Shown: positions 1 to 64,000, counted from the first letter of the stretch. The stretch: DNA of 64,000 bases from an uncultured Paracoccaceae bacterium (GCA_937922155.1 CAKZVL010000084.1:1-64000); one strand, 5' to 3'. Program-made: numbers and translations. The notes: generated by a model from the letters alone, not told the origin.

Positions 1-784
1 TGGCCGCCTCGACCGCGCGGCCTGTCATGACCTTGACCAAATGCGCGCGATAGTCGCGTGATCCGTGCAAGTCCTCGATCATTCTGTCCGCAGACACTTC
101 TAATCCTTCGAGGGCTTTGGCTGTAAACTCCGCTGACAAGGCTTCCTCCGCCTCTTCCCAGCGATAGACGCCTTCCTCTGACGCGCCTGTCACGGCCACG
201 CGCACGCCGGCGACGTATTTCGCGACGAACACGCCCACCAACGCGAAACGCGACGCGGGTTGGACGAATTTTTCGTAATGCGACACCTCAGGAACCGGGA
301 TACGCACTTCTGTAACCAGTTCGCTTTCTTCAAGGGCGGTATCAAACATGCCCAGAAAGAAATCATCTGCCGCAATCTCGCGCCGGTCAGTGACGATCCC
401 CGCCCCTGTCCCCAGCGCAAGGGCCGGATAGCAGGCTGATGGATCGTTGTTGGCCAGCGATCCGCCAATGGTGCCACGGTTGCGCACTGCGGGGTCACCA
501 ATGTGCGCAGCAAGGCCCGCCAAACCGGCAAAGCTGTGCCCGCTCGCCGCAACCTCAGCATGGGTCGTTGCCCCGCCGATGCACAAACGTCCGTCATCGC
601 CAATGCAAATGCCTTGCATTTCCTTCACACCGGTCAAGCTGACCAGCGTTTCGGGCATCGCAAGTCGCGCCCGCAACGTCGGGATCAAGGTCTGCCCCCC
701 ACCCAAGGCTTGCGCATCTTCCGCCTGCATCGCTTTTGCAGCCTCAGCAATGGTAATCGGCTTTTCGATCTCAAACTTATACAT
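1..784 (-). CDS. CO dehydrogenase-like FAD-binding medium subunit (CoxM family), partial at left edge
   Basis: My reverse-strand translation from ATG at 784 gives MYKFEIEKPITIAEAAKAMQAEDAQALGGGQTLIPTLRARLAMPETLVSL...GDPAVRNRGTIGGSLANNDPSACYPA...; near-collinear with the complete CoxM at 61668-62456; no stop before position 1. Confidence 0.9.
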   Translation of the reverse strand, partial: MYKFEIEKPITIAEAAKAMQAEDAQALGGGQTLIPTLRARLAMPETLVSLTGVKEMQGICIGDDGRLCIGGATTHAEVAASGHSFAGLAGLAAHIGDPAVRNRGTIGGSLANNDPSACYPALALGTGAGIVTDRREIAADDFFLGMFDTALEESELVTEVRIPVPEVSHYEKFVQPASRFALVGVFVAKYVAGVRVAVTGASEEGVYRWEEAEEALSAEFTAKALEGLEVSADRMIEDLHGSRDYRAHLVKVMTGRAVEAA

Positions 785-796
785 CGCGCCTGCCCC

Positions 797-1282
797 CTAT
801 GCCGCTGTCATGTCAGAAACGTCCTGGCCAGAGGCCGCGAGGATCGCTTTGACGATGTTTTGATACCCCGTGCAACGACAAATATTCCCCTCCAGATAGG
901 TTTGCACCTCACCCTTGGTCGGTTTTGGGTTTTCTTTAAGCAGGGCCGCTGCCGTCATCACCATGCCCGGTGTGCAAAAGCCGCATTGCAAACCGTGGTG
1001 CTCGTGGAACGCTTGCTGGATTTTGTGCAATGTCCCATCCGGATTTGCCATGCCTTCGATGGTTGTGACCTCTGCGCCATCAGCCTCTTGCGCGAACATC
1101 GCACAGGCTTTAACGGATTTGCCGTTGACGTGAATGGTGCAGGCACCGCATTGGCTCGTCTCGCAGCCGGTGTGGGTTCCGGTCAGGCGCAGATCATTGC
1201 GTAGAAAATCCACCAAAAGCGTGCGCCCTTCGACGTCCTTTTTCACGGGCTTGCCGTTTACTGTCATGCTGACGGATGCCAT
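797..1282 (-). CDS. CO dehydrogenase-like [2Fe-2S] small subunit (CoxS family)
   Basis: [22 protein letters not shown] and CGFCTPGM...[10 protein letters not shown] iron-sulfur motifs; start chosen at [10 protein letters not shown]. Confidence 0.93.
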
Positions 1283-1359
1283 TCGCACCTCTCCCAAGTT
1301 AGTCTTCTTGCGGCGAAGTTAAGCACGCCTTTGTGCCAGCTTAAAGCGGCAACTTAAGG

Positions 1360-2343
1360 TCATGCCACTTTGCGCAGTGTTTGAATGATTTCAGCCATGA
1401 TGCTGACGGCAATTTCCGCAGGTTTGCGCCCGCCAAGGTCAAGACCCACAGGCGCTTGGATACGCGCCAATTGATCCGACGATAACCCCTGATCCGTCAA
1501 TCGCGCGATCCGTTTGGCATGGGTGCGGATGGAGCCGAGGCAGCCAAGGTAGAACGCCTCAGACCTGAGCGCCGTCACAATCGCCGGATCATCCAGTTTT
1601 GGATCATGGGTCAAGGTTACAACGGCCGTGCGCGCATCCGGGGAAAGCGCGGTGAGCGCCTCATCTGGCCAGTCTTCGACCAACACCTCGCCCGGAAAGC
1701 GGTCCGCGGTGCCAAAGGCGCTGCGCGGGTCAATCAGGGTCACCGCAAATCCGCAGGCGCGCGCCATTCCAACCAAAGGTTGCGCGATATGCACCGCACC
1801 GACAACGATCAGACGCAATGGCGGGTTGTGGATCGCGACGAATGTTGTGCCATCAGCCTCTACCCCTGATCTATCCAGACGAAAGCGGTCTACAAATTCA
1901 CGCCCGTCCGCCAACCTGCGTCCTGCCCCGTTCAGATTAACCACATAGGCCATCGGTGTGGCGTCAGATTTCGCCTGAACCAGTTGTTCCAACATCGCCA
2001 GCGGCATGGCCCCGCCGACAGGTTCGACAAGCACCCGGATTTCACCGCCACAGGCAAGGCCGACGGCAAATGCCTCATCATCGGTCACGCCGTAGTGCAG
2101 CAGCCTTGGCTTTCCATCCGCTATCGCATCCAACGCTTCGGTGATCACGGCCCCTTCAACGCAGCCACCCGAAACGGACCCTTCCATCGCGCCGGACGCA
2201 TCTATGATCAACAGGCTGCCAACGCCGCGCGGGGCCGATCCCCATGTTTCGATCACGGTTGCGATGGCAACTCCGCGACCGGCGCGGTGCCAATCCAAGG
2301 CAATCGCCAAAACGTCATGTTCGGATACCACTAAATTGCTCAT
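1360..2343 (-). CDS. XdhC/CoxI family protein (molybdenum-enzyme maturation)
   Basis: 327 aa; [32 protein letters not shown] typical of XdhC/CoxI, with C-terminal Rossmann-like part; upstream of and co-oriented with coxS/coxM. Confidence 0.88.
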
Positions 2344-2470
2344 GAGATGCCTTTCCCGCTTTTGCGAAAGCTACGACGTGCCTGTGTGCGGCGATAGGTT
2401 CAAACGCCCTCCATTGAAGCGCGGCCCGCTTCGCAGTAGGATAAGCGCGACAACGTGCCAAGGACAGATC

Positions 2471-3694
2471 ATGAAAGACAATCCATCCCAATCCACCGAT
2501 GGTTTCGGCCCAGACTTGGGCCCATTCGACTGGTCCGACGCCCTGCGCCTTGAGGATCAGCTGGGCGAAGACGAACGAATGTTGCGCGACGCAGCGGCGT
2601 CATTTGCGCAAACTGAGCTGCAACCGGGCGTGTCGGCTGCAAACCGCGATGCGATTGTCGATCCGTCCATTTTTGCAAAGATGGGCGCGGCAGGTCTTTT
2701 GGGGATTACGATCCCCGAAGAATATGGCGGGCTTGGGTCCTCTTATGTGACCTATGGCCTCGTCGCGCGTGAGATTGAACGTGTCGACAGCGGCTATCGG
2801 TCTATGATGTCGGTCCAATCGAGCCTCGTGATGTATCCAATCCACGCCTATGGGTCGGATGCGCAAAAGGAAAAATACCTGCCGGGCCTTGCCGCAGGCA
2901 CATTGATCGGCTGCTTTGGCCTGACGGAGGCGGATGCGGGTTCAGATCCCGCGGGGATGAAAACCACCGCCAAAAAGACCGCCAATGGCTATGTCATCTC
3001 GGGATCAAAGATGTGGATTTCGAATGCGCCGATTGCAGATGTCTTTGTCGTCTGGGCCAAATCGGAGGCGCACGATGGCAAGATACGCGGCTTTGTCCTT
3101 GAAAAAGGAATGAAAGGTCTGAGCGCACCCAAGATCGGCGGAAAGCTCAGCTTGCGCGCCTCTGTCACTGGGGAAATTGTGATGGACGGGGTCGAGGTCG
3201 GTGAAGACGCGCTTTTGCCCGGCGTTCAAGGGCTTAAGGGGCCCTTTGGATGCTTGAACCGGGCCAGATACGGGATCAGCTGGGGCGTGATGGGCGCTGC
3301 GGAATCATGTTGGCATGCGGCACGCAGTTACGGGCTGGATCGCAAACAGTTTAACCGCCCCCTCGCCCAAACGCAGCTGTTTCAAAAAAAGCTGGCGGAT
3401 ATGCAGACCGAGATTACCCTTGGCCTCCACGCGGCGCTGCAACTGGGGCGGTTGATAGATCAGGGGCGCGCAGCGCCAGAAATGATCAGCCTGCTCAAGC
3501 GCAATAACTGCGGCAAAGCGCTTAACATTGCGCGTGATGCCCGCGACATGCATGGTGGCAACGGTATTTCAGAAGATTTTAACGTCATGCGTCACATGGT
3601 AAATTTGGAAACCGTGAACACATATGAAGGAACACACGATGTTCACGCGCTTATTTTGGGACGTGCGCAAACCGGGCTTCAAGCCTTTTTCTAA
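2471..3694 (+). CDS. gcdH: acyl-CoA dehydrogenase, probably glutaryl-CoA dehydrogenase
   Basis: [47 protein letters not shown]...; [67 protein letters not shown]. Confidence 0.9.
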
Positions 3695-3831
3695 GAGGAT
3701 TGGGCGCAAAAACGGCCTGTATCACTCTCACTTTTGCCGTATTGGACTGGTTAACCTTGAGGCAACGATCGGATAACCGAGTTAATTTTGAGTTTGTGAG
3801 TAGCCGGGAAACCGGAATAGGAGACGAAGCC

Positions 3832-4782
3832 ATGACAACCCATGCGATATCTTTTGACGCGGGCCTAGCTGATTTGAAGGCAGACGCTTGGATGGAACGG
3901 GTGCAGGAAATTGGAACCGCAATTGGCGAATTCAAAAAACTTGGTCCAAACCACAACGCTGTTTTATTGGATGCTGGCCCCAAGCTTTTGGTCAGCTTTG
4001 AAGATGCAAACGCCCTGCGTCAAACAGCCAAGGGCGGCGAACCTCGCAGTTTTGCACATACCCGACGCGACGGGTGGTCCACGCTGACAATTCTATGCAG
4101 CCGCGCGACATGGTTTCGTGATGAGGCGGTCTATGAATATTTCGATCAACTGATCGACGACGGTTTCTTTGACGAATACGAACAGGTTCTCTTTTATGGC
4201 CAAGGGCCCTGTGGGTATGCCGCTGCTGCATTTAGTGTGGCGGCCCCCGGCGCGCGGGTTCTGGCATTAAGCCCGATGGCGACCATGAATTCCAGACTGG
4301 CAGCCTTTGATCCACGGTCGCGCGCCCTAAAGCGTGTGGATTTCACATCCCGCTATGGATATGCGCCCGACATGATCGAAGCCGCAGATCACGCCTATAT
4401 CATCCATGACGTCAATCGCCGCATTGATTGCATCCACGCCGGTATGTTCGTGCGCAAGAACGTGACGCTATTGCGCACCTTTGGCATTGGGGTGCACCTG
4501 GATCAAGCGTTCGAAGACTTTGATATTCTGGAAGATTTATTCCATGCCGCAATGGCTGGTAGCCTGACAACCGCCATTTTTGCGGATCAACTCAGGGCAC
4601 GACGGGAAAATGCGGCCTATCTGTGCTGGATTATTGAACGTGCCAAGGAAATGGGCCACCCAAAGCTTGCAAAGATGGCAAGTGCTGTGGCGGTAAAACT
4701 GGTCGATGGCGACGATCTGATCTCGCTGCACAATGTCATCGGCAAACAGCAAAATGCGCCATCCACCGAAGCGGCAGAATAG
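3832..4782 (+). CDS. conserved hypothetical protein
   Basis: ATG after ATAGGAGACGAAGCC; long ORF in coding frame. Contains YGQGPCGYAAAAFSVAAPGARVLALSP, reminiscent of an alpha/beta-hydrolase elbow, but no firm family. Confidence 0.75.
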   Translation: MTTHAISFDAGLADLKADAWMERVQEIGTAIGEFKKLGPNHNAVLLDAGPKLLVSFEDANALRQTAKGGEPRSFAHTRRDGWSTLTILCSRATWFRDEAVYEYFDQLIDDGFFDEYEQVLFYGQGPCGYAAAAFSVAAPGARVLALSPMATMNSRLAAFDPRSRALKRVDFTSRYGYAPDMIEAADHAYIIHDVNRRIDCIHAGMFVRKNVTLLRTFGIGVHLDQAFEDFDILEDLFHAAMAGSLTTAIFADQLRARRENAAYLCWIIERAKEMGHPKLAKMASAVAVKLVDGDDLISLHNVIGKQQNAPSTEAAE

Positions 4783-4816
4783 CGCATTTCAGGCCGTTTA
4801 TACCGGCAGATTGTAA

Positions 4817-5107
4817 TTAGCCTTCTTTTTTGCCGCTGATCGCGCCCTGAACGATCTGAGCCAGACGCGTGCCAAAGTAGCCAAGGCAAAGACCAACAGC
4901 GATACCAAGTGCAGACCCGCTGCCAAAGATCACAGCGATCAGAGCCGCCGCCAACATAGCGACCATAAAGCCAAGCACTGGCATTTCAGCGTCTTCGATT
5001 GTCAAAAAGCTCAGCGCTTTTGCCAAAGGTTGCGCAACCGCGGCTTGAATTTGTGGCGTCACAAATCCCGCGATAATAGCGACAATAAATCCGATCATAG
5101 AAAACAT
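4817..5107 (-). CDS. small hydrophobic membrane protein of unknown function
   Basis: 96 aa with two strongly hydrophobic segments. Confidence 0.65.
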   Translation of the reverse strand: MFSMIGFIVAIIAGFVTPQIQAAVAQPLAKALSFLTIEDAEMPVLGFMVAMLAAALIAVIFGSGSALGIAVGLCLGYFGTRLAQIVQGAISGKKEG

Positions 5108-5217
5108 CCCATTCCTGTTAACGATTTCGACCTGAACAAATAAGATTCGCGTAATGTCAGCAAGGGGAAGTCTGCGATACTCTGGTCACGGGTGACAATC
5201 CGCGTTACATCCCCCTC

Positions 5218-6270
5218 ATGGCTGCACACAAGATTTCCGAACTGACAATCCGTCGCCCCGACGACTGGCACCTTCACCTGCGGGATGGGGCGATGTTGCA
5301 GGCTGTTTTGCCTGAAACCGCCAGACATTTTGATCGGGCCATCGTTATGCCCAACCTGGTTCCGCCTGTGATTACGGGGGCAGACGCCCGCGCCTATCGC
5401 GCCCGGATCGAGGCGGCTTTGCCCAAAGGGGCGGCCTTTAAACCCCTGATGACGCTGTATCTGACGGAAGACACCGATCCAGACGATGTTGCCGCCGCTT
5501 TCGCGGATGGCACCGCCACGGCTGTCAAACTTTACCCGGCCGGTGCGACCACAAACTCTGCTTCTGGCGTGCAGGATTTTGAAAAAGTCCGCACCGTCCT
5601 TGACAGAATGGCAGAGATCGGGATGCCGCTGTGTGTCCACGGTGAAGTGACCCATAGCGATGTGGACATCTTTGATCGTGAAGCGGTGTTCATCGAAAAA
5701 GTCCTGAAGCCGATCCGCAAAAAGACACCCGATCTAAAGATCGTAATGGAACATATAACCACCCAAGACGCCGTTGATTATGTGCGCGACAACCATCGCA
5801 ATCTGGCCGCGACGATCACAACGCACCACCTGATTATCAATCGCAACCATATTCTGGTTGGCGGCATCCGTCCGCATTATTATTGCCTGCCGGTGGCCAA
5901 GCGCGAACGCCATCGCATCGCGCTTGTGGAGGCGGCAGTCTCGGGCGACAAACGGTTCTTCCTTGGCACAGACAGCGCGCCCCACACGGATGCCAACAAA
6001 ATCCAGACCTGTGGATGTGCAGGTGTATTTTCTGCCACCAACACCATGTCCTGTTTGGCTGAAGTGTTTGCCACCGCAGGTAAGTTGAAGAAGCTGGAAG
6101 CTTTTACATCCCTGAATGGGCCGCTGTTTTATGGGCTGCCGCCCAATTCTGCGACCATGACCCTGCGCCGTGGCGCACCTGTGGACTATCCCAAGCAGAT
6201 TGAGACCGAGGACGGACCTGTAACGGTCTTTAATCCAGGATTTCCGTTGCATTGGCACGTGGACCCTTGA
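5218..6270 (+). CDS. pyrC: dihydroorotase
   Basis: [71 protein letters not shown]. Confidence 0.96.
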
Positions 6271-6280
6271 TGTCGGGGTG

Positions 6281-6300
6281 TAGATTTTTGCAAAAATCTA
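6281..6300. repeat. 20-bp perfect palindrome TAGATTTTTGCAAAAATCTA between pyrC and pyrE
   Basis: Self-reverse-complementary by inspection; 11 nt after the pyrC stop. Confidence 0.85.
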
Positions 6301-6392
6301 GCGCCTGCGGCGGGCATGGCGCACCATTGCACCCCTCATCCACGCCTCCGGCGGGCGTATTTTAAAAACCAAAGAAGAAAGGCGTTGAGCCC

Positions 6393-7064
6393 ATGATCCC
6401 CTCCACCTATCCGACCAAAGAAGAGATGGCGCGCCTAACCGCAGGTATGCTGCTGGAGATTGGTGCCATTAGTTTTAATGCCGAAGAGCTGTTTACCCAT
6501 GCCTCTGGCAAGAAGGCCCCAACATACGTCGATTGTCGCAAGCTGATTTCGTTTCCACGCATTCGATCCACCTTGATGGACTTTTTGACCGTGACGATTA
6601 TGCGCGATGCAGGGTTTGAGGCGTTTGACAACATTGCGGGGGGCGAAACCGCAGGTATTCCTTTTGCGGCGCTGGTTGCAGAGCGGATGGCGCTGCCTAT
6701 GACCTATGTGCGCAAAAAGCCGAAAGGCTATGGAAAGAACGCCCGCATTGAAGGCGCGATGTCTGAGGATCAGCGCGTGTTGTTGGTGGAAGATTTGACC
6801 ACTGATGGGGGATCAAAACTGTCTTTTGTGCAGGCGATCCGGGACACGGGGGCTGCTTGTTCGGCGACGGCTGTGATATTCTACTATGGCATTTTTGACG
6901 GGGTAGAGGATGCGCTGGCCAAAGAAGGCATCGACCTTTTGTATCTATGTACCTGGTGGGATGTGCTGGCCGAAGCCAAAGCGCGCGGCGCCTATGACGC
7001 AGAAACCCTAGCGACTGTAGAGGCTTACCTCAAAGATCCAAAAGATTGGTCGCCAAGCGCATAA
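6393..7064 (+). CDS. pyrE: orotate phosphoribosyltransferase
   Basis: [42 protein letters not shown]...[25 protein letters not shown]. Confidence 0.95.
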
Positions 7065-7275
7065 ACTTTTCCACATGCCTAGGCGCATAAATCAAAGGGA
7101 ATCACTGAGGCCCGGCATATTTAGTGACGCGCTGGGTTATACATGCTAGATGTCGTGCGGTGATGGTTATGCACATTTTGCTCACAGACTTTTTCATAGG
7201 CCATCCACAGAAACACAAAGGTGGTGCCGGGGTTAAGAAGGCGTTAATCCATCCCTAAGGCAAATGGAGGTGGGC

Positions 7276-8769
7276 ATGAACGAAATCACAGCATTTAACG
7301 CAAGCGGTGTCGAACAGGCTGGCACAGATCCGATGCCCCATTCTATTGAAGCTGAACAGCAGCTTTTGGGGGCTGTGCTGACCAACAATGACATCTTTGA
7401 CCGCATTGCTTCGGTTGTCAGTGCAGAGCATTTTTATGACCCCGTGCATGCGCGGATTTTCGAAACCGCGGCGAGCCGGATCGCCAAAAACGCCCTTGCC
7501 AGTCCTGTGACACTAAAGACGTTTCTGGAAGACGATGAGGGCCTAAAAGAGCTTGGCGGCCCCGCCTATCTTGTCCGGCTGGCGGGGGCTGCGATTTCGG
7601 CCTTTGCGGCGCGCGATTATGCCCAGATGATTTATGATCTGTCCGTGCGGCGCGAGCTGATCATGGTGGGCCAAACGATTGCGGAAAAAGCGCAGAAAAT
7701 GGACGTGGAAAGTGAGCCGCGCGCGCAGATTGTTGAGGCCGAGCAGGAATTGTATCGCCTGGCCGAACAGGGCAGCAGCGACAGCGGATTTCAAAGCTTT
7801 CTCAAGGCGGTAACCGACGCGGTGAATGTGGCCAATGCCGCCTATCAACGCGAAGGTGGGCTTGCGGGTGTGTCCACCGGTCTGATTGATATGGACAAAA
7901 AGCTGGGCGGTTTGCACCGGTCTGACCTTTTGATCCTTGCCGGGCGTCCGTCCATGGGAAAGACATCGCTGGCCACCAACATCGCGTTTAACGTCGCCAA
8001 GGCGTACAAAAAGGGCCTCCTGCCTGATGGCAGCGAAGGCGCCGTGGATGGCGGTGTTGTTGGCTTTTATTCTCTAGAGATGAGCGCAGAGCAGCTCGCC
8101 GCGCGGATCCTGTCAGAGGCATCAGAAGTGCCCAGCGAACAGATCCGGCGCGGCGATATGACGGAGGCTGAGTTCCGCCGCTTTGTCGAGGCGGCCAAAT
8201 CGCTGGAGGCTTGCCCGCTATACATCGACGACACGCCTGCGCTGCCGATCTCACAACTGGCCGCGCGTGCGCGTCGTTTGAAACGGACCCATGGGTTGGA
8301 CGTTCTGATCGTGGACTATTTGCAGCTTGTGCGCGGCACTGGGCGCAGTGAGAACCGGGTGAACGAAATCTCTGAAATCACCATGGGGCTAAAGGCGATT
8401 GCAAAGGAGTTGGATATTCCGGTGATCGCGCTTTCCCAGCTGTCGCGTCAGGTGGAAAACCGCGAGGATAAACGCCCGCAGCTGTCAGACTTGCGTGAAT
8501 CTGGTTCGATTGAGCAGGACGCGGATGTGGTGATGTTTGTGTTCCGCGAGGAATATTACAAAGAACGCGAAAAGCCCGGTGATCATGAGATGGAAAAGAT
8601 GGCCGCCTGGCAAGAAGACATGGAACGCCTCCACGGCAAGGCCGAGGTCGTGATCGGCAAGCAACGACATGGTCCGATTGGCACGGTTGAGCTGTCTTTC
8701 GAAGGGCGCTTTACCCGCTTTGGCAACCTTGTGAAGCCTTGGCAGCAGGACGAAGGGACGGAGTTTTAA
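7276..8769 (+). CDS. dnaB: replicative DNA helicase DnaB
   Basis: MPHSIEAEQQLLGAVL...LAGRPSMGKTSLATNIAFN...IVDYLQLVRG...ALSQLSRQVENREDKRPQLSDLRESGSIEQDADVV. Confidence 0.97.
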   Translation: MNEITAFNASGVEQAGTDPMPHSIEAEQQLLGAVLTNNDIFDRIASVVSAEHFYDPVHARIFETAASRIAKNALASPVTLKTFLEDDEGLKELGGPAYLVRLAGAAISAFAARDYAQMIYDLSVRRELIMVGQTIAEKAQKMDVESEPRAQIVEAEQELYRLAEQGSSDSGFQSFLKAVTDAVNVANAAYQREGGLAGVSTGLIDMDKKLGGLHRSDLLILAGRPSMGKTSLATNIAFNVAKAYKKGLLPDGSEGAVDGGVVGFYSLEMSAEQLAARILSEASEVPSEQIRRGDMTEAEFRRFVEAAKSLEACPLYIDDTPALPISQLAARARRLKRTHGLDVLIVDYLQLVRGTGRSENRVNEISEITMGLKAIAKELDIPVIALSQLSRQVENREDKRPQLSDLRESGSIEQDADVVMFVFREEYYKEREKPGDHEMEKMAAWQEDMERLHGKAEVVIGKQRHGPIGTVELSFEGRFTRFGNLVKPWQQDEGTEF

Positions 8770-8880
8770 TCCGTTTCCCGCTTCGTAAAGAACGCCTCTC
8801 GCCAAATCATCAAGCGGCGTTGCCGCCACCCCACCAACGCCCCCTTGCTGTGCCTGCCTGCGCCTGTCAAAAGATGCCCC

Positions 8881-9918
8881 ATGAGTACAGGACATTTAAC
8901 AGTTGATTTAGGGGCGCTTGCCCATAATTGGCAGGCGCTGGATGCGAAATCAGCTGGCGAAACGGCGGCTGTGGTTAAGGCAAATGGCTATGGCCTTGGT
9001 GCTGCACCTGTCGCCAAAGCATTGGCCAAGGCGGGCGCGCGACGCTTCTTTGTCGCTGTGGCCGAAGAAGGGGTGAGCCTGCGCACAGCGCTTGGCCCCG
9101 ACGTGGAGATTAACGTCTTTAGCGGCCACATGATTGGCGATACCGAATTGATCCGCGGTGCACATTTGATCCCGATGATCAATTCCGCCGAACAGTTGAA
9201 CCGCCATATGGATGCCCTGCCCGGCCACCCGTTTGGCGTTCAGCTAGATACCGGCATGAACCGCCTTGGTATGGAATGGGACGAATGGGCAGAGGTTGCG
9301 CCGATTGCGATGCAACTGCGCCCGACCTTGGTGATGAGCCATCTTGCCTGCGCGGATGAAACGGATCACCCGATGAACGCCTATCAGCTGGATGTGTTTC
9401 ACAAGATGACAGACGGGATCAGCACGCCCCGATCACTGGCTGCGACGGGCGGTATTTTGCTGGGCAAGAAATACCATTTTGACGTGACCCGTCCGGGGAT
9501 CGGGCTTTATGGCGGGCTACCATTTCGGGACGCGCATGCTGTCGTACGCATGGACCTGCCTGTTATCCAGACCCGTGATCTCAAAAAAGGGGAAGTCGTG
9601 GGATATGGCAACAGCTGGCAAGCATCCCGCCCCAGCCGGATCGCCACAATTTCGGTTGGATATGCCGATGGTCTGATCCGCGCGATGTCTGGGAAGGCCA
9701 CGTTTTTTGCCGACAACCGAATGTGCCCTGCAGTGGGCCGGGTGTCGATGGATTTGATCACGGTCGATGTCACCGACCTTAATGAACCGCCAGAGGCCCT
9801 GACGCTGGTCGGCCCCTATCAAGGGGTTGACAAGGTGGCAGAGGCGGCAGGCACGATTGGATACGAAATCTTAACCTCCCTCGGTGCGCGGTATTCGCGT
9901 CACTACGTCGGCGGATGA
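8881..9918 (+). CDS. alr: alanine racemase
   Basis: [35 protein letters not shown] (PLP-lysine motif); [12 protein letters not shown]. Confidence 0.95.
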
Positions 9919-10691
9919 CGGCGTTCCTTTCTGCTGTTGGACGGGCCAGTTTGGCCTTTCTAGCGCGGATCGGGCGCGTCACCTTGTTCATCTTTGCAGT
10001 GCTGCGGGCAATGGTCACGCCGCCGTTTTATCTGCGCGATGTGGTGAAAACGATCTGGTCGGCAGGGTATCTATCCTTGCCGCTTATCGGGCTGACGACT
10101 TTGTTCGCAGGGGGCGCATTGGCCTTGCAAATCTTTGACGGCGGTGCGCGGTTTTCCGCCTCCGAAGTGATGCCGCAGATCGTGGCCATTGGTATGGTGC
10201 GCGAACTGGGTCCGGTTTTGGTGGGGCTCATGATTTCAGCGCGCGTCACGTCCTCTTTCGCGGCAGAGATTGCAACGATGCGGGTCAGCGAACAGATCGA
10301 CGCGCTCAAGACGTTATCGACCGACGCAATGCAGTACCTCATCGCGCCGCGTGTCTTGGGAACGACGCTCATCGCCCCCGTGTTGGTCGCGGTGGGCGAT
10401 ATTATCGGCATCATGGGCGGGTATCTGATCGCGACAACGCGGCTGGGCTTTAACCCGGCCAGTTATTTGCAGAACACGGTGGATTTTCTTGAACCGCTCG
10501 ACATCATATCTTCCTTGGTCAAAGGCGGCGTGTTTGGCCTGATCGCGGCCTTGATGGGCTGCTATTTCGGCATGAACGCCGGGCGCGGGGCGGCAGGCGT
10601 AGGGCAAGCGACGAAATCGGCGGTTGTTGCCGCTTCTATCCTGATATTGGGCGCGAACTTTATCCTGACAGAGGCGTTCTTTTCCAAATGA
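9915..10691 (+). CDS. mlaE: ABC transporter permease, MlaE family
   Basis: [37 protein letters not shown]; 4-nt overlap with alr. Confidence 0.88.
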
Positions 10692-11380
10692 TCGCAGCGC
10701 ATGGCATTCATAAATCCTTTGCGGGCAACCCAGTCTTAAAGGGCGTCGACCTGAGCGTTGAGCCGGGCGAAAGCTGCGCGATTATCGGCGGATCGGGCAG
10801 CGGAAAAACCGTTCTGATCAAATGTCTACTGGGCCTTTTGAAACCGGACAGCGGCTCCTCCACCCCGCTGAACATGGACGATGTGGGCGTCTTGTTCCAA
10901 GGGGGTGCTTTGTTTGACAGTATGACGATCTGGGAAAACGTCGCTTTTCGCCCGCTGCAACAAGGGATGGATCGCACCGCCGCCCGCGCATTGGCGCAAG
11001 CCAAGCTAGAACGCGTCGGGCTTGATGCAGACGTCGCCCCCATGATGCCCGCTGAATTATCCGGCGGCATGCAAAAGCGCGCAGCCTTGGCCCGCGCGCT
11101 TGCCAGTGATCCAAAGCTTTTGGTATTTGACGAACCCACAACCGGGCTCGACCCCGTGCGTGCAAGCAAAATCAATCGGCTGATCCGCGAGATCGTGGTG
11201 GAAACCGGGGCAACCGCGCTGACGATCACCCACGATATGACCAGCGTACAGGCCATCGCGGACACGGTCGCGATGTTGCACCAAGGGCGGATACACTGGC
11301 GCGGCGCCACATCCGAACTTACATCTAGCAAGGACGCTGTTCTGCGCAATTTTCTAAACGGCGATGAGGGTGAGGGTTAG
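10688..11380 (+). CDS. mlaF: ABC transporter ATP-binding protein, MlaF family
   Basis: IIGGSGSGKTVLIKCLLGLL (Walker A), ELSGGMQKRAALARAL signature, LLVFDEPTTGLDP. Confidence 0.9.
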   Translation: MIAAHGIHKSFAGNPVLKGVDLSVEPGESCAIIGGSGSGKTVLIKCLLGLLKPDSGSSTPLNMDDVGVLFQGGALFDSMTIWENVAFRPLQQGMDRTAARALAQAKLERVGLDADVAPMMPAELSGGMQKRAALARALASDPKLLVFDEPTTGLDPVRASKINRLIREIVVETGATALTITHDMTSVQAIADTVAMLHQGRIHWRGATSELTSSKDAVLRNFLNGDEGEG

Positions 11381-11386
11381 ATCAAC

Positions 11387-11839
11387 GTGCTGAACATCTT
11401 AAAAATCGCAAATCTGGCGCTGTTGGTGCTGTTCCCCATCGCGTGGTTTGCGCCGCTGATGCGGGCCGGGCTTTTGCCCTTGTTCAGCTTGTCGGAAATC
11501 AGCGTGATCTCGGGCCTACAGTCGCTTTGGAAATCGGATGTGATCCTTGCACTGCTTGTCACCGTCTTCGCGCTTTTCGCGCCCTACCTCAAAACCATTG
11601 GTCTTGCGATGGTGCATTTCGGATTGATGCGGCGCAAGGTTCTGCCCGCCCTTAGCTGGCTTGGAAAACTCGCCATGGCCGATGTGTTTTTGATCGCGCT
11701 TTATATCGTGGTGATTAAGGGCATCGGCGTGGGCAAGGTTGAAACGGCTTGGGGGCTGTACCTTTTTACCGCCTGCATCCTTGCGTCCATCGCGATTTCC
11801 GCCTTTACCTCAAAAGCCAAACCAGACCCGGCGGAGTAA
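11387..11839 (+). CDS. PqiA-domain integral membrane protein
   Basis: 150 aa, hydrophobic, ALSWLGKLAMADVFLIALYIVVIK as in PqiA-family proteins. Confidence 0.7.
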   Translation: MLNILKIANLALLVLFPIAWFAPLMRAGLLPLFSLSEISVISGLQSLWKSDVILALLVTVFALFAPYLKTIGLAMVHFGLMRRKVLPALSWLGKLAMADVFLIALYIVVIKGIGVGKVETAWGLYLFTACILASIAISAFTSKAKPDPAE

Positions 11840-11844
11840 CCACA

Positions 11845-13209
11845 ATGGCCAAAGATCTGTCTTTCTCTTGCAGCGAATGCGGGGCCGTCACCAGCAAGTG
11901 GTCGGGCAAATGCGACAGCTGCAATGCGTGGAACACCATCCAAGAGGACAAAGGGTTAAGCAAAGGACCTGCGAAAAAATCCCTCGGCGCGATGCGCGGC
12001 AAAGCGATTGAGCTGACAGATCTCGCCAGCAAAACCGCCCCACCGCCGCGCACGATGTCGGGCGTCGGTGAGTTGGATCGCGTCTTGGGCGGTGGTTTGG
12101 TGGCCGGGTCTGCCGTGATCGTCGGCGGTGATCCGGGGATCGGGAAATCAACGCTGCTTTTGCAGGCCGCGGCGCGGTTTGCCCGCAACGGGCTAAAGGT
12201 GGTCTATATCTCGGGCGAGGAATCAACGAACCAAATTCAAATGCGGGCCGAACGATTGGGCCTGACCGAAAGCCCTGTGCGCCTCGCCTCAGAAACGAAC
12301 TTGCGCGACATCCTTACGACGCTAGAGACCGAAGCGCCGGATTTGGCGATCATCGACTCCATTCAAACCATGTGGGCCGACAACGTGGACAGCGCCCCGG
12401 GCTCCGTCTCGCAGGTGCGTGCATCCGCGCATGAGCTGACGTCATTCGCCAAAAGCCGGAACATGTCTGTCGTCTTGGTCGGCCACGTCACAAAAGAAGG
12501 CGCCATCGCAGGCCCGCGTGTTGTGGAACATATGGTCGATACCGTCCTTTATTTCGAAGGGGAACGCGGGCACCAGTTTCGCATTTTGCGCAGTGTCAAA
12601 AACCGTTTCGGCCCAGCAGATGAAATCGGCGTTTTTGAAATGACCGGTAAAGGGTTGGCAGAGGTGAAAAATCCCTCAGCCCTGTTTTTGTCCGAACGCG
12701 GCACCCCTGCCCCCGGATCCGTTGTCTTTGCCGGGGTCGAGGGTACGCGCCCGATGCTGTGCGAGATCCAAGCGCTTGTGGCACCTTCGCCACACAGCCA
12801 ACCCCGCAGGTCGGTGGTCGGGTGGGATGGTGCGCGGCTTGCCATGATCATCGCAGTGTTAGAGGCGCGATGCGATGTCGCCTTTGGTGGTTTGGACGTT
12901 TATTTGAATGTTGCCGGGGGGTTACGGATTTCTGAACCCGCTGCCGACCTCGCCGTTGCGGCTGCACTTGTGTCCGCGCGCGAGGATGCATCGCTGCCCC
13001 GTGAGGGTGTGATTTTCGGCGAAATTTCTTTGTCGGGTGCATTGCGTCCTGTGTCACAGACCGAAAATAGATTGAAAGAGGCCGAGAAACTTGGTTTTAC
13101 CTCAGCTATATGTCCCCAGCAGAAAAAGAATGTGGCTGTGGGTGCGTTGAATTTGCGGCAGCCGCAAGATTTGGCGGGATTTGTAAAAGACGTGTTTGGG
13201 GCGCGCTAA
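11845..13209 (+). CDS. radA: DNA repair protein RadA
   Basis: Zinc-finger CSECGAVTSKWSGKCDSC, Walker A GGDPGIGKSTLLLQ, KNRFGPADEIGVFEM (KNRFG motif). Confidence 0.97.
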   Translation: MAKDLSFSCSECGAVTSKWSGKCDSCNAWNTIQEDKGLSKGPAKKSLGAMRGKAIELTDLASKTAPPPRTMSGVGELDRVLGGGLVAGSAVIVGGDPGIGKSTLLLQAAARFARNGLKVVYISGEESTNQIQMRAERLGLTESPVRLASETNLRDILTTLETEAPDLAIIDSIQTMWADNVDSAPGSVSQVRASAHELTSFAKSRNMSVVLVGHVTKEGAIAGPRVVEHMVDTVLYFEGERGHQFRILRSVKNRFGPADEIGVFEMTGKGLAEVKNPSALFLSERGTPAPGSVVFAGVEGTRPMLCEIQALVAPSPHSQPRRSVVGWDGARLAMIIAVLEARCDVAFGGLDVYLNVAGGLRISEPAADLAVAAALVSAREDASLPREGVIFGEISLSGALRPVSQTENRLKEAEKLGFTSAICPQQKKNVAVGALNLRQPQDLAGFVKDVFGAR

Positions 13210-13225
13210 CAGGCAGGAGTGACCG

Positions 13226-13795
13226 ATGGAAGGTTTCACAATCATCGACGGTATCGTCGCGGCGGTCATCGTCATCTCAGCGCTTTTGGCCTACAGTCGC
13301 GGGTTCGTTCGCGAGGCAATGGCCATCGCGGGTTGGATTGGCGCGGCCATTCTTGCGTTTATCTTTGCCGATCAGGTTGAACCGCTTGTCCGTCAAATCC
13401 CTGTCTTGGGCGATTTCATCGGCGACAGCTGCGAGTTGAGCATCATTGCCGCCTTCGCTTTGGTGTTCGCGGTCACACTTGTGGTCGTCTCAATCTTTAC
13501 TCCTTTGTTTTCCAACCTCATCCAACGATCTGCTTTGGGTGGTTTGGACCAAGGGATCGGTTTTCTGTTTGGCGTCTTGCGCGGCATCCTTTTGGTTGCT
13601 GTTGCGTTTTTCGTCTATCAAACCGTGCTCAGCGCACAGGACATTGCCATGGTCGAAGACAGCCGTTCCGCTAAGGTCTTTGCCCAGTTTACCGGCCAGA
13701 TTTCAGAACGCGACCCAGAGGCAGCCGTCGGCTGGTTGACAACACAATACGATCAACTGATCGGAACCTGTGGCGCGCCTGCGGAAGACGCCTAA
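13226..13795 (+). CDS. cvpA: CvpA family membrane protein
   Basis: [36 protein letters not shown]; four hydrophobic segments. Confidence 0.9.
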
Positions 13796-15105
13796 GCTTG
13801 CGCTGCAAATTGTTGGGAAATGATATCCAATCGGTCACAAAACTCGGCCAAGATTTGATCTTGTTTCTCTAGCGAGGCCATGTTTTTCGTGCCGACATCT
13901 CGGTCCGCAACAACGCTTCTAAGGCTGTCTGCGGTGCTTTTCCCGACGCTTTGGGTCTTTTCCACCTGCGCGGACAATTCATCAACGACAGGCGCAAACG
14001 CATCCTGAAGGGCCGTCAATTCACCCTTGATGGCGCTAAAGGATTGCGACCCCGCTCCAACGTCCTTGGCGGCCAGCGCGGATGTTTGGGTCGTCTCACG
14101 GATGAGGTCATTGATTTGGGCAGATGCAGACGACGATTGCTGCGCCAGCGATCGGATTTCGGATGCAACCACCGAAAAACCGGCCCCAGCTTCGCCGGCT
14201 CGGGCCGCTTCGACGCCTGCGTTCAGCGCCAAAAGGTTGGTCTGAAAGGATAGATCGTCGATCATTCGGTTGATTTCTGACATCGACTTTGCCTTGCTTT
14301 CCAATGACTCTGTCGTTGATTTTGCCGATTCCACCAATCCTTGACCGTCTTCAATGGCTTTCATCGCGGACGTCAAACGATCAATTGCCGTTTGTACAGT
14401 CTGCTGAACGGTTTCCATCGCGTCGTACATGTCAGACGTCATATCAGAAATGGTGCGCGCACGCGCCTCTTGTGCATTGGTTCGCTCTAACATGTCGGCG
14501 TTGCTACGCTTGCGCAACGTGGCTTCTTCGGCAATGGATTCGGCACCCGACTTTAGCCCGGTCAATTCACCCTGAATAATTTCCATGGCGCGGTTAAAGT
14601 TCTCTGAAAATTCGAAAAACGAGTTCGAAGGTTTGAGGTTAACCCGCGCGCCCGGCTGGCCGGACCCCATAATTTCGATGGCGCGCTTGAATTCCTCCAA
14701 CGCACTCCGTTGGTCCGTAACATCATGCGCGATCTTTATGATTTTCACCACACGATCCGCGGCGTCCCGCACAGGCAAATACGACGCCAAAATCCAAATG
14801 CTTGACCCATTTTTTCGAACGCGTTCAAACTCACCGGTGTTGGTTTGGTTGGACACCAAAGATGTCCAAAAGTCTGAATATTCCGGGCTTTCCACCAGTT
14901 CTTTGCGGCAAAACAGCCGGTGATGTTGCCCCACAACTTCGCTTAGTTGATACCCGATTGCCGACAAAAATTTCTCATTGGCATCAATAATCGTACCATC
15001 TGGTCGAAATGAAATCATGGCTTGCGTTTCGAATAACGCTTGGAGAACGGCCCCATCTTCGGCTGCCTTTTTTGCATCATTGAATGAACGCAGACGATTA
15101 AACAT
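13792..15105 (-). CDS. methyl-accepting chemotaxis protein with PAS sensor, apparently soluble
   Basis: PAS-like [34 protein letters not shown] hairpin [39 protein letters not shown]; no evident TM helix. Confidence 0.93.
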
Positions 15106-15321
15106 GGGTTGGTTGCTCCTCAGATATTGGTGCGCTTTGAATAGGGGCCAATTGTTCAAGACACCTTAACGTCGGCCACCTTTCTGACAGGAAAAATTTG
15201 TGACCAAACGCCCTGCGGTTTTCGACCCGTCCTTGTGGAGAATGCCATAATTTTCGCCTTAAAATCTGCACAGAACCATGGCATCACCCATACACAAGCA
15301 CGTTTTAGGAACCCCACAGTC

Positions 15322-16416
15322 ATGGTCCATACCTACGATCAGTATCGCGATACCAAATTTTTTCTAAATTTGAATGGCTTACGGTTTATCTGCATCGCGA
15401 TGGTGCTATGGCATCATAGCTGGCAACTTTGGGATGCCGAAAGCCTGATGATCCTGCGACGCGGCTTCTTTGGTGTTGCCTTCTTCTTTGTGCTTAGCGG
15501 ATATCTGATCACGACTTTGCTTTTGCGCGAACGGGATCGCTTTGGTCAATTCTCGCTTAAGCGGTTCTATTGGCGGCGTGCTTTGCGCATTCTGCCAATC
15601 TATTTCTTGGTCGTGACTGTCGTTGGCATCTTTCAAATTTTTATCCTCGACAATCCTGCTCTGCTGGACAAATGGATCTATTACTATCTCTTCCTGTCGA
15701 ACTTTCTCACAAGCGACATTCCAACGCTTGGCATTACGTGGTCTTTGGCCGTCGAAGAACAGTTTTATATGATCTGGCCCTTGGCCCTGCTGTTCTTGCC
15801 GCGAAAATTTGTAATTCCCTTCCTGATCGTTGCCATCCTTGCAAACTACGCGGCCTCCTTTGGTGGATACAAAAGCAGTCCGTTCTTTTGGGGGCCGCTG
15901 CATTTTCACCTGCCGATCACAACCTACGCACCAATCCTGATGGGGGCGCTGATCGCGATGGTCCTGCATTCCCGTCAAGGGTTCGAAGCGGCTGCTAAAT
16001 TCTTAGGAAACATCGCGGCTGTGCCTTTGGTCTTTGTCGGGCTGGCACTCGGCCTGCACTTGACCCCCACAGATGTCTTTGGCTGGCCAAACATTCTGAT
16101 CCATACCTTTATGTGCCTGTGTCTGGTGGCCATTCTGGTGCGCCCGCAAAACCTGTTCACCGGTATGTTCGAAAACCGGATCGTCGCCCGCATTGGCGAG
16201 ATCAGCTATGGCGTTTATCTTTATCACCTGATCGCCTTGGATGTGGCGTACCGCGGACTTAACTTTTTGGGGTTCACAAATAATTTTTGGCTACTGTTCG
16301 TCACCTACATTTCGCTGTCGCTTATCATCTCTGAGATCAGCTTTCGTACGTTTGAGAAATACTTCCAGAGCTTCCGTGACAAAGGTTTTGGCCGGACGTC
16401 GCGCGCAACAGCCTAA
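15322..16416 (+). CDS. acyltransferase family 3 (OafA/YrhL-like) membrane protein
   Basis: LNGLRFICIAMVLWHHSW (RxxxxxxVxxxH pattern), YWRRALRILPIYF, TWSLAVEEQFYMIWPL. Confidence 0.92.
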   Translation: MVHTYDQYRDTKFFLNLNGLRFICIAMVLWHHSWQLWDAESLMILRRGFFGVAFFFVLSGYLITTLLLRERDRFGQFSLKRFYWRRALRILPIYFLVVTVVGIFQIFILDNPALLDKWIYYYLFLSNFLTSDIPTLGITWSLAVEEQFYMIWPLALLFLPRKFVIPFLIVAILANYAASFGGYKSSPFFWGPLHFHLPITTYAPILMGALIAMVLHSRQGFEAAAKFLGNIAAVPLVFVGLALGLHLTPTDVFGWPNILIHTFMCLCLVAILVRPQNLFTGMFENRIVARIGEISYGVYLYHLIALDVAYRGLNFLGFTNNFWLLFVTYISLSLIISEISFRTFEKYFQSFRDKGFGRTSRATA

Positions 16417-16497
16417 GAGTTTGCGACAAGGTCGTGACACATCCGCCTGCACAGGTTAATAGACCCTCATATCCTTCTGGAATCGGAGCCTGCCAGC

Positions 16498-17967
16498 GTG
16501 TCCTGCCGTTCTTTGCCCGCACATCCCTTCGATGATGATAAACTAAGGGAGGAATGCGGCGTCTTTGGCGTCGTCGGCGTGCAAGACGCAGCCAGTTTCG
16601 TCGCCCTTGGTCTTCATGCCCTGCAACATCGCGGCCAAGAGGCGGGAGGTATCGTCACCCACGATACAGAAACCGGGTTTCAACAACATCGCCGCATGGG
16701 GCTGGTGCGCGATAACTTTACCTCTGCCCAAATGATGGAACGCCTGCCCGGCAGCATCGGGATCGGCCATGTGCGCTATTCCACCGCCGGATCAAAGGGG
16801 CAGACCGCGATCCGCGATGTTCAACCCTTCTTTGGCGAATTTTCGATGGGCGGTGCTGCAATTGCGCACAACGGCAATATCACCAACGCGATGTCCCTGC
16901 GTCGTGAACTGATCGAGCGAGGCTCAATCTTTCAAAGCTCTTCTGATAGCGAATGCATTGTCCACCTCATGGCCCGCTCCATGGGCCGCACAATCCCGGA
17001 CCGTATGGAAGAAGCCCTGCGCAAGGTCGAAGGCGCGTTTTCAATTGTCGCAATGACCCGCTCCAAACTCATTGGCTGCCGCGACCCTCTTGGCGTGCGC
17101 CCCCTTGTCCTTGGGCAATTGGGCGACGGCTGGGTTTTGGCGTCTGAGACATGCGCCCTAGACATTATCGGGGCGGAGTATATCCGCGAGATTAAGCCCG
17201 GTGAAATGGTCGTCATCACCCCGCGCGGCGTGGAAAGCCATTTCCCGTTCCGTCCGGCAAAGTCGCGCTTTTGCATCTTTGAGCACGTGTATTTCAGCCG
17301 TCCCGACAGCACCGTGGGCACGCGATCCGTCTATGAAACGCGCGAGGCGATTGGCCGTGAATTGGCCAAAGAATCCCCGATTGAGGCAGACCTCGTCTGC
17401 CCTGTCCCCGACAGTGGCACGCCCGCCGCGATTGGCTATGCGCTCGAAAGCGGGATACCCTTTGCCATGGGCATCACCCGCAATCAGTACATGGGCCGCA
17501 CGTTTATCGAACCGTCCGAGCAGATCCGCAATATGGGTGTGCGTCTCAAGCTGAACGTGAACCGCACCCTGATCAAGGGCAAACGCGTGATTCTTGTGGA
17601 CGACAGCGTCGTGCGCGGGACAACCAGCCGCAAGATCAAAGACATGATTTTGGACGCTGGCGCGGCTGAGGTTCACTTCCGCATCGCCAGCCCGCCCACC
17701 GCCTGGCCATGTTTTTACGGCGTCGATACACCGCAGCGGGAAAAGCTGTTGGCGGCAACCATGACCGAAGAAGAAATGCGCAAACACCTTGGCGTGGATT
17801 CGATCAAGTTCATCTCGCTCGATGGCCTCTACCGCGCCGTGGGCGAGGAAAATGGCCGCGATCCCAAAGCGCCCGCCTATTGCGATGCGTGTTTTTCCGG
17901 CGAATACCCGGTGCCGCCATCCGACATGATCGAAGACGGGTTTGAGATGAAACCCGCAGCAGAATAG
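16498..17967 (+). CDS. purF: amidophosphoribosyltransferase
   Basis: EECGVFGVVGVQDAASFVALGLHALQHRGQEAGGIVT; VILVDDSVVRGTTSRKI; GTG start. Confidence 0.97.
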   Translation: MSCRSLPAHPFDDDKLREECGVFGVVGVQDAASFVALGLHALQHRGQEAGGIVTHDTETGFQQHRRMGLVRDNFTSAQMMERLPGSIGIGHVRYSTAGSKGQTAIRDVQPFFGEFSMGGAAIAHNGNITNAMSLRRELIERGSIFQSSSDSECIVHLMARSMGRTIPDRMEEALRKVEGAFSIVAMTRSKLIGCRDPLGVRPLVLGQLGDGWVLASETCALDIIGAEYIREIKPGEMVVITPRGVESHFPFRPAKSRFCIFEHVYFSRPDSTVGTRSVYETREAIGRELAKESPIEADLVCPVPDSGTPAAIGYALESGIPFAMGITRNQYMGRTFIEPSEQIRNMGVRLKLNVNRTLIKGKRVILVDDSVVRGTTSRKIKDMILDAGAAEVHFRIASPPTAWPCFYGVDTPQREKLLAATMTEEEMRKHLGVDSIKFISLDGLYRAVGEENGRDPKAPAYCDACFSGEYPVPPSDMIEDGFEMKPAAE

Positions 17968-18032
17968 CGTCAGTTACGGTTTATCAACTCCCTATCGCTA
18001 TGCCGGGCAAAAGGCCCAAGGATGGTGATAAG

Positions 18033-18329
18033 ATGTCGAACAAAACCAGTAACACCAAATCAGAAAACGCGTACCTGTGGAAAATCGTCATGGCCGGCGG
18101 TCAGGTCGTCGAATTTGAAGGGGGCAACACCAATGGGGCCGCTCAATTTGTTGAGGACGTTCAGAACTATCACCTCACAGGGATGAAACCGGACAAGCCG
18201 AAAAATTTTCGCTTTCCACGCTACAACCATTCCACCGACCTTGCGACCGACATCCTTGTCGATATTGAAAAGGTGCAAATGGTTCTGCGTTGCCCGTTGG
18301 AATCTTCGGTGAGTGTTACGCGCAACTGA
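18033..18329 (+). CDS. conserved hypothetical protein
   Basis: 98 aa, ATG after GGTGATAAG; sits between purF and an SDR gene. Confidence 0.6.
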   Translation: MSNKTSNTKSENAYLWKIVMAGGQVVEFEGGNTNGAAQFVEDVQNYHLTGMKPDKPKNFRFPRYNHSTDLATDILVDIEKVQMVLRCPLESSVSVTRN

Positions 18330-18374
18330 TCGCACCCTCTTGACCATCTTAAAGGAAGCCGCCATCAGCGGCGC

Positions 18375-19019
18375 ATGACAAAAACCGCCCTCATCACAGG
18401 TGCGTCCCGCGGTCTCGGGGCGGCCCTCGCCATCGGCCTGAGTACGACCCATCACATCATCGCCGTGGGCAAAACCACCGGCGCCTTGGAAGAAGTGGAT
18501 GACGCAATTCAGGCCAAAGGCGGCCAAGCGACGCTTGCGCCGATGGACATCACCATCGACGCCGCGATGCAGCAGCTGTGCCGCAGCATTTTTGACCGCT
18601 GGGGCACGCTTAACCTTTGGCTGCACACCGCGATCCACGCCGCACCGCTTTGCCCGGCGGGTCACGTGGGCGACAAAGACCTGTCCAAATCCTTGGACGT
18701 CAACGTCGCAGCGACCGCCCGGCTCATACGCTATGTCAGCCCTTTGCTGGGGGAAACTGGACAGGCCGTGTTCTTCGATGATCCGCAAGGGGGCACCCCC
18801 TTCTTTGGCACCTATGGCAGCAGCAAAGCCGCGCAAATCGCGCTGGCCCGCAGTTGGCAGGTGGAAAGCCAGAAAACCGGCCCCAAGGTCACGATCCTCA
18901 CGCCAAAGCCGATGCCCACAGCGACCCGCGCAAGGTTCCACCCCGGCGAAGACCGCGACGACCTGTCCTCTCCGCAAGCCGAAGCGGACCGTTTGCTTGC
19001 GCAGTTGTCAGGGCTTTGA
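18375..19019 (+). CDS. short-chain dehydrogenase/reductase
   Basis: ALITGASRGLGAALAIGL (TGxxxGxG) and YGSSKAAQIALARSW. Confidence 0.9.
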   Translation: MTKTALITGASRGLGAALAIGLSTTHHIIAVGKTTGALEEVDDAIQAKGGQATLAPMDITIDAAMQQLCRSIFDRWGTLNLWLHTAIHAAPLCPAGHVGDKDLSKSLDVNVAATARLIRYVSPLLGETGQAVFFDDPQGGTPFFGTYGSSKAAQIALARSWQVESQKTGPKVTILTPKPMPTATRARFHPGEDRDDLSSPQAEADRLLAQLSGL

Positions 19020-19259
19020 TGGTTGACCCGGTCAGCCGATCTGACAGCCGACCCGTGAGGTGGCGATCGGACCTTTAATGTCTGGGCAGTTTATCACACG
19101 CAGGTCGGCGACCTATAGGTGCCGCGCCCAAGGCGGCGTCCTTTCATCCCAACTCCACCCTGCAACTTTCGCGCCACATCAACGTGTCTTTTGCGCCGCA
19201 TCCGCTTGCCGCACCCCGCGCCAAGGTCTAGGACAGTTCCAACAGCTTAGGGGCGGGGC

Positions 19260-20042
19260 ATGCGCATTCTCATTACCAATGACGACGGAATTCAGGCCCC
19301 CGGCCTCGCCGTTTTGGAGCGTATCGCCAAAACCATCGCGGGGCCCACGGGTGAGATCTGGACAGTCGCGCCCGCGTTCGAACAATCCGGCGTTGGCCAT
19401 TGCATCAGCTATACCCACCCAACCTTGATGGCCAAACTGGACGACCGGCGCTTTGCCCTTGAGGGAACGCCCGCAGATTGCGTCCTCGCGGGGCTCTCAG
19501 AAATCATGGACACGGCCCCCGACCTGATCTTGTCCGGCGTCAACCGCGGCAATAATTCTGCGGAAAACACACTTTATTCCGGCACGATCGGTGCGGCCAT
19601 GGAAGGGGCGTTGCAGGGCGTTAAATCCATTGCCCTCTCGCAATACTACGGCCCGGGCAATCGCGACCTTGATGACCCGTTTGAAGCAGCGCTTGAACAT
19701 GGCGCAGCAGCGGTCCAGCATCTGATCGACCATGGCGGGTGGGACGACGCCACCTACCGTCTGTTCTACAATGTCAACTTTCCCCCCGTCGCCGCAAAAG
19801 GCGTAAAGGGCATGAAAGCCGTGGCACAGGGGCGCCGCGCTGGCATCCATTTCCGGGCACAACAAGAAACCTCCCCCACGGGACGGAACTTTCTTTGGGT
19901 GCGTGGTGGCGCGCAGGACGTGCCAAGTGGCGCGAAAACCGACGCAACCGCCAATCTTGACGGCTATATCTCGCTGACGCCAATGCGCGCTGATCTGACC
20001 TGCCAGCCGACACTGGCCAACTTGGAAACGACCCTAACGTGA
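19260..20042 (+). CDS. surE: 5'/3'-nucleotidase SurE
   Basis: [51 protein letters not shown]. Confidence 0.96.
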
Positions 20043-20680
20043 GCGCGGACGCCCAAACCAAAATGCAGTTCCTCTTCGCCCTGCGGTCCAAGGGCGTCAC
20101 AGACAGCCGCGTGCTGACGGCCGTGGAAAAGATTGACCGCGCAGAATTTATGCAAGGCATCTTTGCCCAACGCGTGTACGAGGATACGCCGCTACCGATA
20201 TCATGCGGGCAAACCATCAGCCAGCCGTCCATCGTTGGCGTCATGACGCAAGCCTTGAACGTGCAACCGCGTGATAAGGTCTTGGAGGTCGGCACAGGCT
20301 CCGGTTATCAGGCCGCGATCCTCAGCCAGCTTGCGCGACGTGTTTACACCGTTGATCGTTTCAAACGTTTGGTGACCGAAGCGCAAGCCGTCTTTGACCG
20401 GCTTAACATCACCAATATCACCGCCATTGCCACCGACGGCAGTTTTGGCTTGCCCGAACAAGCGCCCTTTGATCGCATCCTTCTGACCGCCGCCGCCGAA
20501 GACCCGCCCGGCCCGCTTTTGGCGCAATTGCGCGTGGGCGGGGTCATGGTTTTGCCCGTCGGGCAATCGGATGCCGTCCAAAATCTGATCCGCGTCACCC
20601 GCACCGAAACGGGATATGAATACGACGAACTTCGCCAAGTGCGCTTTGTCCCCTTGCTTGAGGGTATGGGGAAGGACTAG
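20039..20680 (+). CDS. pcm: protein-L-isoaspartate O-methyltransferase
   Basis: [32 protein letters not shown]; 4-nt overlap with surE. Confidence 0.95.
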
Positions 20681-20692
20681 AAAGGCGTTAAA

Positions 20693-20712
20693 GACCCCGA
20701 AAACAAGGGGTC
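20693..20712 (+). other. hairpin GACCCC-gaaaacaa-GGGGTC between pcm and the nlpD-like gene
   Basis: 6-bp perfect inverted repeat read directly; no T-tract follows. Confidence 0.5.
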
Positions 20713-20734
20713 AATGGGCAAAAGGAGCAGTGCA

Positions 20735-21862
20735 ATGGCACCTCACCGGTATATTTTGACAGGCACAGCCGTGCTTGCGTTGGCAGCATGCGAACAATTT
20801 CCAGACTTTGACTTACGTGATTTGGGCAACGGGTTTGATACCTCTGCCGCGGTTACAAATCTTCCCAACCGTCCAGCGGCGGATGATCGTGGGATCATAT
20901 CCTACCCCAACTATCAGGTCGTCGTGGCCCGTCAGAATGAAACAATCACAACGATTTCCGAACGCTTGGGGCTGAACACCGTCTCGGTCGCCGCCTTCAA
21001 CGGGATCGAACCGGACGTCAAACTGCGCCCCGGCGAATTGGTCGCCCTGCCCGGCCGCGTCACAGAACCCTCACCCGCAACAGGTGCGGCAACGACCGGC
21101 CCAATTGTGCCGCTCAGCATCGAAGAGGTCGCAACAACCTCCCTTGATGGTTTGCAAGATGCCCCACGGGTGCCAGAGGTGGTGACACCACAAACGCCTC
21201 CATTGGCCGATCCGGGGATCGAACCAATCCGCCACCGGGTCGAACGGGGCCAAACCGTGTTTGAGCTGAGCCGCCTTTATAACGTCCCCGTGCGCGACAT
21301 CGCAGAATGGAACAGCCTGACGCCCGACCTTGTGGTGCGGGAAGGTCAGTTCCTGTTGATCCCCCAAGGCGGCGCGCAAGCACCAACACCACAGGCGCAA
21401 GCACCTGAAGTTGCGGTGCCGACACCTGCACCTGTGCCTGCACCACAAGCGCCAAGCGTTGCACCTATCGCTGAAACACCAACGCCGGCTCCTGCACCCG
21501 CGACCTCAACAGCTGCGCGTCTGATTTATCCGGTCGATGGTCCGATTTTACGCCCCTATGCGCCAGATCGCAACGAAGGGATCGACATCTCTGCGACGCC
21601 CGGAACGCCCGTGCGCGCCGCAGATAGCGGTGTTGTGGCGGCTGTGACAACGGATACCTCCGGTGTCGCTATCGTCGTCCTACGACATGAAGGTGGGCTT
21701 CTAACCGTTTATACCAACATGGAAAATTTGACGGTTTCAAAAGACGACCGCGTGGCGCAGGGTGACAATCTTGGCCAAGTGCGCGACAGCGAACCGGGCT
21801 TCCTCCACTTCGAAGTGCGGCGTGGTCTGCAATCTTTGGATCCGGCAGATTTCCTACCCTAG
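20735..21862 (+). CDS. LysM/M23 peptidoglycan-binding lipoprotein, NlpD-like
   Basis: Lipobox-like LALAAC; two LysM segments (VARQNETITTISERLGLNTVSVAAFNGIE; VERGQTVFELSRLYNVPVRDIAEWNSL); C-terminal M23-like domain. Confidence 0.9.
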   Translation: MAPHRYILTGTAVLALAACEQFPDFDLRDLGNGFDTSAAVTNLPNRPAADDRGIISYPNYQVVVARQNETITTISERLGLNTVSVAAFNGIEPDVKLRPGELVALPGRVTEPSPATGAATTGPIVPLSIEEVATTSLDGLQDAPRVPEVVTPQTPPLADPGIEPIRHRVERGQTVFELSRLYNVPVRDIAEWNSLTPDLVVREGQFLLIPQGGAQAPTPQAQAPEVAVPTPAPVPAPQAPSVAPIAETPTPAPAPATSTAARLIYPVDGPILRPYAPDRNEGIDISATPGTPVRAADSGVVAAVTTDTSGVAIVVLRHEGGLLTVYTNMENLTVSKDDRVAQGDNLGQVRDSEPGFLHFEVRRGLQSLDPADFLP

Positions 21863-21879
21863 GGCCAAACCACCCGCGA

Positions 21880-22716
21880 CTAAAACGTGACGCCCTGACG
21901 CCCAGCCAGATCAACAAAATACTGCCATGCGACGCGCCCAGACCGACTGCCGCGCGTCGCCTGCCATTCAATCGCCTCAGCACGCAAGTCCGCATCACTG
22001 ATGGTGACACCATGGGCATCGCAATAGCCCCGGATCATCGCCAAATATTGATCTTGGTCACACGGATGAAAGCCAAGCCAAAGGCCGAAACGATCTGACA
22101 GCGACACTTTCTCCTCGACCGCCTCGCTCGGGGATATCGACGTCGACCGCTCATTCTCGATCATATCGCGCGGCATCAGGTGCCGCCGGTTAGACGTCGC
22201 ATAAAGCACCACGTTCTCAGGCCGACCCTCGATCCCACCATCCAAAACCGCCTTGAGCGATTTGTAGTGGGCATCGTCATTGGTGAACGACAGATCATCG
22301 CAAAACATCAAGAACCGCTCATTCGCATCGCGCAACAGGTTCAAACAGCGCCCAATACTGTCCATATCTTCACGCTGCACCTCGACAATTTTCAGGGCCG
22401 GGCGATCCGCATTAACAGTCCCGTGGATCGCTTTGACAAGGCTCGATTTTCCCATGCCCCGCGCACCCCAAAGAAGCGCGTTATTGGCAGGCAAACCGCG
22501 CGCAAATTGCACGGTGTTGGCAAGCAGGGTATCGCGGGCACGATCCACCCCGATCAAAAGGGACAGATCAACGCGATTGACCTTTGCCACAGGCTCCAAC
22601 CGATCCGGATCGGGATGCCAGACAAAGGCAGCACTCTGCGAAAAATCCGGCGCCACAGCCGCAGGCGGAGATATCCGATCCAGCGCATCCGCTATCCGCT
22701 CTATCGGATCACTCAC
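21880..22716 (-). CDS. ATP-binding protein, DUF815-like AAA ATPase
   Basis: NNALLWGARGMGKSSLVKAIHG; LMFCDDLSFTNDDAHYKSLKAVLDGG; YATSNRRHLMPRDM. Confidence 0.88.
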   Translation of the reverse strand: MSDPIERIADALDRISPPAAVAPDFSQSAAFVWHPDPDRLEPVAKVNRVDLSLLIGVDRARDTLLANTVQFARGLPANNALLWGARGMGKSSLVKAIHGTVNADRPALKIVEVQREDMDSIGRCLNLLRDANERFLMFCDDLSFTNDDAHYKSLKAVLDGGIEGRPENVVLYATSNRRHLMPRDMIENERSTSISPSEAVEEKVSLSDRFGLWLGFHPCDQDQYLAMIRGYCDAHGVTISDADLRAEAIEWQATRGSRSGRVAWQYFVDLAGRQGVTF

Positions 22717-23639
22717 TTGGCGGCCTCTTCGGCTTCTGTGGCCTCATCATCGTCGTCCACATCAAACAGGCTCTCGTCTTCGCCAATCACCCCATCCGCA
22801 CGGGCCTGACGGTCTTTCTGACGCTCAACCGCCGCGACTAGGTGGATCGAAATCTCATACAGTCCATAAACAACTGCAAACAAAATCACCTGCGTCACAA
22901 CATCCGGCGGCGTGATCAGGGCCGCCACCATCAAAATACCCACAACCGCATATTTGCGCGTGTTGCGCAGACCCCGCGAACTGGCCAGCCCCGCCTTACC
23001 GAGAAGCGTCAAAAGCACAGGCAATTGAAAACATAGCCCAAAGGCCACGATCATTTTCAACGTGATATCAAGGCTTTCGTTCACCTTACCGTTGAACACA
23101 ATGTCGATGCCCTGGTCGCGCAACGTGCCGCCTTCGATGTCATCGGGCGTGATCATCGCCGCCACAAACGACGGCAAATCCGCAAAGCCAAGAAAAAAGT
23201 TCATCGCAAGCGGCACAACCACATAATGCGCAAATGACGCCCCGAGGATGAACAAAAAGGGCGAAGCGATGATAAACGGTAAAAACGCGTTCTTCTCATT
23301 CTTATACAGTCCGGGCGCCACAAACCGCCAAAGCTGATGGGCAATGACAGGAAACGCCAAGGCCAAACCACCAACGACGGAAATCCGCACCAGCGTGAAA
23401 AAGTATTCTTGTGGCGCTGTGTATTGCATCACGGGGTTCGGGTTGCCCAAACCGCGCATTGTTTTTTCAATCGGCGTCAAAAGAAAGTCGAGGATGAACC
23501 CGCCAAAGCTGAAACAGATGATCATCCCCACCAGAAACGCCGCAGCGGCCCGGATAAGCCGCGTGCGCAGCTCTGCCAGATGTTCAATCAGCGGGGCTGA
23601 GCTGTCTTCTACGTCGTCTACATCGTCAATAACGCTCAT
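22713..23639 (-). CDS. tatC: Sec-independent translocase TatC
   Basis: PLIEHLAELRTRLIRAAAAFLVGM; multiple TM; overlaps tatB by 4 nt. Confidence 0.95.
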   Translation of the reverse strand: MSVIDDVDDVEDSSAPLIEHLAELRTRLIRAAAAFLVGMIICFSFGGFILDFLLTPIEKTMRGLGNPNPVMQYTAPQEYFFTLVRISVVGGLALAFPVIAHQLWRFVAPGLYKNEKNAFLPFIIASPFLFILGASFAHYVVVPLAMNFFLGFADLPSFVAAMITPDDIEGGTLRDQGIDIVFNGKVNESLDITLKMIVAFGLCFQLPVLLTLLGKAGLASSRGLRNTRKYAVVGILMVAALITPPDVVTQVILFAVVYGLYEISIHLVAAVERQKDRQARADGVIGEDESLFDVDDDDEATEAEEAAK

Positions 23640-24127
23640 GCGTCTGCCTCTGGTGTGGCTTTGGCCGCGGCCGCTTTGGCGGCACGTGTTGCCTTGGCTT
23701 TGGCTGCCCGCGCCGCTTTGGCCTTCGCCGCTTTGGCAGCCTTCGCCGCCTCTGCGGCTTCTCTGGCCTGACGCTCGGTCGCGGCCTTCGCCATCGCATC
23801 GTTAATCTTGGCTTTGTCCGCTTTGCGCTTTTCCGACAGCTTTGAAGTCTCTGACCCGTCTTCAAAAGTCGATTTCACACTGTCGCGGATCGCATCGGTG
23901 CCAAACTTGGCCGGGTTGGCCGCAGCCTTGATGGTGGTCGAGATGTCATTGACACCCGCATCATCCGCCGCCGCTTCCATGGCGCGGCTAAACTCGCGCG
24001 CCATGCGCCGGGCTTTGCCTGTGTACTCTCCCATCGTGCGAAACAGACCCGGCAGGTCTTTTGGCCCAATGACGATCAGGGCAACAATGCCCACGACCAT
24101 AAGTTCACCCCATGAAAGCCCGAACAT
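23636..24127 (-). CDS. tatB: Sec-independent translocase TatB
   Basis: MFGLSWGELMVVGIVALIVIGPKDLPGLFRTMGEYTGKARRMAREF; Ala/Lys-rich C-terminus. Confidence 0.93.
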   Translation of the reverse strand: MFGLSWGELMVVGIVALIVIGPKDLPGLFRTMGEYTGKARRMAREFSRAMEAAADDAGVNDISTTIKAAANPAKFGTDAIRDSVKSTFEDGSETSKLSEKRKADKAKINDAMAKAATERQAREAAEAAKAAKAAKAKAARAAKAKATRAAKAAAAKATPEADA

Positions 24128-24133
24128 ACGCGC

Positions 24134-24346
24134 TTAGACTTTGTCTTTGTCTTCGGCAGGTGTGACGTCTTTGGCTTCCGCCAATCCGTCTTCGATCTCT
24201 TGCTTGCCGTCATCAACGCCCTTCTTAAACGCGGTGATGCCTTTGCCGACTTCGCCCATCATTGTGGAAATTTTCCCACGACCAAACAGGACCAAAACGA
24301 CGACGCCGATCAGCAAAAGACCGGGCAAACCGATGTTGTTAAGCAT
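24134..24346 (-). CDS. tatA: Sec-independent translocase TatA
   Basis: [43 protein letters not shown]. Confidence 0.93.
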
Positions 24347-24471
24347 TTCAATTCTCCAATCAAAGGGCGCCAAGCACCCGGAACCTTTCCAAACACATAG
24401 GCGGGCAATGAGGCCCTTAAAAGGGTAAATCGACCCGAGGACCCCCCTTTTTTAATTGATCTTTTCGCTTT

Positions 24472-24511
24472 TTGTGCCATTTTTCTGTCAGTTGACAATA
24501 TAATGGCACAA
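24472..24511. promoter_or_regulatory. inverted repeat TTGTGCCAT-N22-ATGGCACAA, candidate operator
   Basis: 9-bp perfect arms in the divergent tatA / WYL-regulator intergenic region, ending 1 nt before the regulator ATG. Confidence 0.6.
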
Positions 24512-24512
24512 C

Positions 24513-25181
24513 ATGAAACGCGCAGACCGATTGATGCAGTTAATCCAACTGCTTCGCGATGACCGCATGCACCGGGCAGAAGACCTCGCCAAGACGCTGG
24601 GTGTTTCGTTGCGTACGATGTACCGCGACCTTGATACCTTGGCCGCCTCCGGCGTCCCGATCGAGGGGGCGCGCGGGCTGGGCTACCGCGTCACCGCCGC
24701 CTTCACCCTGCCGCCGCTGAACCTCACCATGACAGAGGTTGAGGTGCTGCATCTGGGCCTTTTGGCCGTCAGCCAAGGGGGCGACAACGAACTGGCCGAC
24801 GCAGCGCGCAGCCTATCGGCCAAGCTAGAGGCGGTGATGCCCGAAAACCGGACCAGCGCGCCTGCCGGTTACAGCTTTGCCACCTACCCTTTTGCGAACG
24901 CCGCACGTGGGTTCCAATACCTCCCCGTGATCCGCCAAGCGATCCGCACCCGCCAAAAACTGGCCATCACCCTGCAGGGCGCGGATAAAATCCTGCGCCC
25001 CCTGCAACTGGATTACTGGGGCCGCCTGTGGACCTGCGTCGCATGGTGCGAAACCAGCCGCGATTTTGACGAACTGCGCATAGATCAGATCGAAACGCTG
25101 CGCCTGCTCCCCGGCCTTTTCGTTGAAGAACCGGGAAAAGCACTGGCCGATTTCAACGCCAAGAAATTGGCCAACCCCTGA
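24513..25181 (+). CDS. YafY-like HTH-WYL transcriptional regulator
   Basis: N-terminal HTH RAEDLAKTLGVSLRTMYRDLDTLAASGVPIEGARGLGYRV; C-terminal WYL-type domain. Confidence 0.9.
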   Translation: MKRADRLMQLIQLLRDDRMHRAEDLAKTLGVSLRTMYRDLDTLAASGVPIEGARGLGYRVTAAFTLPPLNLTMTEVEVLHLGLLAVSQGGDNELADAARSLSAKLEAVMPENRTSAPAGYSFATYPFANAARGFQYLPVIRQAIRTRQKLAITLQGADKILRPLQLDYWGRLWTCVAWCETSRDFDELRIDQIETLRLLPGLFVEEPGKALADFNAKKLANP

Positions 25182-25213
25182 TCATCTTGTAAAAAATACT
25201 CCCGCCGGAGGCG
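25180..25213 (-). repeat. dispersed hairpin/T-tract repeat copy, sense to the TSUP gene
   Basis: On - strand: CGCCTCCGGCGGGAGTATTTTTTACAAGATGAT; directly after the 25221 stop. Confidence 0.75.
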
Positions 25214-25220
25214 TCCAGTT

Positions 25221-26036
25221 TTACCAACCCAACGCCTTGCGCAGCATGTTCAGCGCCACAAGGATAAGGAAAATCCCAAAGACCTTTTTTAGCGGCCCTG
25301 CGTCCATCTTATGGGCCAATGCTGCCCCCCAAGGGGCCGTGATCAACGTCATCGCGATCACCAATGCAAAGGCCACAAAGTTAACGGCCCCAATTGAGTA
25401 AGGTGGCGCAACCCTTTGACTAACAATCAAAAACCCAATGACAGAGGGCACAGCAATGATCACACCAAACCCAGCCGCCGTCGCCACGGCCCGGTGGATC
25501 GGTGTGTTATAAAGGCTCATCACCGGCACACCGAAACTGCCGCCACCAATGCCCATCAACACGGATAAAAACCCCAACAGCGGCGACAATATCACCCGCA
25601 TCCACCCCCTTGGCATGGCCTCCCCCAAACGCCAGCTTTTGTTGCCAAAGGCCATATAGAGCCCCACGATAATCGCCAAACAGCCAAAGATCGCCTGCAG
25701 AGCGTCAGATCGTAGTGACGACGCAACCGTCACCCCAAACAACGCCCCCACAACAATCCCCGGCGCCCAAGTCTTCAGAATATCCCAATCCACGGCCCCT
25801 TTCTTGTTGTGGCTCAACACGGACCGCACAGAGGTAACGATGATCGTGGCCAGCGACGTCCCAAGGCACAGCTGCATCAATTGCGGGCTTTCAAAGCCCA
25901 GAACGCTAAAGGCATAGAAAAACGCAGGCACCAAAACGATGCCGCCCCCAACGCCCAAAAGCCCGGCCAAAACGCCAGCGAATGCCCCAATGACCAGCAA
26001 TAGCGCGCCCATCCACAGCAAAAGGGTTATGTCCAT
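25221..26036 (-). CDS. TauE/SafE (TSUP) family permease
   Basis: GVLAGLLGVGGGIVLVPAFFY and second half MGIGGGSFGVPVMSLY. Confidence 0.9.
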   Translation of the reverse strand: MDITLLLWMGALLLVIGAFAGVLAGLLGVGGGIVLVPAFFYAFSVLGFESPQLMQLCLGTSLATIIVTSVRSVLSHNKKGAVDWDILKTWAPGIVVGALFGVTVASSLRSDALQAIFGCLAIIVGLYMAFGNKSWRLGEAMPRGWMRVILSPLLGFLSVLMGIGGGSFGVPVMSLYNTPIHRAVATAAGFGVIIAVPSVIGFLIVSQRVAPPYSIGAVNFVAFALVIAMTLITAPWGAALAHKMDAGPLKKVFGIFLILVALNMLRKALGW

Positions 26037-26037
26037 G

Positions 26038-27024
26038 CTACGCCGCCAATTCTGTTATATGGGCGAAAGCCTGTTCCACGACTTCGGGGCCCACACCGTC
26101 CTTTGTCGCATTTTCCGATAGATGGCGACGCCACAACCGCGCGCCCGGCCGCCCGGCAAACAGGCCGAGCATATGGCGCGTCACGTGATTAACCCGGCCA
26201 CCCGCCGACAAATGATCGTCGATATAGGGCACCATCAGATGCACCACCTCTTCCAAACTGCGCGGGCTAACGTCCTTGCAAAAAATGCGCCGATCCGCGT
26301 CTAACAAAACAGCCTCTGGCGTGTGATAGGCCGCGCGCCCAATCATCACACCGTCCAGCGCCTCCAGCAGTTCTTCTGCCAGATCAAGGTCTTGGATACC
26401 ACCGTTAATGCTCAGGTGCAGGTTGGGAAAGGTCGCCTTCATTTGACGCACAAGGTCATAGTCCAAGGGCGGAATATCGCGGTTTTCCTTGGGCGACAGG
26501 CCTTGCAACCACGCCTTTCGGGCATGGATTGTAAACCGCTCAACCCCGGCGGCGGACACGCGCGCCAGAAAATCAGGCAGCACCTCCTCAGGCTCTTGGT
26601 CATCCACGCCGATACGGCATTTTACGGTCACGGGCACATCCACCGCCGCGATCATCGCCTCACAGCAGCGCGCGACGACGTCAGGACGTTCCATTAAAAC
26701 CGCACCAAATGATCCCGACTTCACCCGATCGGACGGGCAGCCGCAGTTGAGGTTCACCTCATCATAGCCAAAATCAACAGCGATCCGCGCCGCCTCTGCC
26801 AATTGCACAGGGTCCGACCCGCCCAGCTGGATTGCAACAGGATGTTCGCTTGGATCAAACCTTAAAAGGCGATCGCGATCGCCGTTGATGACGGCGGGGG
26901 CTGTGACCATTTCGGTGTAAAGCAACGCCTCACCCGTCATCAAACGATGCAGGTACCGGCAATGCCGGTCCGTCCAGTCCATCATCGGTGCGACAGATAG
27001 TTTTGCGTGTCGTTTGATCTGCAT
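26038..27024 (-). CDS. dusA: tRNA-dihydrouridine(20/20a) synthase
   Basis: LSVAPMMDWTDRHCRYLHRLM; NLNCGCPSDRVKSGSFGAVLM; SINGGI. Confidence 0.95.
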   Translation of the reverse strand: MQIKRHAKLSVAPMMDWTDRHCRYLHRLMTGEALLYTEMVTAPAVINGDRDRLLRFDPSEHPVAIQLGGSDPVQLAEAARIAVDFGYDEVNLNCGCPSDRVKSGSFGAVLMERPDVVARCCEAMIAAVDVPVTVKCRIGVDDQEPEEVLPDFLARVSAAGVERFTIHARKAWLQGLSPKENRDIPPLDYDLVRQMKATFPNLHLSINGGIQDLDLAEELLEALDGVMIGRAAYHTPEAVLLDADRRIFCKDVSPRSLEEVVHLMVPYIDDHLSAGGRVNHVTRHMLGLFAGRPGARLWRRHLSENATKDGVGPEVVEQAFAHITELAA

Positions 27025-27070
27025 AGGCTGGCTTTTGCCACATCCAATCTGTCGGCGCTAGACCACCGTT

Positions 27071-27448
27071 CTAGCTGACAAATTGGGTAAATGACAAAAT
27101 GTTCCCGTCCGGATCCTTGAACCAGACGATCTTGTGACCATCCGGGCTGGTCCACACACCATTGTCGTCTTGCCCCAGCACGCCAAACGATTGAAACGTG
27201 ACGCCTTTCGCGGCAAGGGTTTCGACTTCGGTTTCCAAATCGCTCACCAACCAGCCATGAACCGTATAGGCAACAGGTGAAAAGTTGACGACAATTTGCA
27301 CGCGCAGCACGCTTTCACCATCCGCAAACACAAGCGCAAAGGGCGAGGTTTCCATCAATGTCAGGCCAAGAATATCTGAATAGAAAACCTTCGCCGCCTC
27401 AGGATCAGACGTCGCAATGAAAGAGATCGGCTGTCTTGATACAGTCAT
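27071..27448 (-). CDS. VOC (glyoxalase-like) family protein
   Basis: FIATSDPEAAKVFYSDILGLTLMETSPFALVFADG...WFKDPDGNILSF. Confidence 0.85.
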   Translation of the reverse strand: MTVSRQPISFIATSDPEAAKVFYSDILGLTLMETSPFALVFADGESVLRVQIVVNFSPVAYTVHGWLVSDLETEVETLAAKGVTFQSFGVLGQDDNGVWTSPDGHKIVWFKDPDGNILSFTQFVS

Positions 27449-27726
27449 AGTCTTGCCCTTCCCGAAACAGCTTGCCGTCAGTATGCAGTTTCCATCGATC
27501 AGGGGTCAACCTGACGCAAAGGTCACGCGCGCATCACCCACAAGCGTCAAGATCGCCTCACATTTACCGCGTCGCTCAGTCTCACGGTAAAATAAAATTG
27601 GTCGATGAAACAGGGTCAACGCGCAGCACAGTCGGGCGCGCGCCGCTTAAAATGCGCAAACGGCACTTTTGGATACCAACCTCAGCCACTTACCGATAGG
27701 ACAAAGGGCACAAAGGATACCCCCCC

Positions 27727-28836
27727 GTGACTGAGCAGACCCAAACCAGCCCGTTCGAAATATTCGCCGTGACCGTCCCGGGCCTGGAAGCCACATTAGC
27801 GGATGAGGTCGCAGCGGCAGGCTTTGACGCCACCCCTGTTCCCGGCGGTGTCACCTTCACCGGCACATGGCCCGACGTCTGGCGCGCCAATCTCACCTTG
27901 CGCGGCGCCACGCGCATTCTGGCGCGCATCGGCAGTTTTCGCGCTTTCCATCTTGCCCAGCTCGACAAACGGGCGACAAAGTTCGACTGGCTCTCAATCC
28001 TGCGCCCAGACGTTCCCGTCAAAATCGACGTCACAACGCGCGCTTCAAAAATCTACCACGCTAGGGCGGCAAGCCAACGCATCGAAAAGGCGCTGATTAC
28101 CGCTGGAATCACCGTGACGCCAGACGCACAGCTGGTGCTCAAAACACGGATCGACGACAACCTTGTGACCTTTTCCTTGGACACCAGCGGTGAGGCTTTG
28201 CACATCCGCAACCACAAAAACTTTGTCGGCAAAGCGCCGATGCGCGAAAATCTCGCCGCCTTGTTCCTGCGCCAATGTGGCTACGCCGGCGGCGAACCCG
28301 TGCTCGACCCCATGTGCGGCTCGGGCACATTCCTGATCGAGGCCGCAGAAATCGCCGCTGGCCTGCTGCCCGGGCGCAGCCGCAGCTTTGCCTTTGAACA
28401 GCTCGCCAGCTTTGATCCCGACCAATTTAACGCCATGAAAACCGTGCCAAAGCCTGTTGCAACCCCCAGCTTCTTTGGCAGCGACCGCGACGCAGGCGCG
28501 ATCAAGGGCGCGCGCGAAAACGCTGCCCGCGCAGGTGTGGACATCCAGTTCACCCAACACGCCGTCAGCGATCTGCAACGGCCCGATACACCCCCGGGGC
28601 TAATCATGGTCAACCCACCCTATGGCGGTCGCATCGGCAACAAAAAACTGCTCTACGGCCTTTACGGCGCTTTGGGCAAAACCATCCTCACGTCATTTTC
28701 AGGCTGGCGCGTCGGCCTTATCACCAGCGAAGCGGGCCTTGCCAAAGCCACAGACCTGCCCTTCAAACCAGACGCCGGTCCAATCTCGCACGGCGGCATC
28801 CGCATCACGCTGTTTCAAACAAACCCGCTCTCTTAA
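27727..28836 (+). CDS. THUMP-domain class I SAM-dependent RNA methyltransferase (RlmL/TrmN-like)
   Basis: FAVTVPGLEATLADEVAAAG; GGEPVLDPMCGSGTFLIEAAEIAAG; MVNPPYGGRIG. Confidence 0.92.
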   Translation: MTEQTQTSPFEIFAVTVPGLEATLADEVAAAGFDATPVPGGVTFTGTWPDVWRANLTLRGATRILARIGSFRAFHLAQLDKRATKFDWLSILRPDVPVKIDVTTRASKIYHARAASQRIEKALITAGITVTPDAQLVLKTRIDDNLVTFSLDTSGEALHIRNHKNFVGKAPMRENLAALFLRQCGYAGGEPVLDPMCGSGTFLIEAAEIAAGLLPGRSRSFAFEQLASFDPDQFNAMKTVPKPVATPSFFGSDRDAGAIKGARENAARAGVDIQFTQHAVSDLQRPDTPPGLIMVNPPYGGRIGNKKLLYGLYGALGKTILTSFSGWRVGLITSEAGLAKATDLPFKPDAGPISHGGIRITLFQTNPLS

Positions 28837-28851
28837 GGGGCGCATTCACGC

Positions 28852-28890
28852 ATCATCTTGCCAAAAATACTCCCGCGCGGAGCGCGTAGG
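28852..28890 (-). repeat. dispersed hairpin/T-tract repeat copy, sense to the Gfo/Idh/MocA gene
   Basis: On - strand: CGCGCTCCGCGCGGGAGTATTTTTGGCAAGATGATG. Confidence 0.65.
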
Positions 28891-28906
28891 GTGGGTCTTG
28901 ACCCAC
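28889..28906. repeat. inverted repeat GGTGGGTC-TT-GACCCACC between convergent genes
   Basis: 8-bp perfect arms separated by TT; possible bidirectional terminator. Confidence 0.6.
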
Positions 28907-28911
28907 CGCAC

Positions 28912-29994
28912 CTAAAAATAAACCGCCTGCCCGGATTCAGCCGACTTTTGCGCCGCCAACCCGATCTGCACCGCCCAGGCACCATCGGCCAAGGTCACCT
29001 CAACCGCGCCCGCCCCGTGCAACACCGCGTTGAAACGCTGATGCTGATAAAACGTCGATCCATTATGATCACCGGCTTCCAACAAGGTCGGATCAACCGG
29101 TATCTCTGATCGCACCGGGCCCTTAGGGCTGCGCGGCGAAATCACCAATTCCGGCACCGGTGCCGCGCCCAGCGCCTCGGGCCAAAACCGCCCCGGTCCG
29201 GGCACGAAACACTCGATCTTGCCTTTTGGTCCCACCGCTGAAATCTCTTCTTGATAGGTGGATCCTTCGGCAAACATACACAGTTCCAACATCGCCCGCG
29301 CGCCGCTGTCGAAATCCACGATTACATAGCCATTGTCCCAAATGTCCGGCACGCGTCCTGCATAGCGCTCATCCAAATGGTTCGCCGTCTGCCCCGCACT
29401 CGCCATCACGCGCACAGGGTCCGACTTTAGGATCAGCCGCATCAGATCAAAGAAATGACAGCACTTTTCGACCAACGTCCCGCCCGTGTTTTCATTAAAC
29501 CGGTTCCAATCGCCAATCTTTGGCAAAAACGGAAAGCGATGCTCACGCACGCTCAGCATCGCAATCCCACCTGTGGCCTGCTCTGCCTGCTCGATCAGGG
29601 CCGCAACGGGTGGCATATAGCGATACTCCATCGCCACCCAAACCGGATGGGGATAGCCTGCAAACAATTCATCCAACGCGTCCTTGTCCTCTGGACGCGT
29701 GTAAAGCGGCTTTTCCACCAATATCGGCAAAGGCCGGGTTTTCACGATCTGGCGCAGGTTGTCGACATGCAAATAATTGGGGCTGACAATCACCAAAGCA
29801 TCCAGACCGTCCTGCGCCAAAAGCGCGTCAAGACTTTCCGCGACAGCCGCGCCGCCGGCCAGCTTGGCCGCCGATTGCGCCAACTCGTCCACCGGATCGT
29901 AAACAACGCTCACGCGTCCCTCGGGCAATAGGTTGATATTGTTGATATGCTCGTGACCCATCATGCCACAGCCAATCAAACCATAGTGTTTCAT
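28912..29994 (-). CDS. Gfo/Idh/MocA family protein (candidate NAD+-dependent glycosidase or dehydrogenase)
   Basis: MKHYGLIGCGMMGHEHINNINLLP Rossmann; LVEKPLYTRPED (EKP motif); MAMEYRYMP-like region. Confidence 0.9.
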   Translation of the reverse strand: MKHYGLIGCGMMGHEHINNINLLPEGRVSVVYDPVDELAQSAAKLAGGAAVAESLDALLAQDGLDALVIVSPNYLHVDNLRQIVKTRPLPILVEKPLYTRPEDKDALDELFAGYPHPVWVAMEYRYMPPVAALIEQAEQATGGIAMLSVREHRFPFLPKIGDWNRFNENTGGTLVEKCCHFFDLMRLILKSDPVRVMASAGQTANHLDERYAGRVPDIWDNGYVIVDFDSGARAMLELCMFAEGSTYQEEISAVGPKGKIECFVPGPGRFWPEALGAAPVPELVISPRSPKGPVRSEIPVDPTLLEAGDHNGSTFYQHQRFNAVLHGAGAVEVTLADGAWAVQIGLAAQKSAESGQAVYF

Positions 29995-29998
29995 GCGC

Positions 29999-30724
29999 CT
30001 ACCCTTTGCCCATACGCGCCACATAGCGCGCCTTTGTTTCGTCAAACCACGTCCGGGAATATTCCACAACCGCGCCCGCCTCGCTCCGGCTCAGCCGCTC
30101 AACAAAGGCCGCGCGCTGACCGGGTCCGACGCCAAATCGCACATCCGCCCAATCGGGCACATTTGCCACGCCAATACGATCCTCAACACCTGCGATCACA
30201 ACGCCAAGCGCGTCTTTAAAGTATAAATATAGGGACTCCGACAAATCCGCGCGCTGCACAGCCGGTTGTCCGGCATCCAGCCAAATCTCTTCCAGCGCAA
30301 CCACGTCCCCATCCAGCAACCGCAGCCGCCTGATGCGATCCGCACTTTCACCTGTCCCAAATGACAAGCCATCGCTTGGCTTTTGCCTGCGCTCCACCGA
30401 CAGCACCTCCGCCGTTGGCAAACCGCCGCCCTGCACCCGCTCCAGCCGAAAGAACGAATAAACGCTCTCGACCTGCCCTGAGGTGCGAATGTAATTCCCC
30501 GACCCTTGGATCCGCTCCAACAGCCCCTTGGCCTCCAGATCGGCCAGCGCTTTGCGCAAGGTGCCAACCGCAATGCCAAAATCTGCTGCCATGTCCTTCT
30601 CAGTCGGCAAACGCGCCCCCTCCACAAGACGGCCCGCCGCAATTTCACGGATCAGACGTTCACTGATCTGTATGTAGCGCGGTAGCGCAGAAGGTGTGGC
30701 AAGCTTGGCCAAAGGCGCCTCCAA
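29999..30724 (-). CDS. GntR family transcriptional regulator (UTRA-type)
   Basis: LIREIAAGRLVEGARLPTEKDMAADFGIAVGTLRKALADLEAKGLLERIQGSGNYI. Confidence 0.92.
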   Translation of the reverse strand: MEAPLAKLATPSALPRYIQISERLIREIAAGRLVEGARLPTEKDMAADFGIAVGTLRKALADLEAKGLLERIQGSGNYIRTSGQVESVYSFFRLERVQGGGLPTAEVLSVERRQKPSDGLSFGTGESADRIRRLRLLDGDVVALEEIWLDAGQPAVQRADLSESLYLYFKDALGVVIAGVEDRIGVANVPDWADVRFGVGPGQRAAFVERLSRSEAGAVVEYSRTWFDETKARYVARMGKG

Positions 30725-30808
30725 AGGAGATTACAAATTGATACACCATTGCTATACACAGCTGGCTTTGCTACGCAAGAACCAAGACAGATAAACGGGG
30801 GGGGATGC

Positions 30809-31969
30809 ATGACCCAAGTCGTTCCAATCACAAGCACCGACCTTGATGGTGCGGAGGTCAGCTGGTTTTCCGCACTCTGTTCAGATGACTACCAATTCCT
30901 CGGCGTACCAGACGGCGACCTGCGATCTTCATGGGAGCATTGCCGCGACATCGCCCTGACAGCAGAGGCGCAAGGCTTTCGCAACATCCTTGCCCCCTCC
31001 TCTTACCAAGTGGGTCAGGACACGCTCAGCTTTGTGGCAGGCATGGCTCCGCTGACCAGCAAAATGAACTTTCTTGCGGCGATCCGCTGCGGTGAAATGC
31101 AGCCCATCATGCTGGCGCGCACCGTTGCCACGCTTGATCACATGCTCAAAGGGCGCTTGACGCTCAACGTGATCAGCTCTGATTTCCCCGGGGAAGTCGC
31201 AGACAGCGCCTATCGCTACCGACGATCCCACGAAGTAGTGGAAATCCTACGCCAAGCCTGGACGCAGGATGAAATTACCCATCAGGGGGACATCTACCAA
31301 TTCGACAAGGTGCCCACAGGCCCAGCGCGGCCATACCAGCAGAACGGCGGGCCGCTGCTCTACTTTGGCGGCTACTCGCCCGCAGCCCTCGAACTTTGCG
31401 GCGCACAATGCGATGTCTATCTGATGTGGCCTGAAACCCGCGACATGCTCGCCCAGCGCATGAAAGACGTGAACGACCGCGCCGCCGCCCACGGGCGCAC
31501 GCTCGATTACGGTTTGCGGGTGCATATGATCGTGCGCGACACCGAGGCAGAGGCGAAAGAATACGCCGAGTATATCGCCTCGAAGCTCGACGACGAATAC
31601 GGCAAACTCATTCGCGACCGCGCCCACGACAGCATCAGCCTTGGCGTCGCACACCAAACACGCGCGCGCGAACTGGCCGATAAATTCGGCTACACCGAAC
31701 CGGGCCTCTGGACAGGGGTCGGGCGCGCCCGCTCCGGCTGCGGTGCCGCCCTTGTGGGATCAACCGACCAGATCCTGTCAAAGATCGAAGATTATCAGAA
31801 AATGGGCATTCGCTCTTTCATCTTCTCCGGCTATCCGCATATTGCAGAGGCAGAGCATTTCGGAAAACGCGTTATGCCCCAGCTCAAAACCGTCTCCCTG
31901 CCCCATGCCTATGGGCGGGTGCCGGCCTCCACCCCAGAAACGCCCCTTGGTACAGGACCCCGCACGTGA
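30809..31969 (+). CDS. LLM-class flavin-dependent monooxygenase, SsuD/SmoC-like
   Basis: 387 aa; FLAAIRCGEMQPIMLARTVATLDHMLKGRLTLNVISSDFPGE; SsuD-type GTPxQI equivalent VGSTDQI; probable SmoC by neighbourhood. Confidence 0.85.
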   Translation: MTQVVPITSTDLDGAEVSWFSALCSDDYQFLGVPDGDLRSSWEHCRDIALTAEAQGFRNILAPSSYQVGQDTLSFVAGMAPLTSKMNFLAAIRCGEMQPIMLARTVATLDHMLKGRLTLNVISSDFPGEVADSAYRYRRSHEVVEILRQAWTQDEITHQGDIYQFDKVPTGPARPYQQNGGPLLYFGGYSPAALELCGAQCDVYLMWPETRDMLAQRMKDVNDRAAAHGRTLDYGLRVHMIVRDTEAEAKEYAEYIASKLDDEYGKLIRDRAHDSISLGVAHQTRARELADKFGYTEPGLWTGVGRARSGCGAALVGSTDQILSKIEDYQKMGIRSFIFSGYPHIAEAEHFGKRVMPQLKTVSLPHAYGRVPASTPETPLGTGPRT

Positions 31970-32856
31970 ACCGCATAGACATCACCGATACCCTCAGCTT
32001 TAGCCGCATCATCTATGGCATGTGGCGGCTGTCTGATGACACCGACACCTCCCCCGCGCATGTCCAGGCCAAGATCGAAGCCTGCCTCGCGCAAGGCATC
32101 ACCACAATGGATCAGGCCGACATCTACGGCGGGTACGAAGCCGAAGCGGTATTTGGCGCGGCGTTGAAAGCAGCGCCAAACCTGCGCGACCAGATCGAAA
32201 TTGTCACCAAATGCAGCATCGTGGCCCCCGCCGGACGATATGCAACGGCGCGCGTCAAGTATTACGACACCTCCGCCGATCATATCCGCGCCAGCATCGA
32301 CCACTCGCTTGGGCTCATGAACATCGACCATATCGACACGCTGCTGATCCACCGCCCGGACCCCTTTATGAACCACCTTGAAACCGGCGCCGCACTTGAC
32401 GAAGCAGTGGTTAGCGGCAAGGTCGGCTCCGTCGGTGTGTCCAACTTTAAACCGCACGACTGGTCGCTACTTCAATCGGCGATGAAAACTCCGCTTGTGA
32501 CCAACCAAATCGAACTCTCGCTGACAGCGCATGACGCTTTCACCAACGGCGACGTGGCTAGCTTACAAGAACGCAACACCCCGATTATGGCGTGGTCCCC
32601 GCTCGGCGGTGGCAGCCTGATGACTGGAAAAGGCCAGGTGCAAGACGCGATTGCCAAGGTGGCAAAAGCCAACAACGTGGACAACGCGGCAGTGGCCGTG
32701 GCTTGGCTGCTTGCGCATCCAGCGAATATCATGCCTGTTATGGGCACCAATAACCTCTCCCGCATCAAATCACTCTGTGATGCGCAAAAGGTGCAGATGG
32801 ACCGGGAAACCTGGTTCGAACTTTATACCGCCGCCCTCGGCGCAGAGGTCCCGTAA
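31966..32856 (+). CDS. aldo/keto reductase
   Basis: GITTMDQADIYGGYEAE; IDHIDTLLIHRPDPFM; VGVSNFKPHDW; probable SmoB by neighbourhood. Confidence 0.88.
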   Translation: MNRIDITDTLSFSRIIYGMWRLSDDTDTSPAHVQAKIEACLAQGITTMDQADIYGGYEAEAVFGAALKAAPNLRDQIEIVTKCSIVAPAGRYATARVKYYDTSADHIRASIDHSLGLMNIDHIDTLLIHRPDPFMNHLETGAALDEAVVSGKVGSVGVSNFKPHDWSLLQSAMKTPLVTNQIELSLTAHDAFTNGDVASLQERNTPIMAWSPLGGGSLMTGKGQVQDAIAKVAKANNVDNAAVAVAWLLAHPANIMPVMGTNNLSRIKSLCDAQKVQMDRETWFELYTAALGAEVP

Positions 32857-33350
32857 TGGAAGCAGGCACAATTCAGTCTTTCGACCCCAACGCCGATAGC
32901 GACAGTTTTCGCGGCGCATTGGGCAGCTTTGCAACGGGCGTAACAGTGATCACAACCGACAGCAGCGAAGGGCCCATCGGCATTGTTGCCAATTCCTTCG
33001 CCAGCGTCTCGCTTGACCCACCACTGGTGCTCTGGTGCCCCGCGAAATCCTCGCGACGGTTCGAACACTTCGCAGGCTCACGCCGCTTTGCGATCCACGT
33101 GCTGGGCCAAGACCAACGCGATATTGCCGCCGCTTTCGTGAAATCCAAAACCGCATTTGACGACATCACATGGCACAAATCCCATTGCGGCATCCCGCTG
33201 ATCAACGGGGCCTTGGCAACATTCGAATGCTCTTTGCACGCAGACCACGATGCAGGCGATCACCTGATCATCCTGGGCGAAGTCACCAAATGCCACCACC
33301 GCCCCGGCGCGCCCCTGATCTTCCACGCTGGACACTACAGCGCCCCCTAA
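32856..33350 (+). CDS. flavin reductase family protein
   Basis: FRGALGSFATGVTVITTDSSEGPIGIVANSFASVSLDPPLVLWC; probable SmoA by neighbourhood. Confidence 0.9.
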   Translation: MEAGTIQSFDPNADSDSFRGALGSFATGVTVITTDSSEGPIGIVANSFASVSLDPPLVLWCPAKSSRRFEHFAGSRRFAIHVLGQDQRDIAAAFVKSKTAFDDITWHKSHCGIPLINGALATFECSLHADHDAGDHLIILGEVTKCHHRPGAPLIFHAGHYSAP

Positions 33351-33354
33351 CCAA

Positions 33355-33386
33355 AATCATCTTGCCAAAACTACTCAAAAGGCGCG
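33355..33386 (-). repeat. degenerate copy of dispersed hairpin/T-tract repeat
   Basis: + strand AATCATCTTGCCAAAACTACTCAAAAGGCGCGC; hairpin degenerated. Confidence 0.5.
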
Positions 33387-33416
33387 CGCAGCCAAAGCTT
33401 GCGCCAATCCACGGCG

Positions 33417-33764
33417 CTACCCCCGGCCTGTTTCAATCTCAGGGTCAACGCCCCCGGCCGCGGCAATCCGCGCCTCAAGCATGTCCAGCCAATCCGGCGG
33501 TGCAGGCTTGATCGCCACGCCTTCGCTCTGCAAAATGCGAAACGGCCATACCTTGCGCGCATGGCTCGCCGATACCGCGCGACAGGATCGAAACATCATC
33601 GACGCTTCATGCAAGAGCCGTTCTTCTTCGCTATACACATCCATGCAAATATCCAACAACTGGTTCAACCGCTTCATCCCGGCAAGATCCGCAGCTTCTG
33701 ACAGCTCATAAAGCGCATCAAACATCCAGTCTGTCTCGTCCATATCATCGATCACTCGCATCAT
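33417..33764 (-). CDS. hypothetical protein
   Basis: 115 aa ORF in a gap otherwise lacking a gene; no family recognised. Confidence 0.5.
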   Translation of the reverse strand: MMRVIDDMDETDWMFDALYELSEAADLAGMKRLNQLLDICMDVYSEEERLLHEASMMFRSCRAVSASHARKVWPFRILQSEGVAIKPAPPDWLDMLEARIAAAGGVDPEIETGRG

Positions 33765-33833
33765 TGGACGCTTTACCTACGCCAACTTAGCTAACAATCG
33801 TTGAAGCGCGCCAATCATCCGGCACCAATCCAT

Positions 33834-33868
33834 GATCATCTTGCCAAAAATACTCCCGCCGGAGGCGC
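33834..33868 (-). repeat. dispersed hairpin/T-tract repeat copy, sense to the glycerate kinase gene
   Basis: On - strand: CGCCTCCGGCGGGAGTATTTTTGGCAAGATGATCATGG. Confidence 0.75.
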
Positions 33869-33879
33869 AAAAAATACCC

Positions 33880-35076
33880 TCACGCCCCCCGGATCATAAT
33901 CCCCAGATCGGCCACATTGGTGCCCGTGGCATCGGTGATCAATAGATCGCCAGCCAAATCCAATGCGCCGTAACTGTCATTATTGGCCAACAGCGCCTCA
34001 ATATCACCACCCGCCTGCGCAATACGCATCAACGTACCTGCATCCGCGAGCCCACCTGCAGCATCCGTCGGGCCATCACGCCCATCAGATCCCCCTTGCA
34101 AACAGATCCAATCCGTCCAGCCCCGCTTGCGCGCTTCAACCGCCACGCGCAGGGCCAGCTCTTGATTGCGTCCGCCGCGCCCTGTGCCTTTAAGCATAAC
34201 CGTCGTCTCACCACCCCAAACGGTCACTCCGGGCGCACAGGCATCGCAAATCGCCTTTGCGGCCGCCTCCACATCCCCCACGATCGACGTCTCAATCACG
34301 TGCGCGCCGTCAACTGCGGCCATTGCAGCCACGCTTTGGCTGTTGGACCCGACTAGGATGTTGGTGCCATCGGTCACGGCAACCGCTTTGCGGCCCGCTT
34401 TCAGATGGACCTTAACACTGTCCGGCAAGCCGTTCCAAATCGACGCTTTTTCCAGAATCAACCGCGCCTCTTCAGCCGTGCCCAGTGACGCCGCCGTCGG
34501 CCCGCTTGCAATCGCGGACAGATCATCGCCAATGACATCCGACAGGATCAGCGCCGTAACCGCATGGGGTGCCGCCAGCCGCAAAAACCCGCCGCCTTTC
34601 AGCTGCGACAGTTGTTGGCGCACAAGGTTCATCTCTACGATATCAAGCCCTGCGCCCAATAGCGCTTCATTCACCGCCGCCTTCTCGGCCAAGCTCACCC
34701 CCGCCACAGGTGCGGGCAATAGCGCAGATCCCCCCCCGGAAATCAGCGCCAAGATGGGTCCATCCGCGCCCCGAATTGCCTGCGTCACCGCCGCCCCCGC
34801 ACGGGCCCCGTTTTCATCCGGAACAGGGTGCCCCGCGGCCATGACCGTTGCCCCTGCTAAGTCCTTGGCGTTTTCATAATTGGTCACAACGATGCAAGGC
34901 ACGCCGCCAAAAGCGTGCAGCGCCGCTTCAGCCATACGGATCGCAGCCTTCCCCACAGCGATGATCAGCGCAGGTCGCGCAACCTTGCCGATATGGCGCT
35001 CCACCGCCGCATATGGGTCCGCCGCAGCGACGCCCGCTTGGAACAACGCCAGCGCATGCTGTCGCGAAAGGGTCAT
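33880..35076 (-). CDS. glycerate 2-kinase (MOFRL/DUF4147 family)
   Basis: IIAVGKAAIRMAEAAL; VMAAGHPVPDENGARAG; ALISGGGSALLPAPVAGVSL; WGGETTVMLKGTGRGGRNQELAL. Confidence 0.93.
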   Translation of the reverse strand: MTLSRQHALALFQAGVAAADPYAAVERHIGKVARPALIIAVGKAAIRMAEAALHAFGGVPCIVVTNYENAKDLAGATVMAAGHPVPDENGARAGAAVTQAIRGADGPILALISGGGSALLPAPVAGVSLAEKAAVNEALLGAGLDIVEMNLVRQQLSQLKGGGFLRLAAPHAVTALILSDVIGDDLSAIASGPTAASLGTAEEARLILEKASIWNGLPDSVKVHLKAGRKAVAVTDGTNILVGSNSQSVAAMAAVDGAHVIETSIVGDVEAAAKAICDACAPGVTVWGGETTVMLKGTGRGGRNQELALRVAVEARKRGWTDWICLQGGSDGRDGPTDAAGGLADAGTLMRIAQAGGDIEALLANNDSYGALDLAGDLLITDATGTNVADLGIMIRGA

Positions 35077-36041
35077 GTCAATATCTCCTCCAACGGCCTT
35101 CGCGCCCGCTCGGGGCGCTGACCTGTTGCCTTGCCAAAGCGGATCACCTGAACAATCCGCTCCGTCGGCGCGATGTCAAATCGACTGCGCAGGTCCCTGT
35201 TGGTCTGCGGATGATCTGACAAGGCCGCCATCGGCCACATCGCCAACCCCCTTTGCGCGGCCTTCAGGCACAATCGCAAGTAGGCGCGCCCAGTGACAAC
35301 GGGGCTTTCATCGCTCGGTGCGCAGAACACAGCAATCAGCGGCGCGCTCTGCGTCTTTTCAGCCTCCACCGTCATGCCCTTTGTCGCCCCAAACAAGTTA
35401 AGGGTCGGCCACAGCACCCCCAAAGCCCAACGCGCCAGCCGCGCGTCTGGCTTTGACATCTGCATCGCGTCCCGGCTCAGCCCATCAAACGCATGGCGCG
35501 GGTGCCCTTCTGACAGGCGCATCCAGCTCAGCAGTTCTTTGCGAAAGGCCGCCCGCTGCATAATGTTAAGGCTGGCAAAATCATTACGCTCCGCGATCCA
35601 GGCTTTGTCCTCTTCATCGCTGACAAACACCACTCCATCGTTGTCCCACGCCGGAACGGGTTCAGCTTCAAACCGCTCTCGCCAAGTGAAACGCTCTTCA
35701 AGCGCGGCTACCAAAGGATCAGACGCGCCTTTCATCAAGGACAACCGCGCCGCCATCCGATGCCCGGGCCATGTGCTGCGATCGTCCTGCACCCACAGGT
35801 CATGAACCTCCGCGCCAAGCCCGTGGTCGCCCAAACTCAAAACCGTGGCGTCCACCGCAGCACCACAGGACAATCCGGCATCGTGCCCCGTTGGGTCCCC
35901 TTCAGCTAAATGCACGCTCAGGTCTGCTGCGATTTCAATCGCATCCCCTCGCATCCGCCACCGCGCGGGCTGGACGTTATGCACCGATGGGGCAAGGTTG
36001 GCGCGGCTCACAACCGCCTGCAATTGCGCCTTTGTGATCAT
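35073..36041 (-). CDS. Acg-like nitroreductase-family FMN protein
   Basis: ANLAPSVHNVQPARWRMRGDAIEIAADLSVHLAEGDPTGHDAGLSCGAAVDATVLSL; GRAYLRLCLKAAQRGLAMWPMAALSDHP. Confidence 0.82.
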   Translation of the reverse strand: MITKAQLQAVVSRANLAPSVHNVQPARWRMRGDAIEIAADLSVHLAEGDPTGHDAGLSCGAAVDATVLSLGDHGLGAEVHDLWVQDDRSTWPGHRMAARLSLMKGASDPLVAALEERFTWRERFEAEPVPAWDNDGVVFVSDEEDKAWIAERNDFASLNIMQRAAFRKELLSWMRLSEGHPRHAFDGLSRDAMQMSKPDARLARWALGVLWPTLNLFGATKGMTVEAEKTQSAPLIAVFCAPSDESPVVTGRAYLRLCLKAAQRGLAMWPMAALSDHPQTNRDLRSRFDIAPTERIVQVIRFGKATGQRPERARRPLEEILT

Positions 36042-37225
36042 CTGCCGCGCTCTTCAATCAGGGACGCCATGCGTTGCACAACATCGACCTCAAGCTCTGA
36101 TTGCGGCGTTGACGTCAGCTGAGGTATCGCAATGGCCACCAGCCGCAACGGCGCTTTGCTCACCCGCAGGATGTGACTGCATTCAAACTTTTCAAACAAA
36201 TGCGTAACATATTCCGCCTGACTGGGATCATTCGGCAGCATGTCCGTTTTTCGCAAGACGGGCTGGCTTTCAAACAGGAAATTCAACAAATCAGGTTGCA
36301 AATCGTCAAGCGCGCGCGCCTCCACAATGGCGGCACCCTCTACTCTGGGAAAGTCTTGTAATCCCCTAAGGAACGCCAGCGGATCATCCAAAGGCCCCGT
36401 GGCAAGGTGGCGCAGGATCGTCAGGCTTTGCTTGGCAGCGCGTTGACGCCGCGCATCAATGGCGATCATCACCAGCAGGATAGCCGCCAATGCGATCACA
36501 ATGCCCAAAACCCAACCGTCGCGCCCCACGCCAAGAATCACACCGAACAGCCCGCCCGCGACCAACGCCACGCCAAGCGCGCTCAGGTACGTCATCACCG
36601 TGGCCCGTTGCCCCTCGGTGTCATTGCCCAGCGTCAGGGCCAACCAGCACAGGGTCAGCACACCAATGGCGGAAACTTGCACAGGCAACCCGATCAGAAT
36701 CGTGCCAAAATCCGCACCGATCATCGGGATAAACAAGATAAGGGACAGGGCAAGGCGTCCGACCGCCACGTTTTCCGCGCCAGACAAAGCCGCCTTGTCG
36801 CGCGTCACAACCAACCAGCCGCAAATCGCAAAGACGCTGATCTGAAACAGGAACAATCCCCACAGTCGCAGGGGGTCGACCCAGTCCGGTGGTAAGAACG
36901 CGAGCAGGCCGAATAGGGCAGCGCCCCCCGCTCCCAGCGCCTTCACCCAAGCAGGCGCATGCTGGCGCAATAACCCTTCGGTTAGCAAAAGGACAGCCAG
37001 CGGGATCAGGCCCGCGGCCAACATCACCACAAACTGAAACGCCGCACCCCCCGTCAAAACGACCAGCGCGCGCCCCAGAAACAGCAGCATCGTCACCCGC
37101 ACACCAAAGACAAAACGCCGGCTCAGCGGATCATCGCGCCCCAGCGTCATGTGCAAAAGGGCAAGCCCCATCAACGCTGCCGCAGACAAATAAAGGTCTG
37201 TCAAAACATACGCAGACGGGATCAT
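36038..37225 (-). CDS. polytopic membrane protein with C-terminal cytoplasmic (GAF-like?) domain
   Basis: About seven to eight hydrophobic segments, then a roughly 125-aa soluble tail; ATG overlaps the ThiF stop. Confidence 0.75.
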   Translation of the reverse strand: MIPSAYVLTDLYLSAAALMGLALLHMTLGRDDPLSRRFVFGVRVTMLLFLGRALVVLTGGAAFQFVVMLAAGLIPLAVLLLTEGLLRQHAPAWVKALGAGGAALFGLLAFLPPDWVDPLRLWGLFLFQISVFAICGWLVVTRDKAALSGAENVAVGRLALSLILFIPMIGADFGTILIGLPVQVSAIGVLTLCWLALTLGNDTEGQRATVMTYLSALGVALVAGGLFGVILGVGRDGWVLGIVIALAAILLVMIAIDARRQRAAKQSLTILRHLATGPLDDPLAFLRGLQDFPRVEGAAIVEARALDDLQPDLLNFLFESQPVLRKTDMLPNDPSQAEYVTHLFEKFECSHILRVSKAPLRLVAIAIPQLTSTPQSELEVDVVQRMASLIEERGR

Positions 37226-38094
37226 GTGCCTGCCGCCAGCTTGTTCAAAAACTGCCGCACCACAGGGCGCAGGATGGCTGCCAACCATGCGGGCTTGGGC
37301 CGTTCAACGCGTCCCTTATAGGGATTGAAAAACCATCCCCGATTATCCGCACCGCGCGGTCGACCCAACAGCACGTTTATCGCCTCATAAGCCATCAATT
37401 GACCCGTTGTGATCACCATCGGCGCAAACGACATACGGCTGCGCCGACCCGCAACAACATCGCCGACCAGATCAAGATCAATATAATCGCGCGATGACGA
37501 ATGCAGCACGACATGCTCTGCCTCGCGCAGAAACGCCGTGGCCTTTTGATCCTCGCTCAGCGCATTCCACGCCGTTCCTATTGTAGGATATCCAAGCCTG
37601 TCTTCGTGGTCTGGGTCCGTGGCTCGCGTGACATAAACCGACGGCAACGGTGAGGCATATGCGTCAATCACACTCACGCCCGCTCGTTTGGCACTTCGAT
37701 ACAACAACAACGACGCGCCCAAATCATCGGTCCCGTTGATCACCACCGCCGCTTGGTCGACGGCCGTTTTCACATAATCCGGCCAATCCGCGCCATAAAC
37801 CGTGATCTGCATCAGCGGGTTGATCTTGCGCAAAATCGCCTCTGTCGCCTCCGCCTTGTGCAGTCCCACGGTGTCGGTGAAACAAAACACTTGGCGGTTC
37901 AGATTGCTGACCTCAAATTCATCAATATCGGCGATGATCACACGACCAACGCCCGCGCGGGCCAAGGCCAATAGGCAGGCCCCTCCCATCCCACCAGTCC
38001 CACAGACAAAAACGCAGGCGTCCTGCAATCTGTCCTGCTCAGCTTGGGTGACAAAGCCGATGTTGCGATTGGTCATTTCACCATAATCAAACAT
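37222..38094 (-). CDS. ThiF/MoeB/HesA (E1-like) adenylyltransferase family protein
   Basis: VFVCGTGGMGGACLLALARAGVGRVIIADIDEFEVSNLNRQVFCFTDTVGLHKAEATEAILRKINP; VVINGTDDLGASLLL. Confidence 0.92.
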   Translation of the reverse strand: MFDYGEMTNRNIGFVTQAEQDRLQDACVFVCGTGGMGGACLLALARAGVGRVIIADIDEFEVSNLNRQVFCFTDTVGLHKAEATEAILRKINPLMQITVYGADWPDYVKTAVDQAAVVINGTDDLGASLLLYRSAKRAGVSVIDAYASPLPSVYVTRATDPDHEDRLGYPTIGTAWNALSEDQKATAFLREAEHVVLHSSSRDYIDLDLVGDVVAGRRSRMSFAPMVITTGQLMAYEAINVLLGRPRGADNRGWFFNPYKGRVERPKPAWLAAILRPVVRQFLNKLAAGT

Positions 38095-39043
38095 CTCGCG
38101 TCCCCTTTGCCGGGCGCAAATCACGCCAAGTTTCGCGGCTGTCCGACCAATGCAAGGCGGGCAAGATCAGGCGTTGCACCATCTGCACCGCCCCTGCAAT
38201 CAACACGCCAAACAAGGCAGATCGCGGCACCTCCCGCGCCAAATACCCGCGCATCGCGGCCATATCCATCAGGCCAAGTTGGATCACATCATCGCCCCTC
38301 TCGTAATCCAATTGTTCTTGGCAAAAGGTATTGAACACCGCGTCGCGATGCTTGGTCGCCTCCTCAAAGGATTTCTTCAACCCATCCGACCCGCCTGTAT
38401 AGGCGTTGGTGATGACAAACCGATCTTCCTCAAACCCCGCATCCTCTCCGACGCCAAAGACGTGACGATGATTGTCCATAATCCGGCGCGCAATCAATAG
38501 GTGGTTCAAGGTGCGCCGCCCCTCACCCGGCTGCGGCCAGACATCGCTGAACAGCGTGCTCACCATGCCAACAACGGCGGGCACTTGCGTGACATTCGAT
38601 ATCCAAATCGGGCGAAACTGACGGCGCAGACAGATCAGAAAACAGGTCAAACCATAAAGCACCCATGACAGGTTCTTGCTACGCTCATCAGGGTCCACCA
38701 TGACCAGCCCAAGGTGCAAAATCTGCTGGGGCGTGGGGTCTGTATCAATGTCCATAATCGCCAAGGCATTGAACGCAATCGGCGTGCCATCTTTGCGCGT
38801 GACAAGGGTGACGATGCTATGCGACAGACGGGCGGCATCGGCGGAAAACACACCATAGGTCAGCCCCTCCCGCGGCAGGGTCTTGGCGGCAATCGTTTTC
38901 AGATCGCTCGAAAGCGCTTGCAGCTCTTGCCCACTCATCCAAAGCCCCGGACGCTCCATAATCTGCACCCGCAGATCGGGACCAGTGCGCAAGGTCACAT
39001 TCATATGCGTGCGCCCGAAGGCTTTGAATATGGCGCTGATCAC
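38087..39043 (-). CDS. conserved hypothetical protein, GNAT/acyltransferase-like
   Basis: GTG start (VISAIFKAFGRTHMNVTL) preceded by AAAGGAG; HLGLVMVDPDERSKNLSWVLYGLTCFL resembles a GNAT core strand/helix. Confidence 0.65.
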   Translation of the reverse strand: MISAIFKAFGRTHMNVTLRTGPDLRVQIMERPGLWMSGQELQALSSDLKTIAAKTLPREGLTYGVFSADAARLSHSIVTLVTRKDGTPIAFNALAIMDIDTDPTPQQILHLGLVMVDPDERSKNLSWVLYGLTCFLICLRRQFRPIWISNVTQVPAVVGMVSTLFSDVWPQPGEGRRTLNHLLIARRIMDNHRHVFGVGEDAGFEEDRFVITNAYTGGSDGLKKSFEEATKHRDAVFNTFCQEQLDYERGDDVIQLGLMDMAAMRGYLAREVPRSALFGVLIAGAVQMVQRLILPALHWSDSRETWRDLRPAKGTRDV

Positions 39044-39232
39044 ATTGGGGCTCCTTTTGCGGGTCAGCTTAGCCCGCTCAGACGTCCGACTTCCAGCGCA
39101 AACTATATGGGGCGCATGCAAACAAACGCGCTGCACAGAGGCTCCTTTTTGATCACCCACGACAGGCACCATCTCAACATGTCAAAAGGAATTTCCCGAT
39201 TTCACATTTGACGAGGGCCAAAGAAAGAATTA

Positions 39233-39247
39233 GAACAAAAAGAGAAC
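39233..39247. promoter_or_regulatory. LexA (SOS) box GAAC-N7-GAAC (reverse complement GTTC-N7-GTTC)
   Basis: GAACAAAAAGAGAAC exactly matches the alphaproteobacterial direct-repeat LexA box; 15 nt upstream of the imuA start. Confidence 0.88.
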
Positions 39248-39262
39248 AAACGAGTCTGCCAC

Positions 39263-39934
39263 ATGCAAATCCTACCCCCTCTTACCACCAAAGGACAGCG
39301 GCCCACCAACCAACTCCTGCGGGATCGCACGCAGGGTCACAGCGGGCAAGCCACCCTGTCAGAGGTGTTTACAGACACCGCCAGCGATGCGGCGGGCACC
39401 GGATTTCTATGCGCGCACTTGCAAGGGGCAGAAGCGCCAGTGCTCTGGGTCCAGGATTACCTGACACAACGCGAAGCCGGGCGCCCCTACCTGCCCGGCC
39501 TGCCCGTGCCGCTCAAACTGATTTTTGTGGATGTCTCCAAACCTGTGGACGTGCTTTGGGCCATGGAAGAAGGGCTGCGGTGCACGGGCCTGTCTGCTGT
39601 GGTGGGCGAAGTTTGGGGCGACCCGACTGTTCTGGATTTCACCGCCACCAAACGGCTGGCCTTACGGGCCGAGGCGCGCAGCCTGCCCTGCTGGCTCATG
39701 CGCCGTGGCGCACAGGCCAACCTCAGTGCCGCCCGCGAACGCTGGCGGATCAACAGCCTGCCTTCTGCCCCGGTACGCCACGACATGCGCGCACCGGGCA
39801 AAGCGCTTTGGAAAGCAGAACTTTTTCGCGCGCGCTGGCGCACACCGGGGCAATGGGTCGCCCAACACGGGGCCGAGGGGATCGTTCTGGATCACGGCCA
39901 ACACCCACCGCAGGCGACTGCAATGGATGCGTGA
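39263..39934 (+). CDS. imuA: ImuA-like (SulA-related) SOS protein
   Basis: PVLWVQDYLTQREAGRPYLPGL...LIFVDVSKPVDVLWAMEEGLRCTGLSAVVGEVWG...LTATKRLALRAEA-type; upstream of imuB. Confidence 0.88.
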   Translation: MQILPPLTTKGQRPTNQLLRDRTQGHSGQATLSEVFTDTASDAAGTGFLCAHLQGAEAPVLWVQDYLTQREAGRPYLPGLPVPLKLIFVDVSKPVDVLWAMEEGLRCTGLSAVVGEVWGDPTVLDFTATKRLALRAEARSLPCWLMRRGAQANLSAARERWRINSLPSAPVRHDMRAPGKALWKAELFRARWRTPGQWVAQHGAEGIVLDHGQHPPQATAMDA

Positions 39935-39997
39935 CATGGGCTTCTTTGGTTTTAAAATACGCATAATCCACCGCTATCACAGGCGGATTGACCGGCC

Positions 39998-41869
39998 ATG
40001 AAAGATCTGGACAAGCTGCCCGTGCTGACCTTTCCGCCCCAAGAGGCCCCACGTCAGGCGACCAAAGGTCAGACCACGGACCCCGACACCCTGGCGCGCG
40101 CGATTGCGGCGTTGCAATCCGCGCTGGAAGCCGAAGTTGCCAAACCAAGGCCAGACCCGGAACCAGATCTGCCCGCCTCAGACTGGGGCCAATCAAACGG
40201 GGCTCAAGACGATAGTTTCACACCCCTCGGGGCGCCAACATGGCGCGCAGGGCAAGGGCGTGCGGGGCAAGGCGCCTCAGATGCTCCAAAACATCCAACG
40301 CAGCGTCGGCACACAAACGGCCCCGCCACAGATCGCCAAACCCTTGCACGCCGGATCACCGCGATCCACCTGCCCCGCTTTGCCATCGAACGCTGGCAAC
40401 GCTGGGCGGCGCAACAACCCGACACCCCGCCTCAAGATGTGCCCATGGCTCTCGCCGTGGAAGGGCACCACGGCCCTGTCATCTATGCCACCAACCGCGC
40501 CGCCGAACAGGTCGGCGTGCATATTGACGCCCGCGTGGTCGATGCCCGCGCCCTGATCCCGGATTTGCGGGTGGAATTCGGCGATCTGGATGGGGACACG
40601 CGCGCGCTGCACCGCCTGATGCTGTGGTGTCGGCGCTGGTGCCCTTGGACGGTGGTGGATGGCCCCAACGGGTTGGTGATGGACACCACCGGGTCTGATC
40701 ACCTCTGGGGTGGGGAAGCGGCGATGCTGCGCGAGATCGAAGAACGTCTGGCGCATCTGGGCCTATCTGCCAACCTTGCCACCGCCCCAACCCATGGGGC
40801 GGCTTGGGCCTTGGCCCGCTTTGGCCATGTACGCCATGTGGCACAGGCCGAAACCCTTGCGCCCGACGTCGCACCCTTGCCGGTGCGCGCTTTGCGTCTC
40901 AAGGGCGATACCATCCTGCTTTTGAAACGACTGGGGTTGAAAACCATCGGCGATCTGGCCGCCGTGCCGCGCGCATCGCTCGCCCGACGCTTTAGCCGGG
41001 CAGAGCTTGTGACAAACCCGCTGCTGCGGCTGGACCAAATGATGGGCCGCTTGGGCGAACCTGTGAACGCGCCAGATGACCCGCCCCGCTTTGCGGTGCA
41101 GGCGCAACTGGCCGAACCCGTGCAAGACCCAACACCCCATCTGCCCGCCTTGTGCCGTGAGTTGTGCGCGGGGCTGGACGCCGCAGGCTTTGGCGCGCGC
41201 CGCATCACCGTCACCGTCTATCGCACCGACGGCGAAGTGCGCCACATCACCGTCGCCACCGCCCGCGCGAGCCGCGACCCGGATCATTTGCTGCGTCTGT
41301 TTGATGACAAGCTGGAACGCCTTGATCCCGGCTTTGGCTTTGATCTGATAACCCTTGGCGCAACCGTCATCGAAGAGGTCAGCGTCGCACAAACGCGGCT
41401 GGATGGCAGTGTGGATGACGGGGCAGAACTGGCCCGGCTGATTGATCGCTTGAGCGCGCGTTTGGGGGCCAAATCCGTGCGGGTGCCCGACACGGTGCAA
41501 AGCCATGTGCCAGAACGCGCCCAGATCGACCACCCTGCCATGGCCAGTGCGCCAAAACCAGCAGATACTCTGCGCGACCGACCGATCCGCCTGTTTCACC
41601 CAGCCGAAGAAATCCGTGTGGTCTATGCCGTGCCCGAAGGCCCGCCTGCGCAATTTATCTGGCGGCGGTTGACCCATCGTGTGATCCGCTTTGCCGGGCC
41701 AGAACGGATCGCGCCGGAATGGTGGCGCGACAAACCCGGCACGCGGTTGCGCGATTATTATCGCATCGAAGATCAAACCGGGAAACGGTTCTGGATTTAC
41801 CGCAATGGTGTGCTGGGCGACCGGCGTGGGGAAACCCCACGTTGGTTTGTGCATGGTGTGTTTGGATGA
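39998..41869 (+). CDS. imuB: ImuB, Y-family DNA polymerase-like protein
   Basis: ITAIHLPRFAIERWQRW; LMLWCRRWCPWTVVDGPNGLVMDTTGSDHLWGGEAAMLREIEERLAHLGL; C-terminal RDYYRIEDQTGKRFWIYRNG. Confidence 0.92.
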   Translation: MKDLDKLPVLTFPPQEAPRQATKGQTTDPDTLARAIAALQSALEAEVAKPRPDPEPDLPASDWGQSNGAQDDSFTPLGAPTWRAGQGRAGQGASDAPKHPTQRRHTNGPATDRQTLARRITAIHLPRFAIERWQRWAAQQPDTPPQDVPMALAVEGHHGPVIYATNRAAEQVGVHIDARVVDARALIPDLRVEFGDLDGDTRALHRLMLWCRRWCPWTVVDGPNGLVMDTTGSDHLWGGEAAMLREIEERLAHLGLSANLATAPTHGAAWALARFGHVRHVAQAETLAPDVAPLPVRALRLKGDTILLLKRLGLKTIGDLAAVPRASLARRFSRAELVTNPLLRLDQMMGRLGEPVNAPDDPPRFAVQAQLAEPVQDPTPHLPALCRELCAGLDAAGFGARRITVTVYRTDGEVRHITVATARASRDPDHLLRLFDDKLERLDPGFGFDLITLGATVIEEVSVAQTRLDGSVDDGAELARLIDRLSARLGAKSVRVPDTVQSHVPERAQIDHPAMASAPKPADTLRDRPIRLFHPAEEIRVVYAVPEGPPAQFIWRRLTHRVIRFAGPERIAPEWWRDKPGTRLRDYYRIEDQTGKRFWIYRNGVLGDRRGETPRWFVHGVFG

Positions 41870-41874
41870 GGCCG

Positions 41875-41921
41875 CAAAATTTTTTTGAAAAAATTTGGCA
41901 GGTTTTTTTGAAAAAACCTGT
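41875..41921 (+). repeat. two tandem T/A-rich hairpins at the imuB-dnaE2 junction
   Basis: AAATTTTTTTGAAAAAATTT followed by CAGGTTTTTTTGAAAAAACCTG; each is an inverted repeat. Confidence 0.7.
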
Positions 41922-41956
41922 CGCCTCCGGCGGGAGTATTTTGGGCAAGATGATAG
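41922..41956 (+). repeat. dispersed hairpin/T-tract repeat copy between imuB and dnaE2
   Basis: CGCCTCCGGCGGGAGTATTTTGGGCAAGATGATAG on + strand. Confidence 0.75.
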
Positions 41957-41965
41957 GAACGGCCT

Positions 41966-44900
41966 GTGCCTGAGAATGATCATGCCCATCCCCGCCGCAC
42001 CTTGCCCGACGATGGTGTCTATCCCGCCAATCCGCCGGCCCCTTTTGTGGAACTTGGCCTGACCACCTGTTTTTCCTTTCTGCGTGGCGCGTCGGATGCG
42101 GTTGATTTTTGCACCACGGCTTGGGCGCATGGTTATGATGCCATTGGTTGCGCGGATTTAAACACGCTTGCTGGTGTTGTCCGCCTGCATAGCGAGGCCA
42201 AGAAGGTCAATATACGCCCTGTGATTGGCGCCCGTATCGCGTTGCTGACAGGCGAAGTGTTCCTCGCCTACCCCAAAAACAGGGAAGCCTATGGCCGTCT
42301 GTCGCGTCTTATTTCGAAAGGGCGCATGGCTGACCCAGATGGAAACTGGCAAGCTAAGGGTATCTGCGACCTGACCCTTTCGGATTTGGCCGCGCAGGCC
42401 CAAGACGTCATTTTGATCGCTATCCCGGATGAGGACGTCGCCCGCTTTGCCAAGCGTCTTGCCCATCTAAAACGTCAGCTTCCCACCCTGTCTTATATCG
42501 CCGCTTGCTATCTTTATCGCGGCGATGATGTGGCCCGGATCAATGCGCTTGACGCCCTGTCGGGCCAGCACCGTCTGCAGCTTTTGGCGACCAACGACGT
42601 TCTTTATCACGCGCCCGATCGCCGCCCCTTGCAAGACGTGATGACCTGCATTCGCGAAAAGACGACCATCGACAAGGCCGGGTATCTGCTGGAACCCAAT
42701 GCAGAACGTCATCTCAAAACGCCTGCGCAGATGTGTGAGCTGTTTGCCCAGTGGCCACAGGCGATCCATGCCACCCGCCGTGTGGCAGAAGCCTGCCAGT
42801 TTGACCTAGAGGAATTGGCCTATGAATACCCGTCTGAGGTTATTCCCCAAGATATGACACCGCAGGCCTATCTTGAGAAACTAACATGGGAGGGGGCCGC
42901 GACCCGCTATCCCGATGGCGTCACAGAGGCGACCAAAGCGGTTTTGCGCAAAGAGCTTGCGATGATCCAAAAGCTGGACATCGCGCAGTACTTTCTAACC
43001 ATTCACGATGTGATCGAATTCGCCCGCGGCAAGGGCATTTTGTGCCAAGGGCGCGGATCGGCGGCCAATTCCGCTGTCTGTTATGTGCTGGGCATCACCG
43101 CCGTGGACCCGGCCCAGCATGCCCTTTTGTTTGAACGGTTCATCAGCGAAGAACGCAAAGAACCGCCCGACATCGACGTCGATTTCGAACATGAGCGGCG
43201 CGAAGAAGTGATCCAGCATATTTATCAAAAATATGGCCGTGAGCGTGCTGGATTGTGTGCCACTGTCATCCATTATCGCCCTCGTTCGGCCATCCGCGAG
43301 GTCGGTAAAGTCATGGGGTTAAGTGAGGATGTGACCGGCGCCTTGGCCAAAACCGTTTGGGGATCTTGGGGCAAATCTGTTGACGAAGATCACGCCAATG
43401 AGGCGGGTGTTGATCTGGGCGATCCGGTTATGCGGCGCACGTTGATCTTGGCCCAGCAATTGATTGGGATGCCCCGTCATTTGGGTCAACATGTGGGCGG
43501 TTTTATCCTGACAGAGCGGCCTTTGATCGACACTGTTCCTATCGGCAATGGCGCGATGCCGGATCGGACGTTCATCGAATGGGACAAGGATGATATTGAC
43601 GCGCTTGGCATTCTAAAGGTCGATATCCTCGCCCTTGGCATGCTGACTTGCATCCGCAAATGCTTTGACCTGATCAAGGCGCATTATGGCCAACGCTGGA
43701 CGCTGGCAAATGTCCCACAAGAGGACGCGCGCGTCTATGACATGCTATGCAAGGGCGACAGCATCGGTGTGTTTCAGGTGGAAAGCCGTGCCCAGATCAA
43801 TATGTTGCCGCGCCTGCGTCCGCGCACCTTTTATGATCTGGTGATTGAGGTGGCGATTGTGCGCCCCGGCCCTATTCAGGGCGACATGGTGCATCCGTTC
43901 TTGCGCCGCCGTCAGGGGATGGAACCTGTCGCCTATCCCTCGCCCGGCGCGCCCCATGACCCGGCGGAATTAAAGAACATTTTGGGCCGCACCCTTGGCG
44001 TGCCAATCTTTCAGGAACAAGCGATGAAAATCGCGATTGACGCGGCTGAGTTTAGCCCCGCAGAAGCCAATGAATTGCGCAAGGCGATGGCGACGTTCCG
44101 ATCCAAAGGCACCATTGGTCTGCTTGAGGAAAAGATGGTCAGCCGCATGGTCAAACGCGGCTATGACGAAGACTTTGCAACCCGCTGCTTTAATCAGATC
44201 AAGGGCTTTGGCGAATATGGATTTCCTGAAAGCCATGCAGCCAGTTTTGCGCAGCTTGTCTATGTTTCCAGCTGGTTGAAATGCCATTACCCAGCGGCCT
44301 TTTGCGCGGCGTTGTTGAACTCTCAACCCATGGGCTTTTATGCCCCGGCCCAATTGGTGCGCGATGCCAAAGAACACGGGGTTCAGGTCCGGCCTGCGGA
44401 TGTGAATTATTCGGATTGGGACAACACGCTGGAACCGGCAGAACAGGGTTTTGCCTTGCGCATCGGAATGCGCCAGATCAGCGGGTTTCGCGCCGATGCC
44501 GCCGCCCGTGTGATGGCCGCGCGCGATGCCCCTTACCGTGATCTGGATGATCTGCAACGCCGCGCCGGGATCAGTGCCGCCCATGTGCGCCGCTTGGCAG
44601 AGGCGGATGCAATGCGATCCATGTTCATCGACCGCAGGCAGGCGCTTTGGGAGGCAAAGGGGCTAAAGGACGCGCCAGACCTGCCCCTGTTTCTAGGCGG
44701 CGCGGATGAGGGGAATGAAATCACCGTGCCCCTGCCCGTCATGCCCGTGTGCGAACAGGTGGTCGCCGATTATCAAACCATGCGCCTTAGCCTTAAGGCG
44801 CATCCGCTGTCCTTCCTGCGCAAATCCATGACCCAACAAGGATTCCAAACGACCGAAGACCTCAAAAACGCCCGCAATGGGCAGCGGTTCAAAACTGCAG

Positions 44901-45259
44901 GTCTTGTGCTGATCCGCCAGAAACCGGGCACCGCAAAGGGCGTCTGTTTCATCACGTTAGAGGATGAATTTGGTGTGCTCAACGCCGTGGTCTGGCCCAA
45001 GCTCGTGGAACAATATCGCCGCGTTGTGATGCAATCGCGCGTGCTAGTGATCGAAGGATATGTGCAGCGCGATGTTGAGATTATTCACCTTGTCGCCCAG
45101 CATCTGGAAGACAAATCAGACGTGCTGTTGCGCCTATCCCCCGATGGGTTCCAGCCCGCGCTGGCCCACGCGGATGAGGTCAAAAAACCCATCCCCGCCC
45201 CAACCCGGCGCCATCCACGCAATGTGTCGATCATCCCCAAAAGCCGCGATTTTCATTAG
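41966..45259 (+). CDS. dnaE2: error-prone DNA polymerase DnaE2
   Basis: FVELGLTTCFSFLRGASDAVDFC; CQGRGSAANSAVCYVLGIT; PPDIDVDFEHERREEVIQHIYQKYGRERAG; 1097 aa; GTG start. Confidence 0.96.
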   Translation: MPENDHAHPRRTLPDDGVYPANPPAPFVELGLTTCFSFLRGASDAVDFCTTAWAHGYDAIGCADLNTLAGVVRLHSEAKKVNIRPVIGARIALLTGEVFLAYPKNREAYGRLSRLISKGRMADPDGNWQAKGICDLTLSDLAAQAQDVILIAIPDEDVARFAKRLAHLKRQLPTLSYIAACYLYRGDDVARINALDALSGQHRLQLLATNDVLYHAPDRRPLQDVMTCIREKTTIDKAGYLLEPNAERHLKTPAQMCELFAQWPQAIHATRRVAEACQFDLEELAYEYPSEVIPQDMTPQAYLEKLTWEGAATRYPDGVTEATKAVLRKELAMIQKLDIAQYFLTIHDVIEFARGKGILCQGRGSAANSAVCYVLGITAVDPAQHALLFERFISEERKEPPDIDVDFEHERREEVIQHIYQKYGRERAGLCATVIHYRPRSAIREVGKVMGLSEDVTGALAKTVWGSWGKSVDEDHANEAGVDLGDPVMRRTLILAQQLIGMPRHLGQHVGGFILTERPLIDTVPIGNGAMPDRTFIEWDKDDIDALGILKVDILALGMLTCIRKCFDLIKAHYGQRWTLANVPQEDARVYDMLCKGDSIGVFQVESRAQINMLPRLRPRTFYDLVIEVAIVRPGPIQGDMVHPFLRRRQGMEPVAYPSPGAPHDPAELKNILGRTLGVPIFQEQAMKIAIDAAEFSPAEANELRKAMATFRSKGTIGLLEEKMVSRMVKRGYDEDFATRCFNQIKGFGEYGFPESHAASFAQLVYVSSWLKCHYPAAFCAALLNSQPMGFYAPAQLVRDAKEHGVQVRPADVNYSDWDNTLEPAEQGFALRIGMRQISGFRADAAARVMAARDAPYRDLDDLQRRAGISAAHVRRLAEADAMRSMFIDRRQALWEAKGLKDAPDLPLFLGGADEGNEITVPLPVMPVCEQVVADYQTMRLSLKAHPLSFLRKSMTQQGFQTTEDLKNARNGQRFKTAGLVLIRQKPGTAKGVCFITLEDEFGVLNAVVWPKLVEQYRRVVMQSRVLVIEGYVQRDVEIIHLVAQHLEDKSDVLLRLSPDGFQPALAHADEVKKPIPAPTRRHPRNVSIIPKSRDFH

Positions 45260-45282
45260 CGTCGCGTGGATCAAGATCCGCC

Positions 45283-46512
45283 CTACCCCGGTGACATCCC
45301 GCGCAACCGCTCTGAGCGGCGACGCAACAATTCCACCGTCGTCAACAGTAGGATCGACACGATCACAAGGATCGTTGCAACCGCCAAAATCGTCGGGCTG
45401 ATCTGTTCGCGCAGGCCTGTGAACATCTGCCACGGCAGCGTCTTTTGCGCAGCGGCACCAACGAACAGCACCACGACCACTTCGTCAAAGGATGTGATAA
45501 ACGCAAACAACCCACCCGAAATCACGCCGGGCAAAATCAGCGGCATCTGCACTTTGAAAAACGTGGTGACAGGGTTCGCCCCCATGTTCGCCGCCGCCCG
45601 TGTCAGCGATTTGTCAAATCCGACAAGCGTCGCCGTCACCGTAATGATCACGAACGGAATGCCCAAGGCGGCGTGGGCGAGGATCACTTTGATATAGCCA
45701 GACAAGCTTTTGGAAATGCCCAAGGTGTCTTCCATCCACAGCCCCATCTTGCTGTAGAAAAAGAACATGCCAGTGGCCGAAATAATCAGCGGCACGATCA
45801 TAGGCGAAATCAGGATCGCCATGATGGTCTGACGAAACGGCACATGCGACTGGCTCAGCCCGATGGCGGCCAGCGTGCCCAGCGTCACCGAAATCACCGT
45901 CGCAAAGGGCGCGATGATCAGTGAATTGCGCATTGGGCGCAGCCAATCTTGGTTGGTGAAAAAGTCCTCGTAATGCTTTGTGCTGAAGCCTTCGGCCTTC
46001 AGCGCCAGCATTTCAGGCGTAAAGGTAAAGAAATCTTGCGCATTAAAACTAAGCGGGATGATGATAATGATCGGCGCGATCAAGAAGAAAAAGATAAAAC
46101 CGCAGATGAACAAAAAGCTGTTGTGCCAAAGCACTTGCCGCGTCGTCGCATAAGGTGGCACCCCGGCCCGGTAATCCCCTGAATGCAGCCAATAGGCACA
46201 CCAGCCAAGCACCGCACCACAGATCGCCCCGGCAAGCGCGCCGCCCAATTGTCCAAAAATAAATCCAAGAACCGCAAAACCGATGATCGCAGCCCAACGC
46301 CCCGTCCGGCGCGGCAAAAACCGGCACAGGACAAAGGCGATAACAGCCCCCATCACCAAACCAGCCACCAAACCGGTCAAAATGCCCAGCCCCGCGGCTT
46401 GTCCAGCAAGGATGCCCAATATCGCGCCAAACAACGCCGTGATCGGGATGGTAAAGCCCCACAGGTTGTCTTTCTTCGCCGCGACCTCTGCCGCTGTCAG
46501 TGCAACTGTCAT
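45283..46512 (-). CDS. ABC transporter permease, PotC-like, with N-terminal hydrophobic extension
   Basis: C-terminal half: NSLIIAPFATVISVTLGTLAAIGLSQ...ALGIPFVIITVTATLVGFDKSLTRAAANMGANPVTTFFKVQMPLILPGV (EAA loop). Confidence 0.9.
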   Translation of the reverse strand: MTVALTAAEVAAKKDNLWGFTIPITALFGAILGILAGQAAGLGILTGLVAGLVMGAVIAFVLCRFLPRRTGRWAAIIGFAVLGFIFGQLGGALAGAICGAVLGWCAYWLHSGDYRAGVPPYATTRQVLWHNSFLFICGFIFFFLIAPIIIIIPLSFNAQDFFTFTPEMLALKAEGFSTKHYEDFFTNQDWLRPMRNSLIIAPFATVISVTLGTLAAIGLSQSHVPFRQTIMAILISPMIVPLIISATGMFFFYSKMGLWMEDTLGISKSLSGYIKVILAHAALGIPFVIITVTATLVGFDKSLTRAAANMGANPVTTFFKVQMPLILPGVISGGLFAFITSFDEVVVVLFVGAAAQKTLPWQMFTGLREQISPTILAVATILVIVSILLLTTVELLRRRSERLRGMSPG

Positions 46513-46515
46513 GGC

Positions 46516-48108
46516 CTAGCCCCCCAGCTTTACGTTGTCGATGCCGACGATCCGGTCGTACAGCCAGTAAAACACCAGCACCAAGGCCAGCAGGATCGTC
46601 CCCAGCGCCGCCGCCAAACCCCAATTCAGGCTGGATGAAATGTGGTACGCGATCCGGTTGGAGATAAACACACCTTTGGTCCCGCCAACAATTTCCGGCG
46701 TGATGTAATACCCAATGGCAAGGATGAACACGAGGATCGACCCCGCCCCAATCCCCGGAACCGACTGCGGGAAATAAACCCGCCAAAACGCCGTCCAGTT
46801 CGTCGCACCCAGCGATTTCGCCGCCCGTAGATACGCCGGCGGGATCGTTTTCATCACCGAATAAAGCGGCAGGATCATAAACGGCAGTAGAATATGCGTC
46901 ATCGCAATCACGGTGCCCGTCGCGTTGTTGATCAACGCAAGGCGATTGTCATCGGCCACGATACCGATCCAAACCAGCAGATCATTGATCACCCCTTGTT
47001 GTTGCAACAAAACTTTCCAAGCGGAGGTTCTGACCAAAAGCGACGTCCAGAACGGCAGCAACACAAGGATCATCAGCACATTGGCCGTGCGCATCGGCAG
47101 GTTGGCCAGCAGCCACGCCACAGGATAGCCAAGAAGGATACAAGACCCCGTAATCGCCAGCGACATCAACATCGTGCGCCAGAACAATTTCAAATAAATC
47201 TGTTCATCCTCAGGCCGCCATTCCGCCCCGTCAGGTGTTTTCTGGCGGTCGATGGAGTTGAGGAAATAACCATTGGTGAACTCTGGCGCATAGGTTTGGA
47301 TCGTCTGCCAAACCGCAGGGTCCACCCAATCCTCATCAATGTCTGCAAATTCCGCAGCCAGATCGATGGTTTCGAAATCAACCACCTGCGGCGCAAATTC
47401 GCTCATGATTTCAATGCCTTTTGGGGCATTGGTAAACTTCGGCGCTTCCTTTAGGTCCTCATAAAGGGCGAGGTAAACGCTATTCCACGGCTCTTCCTCG
47501 CGCGGATCATCGCCATCTTCACTGGCAATCGTCGCCGCAAACGCGGCATAGGCAGGTGCTGCCCGCGCGAATGTCGTGAACACGTCCGGGTGCATCTCAA
47601 ACGGCATATCCGGCGTCAGGCCCTCGGCCCCCATCAGATCCGCCCAAAACTCCGCCTCACCCCAGCGCGGATCAAGATCAATAAACTGGTCCGCGTAAAC
47701 TTCGCCAATATCATCAACGCTGCGACCCGACTTGCGGAACAGCGACGAAATCCCCGTCATCTCATAATTCAGACGACTGCCCAGCCGCGTGTGCTGCTTT
47801 TTCTCAACGGCGACCATCAAATCTTGGGTCAGTGCGTAAAAGACGTCTTCGTCAGGGGCCTGCCCAGTTTCGGCATCCCAGTTTTCAAGCGCGGCCACCG
47901 TCGTGGGGAGAACGTCAGAAACGATCTGGTTCTCAACCGAACGGAACAGCATTTGGCCAATAGGAATAATAAAGGTGAACATGATGAACACCAAAAGCGG
48001 GGCAATCAGCGCAAGCGCCCGCAGCTTTTGTCGGCGCAAGGCACGGTTCAAACTGGCCTTTAGCGGGCGCCCGTCTGCGGCCATCATGGGTCCGGTTGCG
48101 TCTGTCAT
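46516..48108 (-). CDS. ABC transporter permease, PotB-like, with a large insertion after TM1
   Basis: LLPFWTSLLVRTSAWKVLLQQQGVINDLL...LRAAKSLGATNWTAFWRVYFPQSVPGIGAGSILVFILAIGYYITPEIVGG. Confidence 0.92.
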   Translation of the reverse strand: MTDATGPMMAADGRPLKASLNRALRRQKLRALALIAPLLVFIMFTFIIPIGQMLFRSVENQIVSDVLPTTVAALENWDAETGQAPDEDVFYALTQDLMVAVEKKQHTRLGSRLNYEMTGISSLFRKSGRSVDDIGEVYADQFIDLDPRWGEAEFWADLMGAEGLTPDMPFEMHPDVFTTFARAAPAYAAFAATIASEDGDDPREEEPWNSVYLALYEDLKEAPKFTNAPKGIEIMSEFAPQVVDFETIDLAAEFADIDEDWVDPAVWQTIQTYAPEFTNGYFLNSIDRQKTPDGAEWRPEDEQIYLKLFWRTMLMSLAITGSCILLGYPVAWLLANLPMRTANVLMILVLLPFWTSLLVRTSAWKVLLQQQGVINDLLVWIGIVADDNRLALINNATGTVIAMTHILLPFMILPLYSVMKTIPPAYLRAAKSLGATNWTAFWRVYFPQSVPGIGAGSILVFILAIGYYITPEIVGGTKGVFISNRIAYHISSSLNWGLAAALGTILLALVLVFYWLYDRIVGIDNVKLGG

Positions 48109-48172
48109 GATATTGTCCCCGGTGTTGCAGGGCGACATAAGCGCCGCCCTGCAAAGCATTGTTTAGATTAGC

Positions 48173-49279
48173 TTACTGCGCCAACCACGCCTGGAATTTT
48201 GCATCCAGATCGTCGCGGTAATCCGCCCACCATTCATAGTTGTAAAGGAAGGTGTTCTTAGCGTTCTCTGGATCGGTTGGCATGTGCTGCGCCATATCAA
48301 TACCCAGCGTTGCGTGCTGACCAACCAAGGGGGCAGACGACGCACGCGCCGGACCGTATGAGATATACTTGGCCTGATCGGCAAGACGCTGCGTGTCTGT
48401 TGCGAAACGAACGTAGTCAAGCGCACGCGCTTCACGCTCTGGGCTTAGGCCCGCTGGGATGATCCAACCGTCAAGGTCAAACACCTGCGCATCCCAAAGC
48501 ATGGCAACAGGTTGCTTTTGCTCTTCGATCAGCGCGAACAGACGACCGTTATAGGTTGTGCCCATTACGACTTCGCCATCGGCCAACAGCTGCGGTGTAT
48601 CCGCACCCGCAGACCACCAAACAACGTTGTCCTTGATCGTATCAAGCTTTGCAAATGCCTGCGCCTGGCCTTCGTCTGTTTCCAGAACGTCATAGACGTC
48701 TTCCTTGGCAACGCCATCACATAGCAACGCCCATTCCATGTTGTTGATCGGGCGACGCTCTAGCGACCGCATGCCGGGATAGGCTTCTAGGTCGAACATT
48801 GCGCAGATAGATGTCGGCGGCGTGTCACCAACCAAATCGGTGCGATAGCCAGCTGTTGTTGAATAAACGATCTGCGGGATAAAGCAGTCGGAAACCAACA
48901 GGTCGCCGAAATCTTCAGACGCGGTTGAACCATCGTCACCCGGTGCCAGCTGTTCGTCAGCATCAATCTCCAGCGCAAGGCCTTCGTCGCACAGACGGAT
49001 CGCATCAGATGCAACCACATCAACCACGTCCCACGTGACGTTGCCCGCTTCGTTCATCGCGCGCAGCTTGGCCACCGCCTCAGCAGAGCTTTCATCGTTG
49101 ATGATCGTCACACCTGTCATTTCCGCATAGGGGTCATGATAGGCCGCTTGCTGTGACGCAGAATAGGCACCGCCCCAGCTGACGATTGTCATTTCAGATG
49201 CCATGTGGCCATCCGCAAAGGCCGTGACAGATGTCATGGACAAGGCTGTCGTTGCCATTAGTGTTTTGGTGAGTTTCAT
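48173..49279 (-). CDS. extracellular substrate-binding protein, PotD/PotF family
   Basis: Signal peptide MKLTKTLMATTALSMTSVTAFADGHMA; TIVSWGGAYSASQQAAYHDPYAEMTGVTI. Confidence 0.92.
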   Translation of the reverse strand: MKLTKTLMATTALSMTSVTAFADGHMASEMTIVSWGGAYSASQQAAYHDPYAEMTGVTIINDESSAEAVAKLRAMNEAGNVTWDVVDVVASDAIRLCDEGLALEIDADEQLAPGDDGSTASEDFGDLLVSDCFIPQIVYSTTAGYRTDLVGDTPPTSICAMFDLEAYPGMRSLERRPINNMEWALLCDGVAKEDVYDVLETDEGQAQAFAKLDTIKDNVVWWSAGADTPQLLADGEVVMGTTYNGRLFALIEEQKQPVAMLWDAQVFDLDGWIIPAGLSPEREARALDYVRFATDTQRLADQAKYISYGPARASSAPLVGQHATLGIDMAQHMPTDPENAKNTFLYNYEWWADYRDDLDAKFQAWLAQ

Positions 49280-49355
49280 TAAAGTCTCCCGTTTTTGTTA
49301 CCCGGTTTGGTATTTGATAGGGCGACGCACCGGGCGTGCGTCCACCCAATTCGCA

Positions 49356-50453
49356 TCAGGCGTCCAGCGCCCGGCAATCCTGCGCAAGCCAGCCAATTTC
49401 GATCATCTCGCCCGGTTTCAGGCGGGTTTGATCCGGCGCGTTGCGCGATTTAATGACAAAGTCGTCGGTGCCTGCTACGCGCAGACGCGTGCGGAATATA
49501 TCGCCCATATAAATGAACTCCAACACCTCTGCCTTCAGGGTGTGGGCATCCGCACTCAGGCGCGATTTGTCATATTCCACCCGCTCAGGTCGGATCGACA
49601 CTTTGGTCCGCTCTCCGACGGTGTGGACGTTCACAGGGATCGCATCAATAATGTCGCCACTGTCCAACTTTACGATGCAGGTCTCACCCTTAATGTCTTG
49701 AACAACACCTTCCAACGTGTTGTTTTCGCCAATAAATTGCGCAACAAAACTGTTCTGCGGCTTTTCATACAACTCATCCGGCGGGGCCAGCTGTTGGATA
49801 CGGCCATCATCAAAAACAGCGACGCGGTCCGACATTGTCAGCGCCTCGGTCTGGTCGTGGGTGACGTAAACCACGGTGATCCCCAGATCATGGGCCAACT
49901 TTGTAATCTCAAACTGCAAGGTTTCGCGCAATTGCTTGTCCAGCGCGCCCAGTGGTTCGTCCATCAACACCAGTTCCGGTTCAAACACCAACGCACGCGC
50001 CAAGGCGATCCGTTGTTGTTGACCGCCAGACAATTGCGCCGGACGCCGCCCGCCAAAATCGCCCATTTGCACCATATCAAGCGCGCGTTTTACCTTTTCC
50101 TGCCGGTCAGATTTGCCCATGTTGCGTACTTCCAACGGAAACGACAGATTTTCAGCCACCGTCATATGGGGAAACAGCGCATAGTTTTGAAACACCATGC
50201 CAATGCCCCGCTTGTGCGGTGGGATGTTGTTGATCGGCTGCCCATCAAGGCGAATATCGCCATGGGTCGCGGTCTCAAACCCGGCCAGCATCATCAAACA
50301 AGTCGTCTTGCCCGAACCTGACGGCCCCAGCATTGTCAGAAACTCGCCCTTGGGCATGGATAGGTTCAGGTCTTTCACGACGAGGACTTCACCGTCGTAG
50401 CTTTTTTGCACTCGATCAAACTCGACAAATGCAGTGTCGGTCGCTTTGGTCAT
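49356..50453 (-). CDS. ABC transporter ATP-binding protein, PotA-like
   Basis: MLGPSGSGKTTCLMMLAGFE; QLSGGQQQRIALARALVFEPELVLMDEPLGALDK; C-terminal TOBE-like region. Confidence 0.93.
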   Translation of the reverse strand: MTKATDTAFVEFDRVQKSYDGEVLVVKDLNLSMPKGEFLTMLGPSGSGKTTCLMMLAGFETATHGDIRLDGQPINNIPPHKRGIGMVFQNYALFPHMTVAENLSFPLEVRNMGKSDRQEKVKRALDMVQMGDFGGRRPAQLSGGQQQRIALARALVFEPELVLMDEPLGALDKQLRETLQFEITKLAHDLGITVVYVTHDQTEALTMSDRVAVFDDGRIQQLAPPDELYEKPQNSFVAQFIGENNTLEGVVQDIKGETCIVKLDSGDIIDAIPVNVHTVGERTKVSIRPERVEYDKSRLSADAHTLKAEVLEFIYMGDIFRTRLRVAGTDDFVIKSRNAPDQTRLKPGEMIEIGWLAQDCRALDA

Positions 50454-50584
50454 TCATCCCCCTGTCGGACGCGATCAGGTGATCTGATCTGCGCTCGAAC
50501 GTGTTCGGCTTGTGATAATGACGAACTCACAGCGGAGCGCAAGCGTAACCATAGGTCGCAGGTAGAATGTCGCACAAATCTTTG

Positions 50585-51292
50585 TCAGTCCGCTATCAAG
50601 TGCTTCATGTGCCAGCACAAAACAGAATTACTGGACACCACAGACCGCCCCGTTGCCGCGCCGATGGCCGCACGCGCCCCAACCGTGCGCAGGTTGGTGC
50701 AGCTCAAGAACAAGGCATCGACGTCCTCGCTTTCGCACAGATCAATCCCAGCTTGAACAATGGATGTCTCACTAATCCTCGCCACAGCTGCCTCTTTCGC
50801 GATGTTAAAGGACCCAAAAACAGGCGTTTCGATCCCAGCGTCGGACAAAGCGCGGCGCAGCCCCTCGTTCACGTCCGCCACATACGGCGACAAAAGGGCC
50901 AATCGCTTGACGCCATGCGCATGGCACCACGCAATCGTTGCGCTCAGCGGATCCGTGACGTGCCGCGCATCCACGCCGCCCTTCACCAGATCACGCACGC
51001 GATTGGCACCTACAACTGATGTCCCCGACGTGCAGCCATATGCGACAACATCAAACGCACAGCCACGCGGCAAAAGCCCCGCAGCGTTGGGTAGATCAAG
51101 CTCCATCTGCGCAAGGCTATCGGTGGTCACATCCAACCCACTTGGGATTCGGCTGACATAAATTGTGCTCTCTAAATCTCTGAATTCATTACAAACTTCA
51201 CCCTCCAACGTCTCATCAGCTTGCAGAACAATCAACCCAAGGCGCGGGATGACATCAAACGCATCACTTAAGGAATACTCATAGGTTTTCAT
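50585..51292 (-). CDS. Asp/Glu racemase superfamily protein (maleate isomerase / EutA-like)
   Basis: Two catalytic-type cysteines in VAYGCTSGTSVVG and LFLSCTNLRT; PRLGLIVLQADETLEGE. Confidence 0.88.
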   Translation of the reverse strand: MKTYEYSLSDAFDVIPRLGLIVLQADETLEGEVCNEFRDLESTIYVSRIPSGLDVTTDSLAQMELDLPNAAGLLPRGCAFDVVAYGCTSGTSVVGANRVRDLVKGGVDARHVTDPLSATIAWCHAHGVKRLALLSPYVADVNEGLRRALSDAGIETPVFGSFNIAKEAAVARISETSIVQAGIDLCESEDVDALFLSCTNLRTVGARAAIGAATGRSVVSSNSVLCWHMKHLIAD

Positions 51293-52434
51293 GCGATCAC
51301 CGGTATCTGCGACACGCTCGCGGCGCTTAACATCGTGGCCCCTTCCTGTGTGATCACGATATTCTCCTCATGCACCATCAATTTTGCCCCAATCGCCTTG
51401 GCCGGTTCCAGCGTCAGCACCATTCCCGGTTTCAACTCTGTCTGGTCAGTCGGGATAAGCGACGGCCATTCGGTGAGCGACAGCCCCAAACCATGCCCCA
51501 ATCGGCCCGCATCGGTATCCCCCACGACCTTGGCCATCGCATGATACAAATCCGCCGCGGTCGCCCCCGGCTTAGCCGCTTCAAATCCGGCTTGTGTCGC
51601 GTCGACCAGCGCCGCATGGGTATCCGCGACATCGCCGCTTGCAGCGCCATAGGCCCAATTGCGGTTGAAGTCGCAAAAATAGCCATCCCAGACAAGGCCT
51701 GTGTCCAACATCAACACATCCCCTGGCGTTAACGCGCGATCATGCGCTGGCGAAATAACATCGCCATACCCCCCCTGTTCCCCCGCACCAGCCAGATAGG
51801 GAACCCAATCCGCGCCCTCATCAAGGCACAGCGCCTGAAACTGGCGAAAAATCGCGCTCAAGGCCATGCTTGCAGGCGCGATCTCAGGTACACGGGCAAA
51901 GGCGCGACCGGCAATCGCGCAAGCATGGGCGATCTTTTCAATCTCAGCCTCAGATTTGATCATCCGCAGAGCCGCAATGATGCCCGCATCCCCCTGAACC
52001 GACAGCGACGGCAGACCCGCTTTCAATCGCTCAAAATCTGCCAAAGGCATGCGCAAATGGCTTTCCGCACCGGATGGCACGCCAATCGCGCCACCCTTTG
52101 GCACGACCTCGGCCAAGGCATCCTGCAACAGCGACACGCCTTCATCCTTCGGCTGCGGTGATGCCCATGTGCGGATGTCGCTGACCCACGTCTGCCCCAT
52201 TAATGCAGCACCAATCGCTGGAATAACCGCAATCGGCGCCCCACTTGCCGGGACGATCAAAAACCATGGCCGCGATGGGCTTTCCCAGAACCGCGTCAGA
52301 AACCCTGTGAAATAATAGACCTCCTGCGCGGTCGTCAGCAAAAGGGCGTCAATCCCCGCCTCTGCCATCATCGCCTGCGCGGCTGTGGTCCGCGACAAAA
52401 ACTCCGCCTTCGCAAATCCGCGCGGCGGCATCAT
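51289..52434 (-). CDS. M24-family metallohydrolase (Xaa-Pro peptidase/creatinase/DoeA-like)
   Basis: LMLDTGLVWDGYFCDFNRNWAYG; GRLGHGLGLSLTEWPSL; LTLEPAKAI...MVHEENIVIT. Confidence 0.9.
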   Translation of the reverse strand: MMPPRGFAKAEFLSRTTAAQAMMAEAGIDALLLTTAQEVYYFTGFLTRFWESPSRPWFLIVPASGAPIAVIPAIGAALMGQTWVSDIRTWASPQPKDEGVSLLQDALAEVVPKGGAIGVPSGAESHLRMPLADFERLKAGLPSLSVQGDAGIIAALRMIKSEAEIEKIAHACAIAGRAFARVPEIAPASMALSAIFRQFQALCLDEGADWVPYLAGAGEQGGYGDVISPAHDRALTPGDVLMLDTGLVWDGYFCDFNRNWAYGAASGDVADTHAALVDATQAGFEAAKPGATAADLYHAMAKVVGDTDAGRLGHGLGLSLTEWPSLIPTDQTELKPGMVLTLEPAKAIGAKLMVHEENIVITQEGATMLSAASVSQIPVIA

Positions 52435-53471
52435 GCAGGCCCCTCTGACAAAAACGTCAAAACCCGCGCATCATTCCCGATGTCGAAACGCGCACGAGCC
52501 TGCGCCATCATCGCCAGCGCGACCCCCGCCCCGCCAGAGGGGGAGGTTTCAAGCCCCGAGGCAGCAAGCGCAGGCAGTTCCGAACTGACAGCCGCATCCG
52601 AAAGGGTCACAAAATCATCCGCATCCCGCGCCAATCCGTTCAGCGCAATCAACGAGGGTTCTTTGCAATCCAGCCGGCCCATAACGCTGTCAGGCCCATC
52701 AGCCACCACTGCGCGCCCTGCCACAATGCTCGCCTGTAAAGCCGGGGCGTTTTCGGGTTCCACCACAATAATGCGCGGCGCATCCCCATAAGCGCCCCGC
52801 AGATAGGCCGCCATCGCCGCCGCCATCCCGCCAACGCCAGCTTGCAAAATGATATGGGTCGGCACCGCAGGACACTGCGCCACGGCCTCTGCCGCCATAT
52901 GGGTGTAACCTTCCATCAAAAGATGCGGCAAATCGATGTACCCATCCCAAGAACTGTCCGACAATAACGTCAGCCCATCCTGCGCGGCCCCCGTTTGCGC
53001 CGCCGCCATCGCGCTCGCATAATCCGGGCCCGCGCGGCGCACCTCTGCCCCAAGGGACACTAACCGCTGGGCAAAGCTTTCGGGCACCGTATCGGCCAAA
53101 CAAATGATCGCAGCAGCGCCAAACACCTTGGCCCCCGCCGCCACCGACAACCCATGATTCCCCGCAGACGCGGTGATATAGGTTTCACCCTGCAATGTCG
53201 TCGCATCTGGCGCGTCTGACCGCTCCGCCGCATGGCGGGCGATGACATAGGCGGCGCCAAGGGCCTTAAAACTGCCCAGACCCATCCGCGACCGCTCATC
53301 CTTGACCCACAGCGTGGCAGACCCTGCAAGCCCCTCCACAACCGTCAATGGGGTTTCCTTGGCGACCGGGCAATGCGTCAACAGCTTTGCCACCCGCCCC
53401 GCCGCGATTGATGGATAGGGCGCATTCGCCAACTTGGCACCAGCGCGGTGACTATTTGCAATGGTTTTCAT
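52431..53471 (-). CDS. PLP-dependent diaminopropionate ammonia-lyase-like / threonine-dehydratase-fold enzyme
   Basis: DERSRMGLGSFKALGAAYVIARHA (PLP lysine); TASAGNHGLSVAAGAKVFGA; LQAGVGGMAAAMAAY. Confidence 0.88.
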   Translation of the reverse strand: MKTIANSHRAGAKLANAPYPSIAAGRVAKLLTHCPVAKETPLTVVEGLAGSATLWVKDERSRMGLGSFKALGAAYVIARHAAERSDAPDATTLQGETYITASAGNHGLSVAAGAKVFGAAAIICLADTVPESFAQRLVSLGAEVRRAGPDYASAMAAAQTGAAQDGLTLLSDSSWDGYIDLPHLLMEGYTHMAAEAVAQCPAVPTHIILQAGVGGMAAAMAAYLRGAYGDAPRIIVVEPENAPALQASIVAGRAVVADGPDSVMGRLDCKEPSLIALNGLARDADDFVTLSDAAVSSELPALAASGLETSPSGGAGVALAMMAQARARFDIGNDARVLTFLSEGPA

Positions 53472-53481
53472 CACTTCAACC

Positions 53482-55917
53482 TCATCCTCGCAACAGCGCA
53501 AATTCAGGATCATAGGGGCATGCGGGTATAACCTCCGCCGCAACCAGATCACCGCATAGATCAAGCATCATCTTGCTCCCAACCTCCGCATGGCTCGGCT
53601 TCACAAACGCATAGGCAAGGTTCATCCCCACCCTGTGCCCATAATCGCCAGACGAAATCGTCCCGACCACAACGTCCCCATCCATCAATGACCCGCCACC
53701 ATGGGCAGGCGCGGTCTTGCTGGCGATGTTCAGCGTGACAAGCTTTACATTAGGCCCGGCAGCGTGACGCTTCACCAAGGCATCCTTGCCAAGGAAATCA
53801 CCCTTGTCGAGTTTCACAAACCGCTCCAACCCTGTCTCAAACGGGTCAAACTCGGTCAGCAGATCGGCTTTCCAATGCAAAAACCCTTTTTCCATGCGCA
53901 TCGCCTCAACCGCGCGCGCACCGAACAGGCCCAAGCCATGCTCCTTGCCCGCCTCTTGCAACGCCAACCAAGCGGCATAAAGCGACGGTGTCGGCACGTG
54001 AATTTCATACGCCAATTCCCCGGAAAAGCTGACGGCCATCACAACCGCAGGCGCATATCCGATAAAGCATTCGCGCACCGACAGCCAAGGGAACGCGCCC
54101 TTAGACCAATCCCCGCGCGCGCAGCCGGACAGCACATCGCGCGCCTTTGGCCCGGCCAGCACAAGGATCGTGTGTTCTGCCGTGATCGTGCGCAATTGCA
54201 CGTCCTCATCTTCGTTCAAATGCTGCTGCAGCCAATCCATATCATGGTACTCACTGGCCGCTGCCGACCCGTACCAAACCCGTTCAGGCCCGCGATCAGA
54301 CGCGGGAAGATTGGCGATCGTCGCCTCCCCCTTGATCATGCCGTGATGGTTCAGCAAATACCCCAGCCCGACGCGCCCGTCGCGTTTGGTGACATTGCCG
54401 CAGAACATACGATCCAAGAACGCATGGCGATCAGCACCCGTGATTTCGATGCGGTTAAACCCGTTGACTTCGCACAGGCTGGCATTCTCTTGCACGTTCT
54501 TGATCTCAGCCGCGACCACGTCGAACGTCTCATCAAAATTAAAACTTAGCGTGGGGTGAAAATCCGGGGTCGGTTTGAAATAGTCCACACGCTCCCACCC
54601 ATTCACAACGGTGAATTCAGCCCCCGCTGCCGCGAGGATCGGCGTTAGCGGCGTTGTCTTGGCATTGCGCCCCGCAGGGCGGTGTTCGTGTGGGAAATGA
54701 AAGCGAAATTCGTTCTGATAATCCTCAATCGCCTTCAACGACGTCAACTCCACATTGGCGTGTCCGGTAAATCGGCGTGGGTCAATGCACCATGTGTCAT
54801 AACATGCCTCACCATGCACAATTTGCTGCGCCAATAGCCAACCGTGCCCGCCGCCCTCACCCAATCCGGCCCGCAAGCCAATGATGCAAAACGCATTGCG
54901 CTTGCCCGGGATCGGTCCGACCAAGGGCGCGCCGTCGATGGTATAGGTGATCGGCCCGTTAACGATGTTCTTGATGCCCACTTCCGTCAGCGCTGGCATC
55001 CGCTCAAACGCACCTTCCAGCACGTCCATCACACGATCCAAATCATCCGGGCACAGCGCATTCACAAAATCCGGGTCAATCCCGTCCATGCCCCATGTTT
55101 TGCAATCTTGTTCATAAAAACCAATCAGCAAGCCACCCTTTTCTTGGCGACAATAATAATCGCTGATCGGGCAACGCAGCAGCGGCATCCGATGACCCGC
55201 GTCGGCAATGGCGGGAATATCTTCGGTGACGAAATACTGATGCTCCATCGACGCGACAGGATGATGCACTCCCATCATCGCGCCAACCTCGTTCACCCGG
55301 TACCCACCTGCGTTCACCACGACATCACAATCAATATCGCCGTGTTCTGTATGCACGGTCCATGTGTCGTCCTTATGCTGGGTCAAGCCCGTCACAGGCG
55401 TGTTGCGATAGACCTCAGCCCCCGCCTTGCGGGCGCGGCGCGCCAACGCTTGGCACAAGGACGCGGGATCAATATCCCCATCATTGCCATCCCAAAGCCC
55501 GCCAAGCAGGTTATCCGTTGAAATCAGCGGATGGCGGCGCGCGCATTCTTCTGCGTCCAGCACCTCAAACTCTACATCCATCCCACGCGCCATCGACGCA
55601 AAATGGCGATAGCCCTGCATCTGCGCCTCTGTATTGGCAAGGCGGATACCGCCATCCCCATGACGATAGCTCACGGGATAATCAGCATCATCGCGCAGCT
55701 CTTTATATAGGTTGATGGAATGGGTCTTTAGGCCAACCATCGTCTGGTTCATGCCAAAGTTCGTGACCTGCGCCGCCGAATGCCACGTCGTGCCAGAGGT
55801 CAATTCATTGCGTTCCACCAGAACAACATCGCTCCAACCCTCTTTCGTCAAATGATAAAGCGTGGAACATCCAGCAATGCCACCCCCGATGACGACGGCC
55901 CTCGTTCTGGTTTTCAT
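53482..55917 (-). CDS. FAD-dependent oxidoreductase with C-terminal GcvT domain (dimethylglycine/sarcosine dehydrogenase-like)
   Basis: VVIGGGIAGCSTLYHLTKEGWSDVVLVERNELTSGTTWHSAAQV; GcvT-like FSGELAYEIHVPTPSLYAAWLALQEAG...GARAVEAMRMEKGF. Confidence 0.93.
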   Translation of the reverse strand: MKTRTRAVVIGGGIAGCSTLYHLTKEGWSDVVLVERNELTSGTTWHSAAQVTNFGMNQTMVGLKTHSINLYKELRDDADYPVSYRHGDGGIRLANTEAQMQGYRHFASMARGMDVEFEVLDAEECARRHPLISTDNLLGGLWDGNDGDIDPASLCQALARRARKAGAEVYRNTPVTGLTQHKDDTWTVHTEHGDIDCDVVVNAGGYRVNEVGAMMGVHHPVASMEHQYFVTEDIPAIADAGHRMPLLRCPISDYYCRQEKGGLLIGFYEQDCKTWGMDGIDPDFVNALCPDDLDRVMDVLEGAFERMPALTEVGIKNIVNGPITYTIDGAPLVGPIPGKRNAFCIIGLRAGLGEGGGHGWLLAQQIVHGEACYDTWCIDPRRFTGHANVELTSLKAIEDYQNEFRFHFPHEHRPAGRNAKTTPLTPILAAAGAEFTVVNGWERVDYFKPTPDFHPTLSFNFDETFDVVAAEIKNVQENASLCEVNGFNRIEITGADRHAFLDRMFCGNVTKRDGRVGLGYLLNHHGMIKGEATIANLPASDRGPERVWYGSAAASEYHDMDWLQQHLNEDEDVQLRTITAEHTILVLAGPKARDVLSGCARGDWSKGAFPWLSVRECFIGYAPAVVMAVSFSGELAYEIHVPTPSLYAAWLALQEAGKEHGLGLFGARAVEAMRMEKGFLHWKADLLTEFDPFETGLERFVKLDKGDFLGKDALVKRHAAGPNVKLVTLNIASKTAPAHGGGSLMDGDVVVGTISSGDYGHRVGMNLAYAFVKPSHAEVGSKMMLDLCGDLVAAEVIPACPYDPEFALLRG

Positions 55918-56086
55918 TTGTGCCCCTTCCAAAAAGTTGTCTTGTTTTTTCTGACGTAAACAGGACCAATGGGGCAAGAACATATGTCGTGAAATTCGCT
56001 TTATTGGCGTTAATCCATGAAAATAATGTTCTTTTTGTCATTAAGGCCGAAATCCAACGTCGGCATTCCAAAAGTAAGGCCAAAGA

Positions 56087-57601
56087 ATGAGCAGAGGACC
56101 ATCAAGCGGGCGCAAAGGCCGTCACGCCAAACGGGCGGCCAAACCGATTGTCGACCCCTGCCCGCCCGGCCAACGCGGCGGCATGTATAAACCGCTGAGT
56201 GATAGCGACCTGACGCAAATCTATGACACCGCTCTGCGCCTGTTGGACACCTTGGGCATGGGTGAGGTGCCAGAACGGCTTGCCGCTGACCTGACTGCCG
56301 CGGGCGCGGTGCCGGGCGGTGATGGGCGCTTATGTTTCCCGCGCGACATGGTGAAACAGGCCATCGCGGCATCCGCCAAATCCTTTACCCTGCACGGGCG
56401 CGACCCTGCGCGGTCTATCACGGTCGGCGATAACCGCGTCCACTTCGGCACCGGCGGCGCGGCTGTGCAAACCTTGGACATGGACAGCGGCCTTTACCGC
56501 CCCTCTACCCTGACCGATCTGCACGATTTCACCCGGCTCCAAGATACGCTCGCCAATGTCAGCTGGTTCACCCGCTGCTGCATCGCCACCGACGTGCCTG
56601 ATAATTATGATCTGGATATCAACACAGCCTTCGCCCTGATCCGAAATACAACGAAGCCAACGGCAACCGCCTTTACCATCGCCGAACATGTGGCCCCGAT
56701 TGTCAAAATGCTCGATATCGCCGCCGGTGGTCCCGGCGCATTTGCGCAGCGCCCGTTCATGAAAACCCACATCAGCCCGGTGATATCGCCAATGCGCTAC
56801 GGCGAAGACGCGGTTGAGGTGGTTTATGAATGCATCGCCAACAACATCCCCATGTCCTGCATCACCGCCGCCCAAGCAGGCGCGACAGCCCCCGCGACGC
56901 TGGCAGGCTTCCTCGCGCAATCGCTGGCCGAAACGCTGGCAAGCCTCGTCATGGTCAATGTGCTGACGCCGGGTTTCCCGATGATCTTTTCCAACTGGCC
57001 CTTGGTGATTGACCTGCGCACAGGCGCGTTTTCCGGCGGCAGCGGCGAAACCGCCGTCCTCAACGCCGCCTCCGCACAGCTGTCCAACTGGCTCGGCCTG
57101 CCATCCGGCGTTGCCGCCTCCATGACGGACGCCAAGGCGATTGACGCGCAATACGGCATGGAAAAGGGCATAACCTCACTCGCCGCCGCCCTCGCCGGTG
57201 GAAACCTGATCTACGAAAGCTCAGGCATGACAGCCTCGCTCTTGGGCGCAAGTTTCGAAGCCTTCGTTCTGGATGACGAAATGCACTCGCACACCTATCG
57301 GGCCCTACGCGGGATCGAGGTAAGCAAAGAAAACCTCGGCTTTGACGCCATCTGCGAGGCGATCCTTGGCGAAGGGCACTTTTTGGGCGGTGCCCATACA
57401 ATCGCGGCCATGGAACGCGACTACTTCTATCCCACCCTCGCAGACCGCGACCAACCGCAAGCTTGGGCCGAAAATGGCGCCCAAGACGCGTGGCGCGTGG
57501 CACAAGAAAAGGCGCGAAACATCCTCAAAACCCATCGCCCGACCTATCTGTCCAACGAACAAGATCAGGCCATCCGCGCCGACTTCAACATTCTTGCGTA
57601 A
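56087..57601 (+). CDS. MttB/trimethylamine methyltransferase superfamily protein, non-pyrrolysine type
   Basis: 504 aa; LRLLDTLGMGEVP; FTIAEHVAPIVKMLDIAAGG; LNAASAQLSNWLGLPSGVAASMTDAKAIDAQYGMEKGITSL; uninterrupted ORF without in-frame TAG. Confidence 0.92.
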   Translation: MSRGPSSGRKGRHAKRAAKPIVDPCPPGQRGGMYKPLSDSDLTQIYDTALRLLDTLGMGEVPERLAADLTAAGAVPGGDGRLCFPRDMVKQAIAASAKSFTLHGRDPARSITVGDNRVHFGTGGAAVQTLDMDSGLYRPSTLTDLHDFTRLQDTLANVSWFTRCCIATDVPDNYDLDINTAFALIRNTTKPTATAFTIAEHVAPIVKMLDIAAGGPGAFAQRPFMKTHISPVISPMRYGEDAVEVVYECIANNIPMSCITAAQAGATAPATLAGFLAQSLAETLASLVMVNVLTPGFPMIFSNWPLVIDLRTGAFSGGSGETAVLNAASAQLSNWLGLPSGVAASMTDAKAIDAQYGMEKGITSLAAALAGGNLIYESSGMTASLLGASFEAFVLDDEMHSHTYRALRGIEVSKENLGFDAICEAILGEGHFLGGAHTIAAMERDYFYPTLADRDQPQAWAENGAQDAWRVAQEKARNILKTHRPTYLSNEQDQAIRADFNILA

Positions 57602-57712
57602 ACAACAACGTTACATGTCCCAGCCAAAACTTGAAATATGATCTCAGCCCTGTAAGGTTTTAAGTCTCTGGGAGGAGAGCACATCAAAGCCGCTGATCTA
57701 CATATAGAAAAA

Positions 57713-58633
57713 GTGCGCCAAACCGTCGGGACAAGCGCCGCCGCGCAATCTTGGCTGGCCGCGTCTTGGTGCCGCTCTGTGGTGCAACACGGGCTCGATC
57801 CGGGGCAAAAACAACGGTGCGAATACCTCTCCGCCAACGAAATCGCCCACCGCCAAGACGCGCTCGGTGGCATGGCCAGCCTTGCAAAGCCCCGCCTTGA
57901 TCAATTGTTCGCACTGGTCGGCAGCTCAGGCTGCGGCGTGGTCCTCTGCGATAAACAAGGAGTCATCATCGACCATCGCTATCAATCCGCCGACGCCCCG
58001 GTGTTCGAAGGTTGGGGCCTTGGCGCCGGTGCCGACTGGAGCGAGGCCGCCCAAGGCACCAACGGCATTGGCACCTGTCTTGTCGAACGCCGCGATGTCG
58101 TGATCCACCGCGATCAACACTTCATGGCCGGCAACATCGCGATGAGCTGTATAGACACCCCCGTTTACGGTGCCCAAGGGGATATCGTCGCAGCCCTTGA
58201 TGTGTCCTCCGCCCGCGTGGACCAGACCGAAGCGATGAACGGCATGATCGCCGAATTAGTCCGCCAAGCGGCCCGCAGCATCGAGGCCGACCATTTCAGA
58301 TCGACATTTGCATCCGCACGCATCCTCGTGATCGACGACCCGGCTGAAGGCGTGTCACTGCTCGCGGCCACCTCTGATGACATCGTTGTCGGGGCCACCC
58401 GCGCCGCACGTCGCGCCTTTGGCCTGCCCGCTGAAGGCGCGCTTAAAACAATTCCCGTCGGCGATCTGATCGGTCAGGACACAACGTCCAAGGGGTTTGC
58501 GCGCGGACAAAGGGCGGCTGTCATGCGGGCCTTGGTGCGTGCTGATCACAACGTCAGCCTTGCCGCGCGCGACCTTGGCGTGTCCCGCGCCACGCTCTAT
58601 CGGCGTATGAAAGAGTTGAAAATCAACAATTAG
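57713..58633 (+). CDS. GAF-domain, Fis-type HTH transcriptional activator lacking AAA+ domain
   Basis: GAF region GCGVVLCDKQGVIIDHR...ALDVSSARVDQ; C-terminal VMRALVRADHNVSLAARDLGVSRATLYRRMKEL; no Walker A/GAFTGA. Confidence 0.88.
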   Translation: MRQTVGTSAAAQSWLAASWCRSVVQHGLDPGQKQRCEYLSANEIAHRQDALGGMASLAKPRLDQLFALVGSSGCGVVLCDKQGVIIDHRYQSADAPVFEGWGLGAGADWSEAAQGTNGIGTCLVERRDVVIHRDQHFMAGNIAMSCIDTPVYGAQGDIVAALDVSSARVDQTEAMNGMIAELVRQAARSIEADHFRSTFASARILVIDDPAEGVSLLAATSDDIVVGATRAARRAFGLPAEGALKTIPVGDLIGQDTTSKGFARGQRAAVMRALVRADHNVSLAARDLGVSRATLYRRMKELKINN

Positions 58634-58744
58634 ACCCGGCCTGTCTCAGTTTTGAAACAGGGCGACCGCGCAAAATCGCACCGCTCACTTCACACCTGCC
58701 CTCATTCTTGCTGAACTACCCCAGCAGAGTTTTGGGAGGAACAG

Positions 58745-59227
58745 ATGCCAACAATTTCGATGAACGTGAATGGAATATCCGTCTCGGCCGAGGTTGAGAA
58801 CCGAACGGTTCTTTCAACGGCCCTGCGTGAGAATTTGGGAATGACCGGCACCCATGTGGGCTGCGACACCAGCCAATGCGGCGCCTGCGTCGTACACGTA
58901 AACGGCAAAGCAGTAAAATCTTGCACCATGTTCGCCGTCGAAGCAGACGGCGCAGAGGTCGCCACAATCGAAGGTCAGGCGCATTCCGATGGTTCGCTCA
59001 ACGTGATCCAACAAGCGTTTCAAGATCACCACGGGCTTCAGTGCGGATTTTGCACCCCCGGCATGATCATGACCGCCACCGCCCTTCTGCGGGACAACCC
59101 AAAGCCGACAGAAACCGAAATCCGCGATCACCTCGAAGGCAACATTTGCCGCTGTACCGGATACCAAGGCATCGTGAACGCAATCATGGCAGCGAGCGGA
59201 CAAAAACCCGCAATCGCCGCCGAATAA
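58745..59227 (+). CDS. CO dehydrogenase-like [2Fe-2S] small subunit (CoxS family)
   Basis: [48 protein letters not shown]. Confidence 0.93.
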
Positions 59228-59240
59228 GGAGGATAGTGAT

Positions 59241-61610
59241 ATGGCAGCAGATGGTGGAATGGGTCACGCGACCAAACGCCGTGAAGACGTGCGCTTCCTT
59301 GTGGGACGGGGCAAGTATTGCGATGACTACGTGCCCGCCAAAACCAGCTATTGCGCCTTTGCGCGATCAACGGTGGCGAATGGCAAAATCAAAAGCATCA
59401 ACACAAAAGCCGCCGCTAAAATGCCCGGCGTTGTCGCTGTGTTTACCGGCGATGACTTTGTCGAAGTCGGCGGAAACCCCGCTGGTTGGCTGATCAACAG
59501 CCGCGACGGCGAACCGATGAAAGAACCAAAGCGCCCCGTGCTCGCCCATGGCAAAGTGCGCCACGTCGGCGACGCCTACGCTGCGGTCATCGCAGAAACC
59601 CGCGAACAAGCGCTAGACGCCGTTGAAGCGATTGAGGCTGATATTCAAGAACTGGACGCGGTGGTGAATATGGCCGACGCATTGGCCAACACCAAAACGC
59701 TTGTCCACGATGAAATCGGCACCAACCAATGTTTCGACTGGGGCTGGATCGAAGACAACCGTGCCGCTACAGATGAGGCGATCAAAAACGCGCCCCACGT
59801 CACAACCTTGGAACTGGTCAACAACCGCCTTGTGCCTAACGCCTTGGAACCACGCTGCTCTATCGGCGAATATGATCCCGGCACGGGCGACTATAAACTA
59901 ACAACAACCTCCCAAAACCCGCACCTGACGCGGCTTTTAATCTCTGCCTTCGTGATGGGCATCCCCGAAAACAAACTCACCGTTCACGCACCTGATGTCG
60001 GCGGCGGCTTCGGCTCCAAAATCTATCACTATGGCGAAGAAGCCCTCGTTCTGGCAGCCGCCAAAAAGCTGAACCGCCCGGTCAAATGGACCTCCACTCG
60101 GACAGAGGCATTTTTGTCCGACGCACACGGTCGTGACCACGTCACAAAAATCGAACTGGCCTGCGAAAAGGACGGCACCTTCATCGCCTTCCGCACCGAA
60201 ACCATGGCCAACGTCGGGGCGTATCTGTCGAACTTTTCAACCGCGACGCCTACATTCCTGCACGGCACTTTGATGGCAGGCAATTACACCGTCCCCAACG
60301 TCTATGTGAACGTAAAGGCCGTGTTCACCAACACCGCCCCCGTTGATGCCTATCGCGGCGCCGGACGGCCTGAGGCAACGTTCAGCCTAGAACGCGTCAT
60401 CGACAAAGCTGCGCGCGAGCTTGGCATCAACCCAATTGAAATCCGCCGCAAGAATTTCATCAAACCCGACCAATACCCCTACGCCTCTGCGGCCGGGCTG
60501 GAATATGACAGCGGCAATTACGACGCCCTTATGGACGGCTTGGAAAAGCTTGCGGATATTTCCGGGTTCGAGGCGCGCTGCAAAGAAAGCGCCAAAAACG
60601 GCAAGCTGCGCGGCCTTGGCATCAACAGCTATATCGAAGCCTGCGGCATCGCGCCGTCCAACCTCGTCGGGGTGCTTGGCTCTCGCGTTGGGCTTTATGA
60701 TGCAGCAACGGTGCGGGTAAATGCCACTGGCAACATCTCTGTCATGGTTGGCGCACACAGCCATGGACAAGGTCACGAAACGGCCTTTCCACAGATCGTC
60801 GCCGATATGTTGGGCGTTGACCCAATGTCGATTGAAATCGTCCACGGTGACACCTCAAAAATCCCGTTCGGCATGGGCACCTACGGCTCACGCAGCCTCG
60901 CAGTTTGCGGCTCTGCGGTGTTCCGCGCCACGGAAAAGATCATCGCCAAAGCTACGCTAATCGCAGCCCACATGATGGAAGACAAACCCGACAACGTCGA
61001 CTTCGACGCGGGCGAGTTTTCCGTCAAAGGCACCAATAAAAAGGTCAGCTTTGGCGAGGTCGCGCTCAAGGCGTACATCCCCCACGACTTCCCACTGGAA
61101 TCCATCGAACCGGGGCTAGAGGAAACCGCGTTCTATGATCCGGCCAACTTTACCTATCCCTCCGGCGCTTACGGGTGCGAGGTCGAGGTCGATCCAGAAA
61201 CCGGCAAGGTCGATATTTGCTCCATGGTGGCGATGGATGACTTTGGCACCGTGGTGAACCCGCTGATCGTGACCGGTCAGGTGCAAGGCGGCTTGGCCCA
61301 AGGCATCGGGCAAGCGCTGTTGGAACACGGTATCTATGACGAAAACGGGCAGCTTTTGTCAGGCTCATTCATGGATTACGCCATGCCACGGGCCGATGAT
61401 CTGCCCAACCTTGTCGTCGATCACAGCCACGCAACCACCTGCACCCACAACCCCATCGGGGCCAAAGGTTGCGGTGAAGCAGGCGCAATCGGCTCCCCTC
61501 CCACGGTGGTAAACGCCGTCGTCGACGCGCTCCAGCGCGGCGGTTTCGACGTTGAACACATCGACATGCCGGTATCCCCCGCGCGTGTCTGGGCCGCCAT
61601 GAACGAATGA
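59241..61610 (+). CDS. CO dehydrogenase-like large molybdenum subunit, form II (AYRGAGR)
   Basis: 789 aa; GGFGSKIYHYGEE; VDAYRGAGRPEATFSLERVID; GCGEAGAIGSPPTVVNAVVDAL. Confidence 0.94.
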   Translation: MAADGGMGHATKRREDVRFLVGRGKYCDDYVPAKTSYCAFARSTVANGKIKSINTKAAAKMPGVVAVFTGDDFVEVGGNPAGWLINSRDGEPMKEPKRPVLAHGKVRHVGDAYAAVIAETREQALDAVEAIEADIQELDAVVNMADALANTKTLVHDEIGTNQCFDWGWIEDNRAATDEAIKNAPHVTTLELVNNRLVPNALEPRCSIGEYDPGTGDYKLTTTSQNPHLTRLLISAFVMGIPENKLTVHAPDVGGGFGSKIYHYGEEALVLAAAKKLNRPVKWTSTRTEAFLSDAHGRDHVTKIELACEKDGTFIAFRTETMANVGAYLSNFSTATPTFLHGTLMAGNYTVPNVYVNVKAVFTNTAPVDAYRGAGRPEATFSLERVIDKAARELGINPIEIRRKNFIKPDQYPYASAAGLEYDSGNYDALMDGLEKLADISGFEARCKESAKNGKLRGLGINSYIEACGIAPSNLVGVLGSRVGLYDAATVRVNATGNISVMVGAHSHGQGHETAFPQIVADMLGVDPMSIEIVHGDTSKIPFGMGTYGSRSLAVCGSAVFRATEKIIAKATLIAAHMMEDKPDNVDFDAGEFSVKGTNKKVSFGEVALKAYIPHDFPLESIEPGLEETAFYDPANFTYPSGAYGCEVEVDPETGKVDICSMVAMDDFGTVVNPLIVTGQVQGGLAQGIGQALLEHGIYDENGQLLSGSFMDYAMPRADDLPNLVVDHSHATTCTHNPIGAKGCGEAGAIGSPPTVVNAVVDALQRGGFDVEHIDMPVSPARVWAAMNE

Positions 61611-61667
61611 TCCCGGATCGCGGCGGGGCAGCACACCTGCCCCCCCGTGACCGGAGAGGAGAGATAA

Positions 61668-62456
61668 ATGTATAACTTCGAATTCACCAAACCAAAAACG
61701 ATCAAAGACGCCGCCAAAGCTTTGGCCGCAGACGGCGCACAAGCCTTGGGCGGCGGGCAAACCCTGCTTCCAACGATGAAACAACGGCTCGCTATGCCCG
61801 AAACGCTGGTCAGCCTGACCGAGGTGGACGGCATGGTCGGCGTTGACAGTCGCGGCACAGGACTGACGATTGGCGGCGCAACAACACACGCACAAGTCGC
61901 CAGCGATGCTGCCGACGTCTATCCCGCGCTCGCCGGTTTGGCTGCAGGGATCGGCGACCCGGCTGTGCGCAATCGCGGCACCATCGGCGGATCACTGGCC
62001 AACAACGACCCTGCGGCTTGCTATCCAGCGGCGGCCCTCGCCTCTGGCGCAACGATCACCACCAACAAACGCGACATTCATGCCGTTGACTACTTTCAAG
62101 GCATGTTCGAAACCGCGCTGGCCGAGGATGAGATTATCACCGCAGTCCAGTTTCCCATCCCGCAAGCCGGCAACTACCAAAAGTTCGTGCAACCCGCCTC
62201 GCGCTTTGCGCTGGTCGGTGTCTTTGTCGCCAAAACCGCAGACGGCGTGCGTGTGGCCGTCACCGGCGCATCCGGCAGTGGCGTCTATCGCTGGACCGCG
62301 GCAGAAACCGCCCTCAACAGCGACTTTTCCGCCAAGGCGATTGAAGGTCTATCCGATGACCCAAGCGAGATGATCACCGACCTGCACGGCACCGCCGCTT
62401 ACCGCGCCCATCTGGTCGGCGTGCTGACACGGCGTGCGGTGACGGCAAGCAGATAA
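61668..62456 (+). CDS. CO dehydrogenase-like FAD-binding medium subunit (CoxM family)
   Basis: ALGGGQTLLPTMKQRLAMPETLVSL; TIGGATTHAQVA; GDPAVRNRGTIGGSLANNDPAACYPAA. Confidence 0.94.
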   Translation: MYNFEFTKPKTIKDAAKALAADGAQALGGGQTLLPTMKQRLAMPETLVSLTEVDGMVGVDSRGTGLTIGGATTHAQVASDAADVYPALAGLAAGIGDPAVRNRGTIGGSLANNDPAACYPAAALASGATITTNKRDIHAVDYFQGMFETALAEDEIITAVQFPIPQAGNYQKFVQPASRFALVGVFVAKTADGVRVAVTGASGSGVYRWTAAETALNSDFSAKAIEGLSDDPSEMITDLHGTAAYRAHLVGVLTRRAVTASR

Positions 62457-62520
62457 GATGAGCGCCGCGTATTCGTAGCGGAATTGGGCACACACACTAG
62501 CCAAGACCGCGACGATCATC

Positions 62521-62548
62521 GCCGACCCGTCACGACGGGTCGGCGGTT
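62521..62548 (+). terminator. probable intrinsic terminator after coxM
   Basis: GCCGACCCGTC-AC-GACGGGTCGGC (11-bp perfect arms) followed by GGTTTGG; weak T-tract. Confidence 0.6.
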
Positions 62549-62663
62549 TGGCATCTGTCGCAAGTGGTCGGTCCCTAACTACAACGTTGCCACCAGAAAC
62601 CGCCCAGAAATAAGCGATCCAATCGCCACCCCATGGGTCGGCTGACAGTCCGGCCTTGCGCCA

Positions 62664-63134
62664 TTAGTGTGCTCTGGTCACTGACGCAGCAAAGCAACCT
62701 GGTTTGGCATTGTGTAAGTGGGCATAAGCCACCTGATCATTTTCAAATGCGGTTGTGATCGCATCGGCAAGATCGTCCCCTTGCAAAATATCAGCATCAA
62801 TCATCATGTGGTCGCTATCAAACAGTCGTAACGAGATGACACGAGACCGCAAAACCTCTGGCACAACGCCGACAGGCAACTTGGCTTGCTGTGCTCCTTC
62901 TCGCACGAAGATTGCATGTGTCGCCCTATAAGGCGACTGTTCGGGTTGATGTGCATAATTTAATAGAATGACAGTTTCACCCACTTCAGCGTCAGCCATA
63001 CTTACGCGGCAGGGTGTACCCGGCTTAGACTGTACAATCTGACGACAAGCGTTCTTATCGACTAGTTCAGCGTCGGAGAGATCGAAAAGGTCTGCAAAAT
63101 CCTCAGCTGGTAGTGAATGAATTTGAAAACTCAT
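62664..63134 (-). CDS. DUF1203 family protein
   Basis: MSFQIHSLPAEDFADLFDLSDAELVDKNACRQIVQSKPGTPCRVSMADAEVGETVILLNYAHQPEQSPYRATHAIFVREGA. Confidence 0.8.
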   Translation of the reverse strand: MSFQIHSLPAEDFADLFDLSDAELVDKNACRQIVQSKPGTPCRVSMADAEVGETVILLNYAHQPEQSPYRATHAIFVREGAQQAKLPVGVVPEVLRSRVISLRLFDSDHMMIDADILQGDDLADAITTAFENDQVAYAHLHNAKPGCFAASVTRAH

Positions 63135-63598
63135 GTTTCTAGTTCCTTCTTTGTTTGGAACGCAGATAGCGACATGCCTACACATCGAGCGACCCGATTC
63201 ATGCTCAATAACGAGAGCAGTCATTCACGCAAGGCGCAGCATTGGTCGAAGTGGACTAGGAGGCAACATCAACCCGCGCAAGCGCCACGATCCACTGCGC
63301 AGACGGAACTGCCGCCATACATCCCCACACCCAGACCGGAATCAAGCCAAATGCGCCGATCTGACCGCTGCTCGTCAAATGGGCTCAAGGCAGACGTCCC
63401 ATCCCCGCCAATCCCCCCAAACCAGCCGCGACACGCCTTAAGCTTTCCGAAACCACCACGCCGCAAATCACGCTCCCTTGGTTAACAAGTGGCCCCACGG
63501 CCCTGCCAGCGTAACCACATTTTAACCCTTTCCCGCGCAACACCACCGCGCGCTGGGTTAACCACGCTGTTTTGCCTGTTTCAGTGTACCAAGTGTGT

Positions 63599-63618
63599 AC
63601 AGCCTGTGCACAGGCTGT
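63599..63618. repeat. 20-bp perfect palindrome ACAGCCTGTGCACAGGCTGT
   Basis: Self-reverse-complementary by inspection, in a non-coding gap. Confidence 0.85.
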
Positions 63619-63778
63619 GATCCGGTTTTTCCCAATCTTAACAGTCACTAACCTGCGATTCCTCGCCCCACAGAACATCATTCCCTTCAGCCGAGCAACC
63701 GCGGCCAAAATGATGACTGAAATAGTGCCTTAATTATTGGAAATTTGAACCGCTCGCCCGCGTCGATGGCACCCCCCC

Positions 63779-64000
63779 CTAACTAAGGGCGGCAATGACC
63801 CCACGCAGTTCAGCCAACCCGCGAAGCCGCCCGATCAGGGGATAGCCTGGTTGCTTTTCTACGTCCTTATCGCCCAGCAAATCGTGTCCATGATCAGGGC
63901 GAAACGGAATGACGATGCCCGTTCGCGCTTGCGCTTCTAGCAACTCATCAATCAAGGCGACCATGTCGGTGTCGCCGGTCAGATGTTCAGCTTCTTCAAA
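63779..64000 (-). CDS. uxuA: mannonate dehydratase, C-terminal part (runs off right edge)
   Basis: My extension of the ORF to the window edge gives FEEAEHLTGDTDMVALIDELLEAQARTGIVIPFRPDHGHDLLGDKDVEKQPGYPLIGRLRGLAELRGVIAALS, matching the UxuA C-terminal RPDHGH...NPGYPLIGRLKGLAELRG pattern. Confidence 0.88.
   Translation of the reverse strand, partial: FEEAEHLTGDTDMVALIDELLEAQARTGIVIPFRPDHGHDLLGDKDVEKQPGYPLIGRLRGLAELRGVIAALS

Follow-up and report, generated by a model that had tools for sequence, protein, structure and literature searches.

A candidate acyl-oxazolone-type gene cassette with a dedicated membrane partner in an uncultured Paracoccaceae bacterium

Described oxazolone clusters and the layout of the locus

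The closest described systems are the OxzAB, TyzACB and TrzAS clusters, which combine an acyltransferase with a ThiF cyclase and an Acg-like flavin-dependent oxidase (FDO) (PMC10404671, PMC12856293). As set out there, the acyltransferase forms an N-acyl amino acid, from which ThiF closes the oxazolone ring at the expense of ATP, and the oxidase uses O2 for desaturation. Producers of kyonggic acid, thalassotalic acid and stieleriacine carry the same three genes (PMC12479983). The physiological role of the oxazolones has been called a major unresolved question (PMC12856293).

An acyltransferase gene beside ThiF and FDO genes is also what we found in dozens of related bacteria and in the window analyzed here, a stretch of 64,000 nucleotides from an uncultured Paracoccaceae bacterium (GCA_937922155.1 CAKZVL010000084.1:1-64000). 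The first-pass annotation of this DNA could not assign these genes to a known pathway; that view is overturned, since acyltransferase, ThiF and FDO together make up the published gene set for oxazolones and N-acyl-dehydrotyrosine (PMC10404671, PMC12856293, PMC12479983). The evidence does support its more general proposal of a small-molecule pathway in which acyl transfer, adenylation and FMN chemistry come together. By analogy with these clusters we consider it probable (roughly two chances in three) that 35073-39043 encodes an alphaproteobacterial pathway of the acyl-oxazolone type, running from the acyltransferase through ThiF to the oxidase and equipped with a dedicated membrane protein partner.

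The source genome is a 3.0 Mb draft that groups with Yoonia and Loktanella in the acyltransferase tree. Five genes with overlapping ends lie on the minus strand between 33880 and 39043, as first annotated; all five reading frames were confirmed, each ending in TGA, and the overlaps along the run are 8, 4, 4 and 4 nt. They encode a GNAT-fold acyltransferase, predicted to be an N-acyl amino acid synthase (NAS; 38087..39043, 318 aa, with a GTG start and the ribosome-binding-site-like AAAGGAG upstream); a ThiF/E1-like candidate ATP-dependent cyclase (37222..38094, 290 aa; PF00899, 115 bits); MEM, the membrane partner of NAS, with nine predicted transmembrane (TM) helices (36038..37225, 395 aa); an Acg-type flavin-dependent oxidase of the nitroreductase superfamily and candidate desaturase (FDO; 35073..36041, 322 aa); and a glycerate 2-kinase with DUF4147 and MOFRL, a resident flanking gene (GK; 33880..35076, 398 aa). 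The four-gene cassette (35073-39043) sits in the window between imuA and GK, and the divergent intergenic region at 39044..39262, common to the cassette and imuA-imuB-dnaE2, is the insertion boundary. Promoter and terminator scans gave nothing better than shuffled sequence. The order NAS-ThiF-MEM-FDO, with the same overlaps of 4-8 nt, recurs in dozens of genomes, so that the arrangement goes beyond chance, and conservation of the neighborhood reaches far beyond the source strain.

GK overlaps the oxidase gene by 4 nt in the window, and MEM and GK overlap in many Yoonia/Loktanella loci, which would suit a five-gene pathway in which GK phosphorylates or supplies the small molecule. Its distribution argues strongly against this: a homologue is present in 201 of the 246 genomes surveyed, usually as a single copy and mostly without the cassette, and clusters beyond the Yoonia/Loktanella clade have no GK. 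Sister genomes also show cassette-free sites. In one of the same genus (G010, locus L144) the imuA-side context is as in the window, with imuA-imuB-dnaE2 directly divergent from GK and no four-gene cassette, and in three others (L146, L147, L149) xylA or xylB stands directly before GK with no NAS-MEM. We therefore think a part for GK in the pathway highly improbable. The coupled five-gene operon of the first-pass annotation thus holds as far as the overlaps go, but not in counting GK as part of the pathway; GK is a resident core neighbor, translationally coupled in the window and outside the pathway.

The three enzymes of the cassette

Neither NAS nor MEM had a match in Pfam or NCBIfam in our family searches. 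The AlphaFold2 model of NAS, built from an alignment of 47 sequences (pLDDT 84.7, with a C-terminal helix at 274-299), gives the GNAT fold suspected at first pass for 38087-39043: its best Foldseek matches in the PDB are all GNATs (NatD, E=5.7e-5), and FeeM is absent among the 50 matches listed. The 47 sequences share the motif VDPDxRSxGLSWVLY and 60-odd invariant residues. Sequence homology to FeeM was not detected, with an hhalign probability of 0.8% against FeeM-like proteins of related genomes, and hhalign found no relationship between NAS and the second GNAT (GNAT2) either. Since there is no FeeM profile match, it is fold class and genomic context that point to NAS as an N-acyl amino acid synthase.

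The adenylation site of ThiF is intact in 47 of 47 aligned sequences, with the nucleotide-binding glycine motif, N-x-N-R-Q, the lysine and the aspartate all in place: GxGGMGG, D56, D58, N64, R67, Q68, K80 and D123 are invariant, and NGTDD (D123) answers by motif to D217 of TrzS. The protein's match to NF005901 (45 bits) shows homology with the ThiF region of TrzS/Rv1355c, and the models for thiamine ThiF and MoeB score it about as high as NF005901 does. CxxC is found in none of the 47 sequences (0/47). The earlier remark that no ThiS or MoaD gene lies next to the operon was correct, the genome's single ThiS-family match being on another contig; the sulfur-transfer chemistry proposed alongside it is unsupported, as this ThiF is without both CxxC and a carrier protein. 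A sulfur-carrier E1 of the thiamine ThiF or MoeB kind was rejected on these two grounds, and a RiPP ThiF pathway (MccB/PaaA-like) is disfavored because genes that overlap by 4-8 nt leave no room between them for a precursor peptide ORF.

Against NF047509, the Acg-family FMN oxidoreductases, FDO scores 149 bits over its full length, below the cut-off of 199, and against the FDO domain of TrzS (NF005901) it scores 35 bits in the window and up to 63 bits in relatives. It has a sequence match in the PDB to Acg (2ymv), and the conserved motif of the oxidase family is FRxELxxWmRL.

It might be argued that the product of the cassette is something other than an acyl-oxazolone, with the GNAT-fold protein acylating some other amine or a peptide and ThiF activating another carboxylate; NAS has no sequence homology to the known N-acyl amino acid synthases, and ThiF is about as near to the thiamine/Moco E1 models. 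We regard this as unlikely, because the triad of ThiF, FDO and acyltransferase is that of the published oxazolone/N-acyl-dehydroamino acid clusters, and because the overlapping genes leave no gap for a precursor peptide and there is neither an adjacent sulfur-carrier gene nor a CxxC. The acyl-oxazolone-type pathway is the reading that we carry forward.

MEM and its pairing with NAS

Among the best 80 of 276 relatives, MEM follows NAS or NAS-ThiF in 80 of 80 loci; as only these were sampled, the statement applies from about 51% identity upward. The loci come from Rhodobacterales, Mesorhizobium, Rhizobium, Bradyrhizobium, Pseudovibrio and one Lysobacter record, and there are plasmid copies in Ensifer, Shinella and Rhizobium. 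Direct NAS-MEM neighbors number 58, and 49 of these pairs share a 4-nt overlap. Across the order, 24 of the 246 surveyed genomes have MEM, and all 24 have NAS as well; NAS is present in one more, the 25th, as a broken copy (a pseudogene) beside xylA. In 290 genomes of the class, searched with NAS and MEM profiles, the two that hold NAS are also the only ones with MEM; another NAS match, in a 1606-aa ORF, was put down to chance. MEM is thus the tightest partner of NAS, absent without it in the surveyed genomes, and its link is with the acyltransferase, not with the pathway as a whole.

ThiF and the oxidase come and go. Gene sets at 79 loci comprise NAS-MEM(-GK) at 37, NAS-ThiF-MEM-GNAT2-oxidase at 20, NAS-ThiF-MEM-oxidase(-GK) at 16, NAS-MEM-oxidase(-GK) at five and ThiF without the oxidase at one. 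The NAS tree calls for at least 10 changes of state for ThiF, at least 10 for FDO and none (0) for MEM, and short ThiF remnants, the scars of deletions, lie between intact NAS and MEM genes in Octadecabacter and Mesorhizobium loci. Yoonia sp. F2084L (G032) has an intact NAS-MEM-GK adjoining its xylose operon, and a second locus (L057) where ThiF-GNAT2-oxidase stands without MEM and NAS is reduced to its last ~45 codons. This pattern of loss indicates that NAS and MEM are retained and lost jointly and that the tailoring genes are optional. With correction for phylogeny, four of seven independent pairs favor co-variation of ThiF and FDO and none speak against it, too few for significance. A bolder and more tentative reading, possible although we would not lean on it, is that NAS and MEM make up an as yet undescribed kind of lipid module, two genes that suffice by themselves, with MEM as receptor or exporter, ThiF and the oxidase as detachable tailoring parts and loci that differ among Alphaproteobacteria.

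MEM had been described at first as a 7TM protein; the AlphaFold2 model of 36038-37225 (pLDDT 89.2) gives nine TM helices instead of seven, then a long cytoplasmic helix (235-276) and, at the C-terminus, an alpha/beta domain with a GAF-like order of elements. By the positive-inside rule, this domain and the conserved loops 28-37, 83-97 and 139-157 are cytoplasmic (nine K+R in cytoplasmic vs. two in periplasmic loops), and the cytoplasmic loops are more conserved than the periplasmic ones (2.82 vs. 2.24 bits, p=0.008). No PDB fold matches the model at E<=0.001; there are weak GPCR-like matches only, which we treated as generic helix-bundle similarity. MEM is assigned to no Pfam family, and 2 of 49 members give marginal E-values for 7TMR-DISM. 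Identity with 7TMR-DISM_7TM was rejected, given an hhalign probability of 0.4% and a model in which no recognized output domain is seen.

That MEM is the pathway's own sensor, as suggested by the first-pass annotation, is possible. NAS and MEM would then be a signal synthase and its membrane receptor, NAS making a lipid autoinducer that MEM senses and ThiF and FDO tailoring it in some species. The strict pairing and translational coupling of the two genes, the AHL-like product chemistry, the weak GPCR-like and 7TMR-DISM matches and the build of MEM (TM bundle, long helix, alpha/beta domain), which resembles that of sensor proteins, would all suit this. Yet MEM is without an output domain, no conserved regulator or kinase adjoins it across the family, it was never found as an orphan receptor, its conservation is on the cytoplasmic rather than the periplasmic loops and the profile comparison with 7TMR-DISM_7TM gave nothing, so that we doubt a signaling pair of this kind. 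As we saw no regulator or output partner that the family conserves, docking or transport, the most likely role of MEM in the acyl-oxazolone-type pathway, ranks above sensing; MEM could also be an enzyme.

Proposed route and comparison with described systems

With gene content, families, predicted folds, conservation and modular loss as the direct outcomes of the analysis, we infer substrates, products, reaction order and the whole of MEM's role as follows. NAS would N-acylate an amino acid, by analogy one with an aromatic side chain, using a fatty acyl group drawn from acyl-CoA or acyl-ACP. ThiF would adenylate the carboxylate of the N-acyl amino acid with ATP, upon which the amide oxygen would close the five-membered oxazolone ring, and the FMN oxidase would desaturate the alpha-beta bond with O2. 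MEM would most likely dock NAS at the inner membrane via its conserved cytoplasmic face, and take up, store or move the amphipathic product of NAS. In relatives without ThiF, or without both ThiF and the oxidase, the NAS-MEM pair should yield a plain or merely desaturated N-acyl amino acid. Close marine and rhizobial relatives offer a natural series of losses (NAS-MEM, NAS-MEM-oxidase, NAS-ThiF-MEM-oxidase and NAS-ThiF-MEM-GNAT2-oxidase), so that what each chemical step contributes is open to comparison, and MEM, as the constant companion of NAS, is a handle for asking where the lipid goes.

In Mycobacterium tuberculosis, TyzA, TyzB and TyzC (Rv2336, Rv2338c, Rv2337c), which make C12:0-tyrazolone, are, like the enzymes of the window, three separate proteins from adjacent genes (PMC10404671). 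The window differs in having one operon on one strand, whereas tyzA is on the opposite strand; in an acyltransferase with no detected FeeM-family match; and in its 9-TM gene between ThiF and FDO, where Tyz has only the mmpL9 transporter gene nearby. OxzA/OxzB of Pseudoalteromonas rubra and TrzA/TrzS (Rv1356c/Rv1355c) have the same three activities as those predicted for the window; OxzB and TrzS are ThiF-FDO fusions, whereas the window has separate genes, and the accounts consulted describe no membrane gene for the Oxz and Trz clusters (PMC10404671, PMC12856293). ThiF of the window was compared with TyzB and OxzB by published description and with TrzS by profile, and window ThiF and FDO match the two halves of TrzS. 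The clusters for thalassotalic and kyonggic acid and stieleriacine (NasY, ThiF and nitroreductase; PMC12479983) are operon-like, with genes that overlap or nearly touch, as in the window; their hallmark is a recognized NAS, whereas NAS, MEM and the oxidase of the present family are labeled “hypothetical protein” in the plasmid records. With the FeeM and LuxI-type synthases of acyl-amino acids and AHLs, NAS shares the broad GNAT-like fold class and the expected acyl-transfer reaction, but it has no sequence-profile similarity to them and its best Foldseek matches are ordinary GNATs.

No alphaproteobacterial oxazolone was found in the oxazolone literature covered. Because the class of pathway is already known, the cassette is not categorically new; what the alphaproteobacterial branch, mostly annotated as hypothetical protein, adds to it is an acyltransferase family outside Pfam and, in MEM, a constant partner that the same literature does not mention for the known versions of the pathway.

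The imuA side of the mutasome as a cassette site

The imuA-imuB-dnaE2 mutasome (window 39263-45259, + strand; IMS and DNA_pol3_alpha families) is divergent from the cassette of NAS, ThiF, MEM and oxidase genes, and the cassette lies at the same imuA-side position in several relatives (e.g., L014, L069, L086, L088, and L094), so that this position is a recurrent site for it. The intergenic region common to imuA (+) and the cassette carries GTTC-N7-GTTC (39233-39247), the LexA-box pattern of alphaproteobacteria; the same pattern is found upstream of imuA in the cassette-free sister locus L144. On the other side, downstream of the glycerate 2-kinase gene, lies an ORF of 115 aa (33417-33764, - strand) for which no family match was found in Pfam or NCBIfam.

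Remnants and an enlarged version of the cluster

Degraded copies were found in other genomes. At the xylose-operon site, two loci are relics: one retains the oxidase gene alone, at 45% identity (L140, genome G238), and the other has a broken NAS and no MEM (L141, genome G018). In L098, L092, L120, and L122, ThiF is internally deleted between an intact NAS and an intact MEM, with its first and/or last codons remaining. The rhizobial/roseobacter version of the cluster (L106-L138) has a second GNAT protein, GNAT2, of ~365 aa, encoded downstream of MEM, between it and the oxidase, and matching PF00583 in its C-terminal half; the window is without GNAT2.

Other recurring neighbors

Three neighbors with a membrane-lipid theme are found repeatedly in the vicinity of the cluster, for the most part in Rhizobiales (L112, L115, L116, L120-L122, L131, and others): a TetR regulator, a PspA/IM30-family protein and an acyl-ACP-phospholipid O-acyltransferase. 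Two distinct lineages (L107 and L138; the c2 cluster of L014, L018, L044, and others) have, downstream and in opposite orientation, genes for a diheme c-type cytochrome or a cytochrome c peroxidase-like protein.
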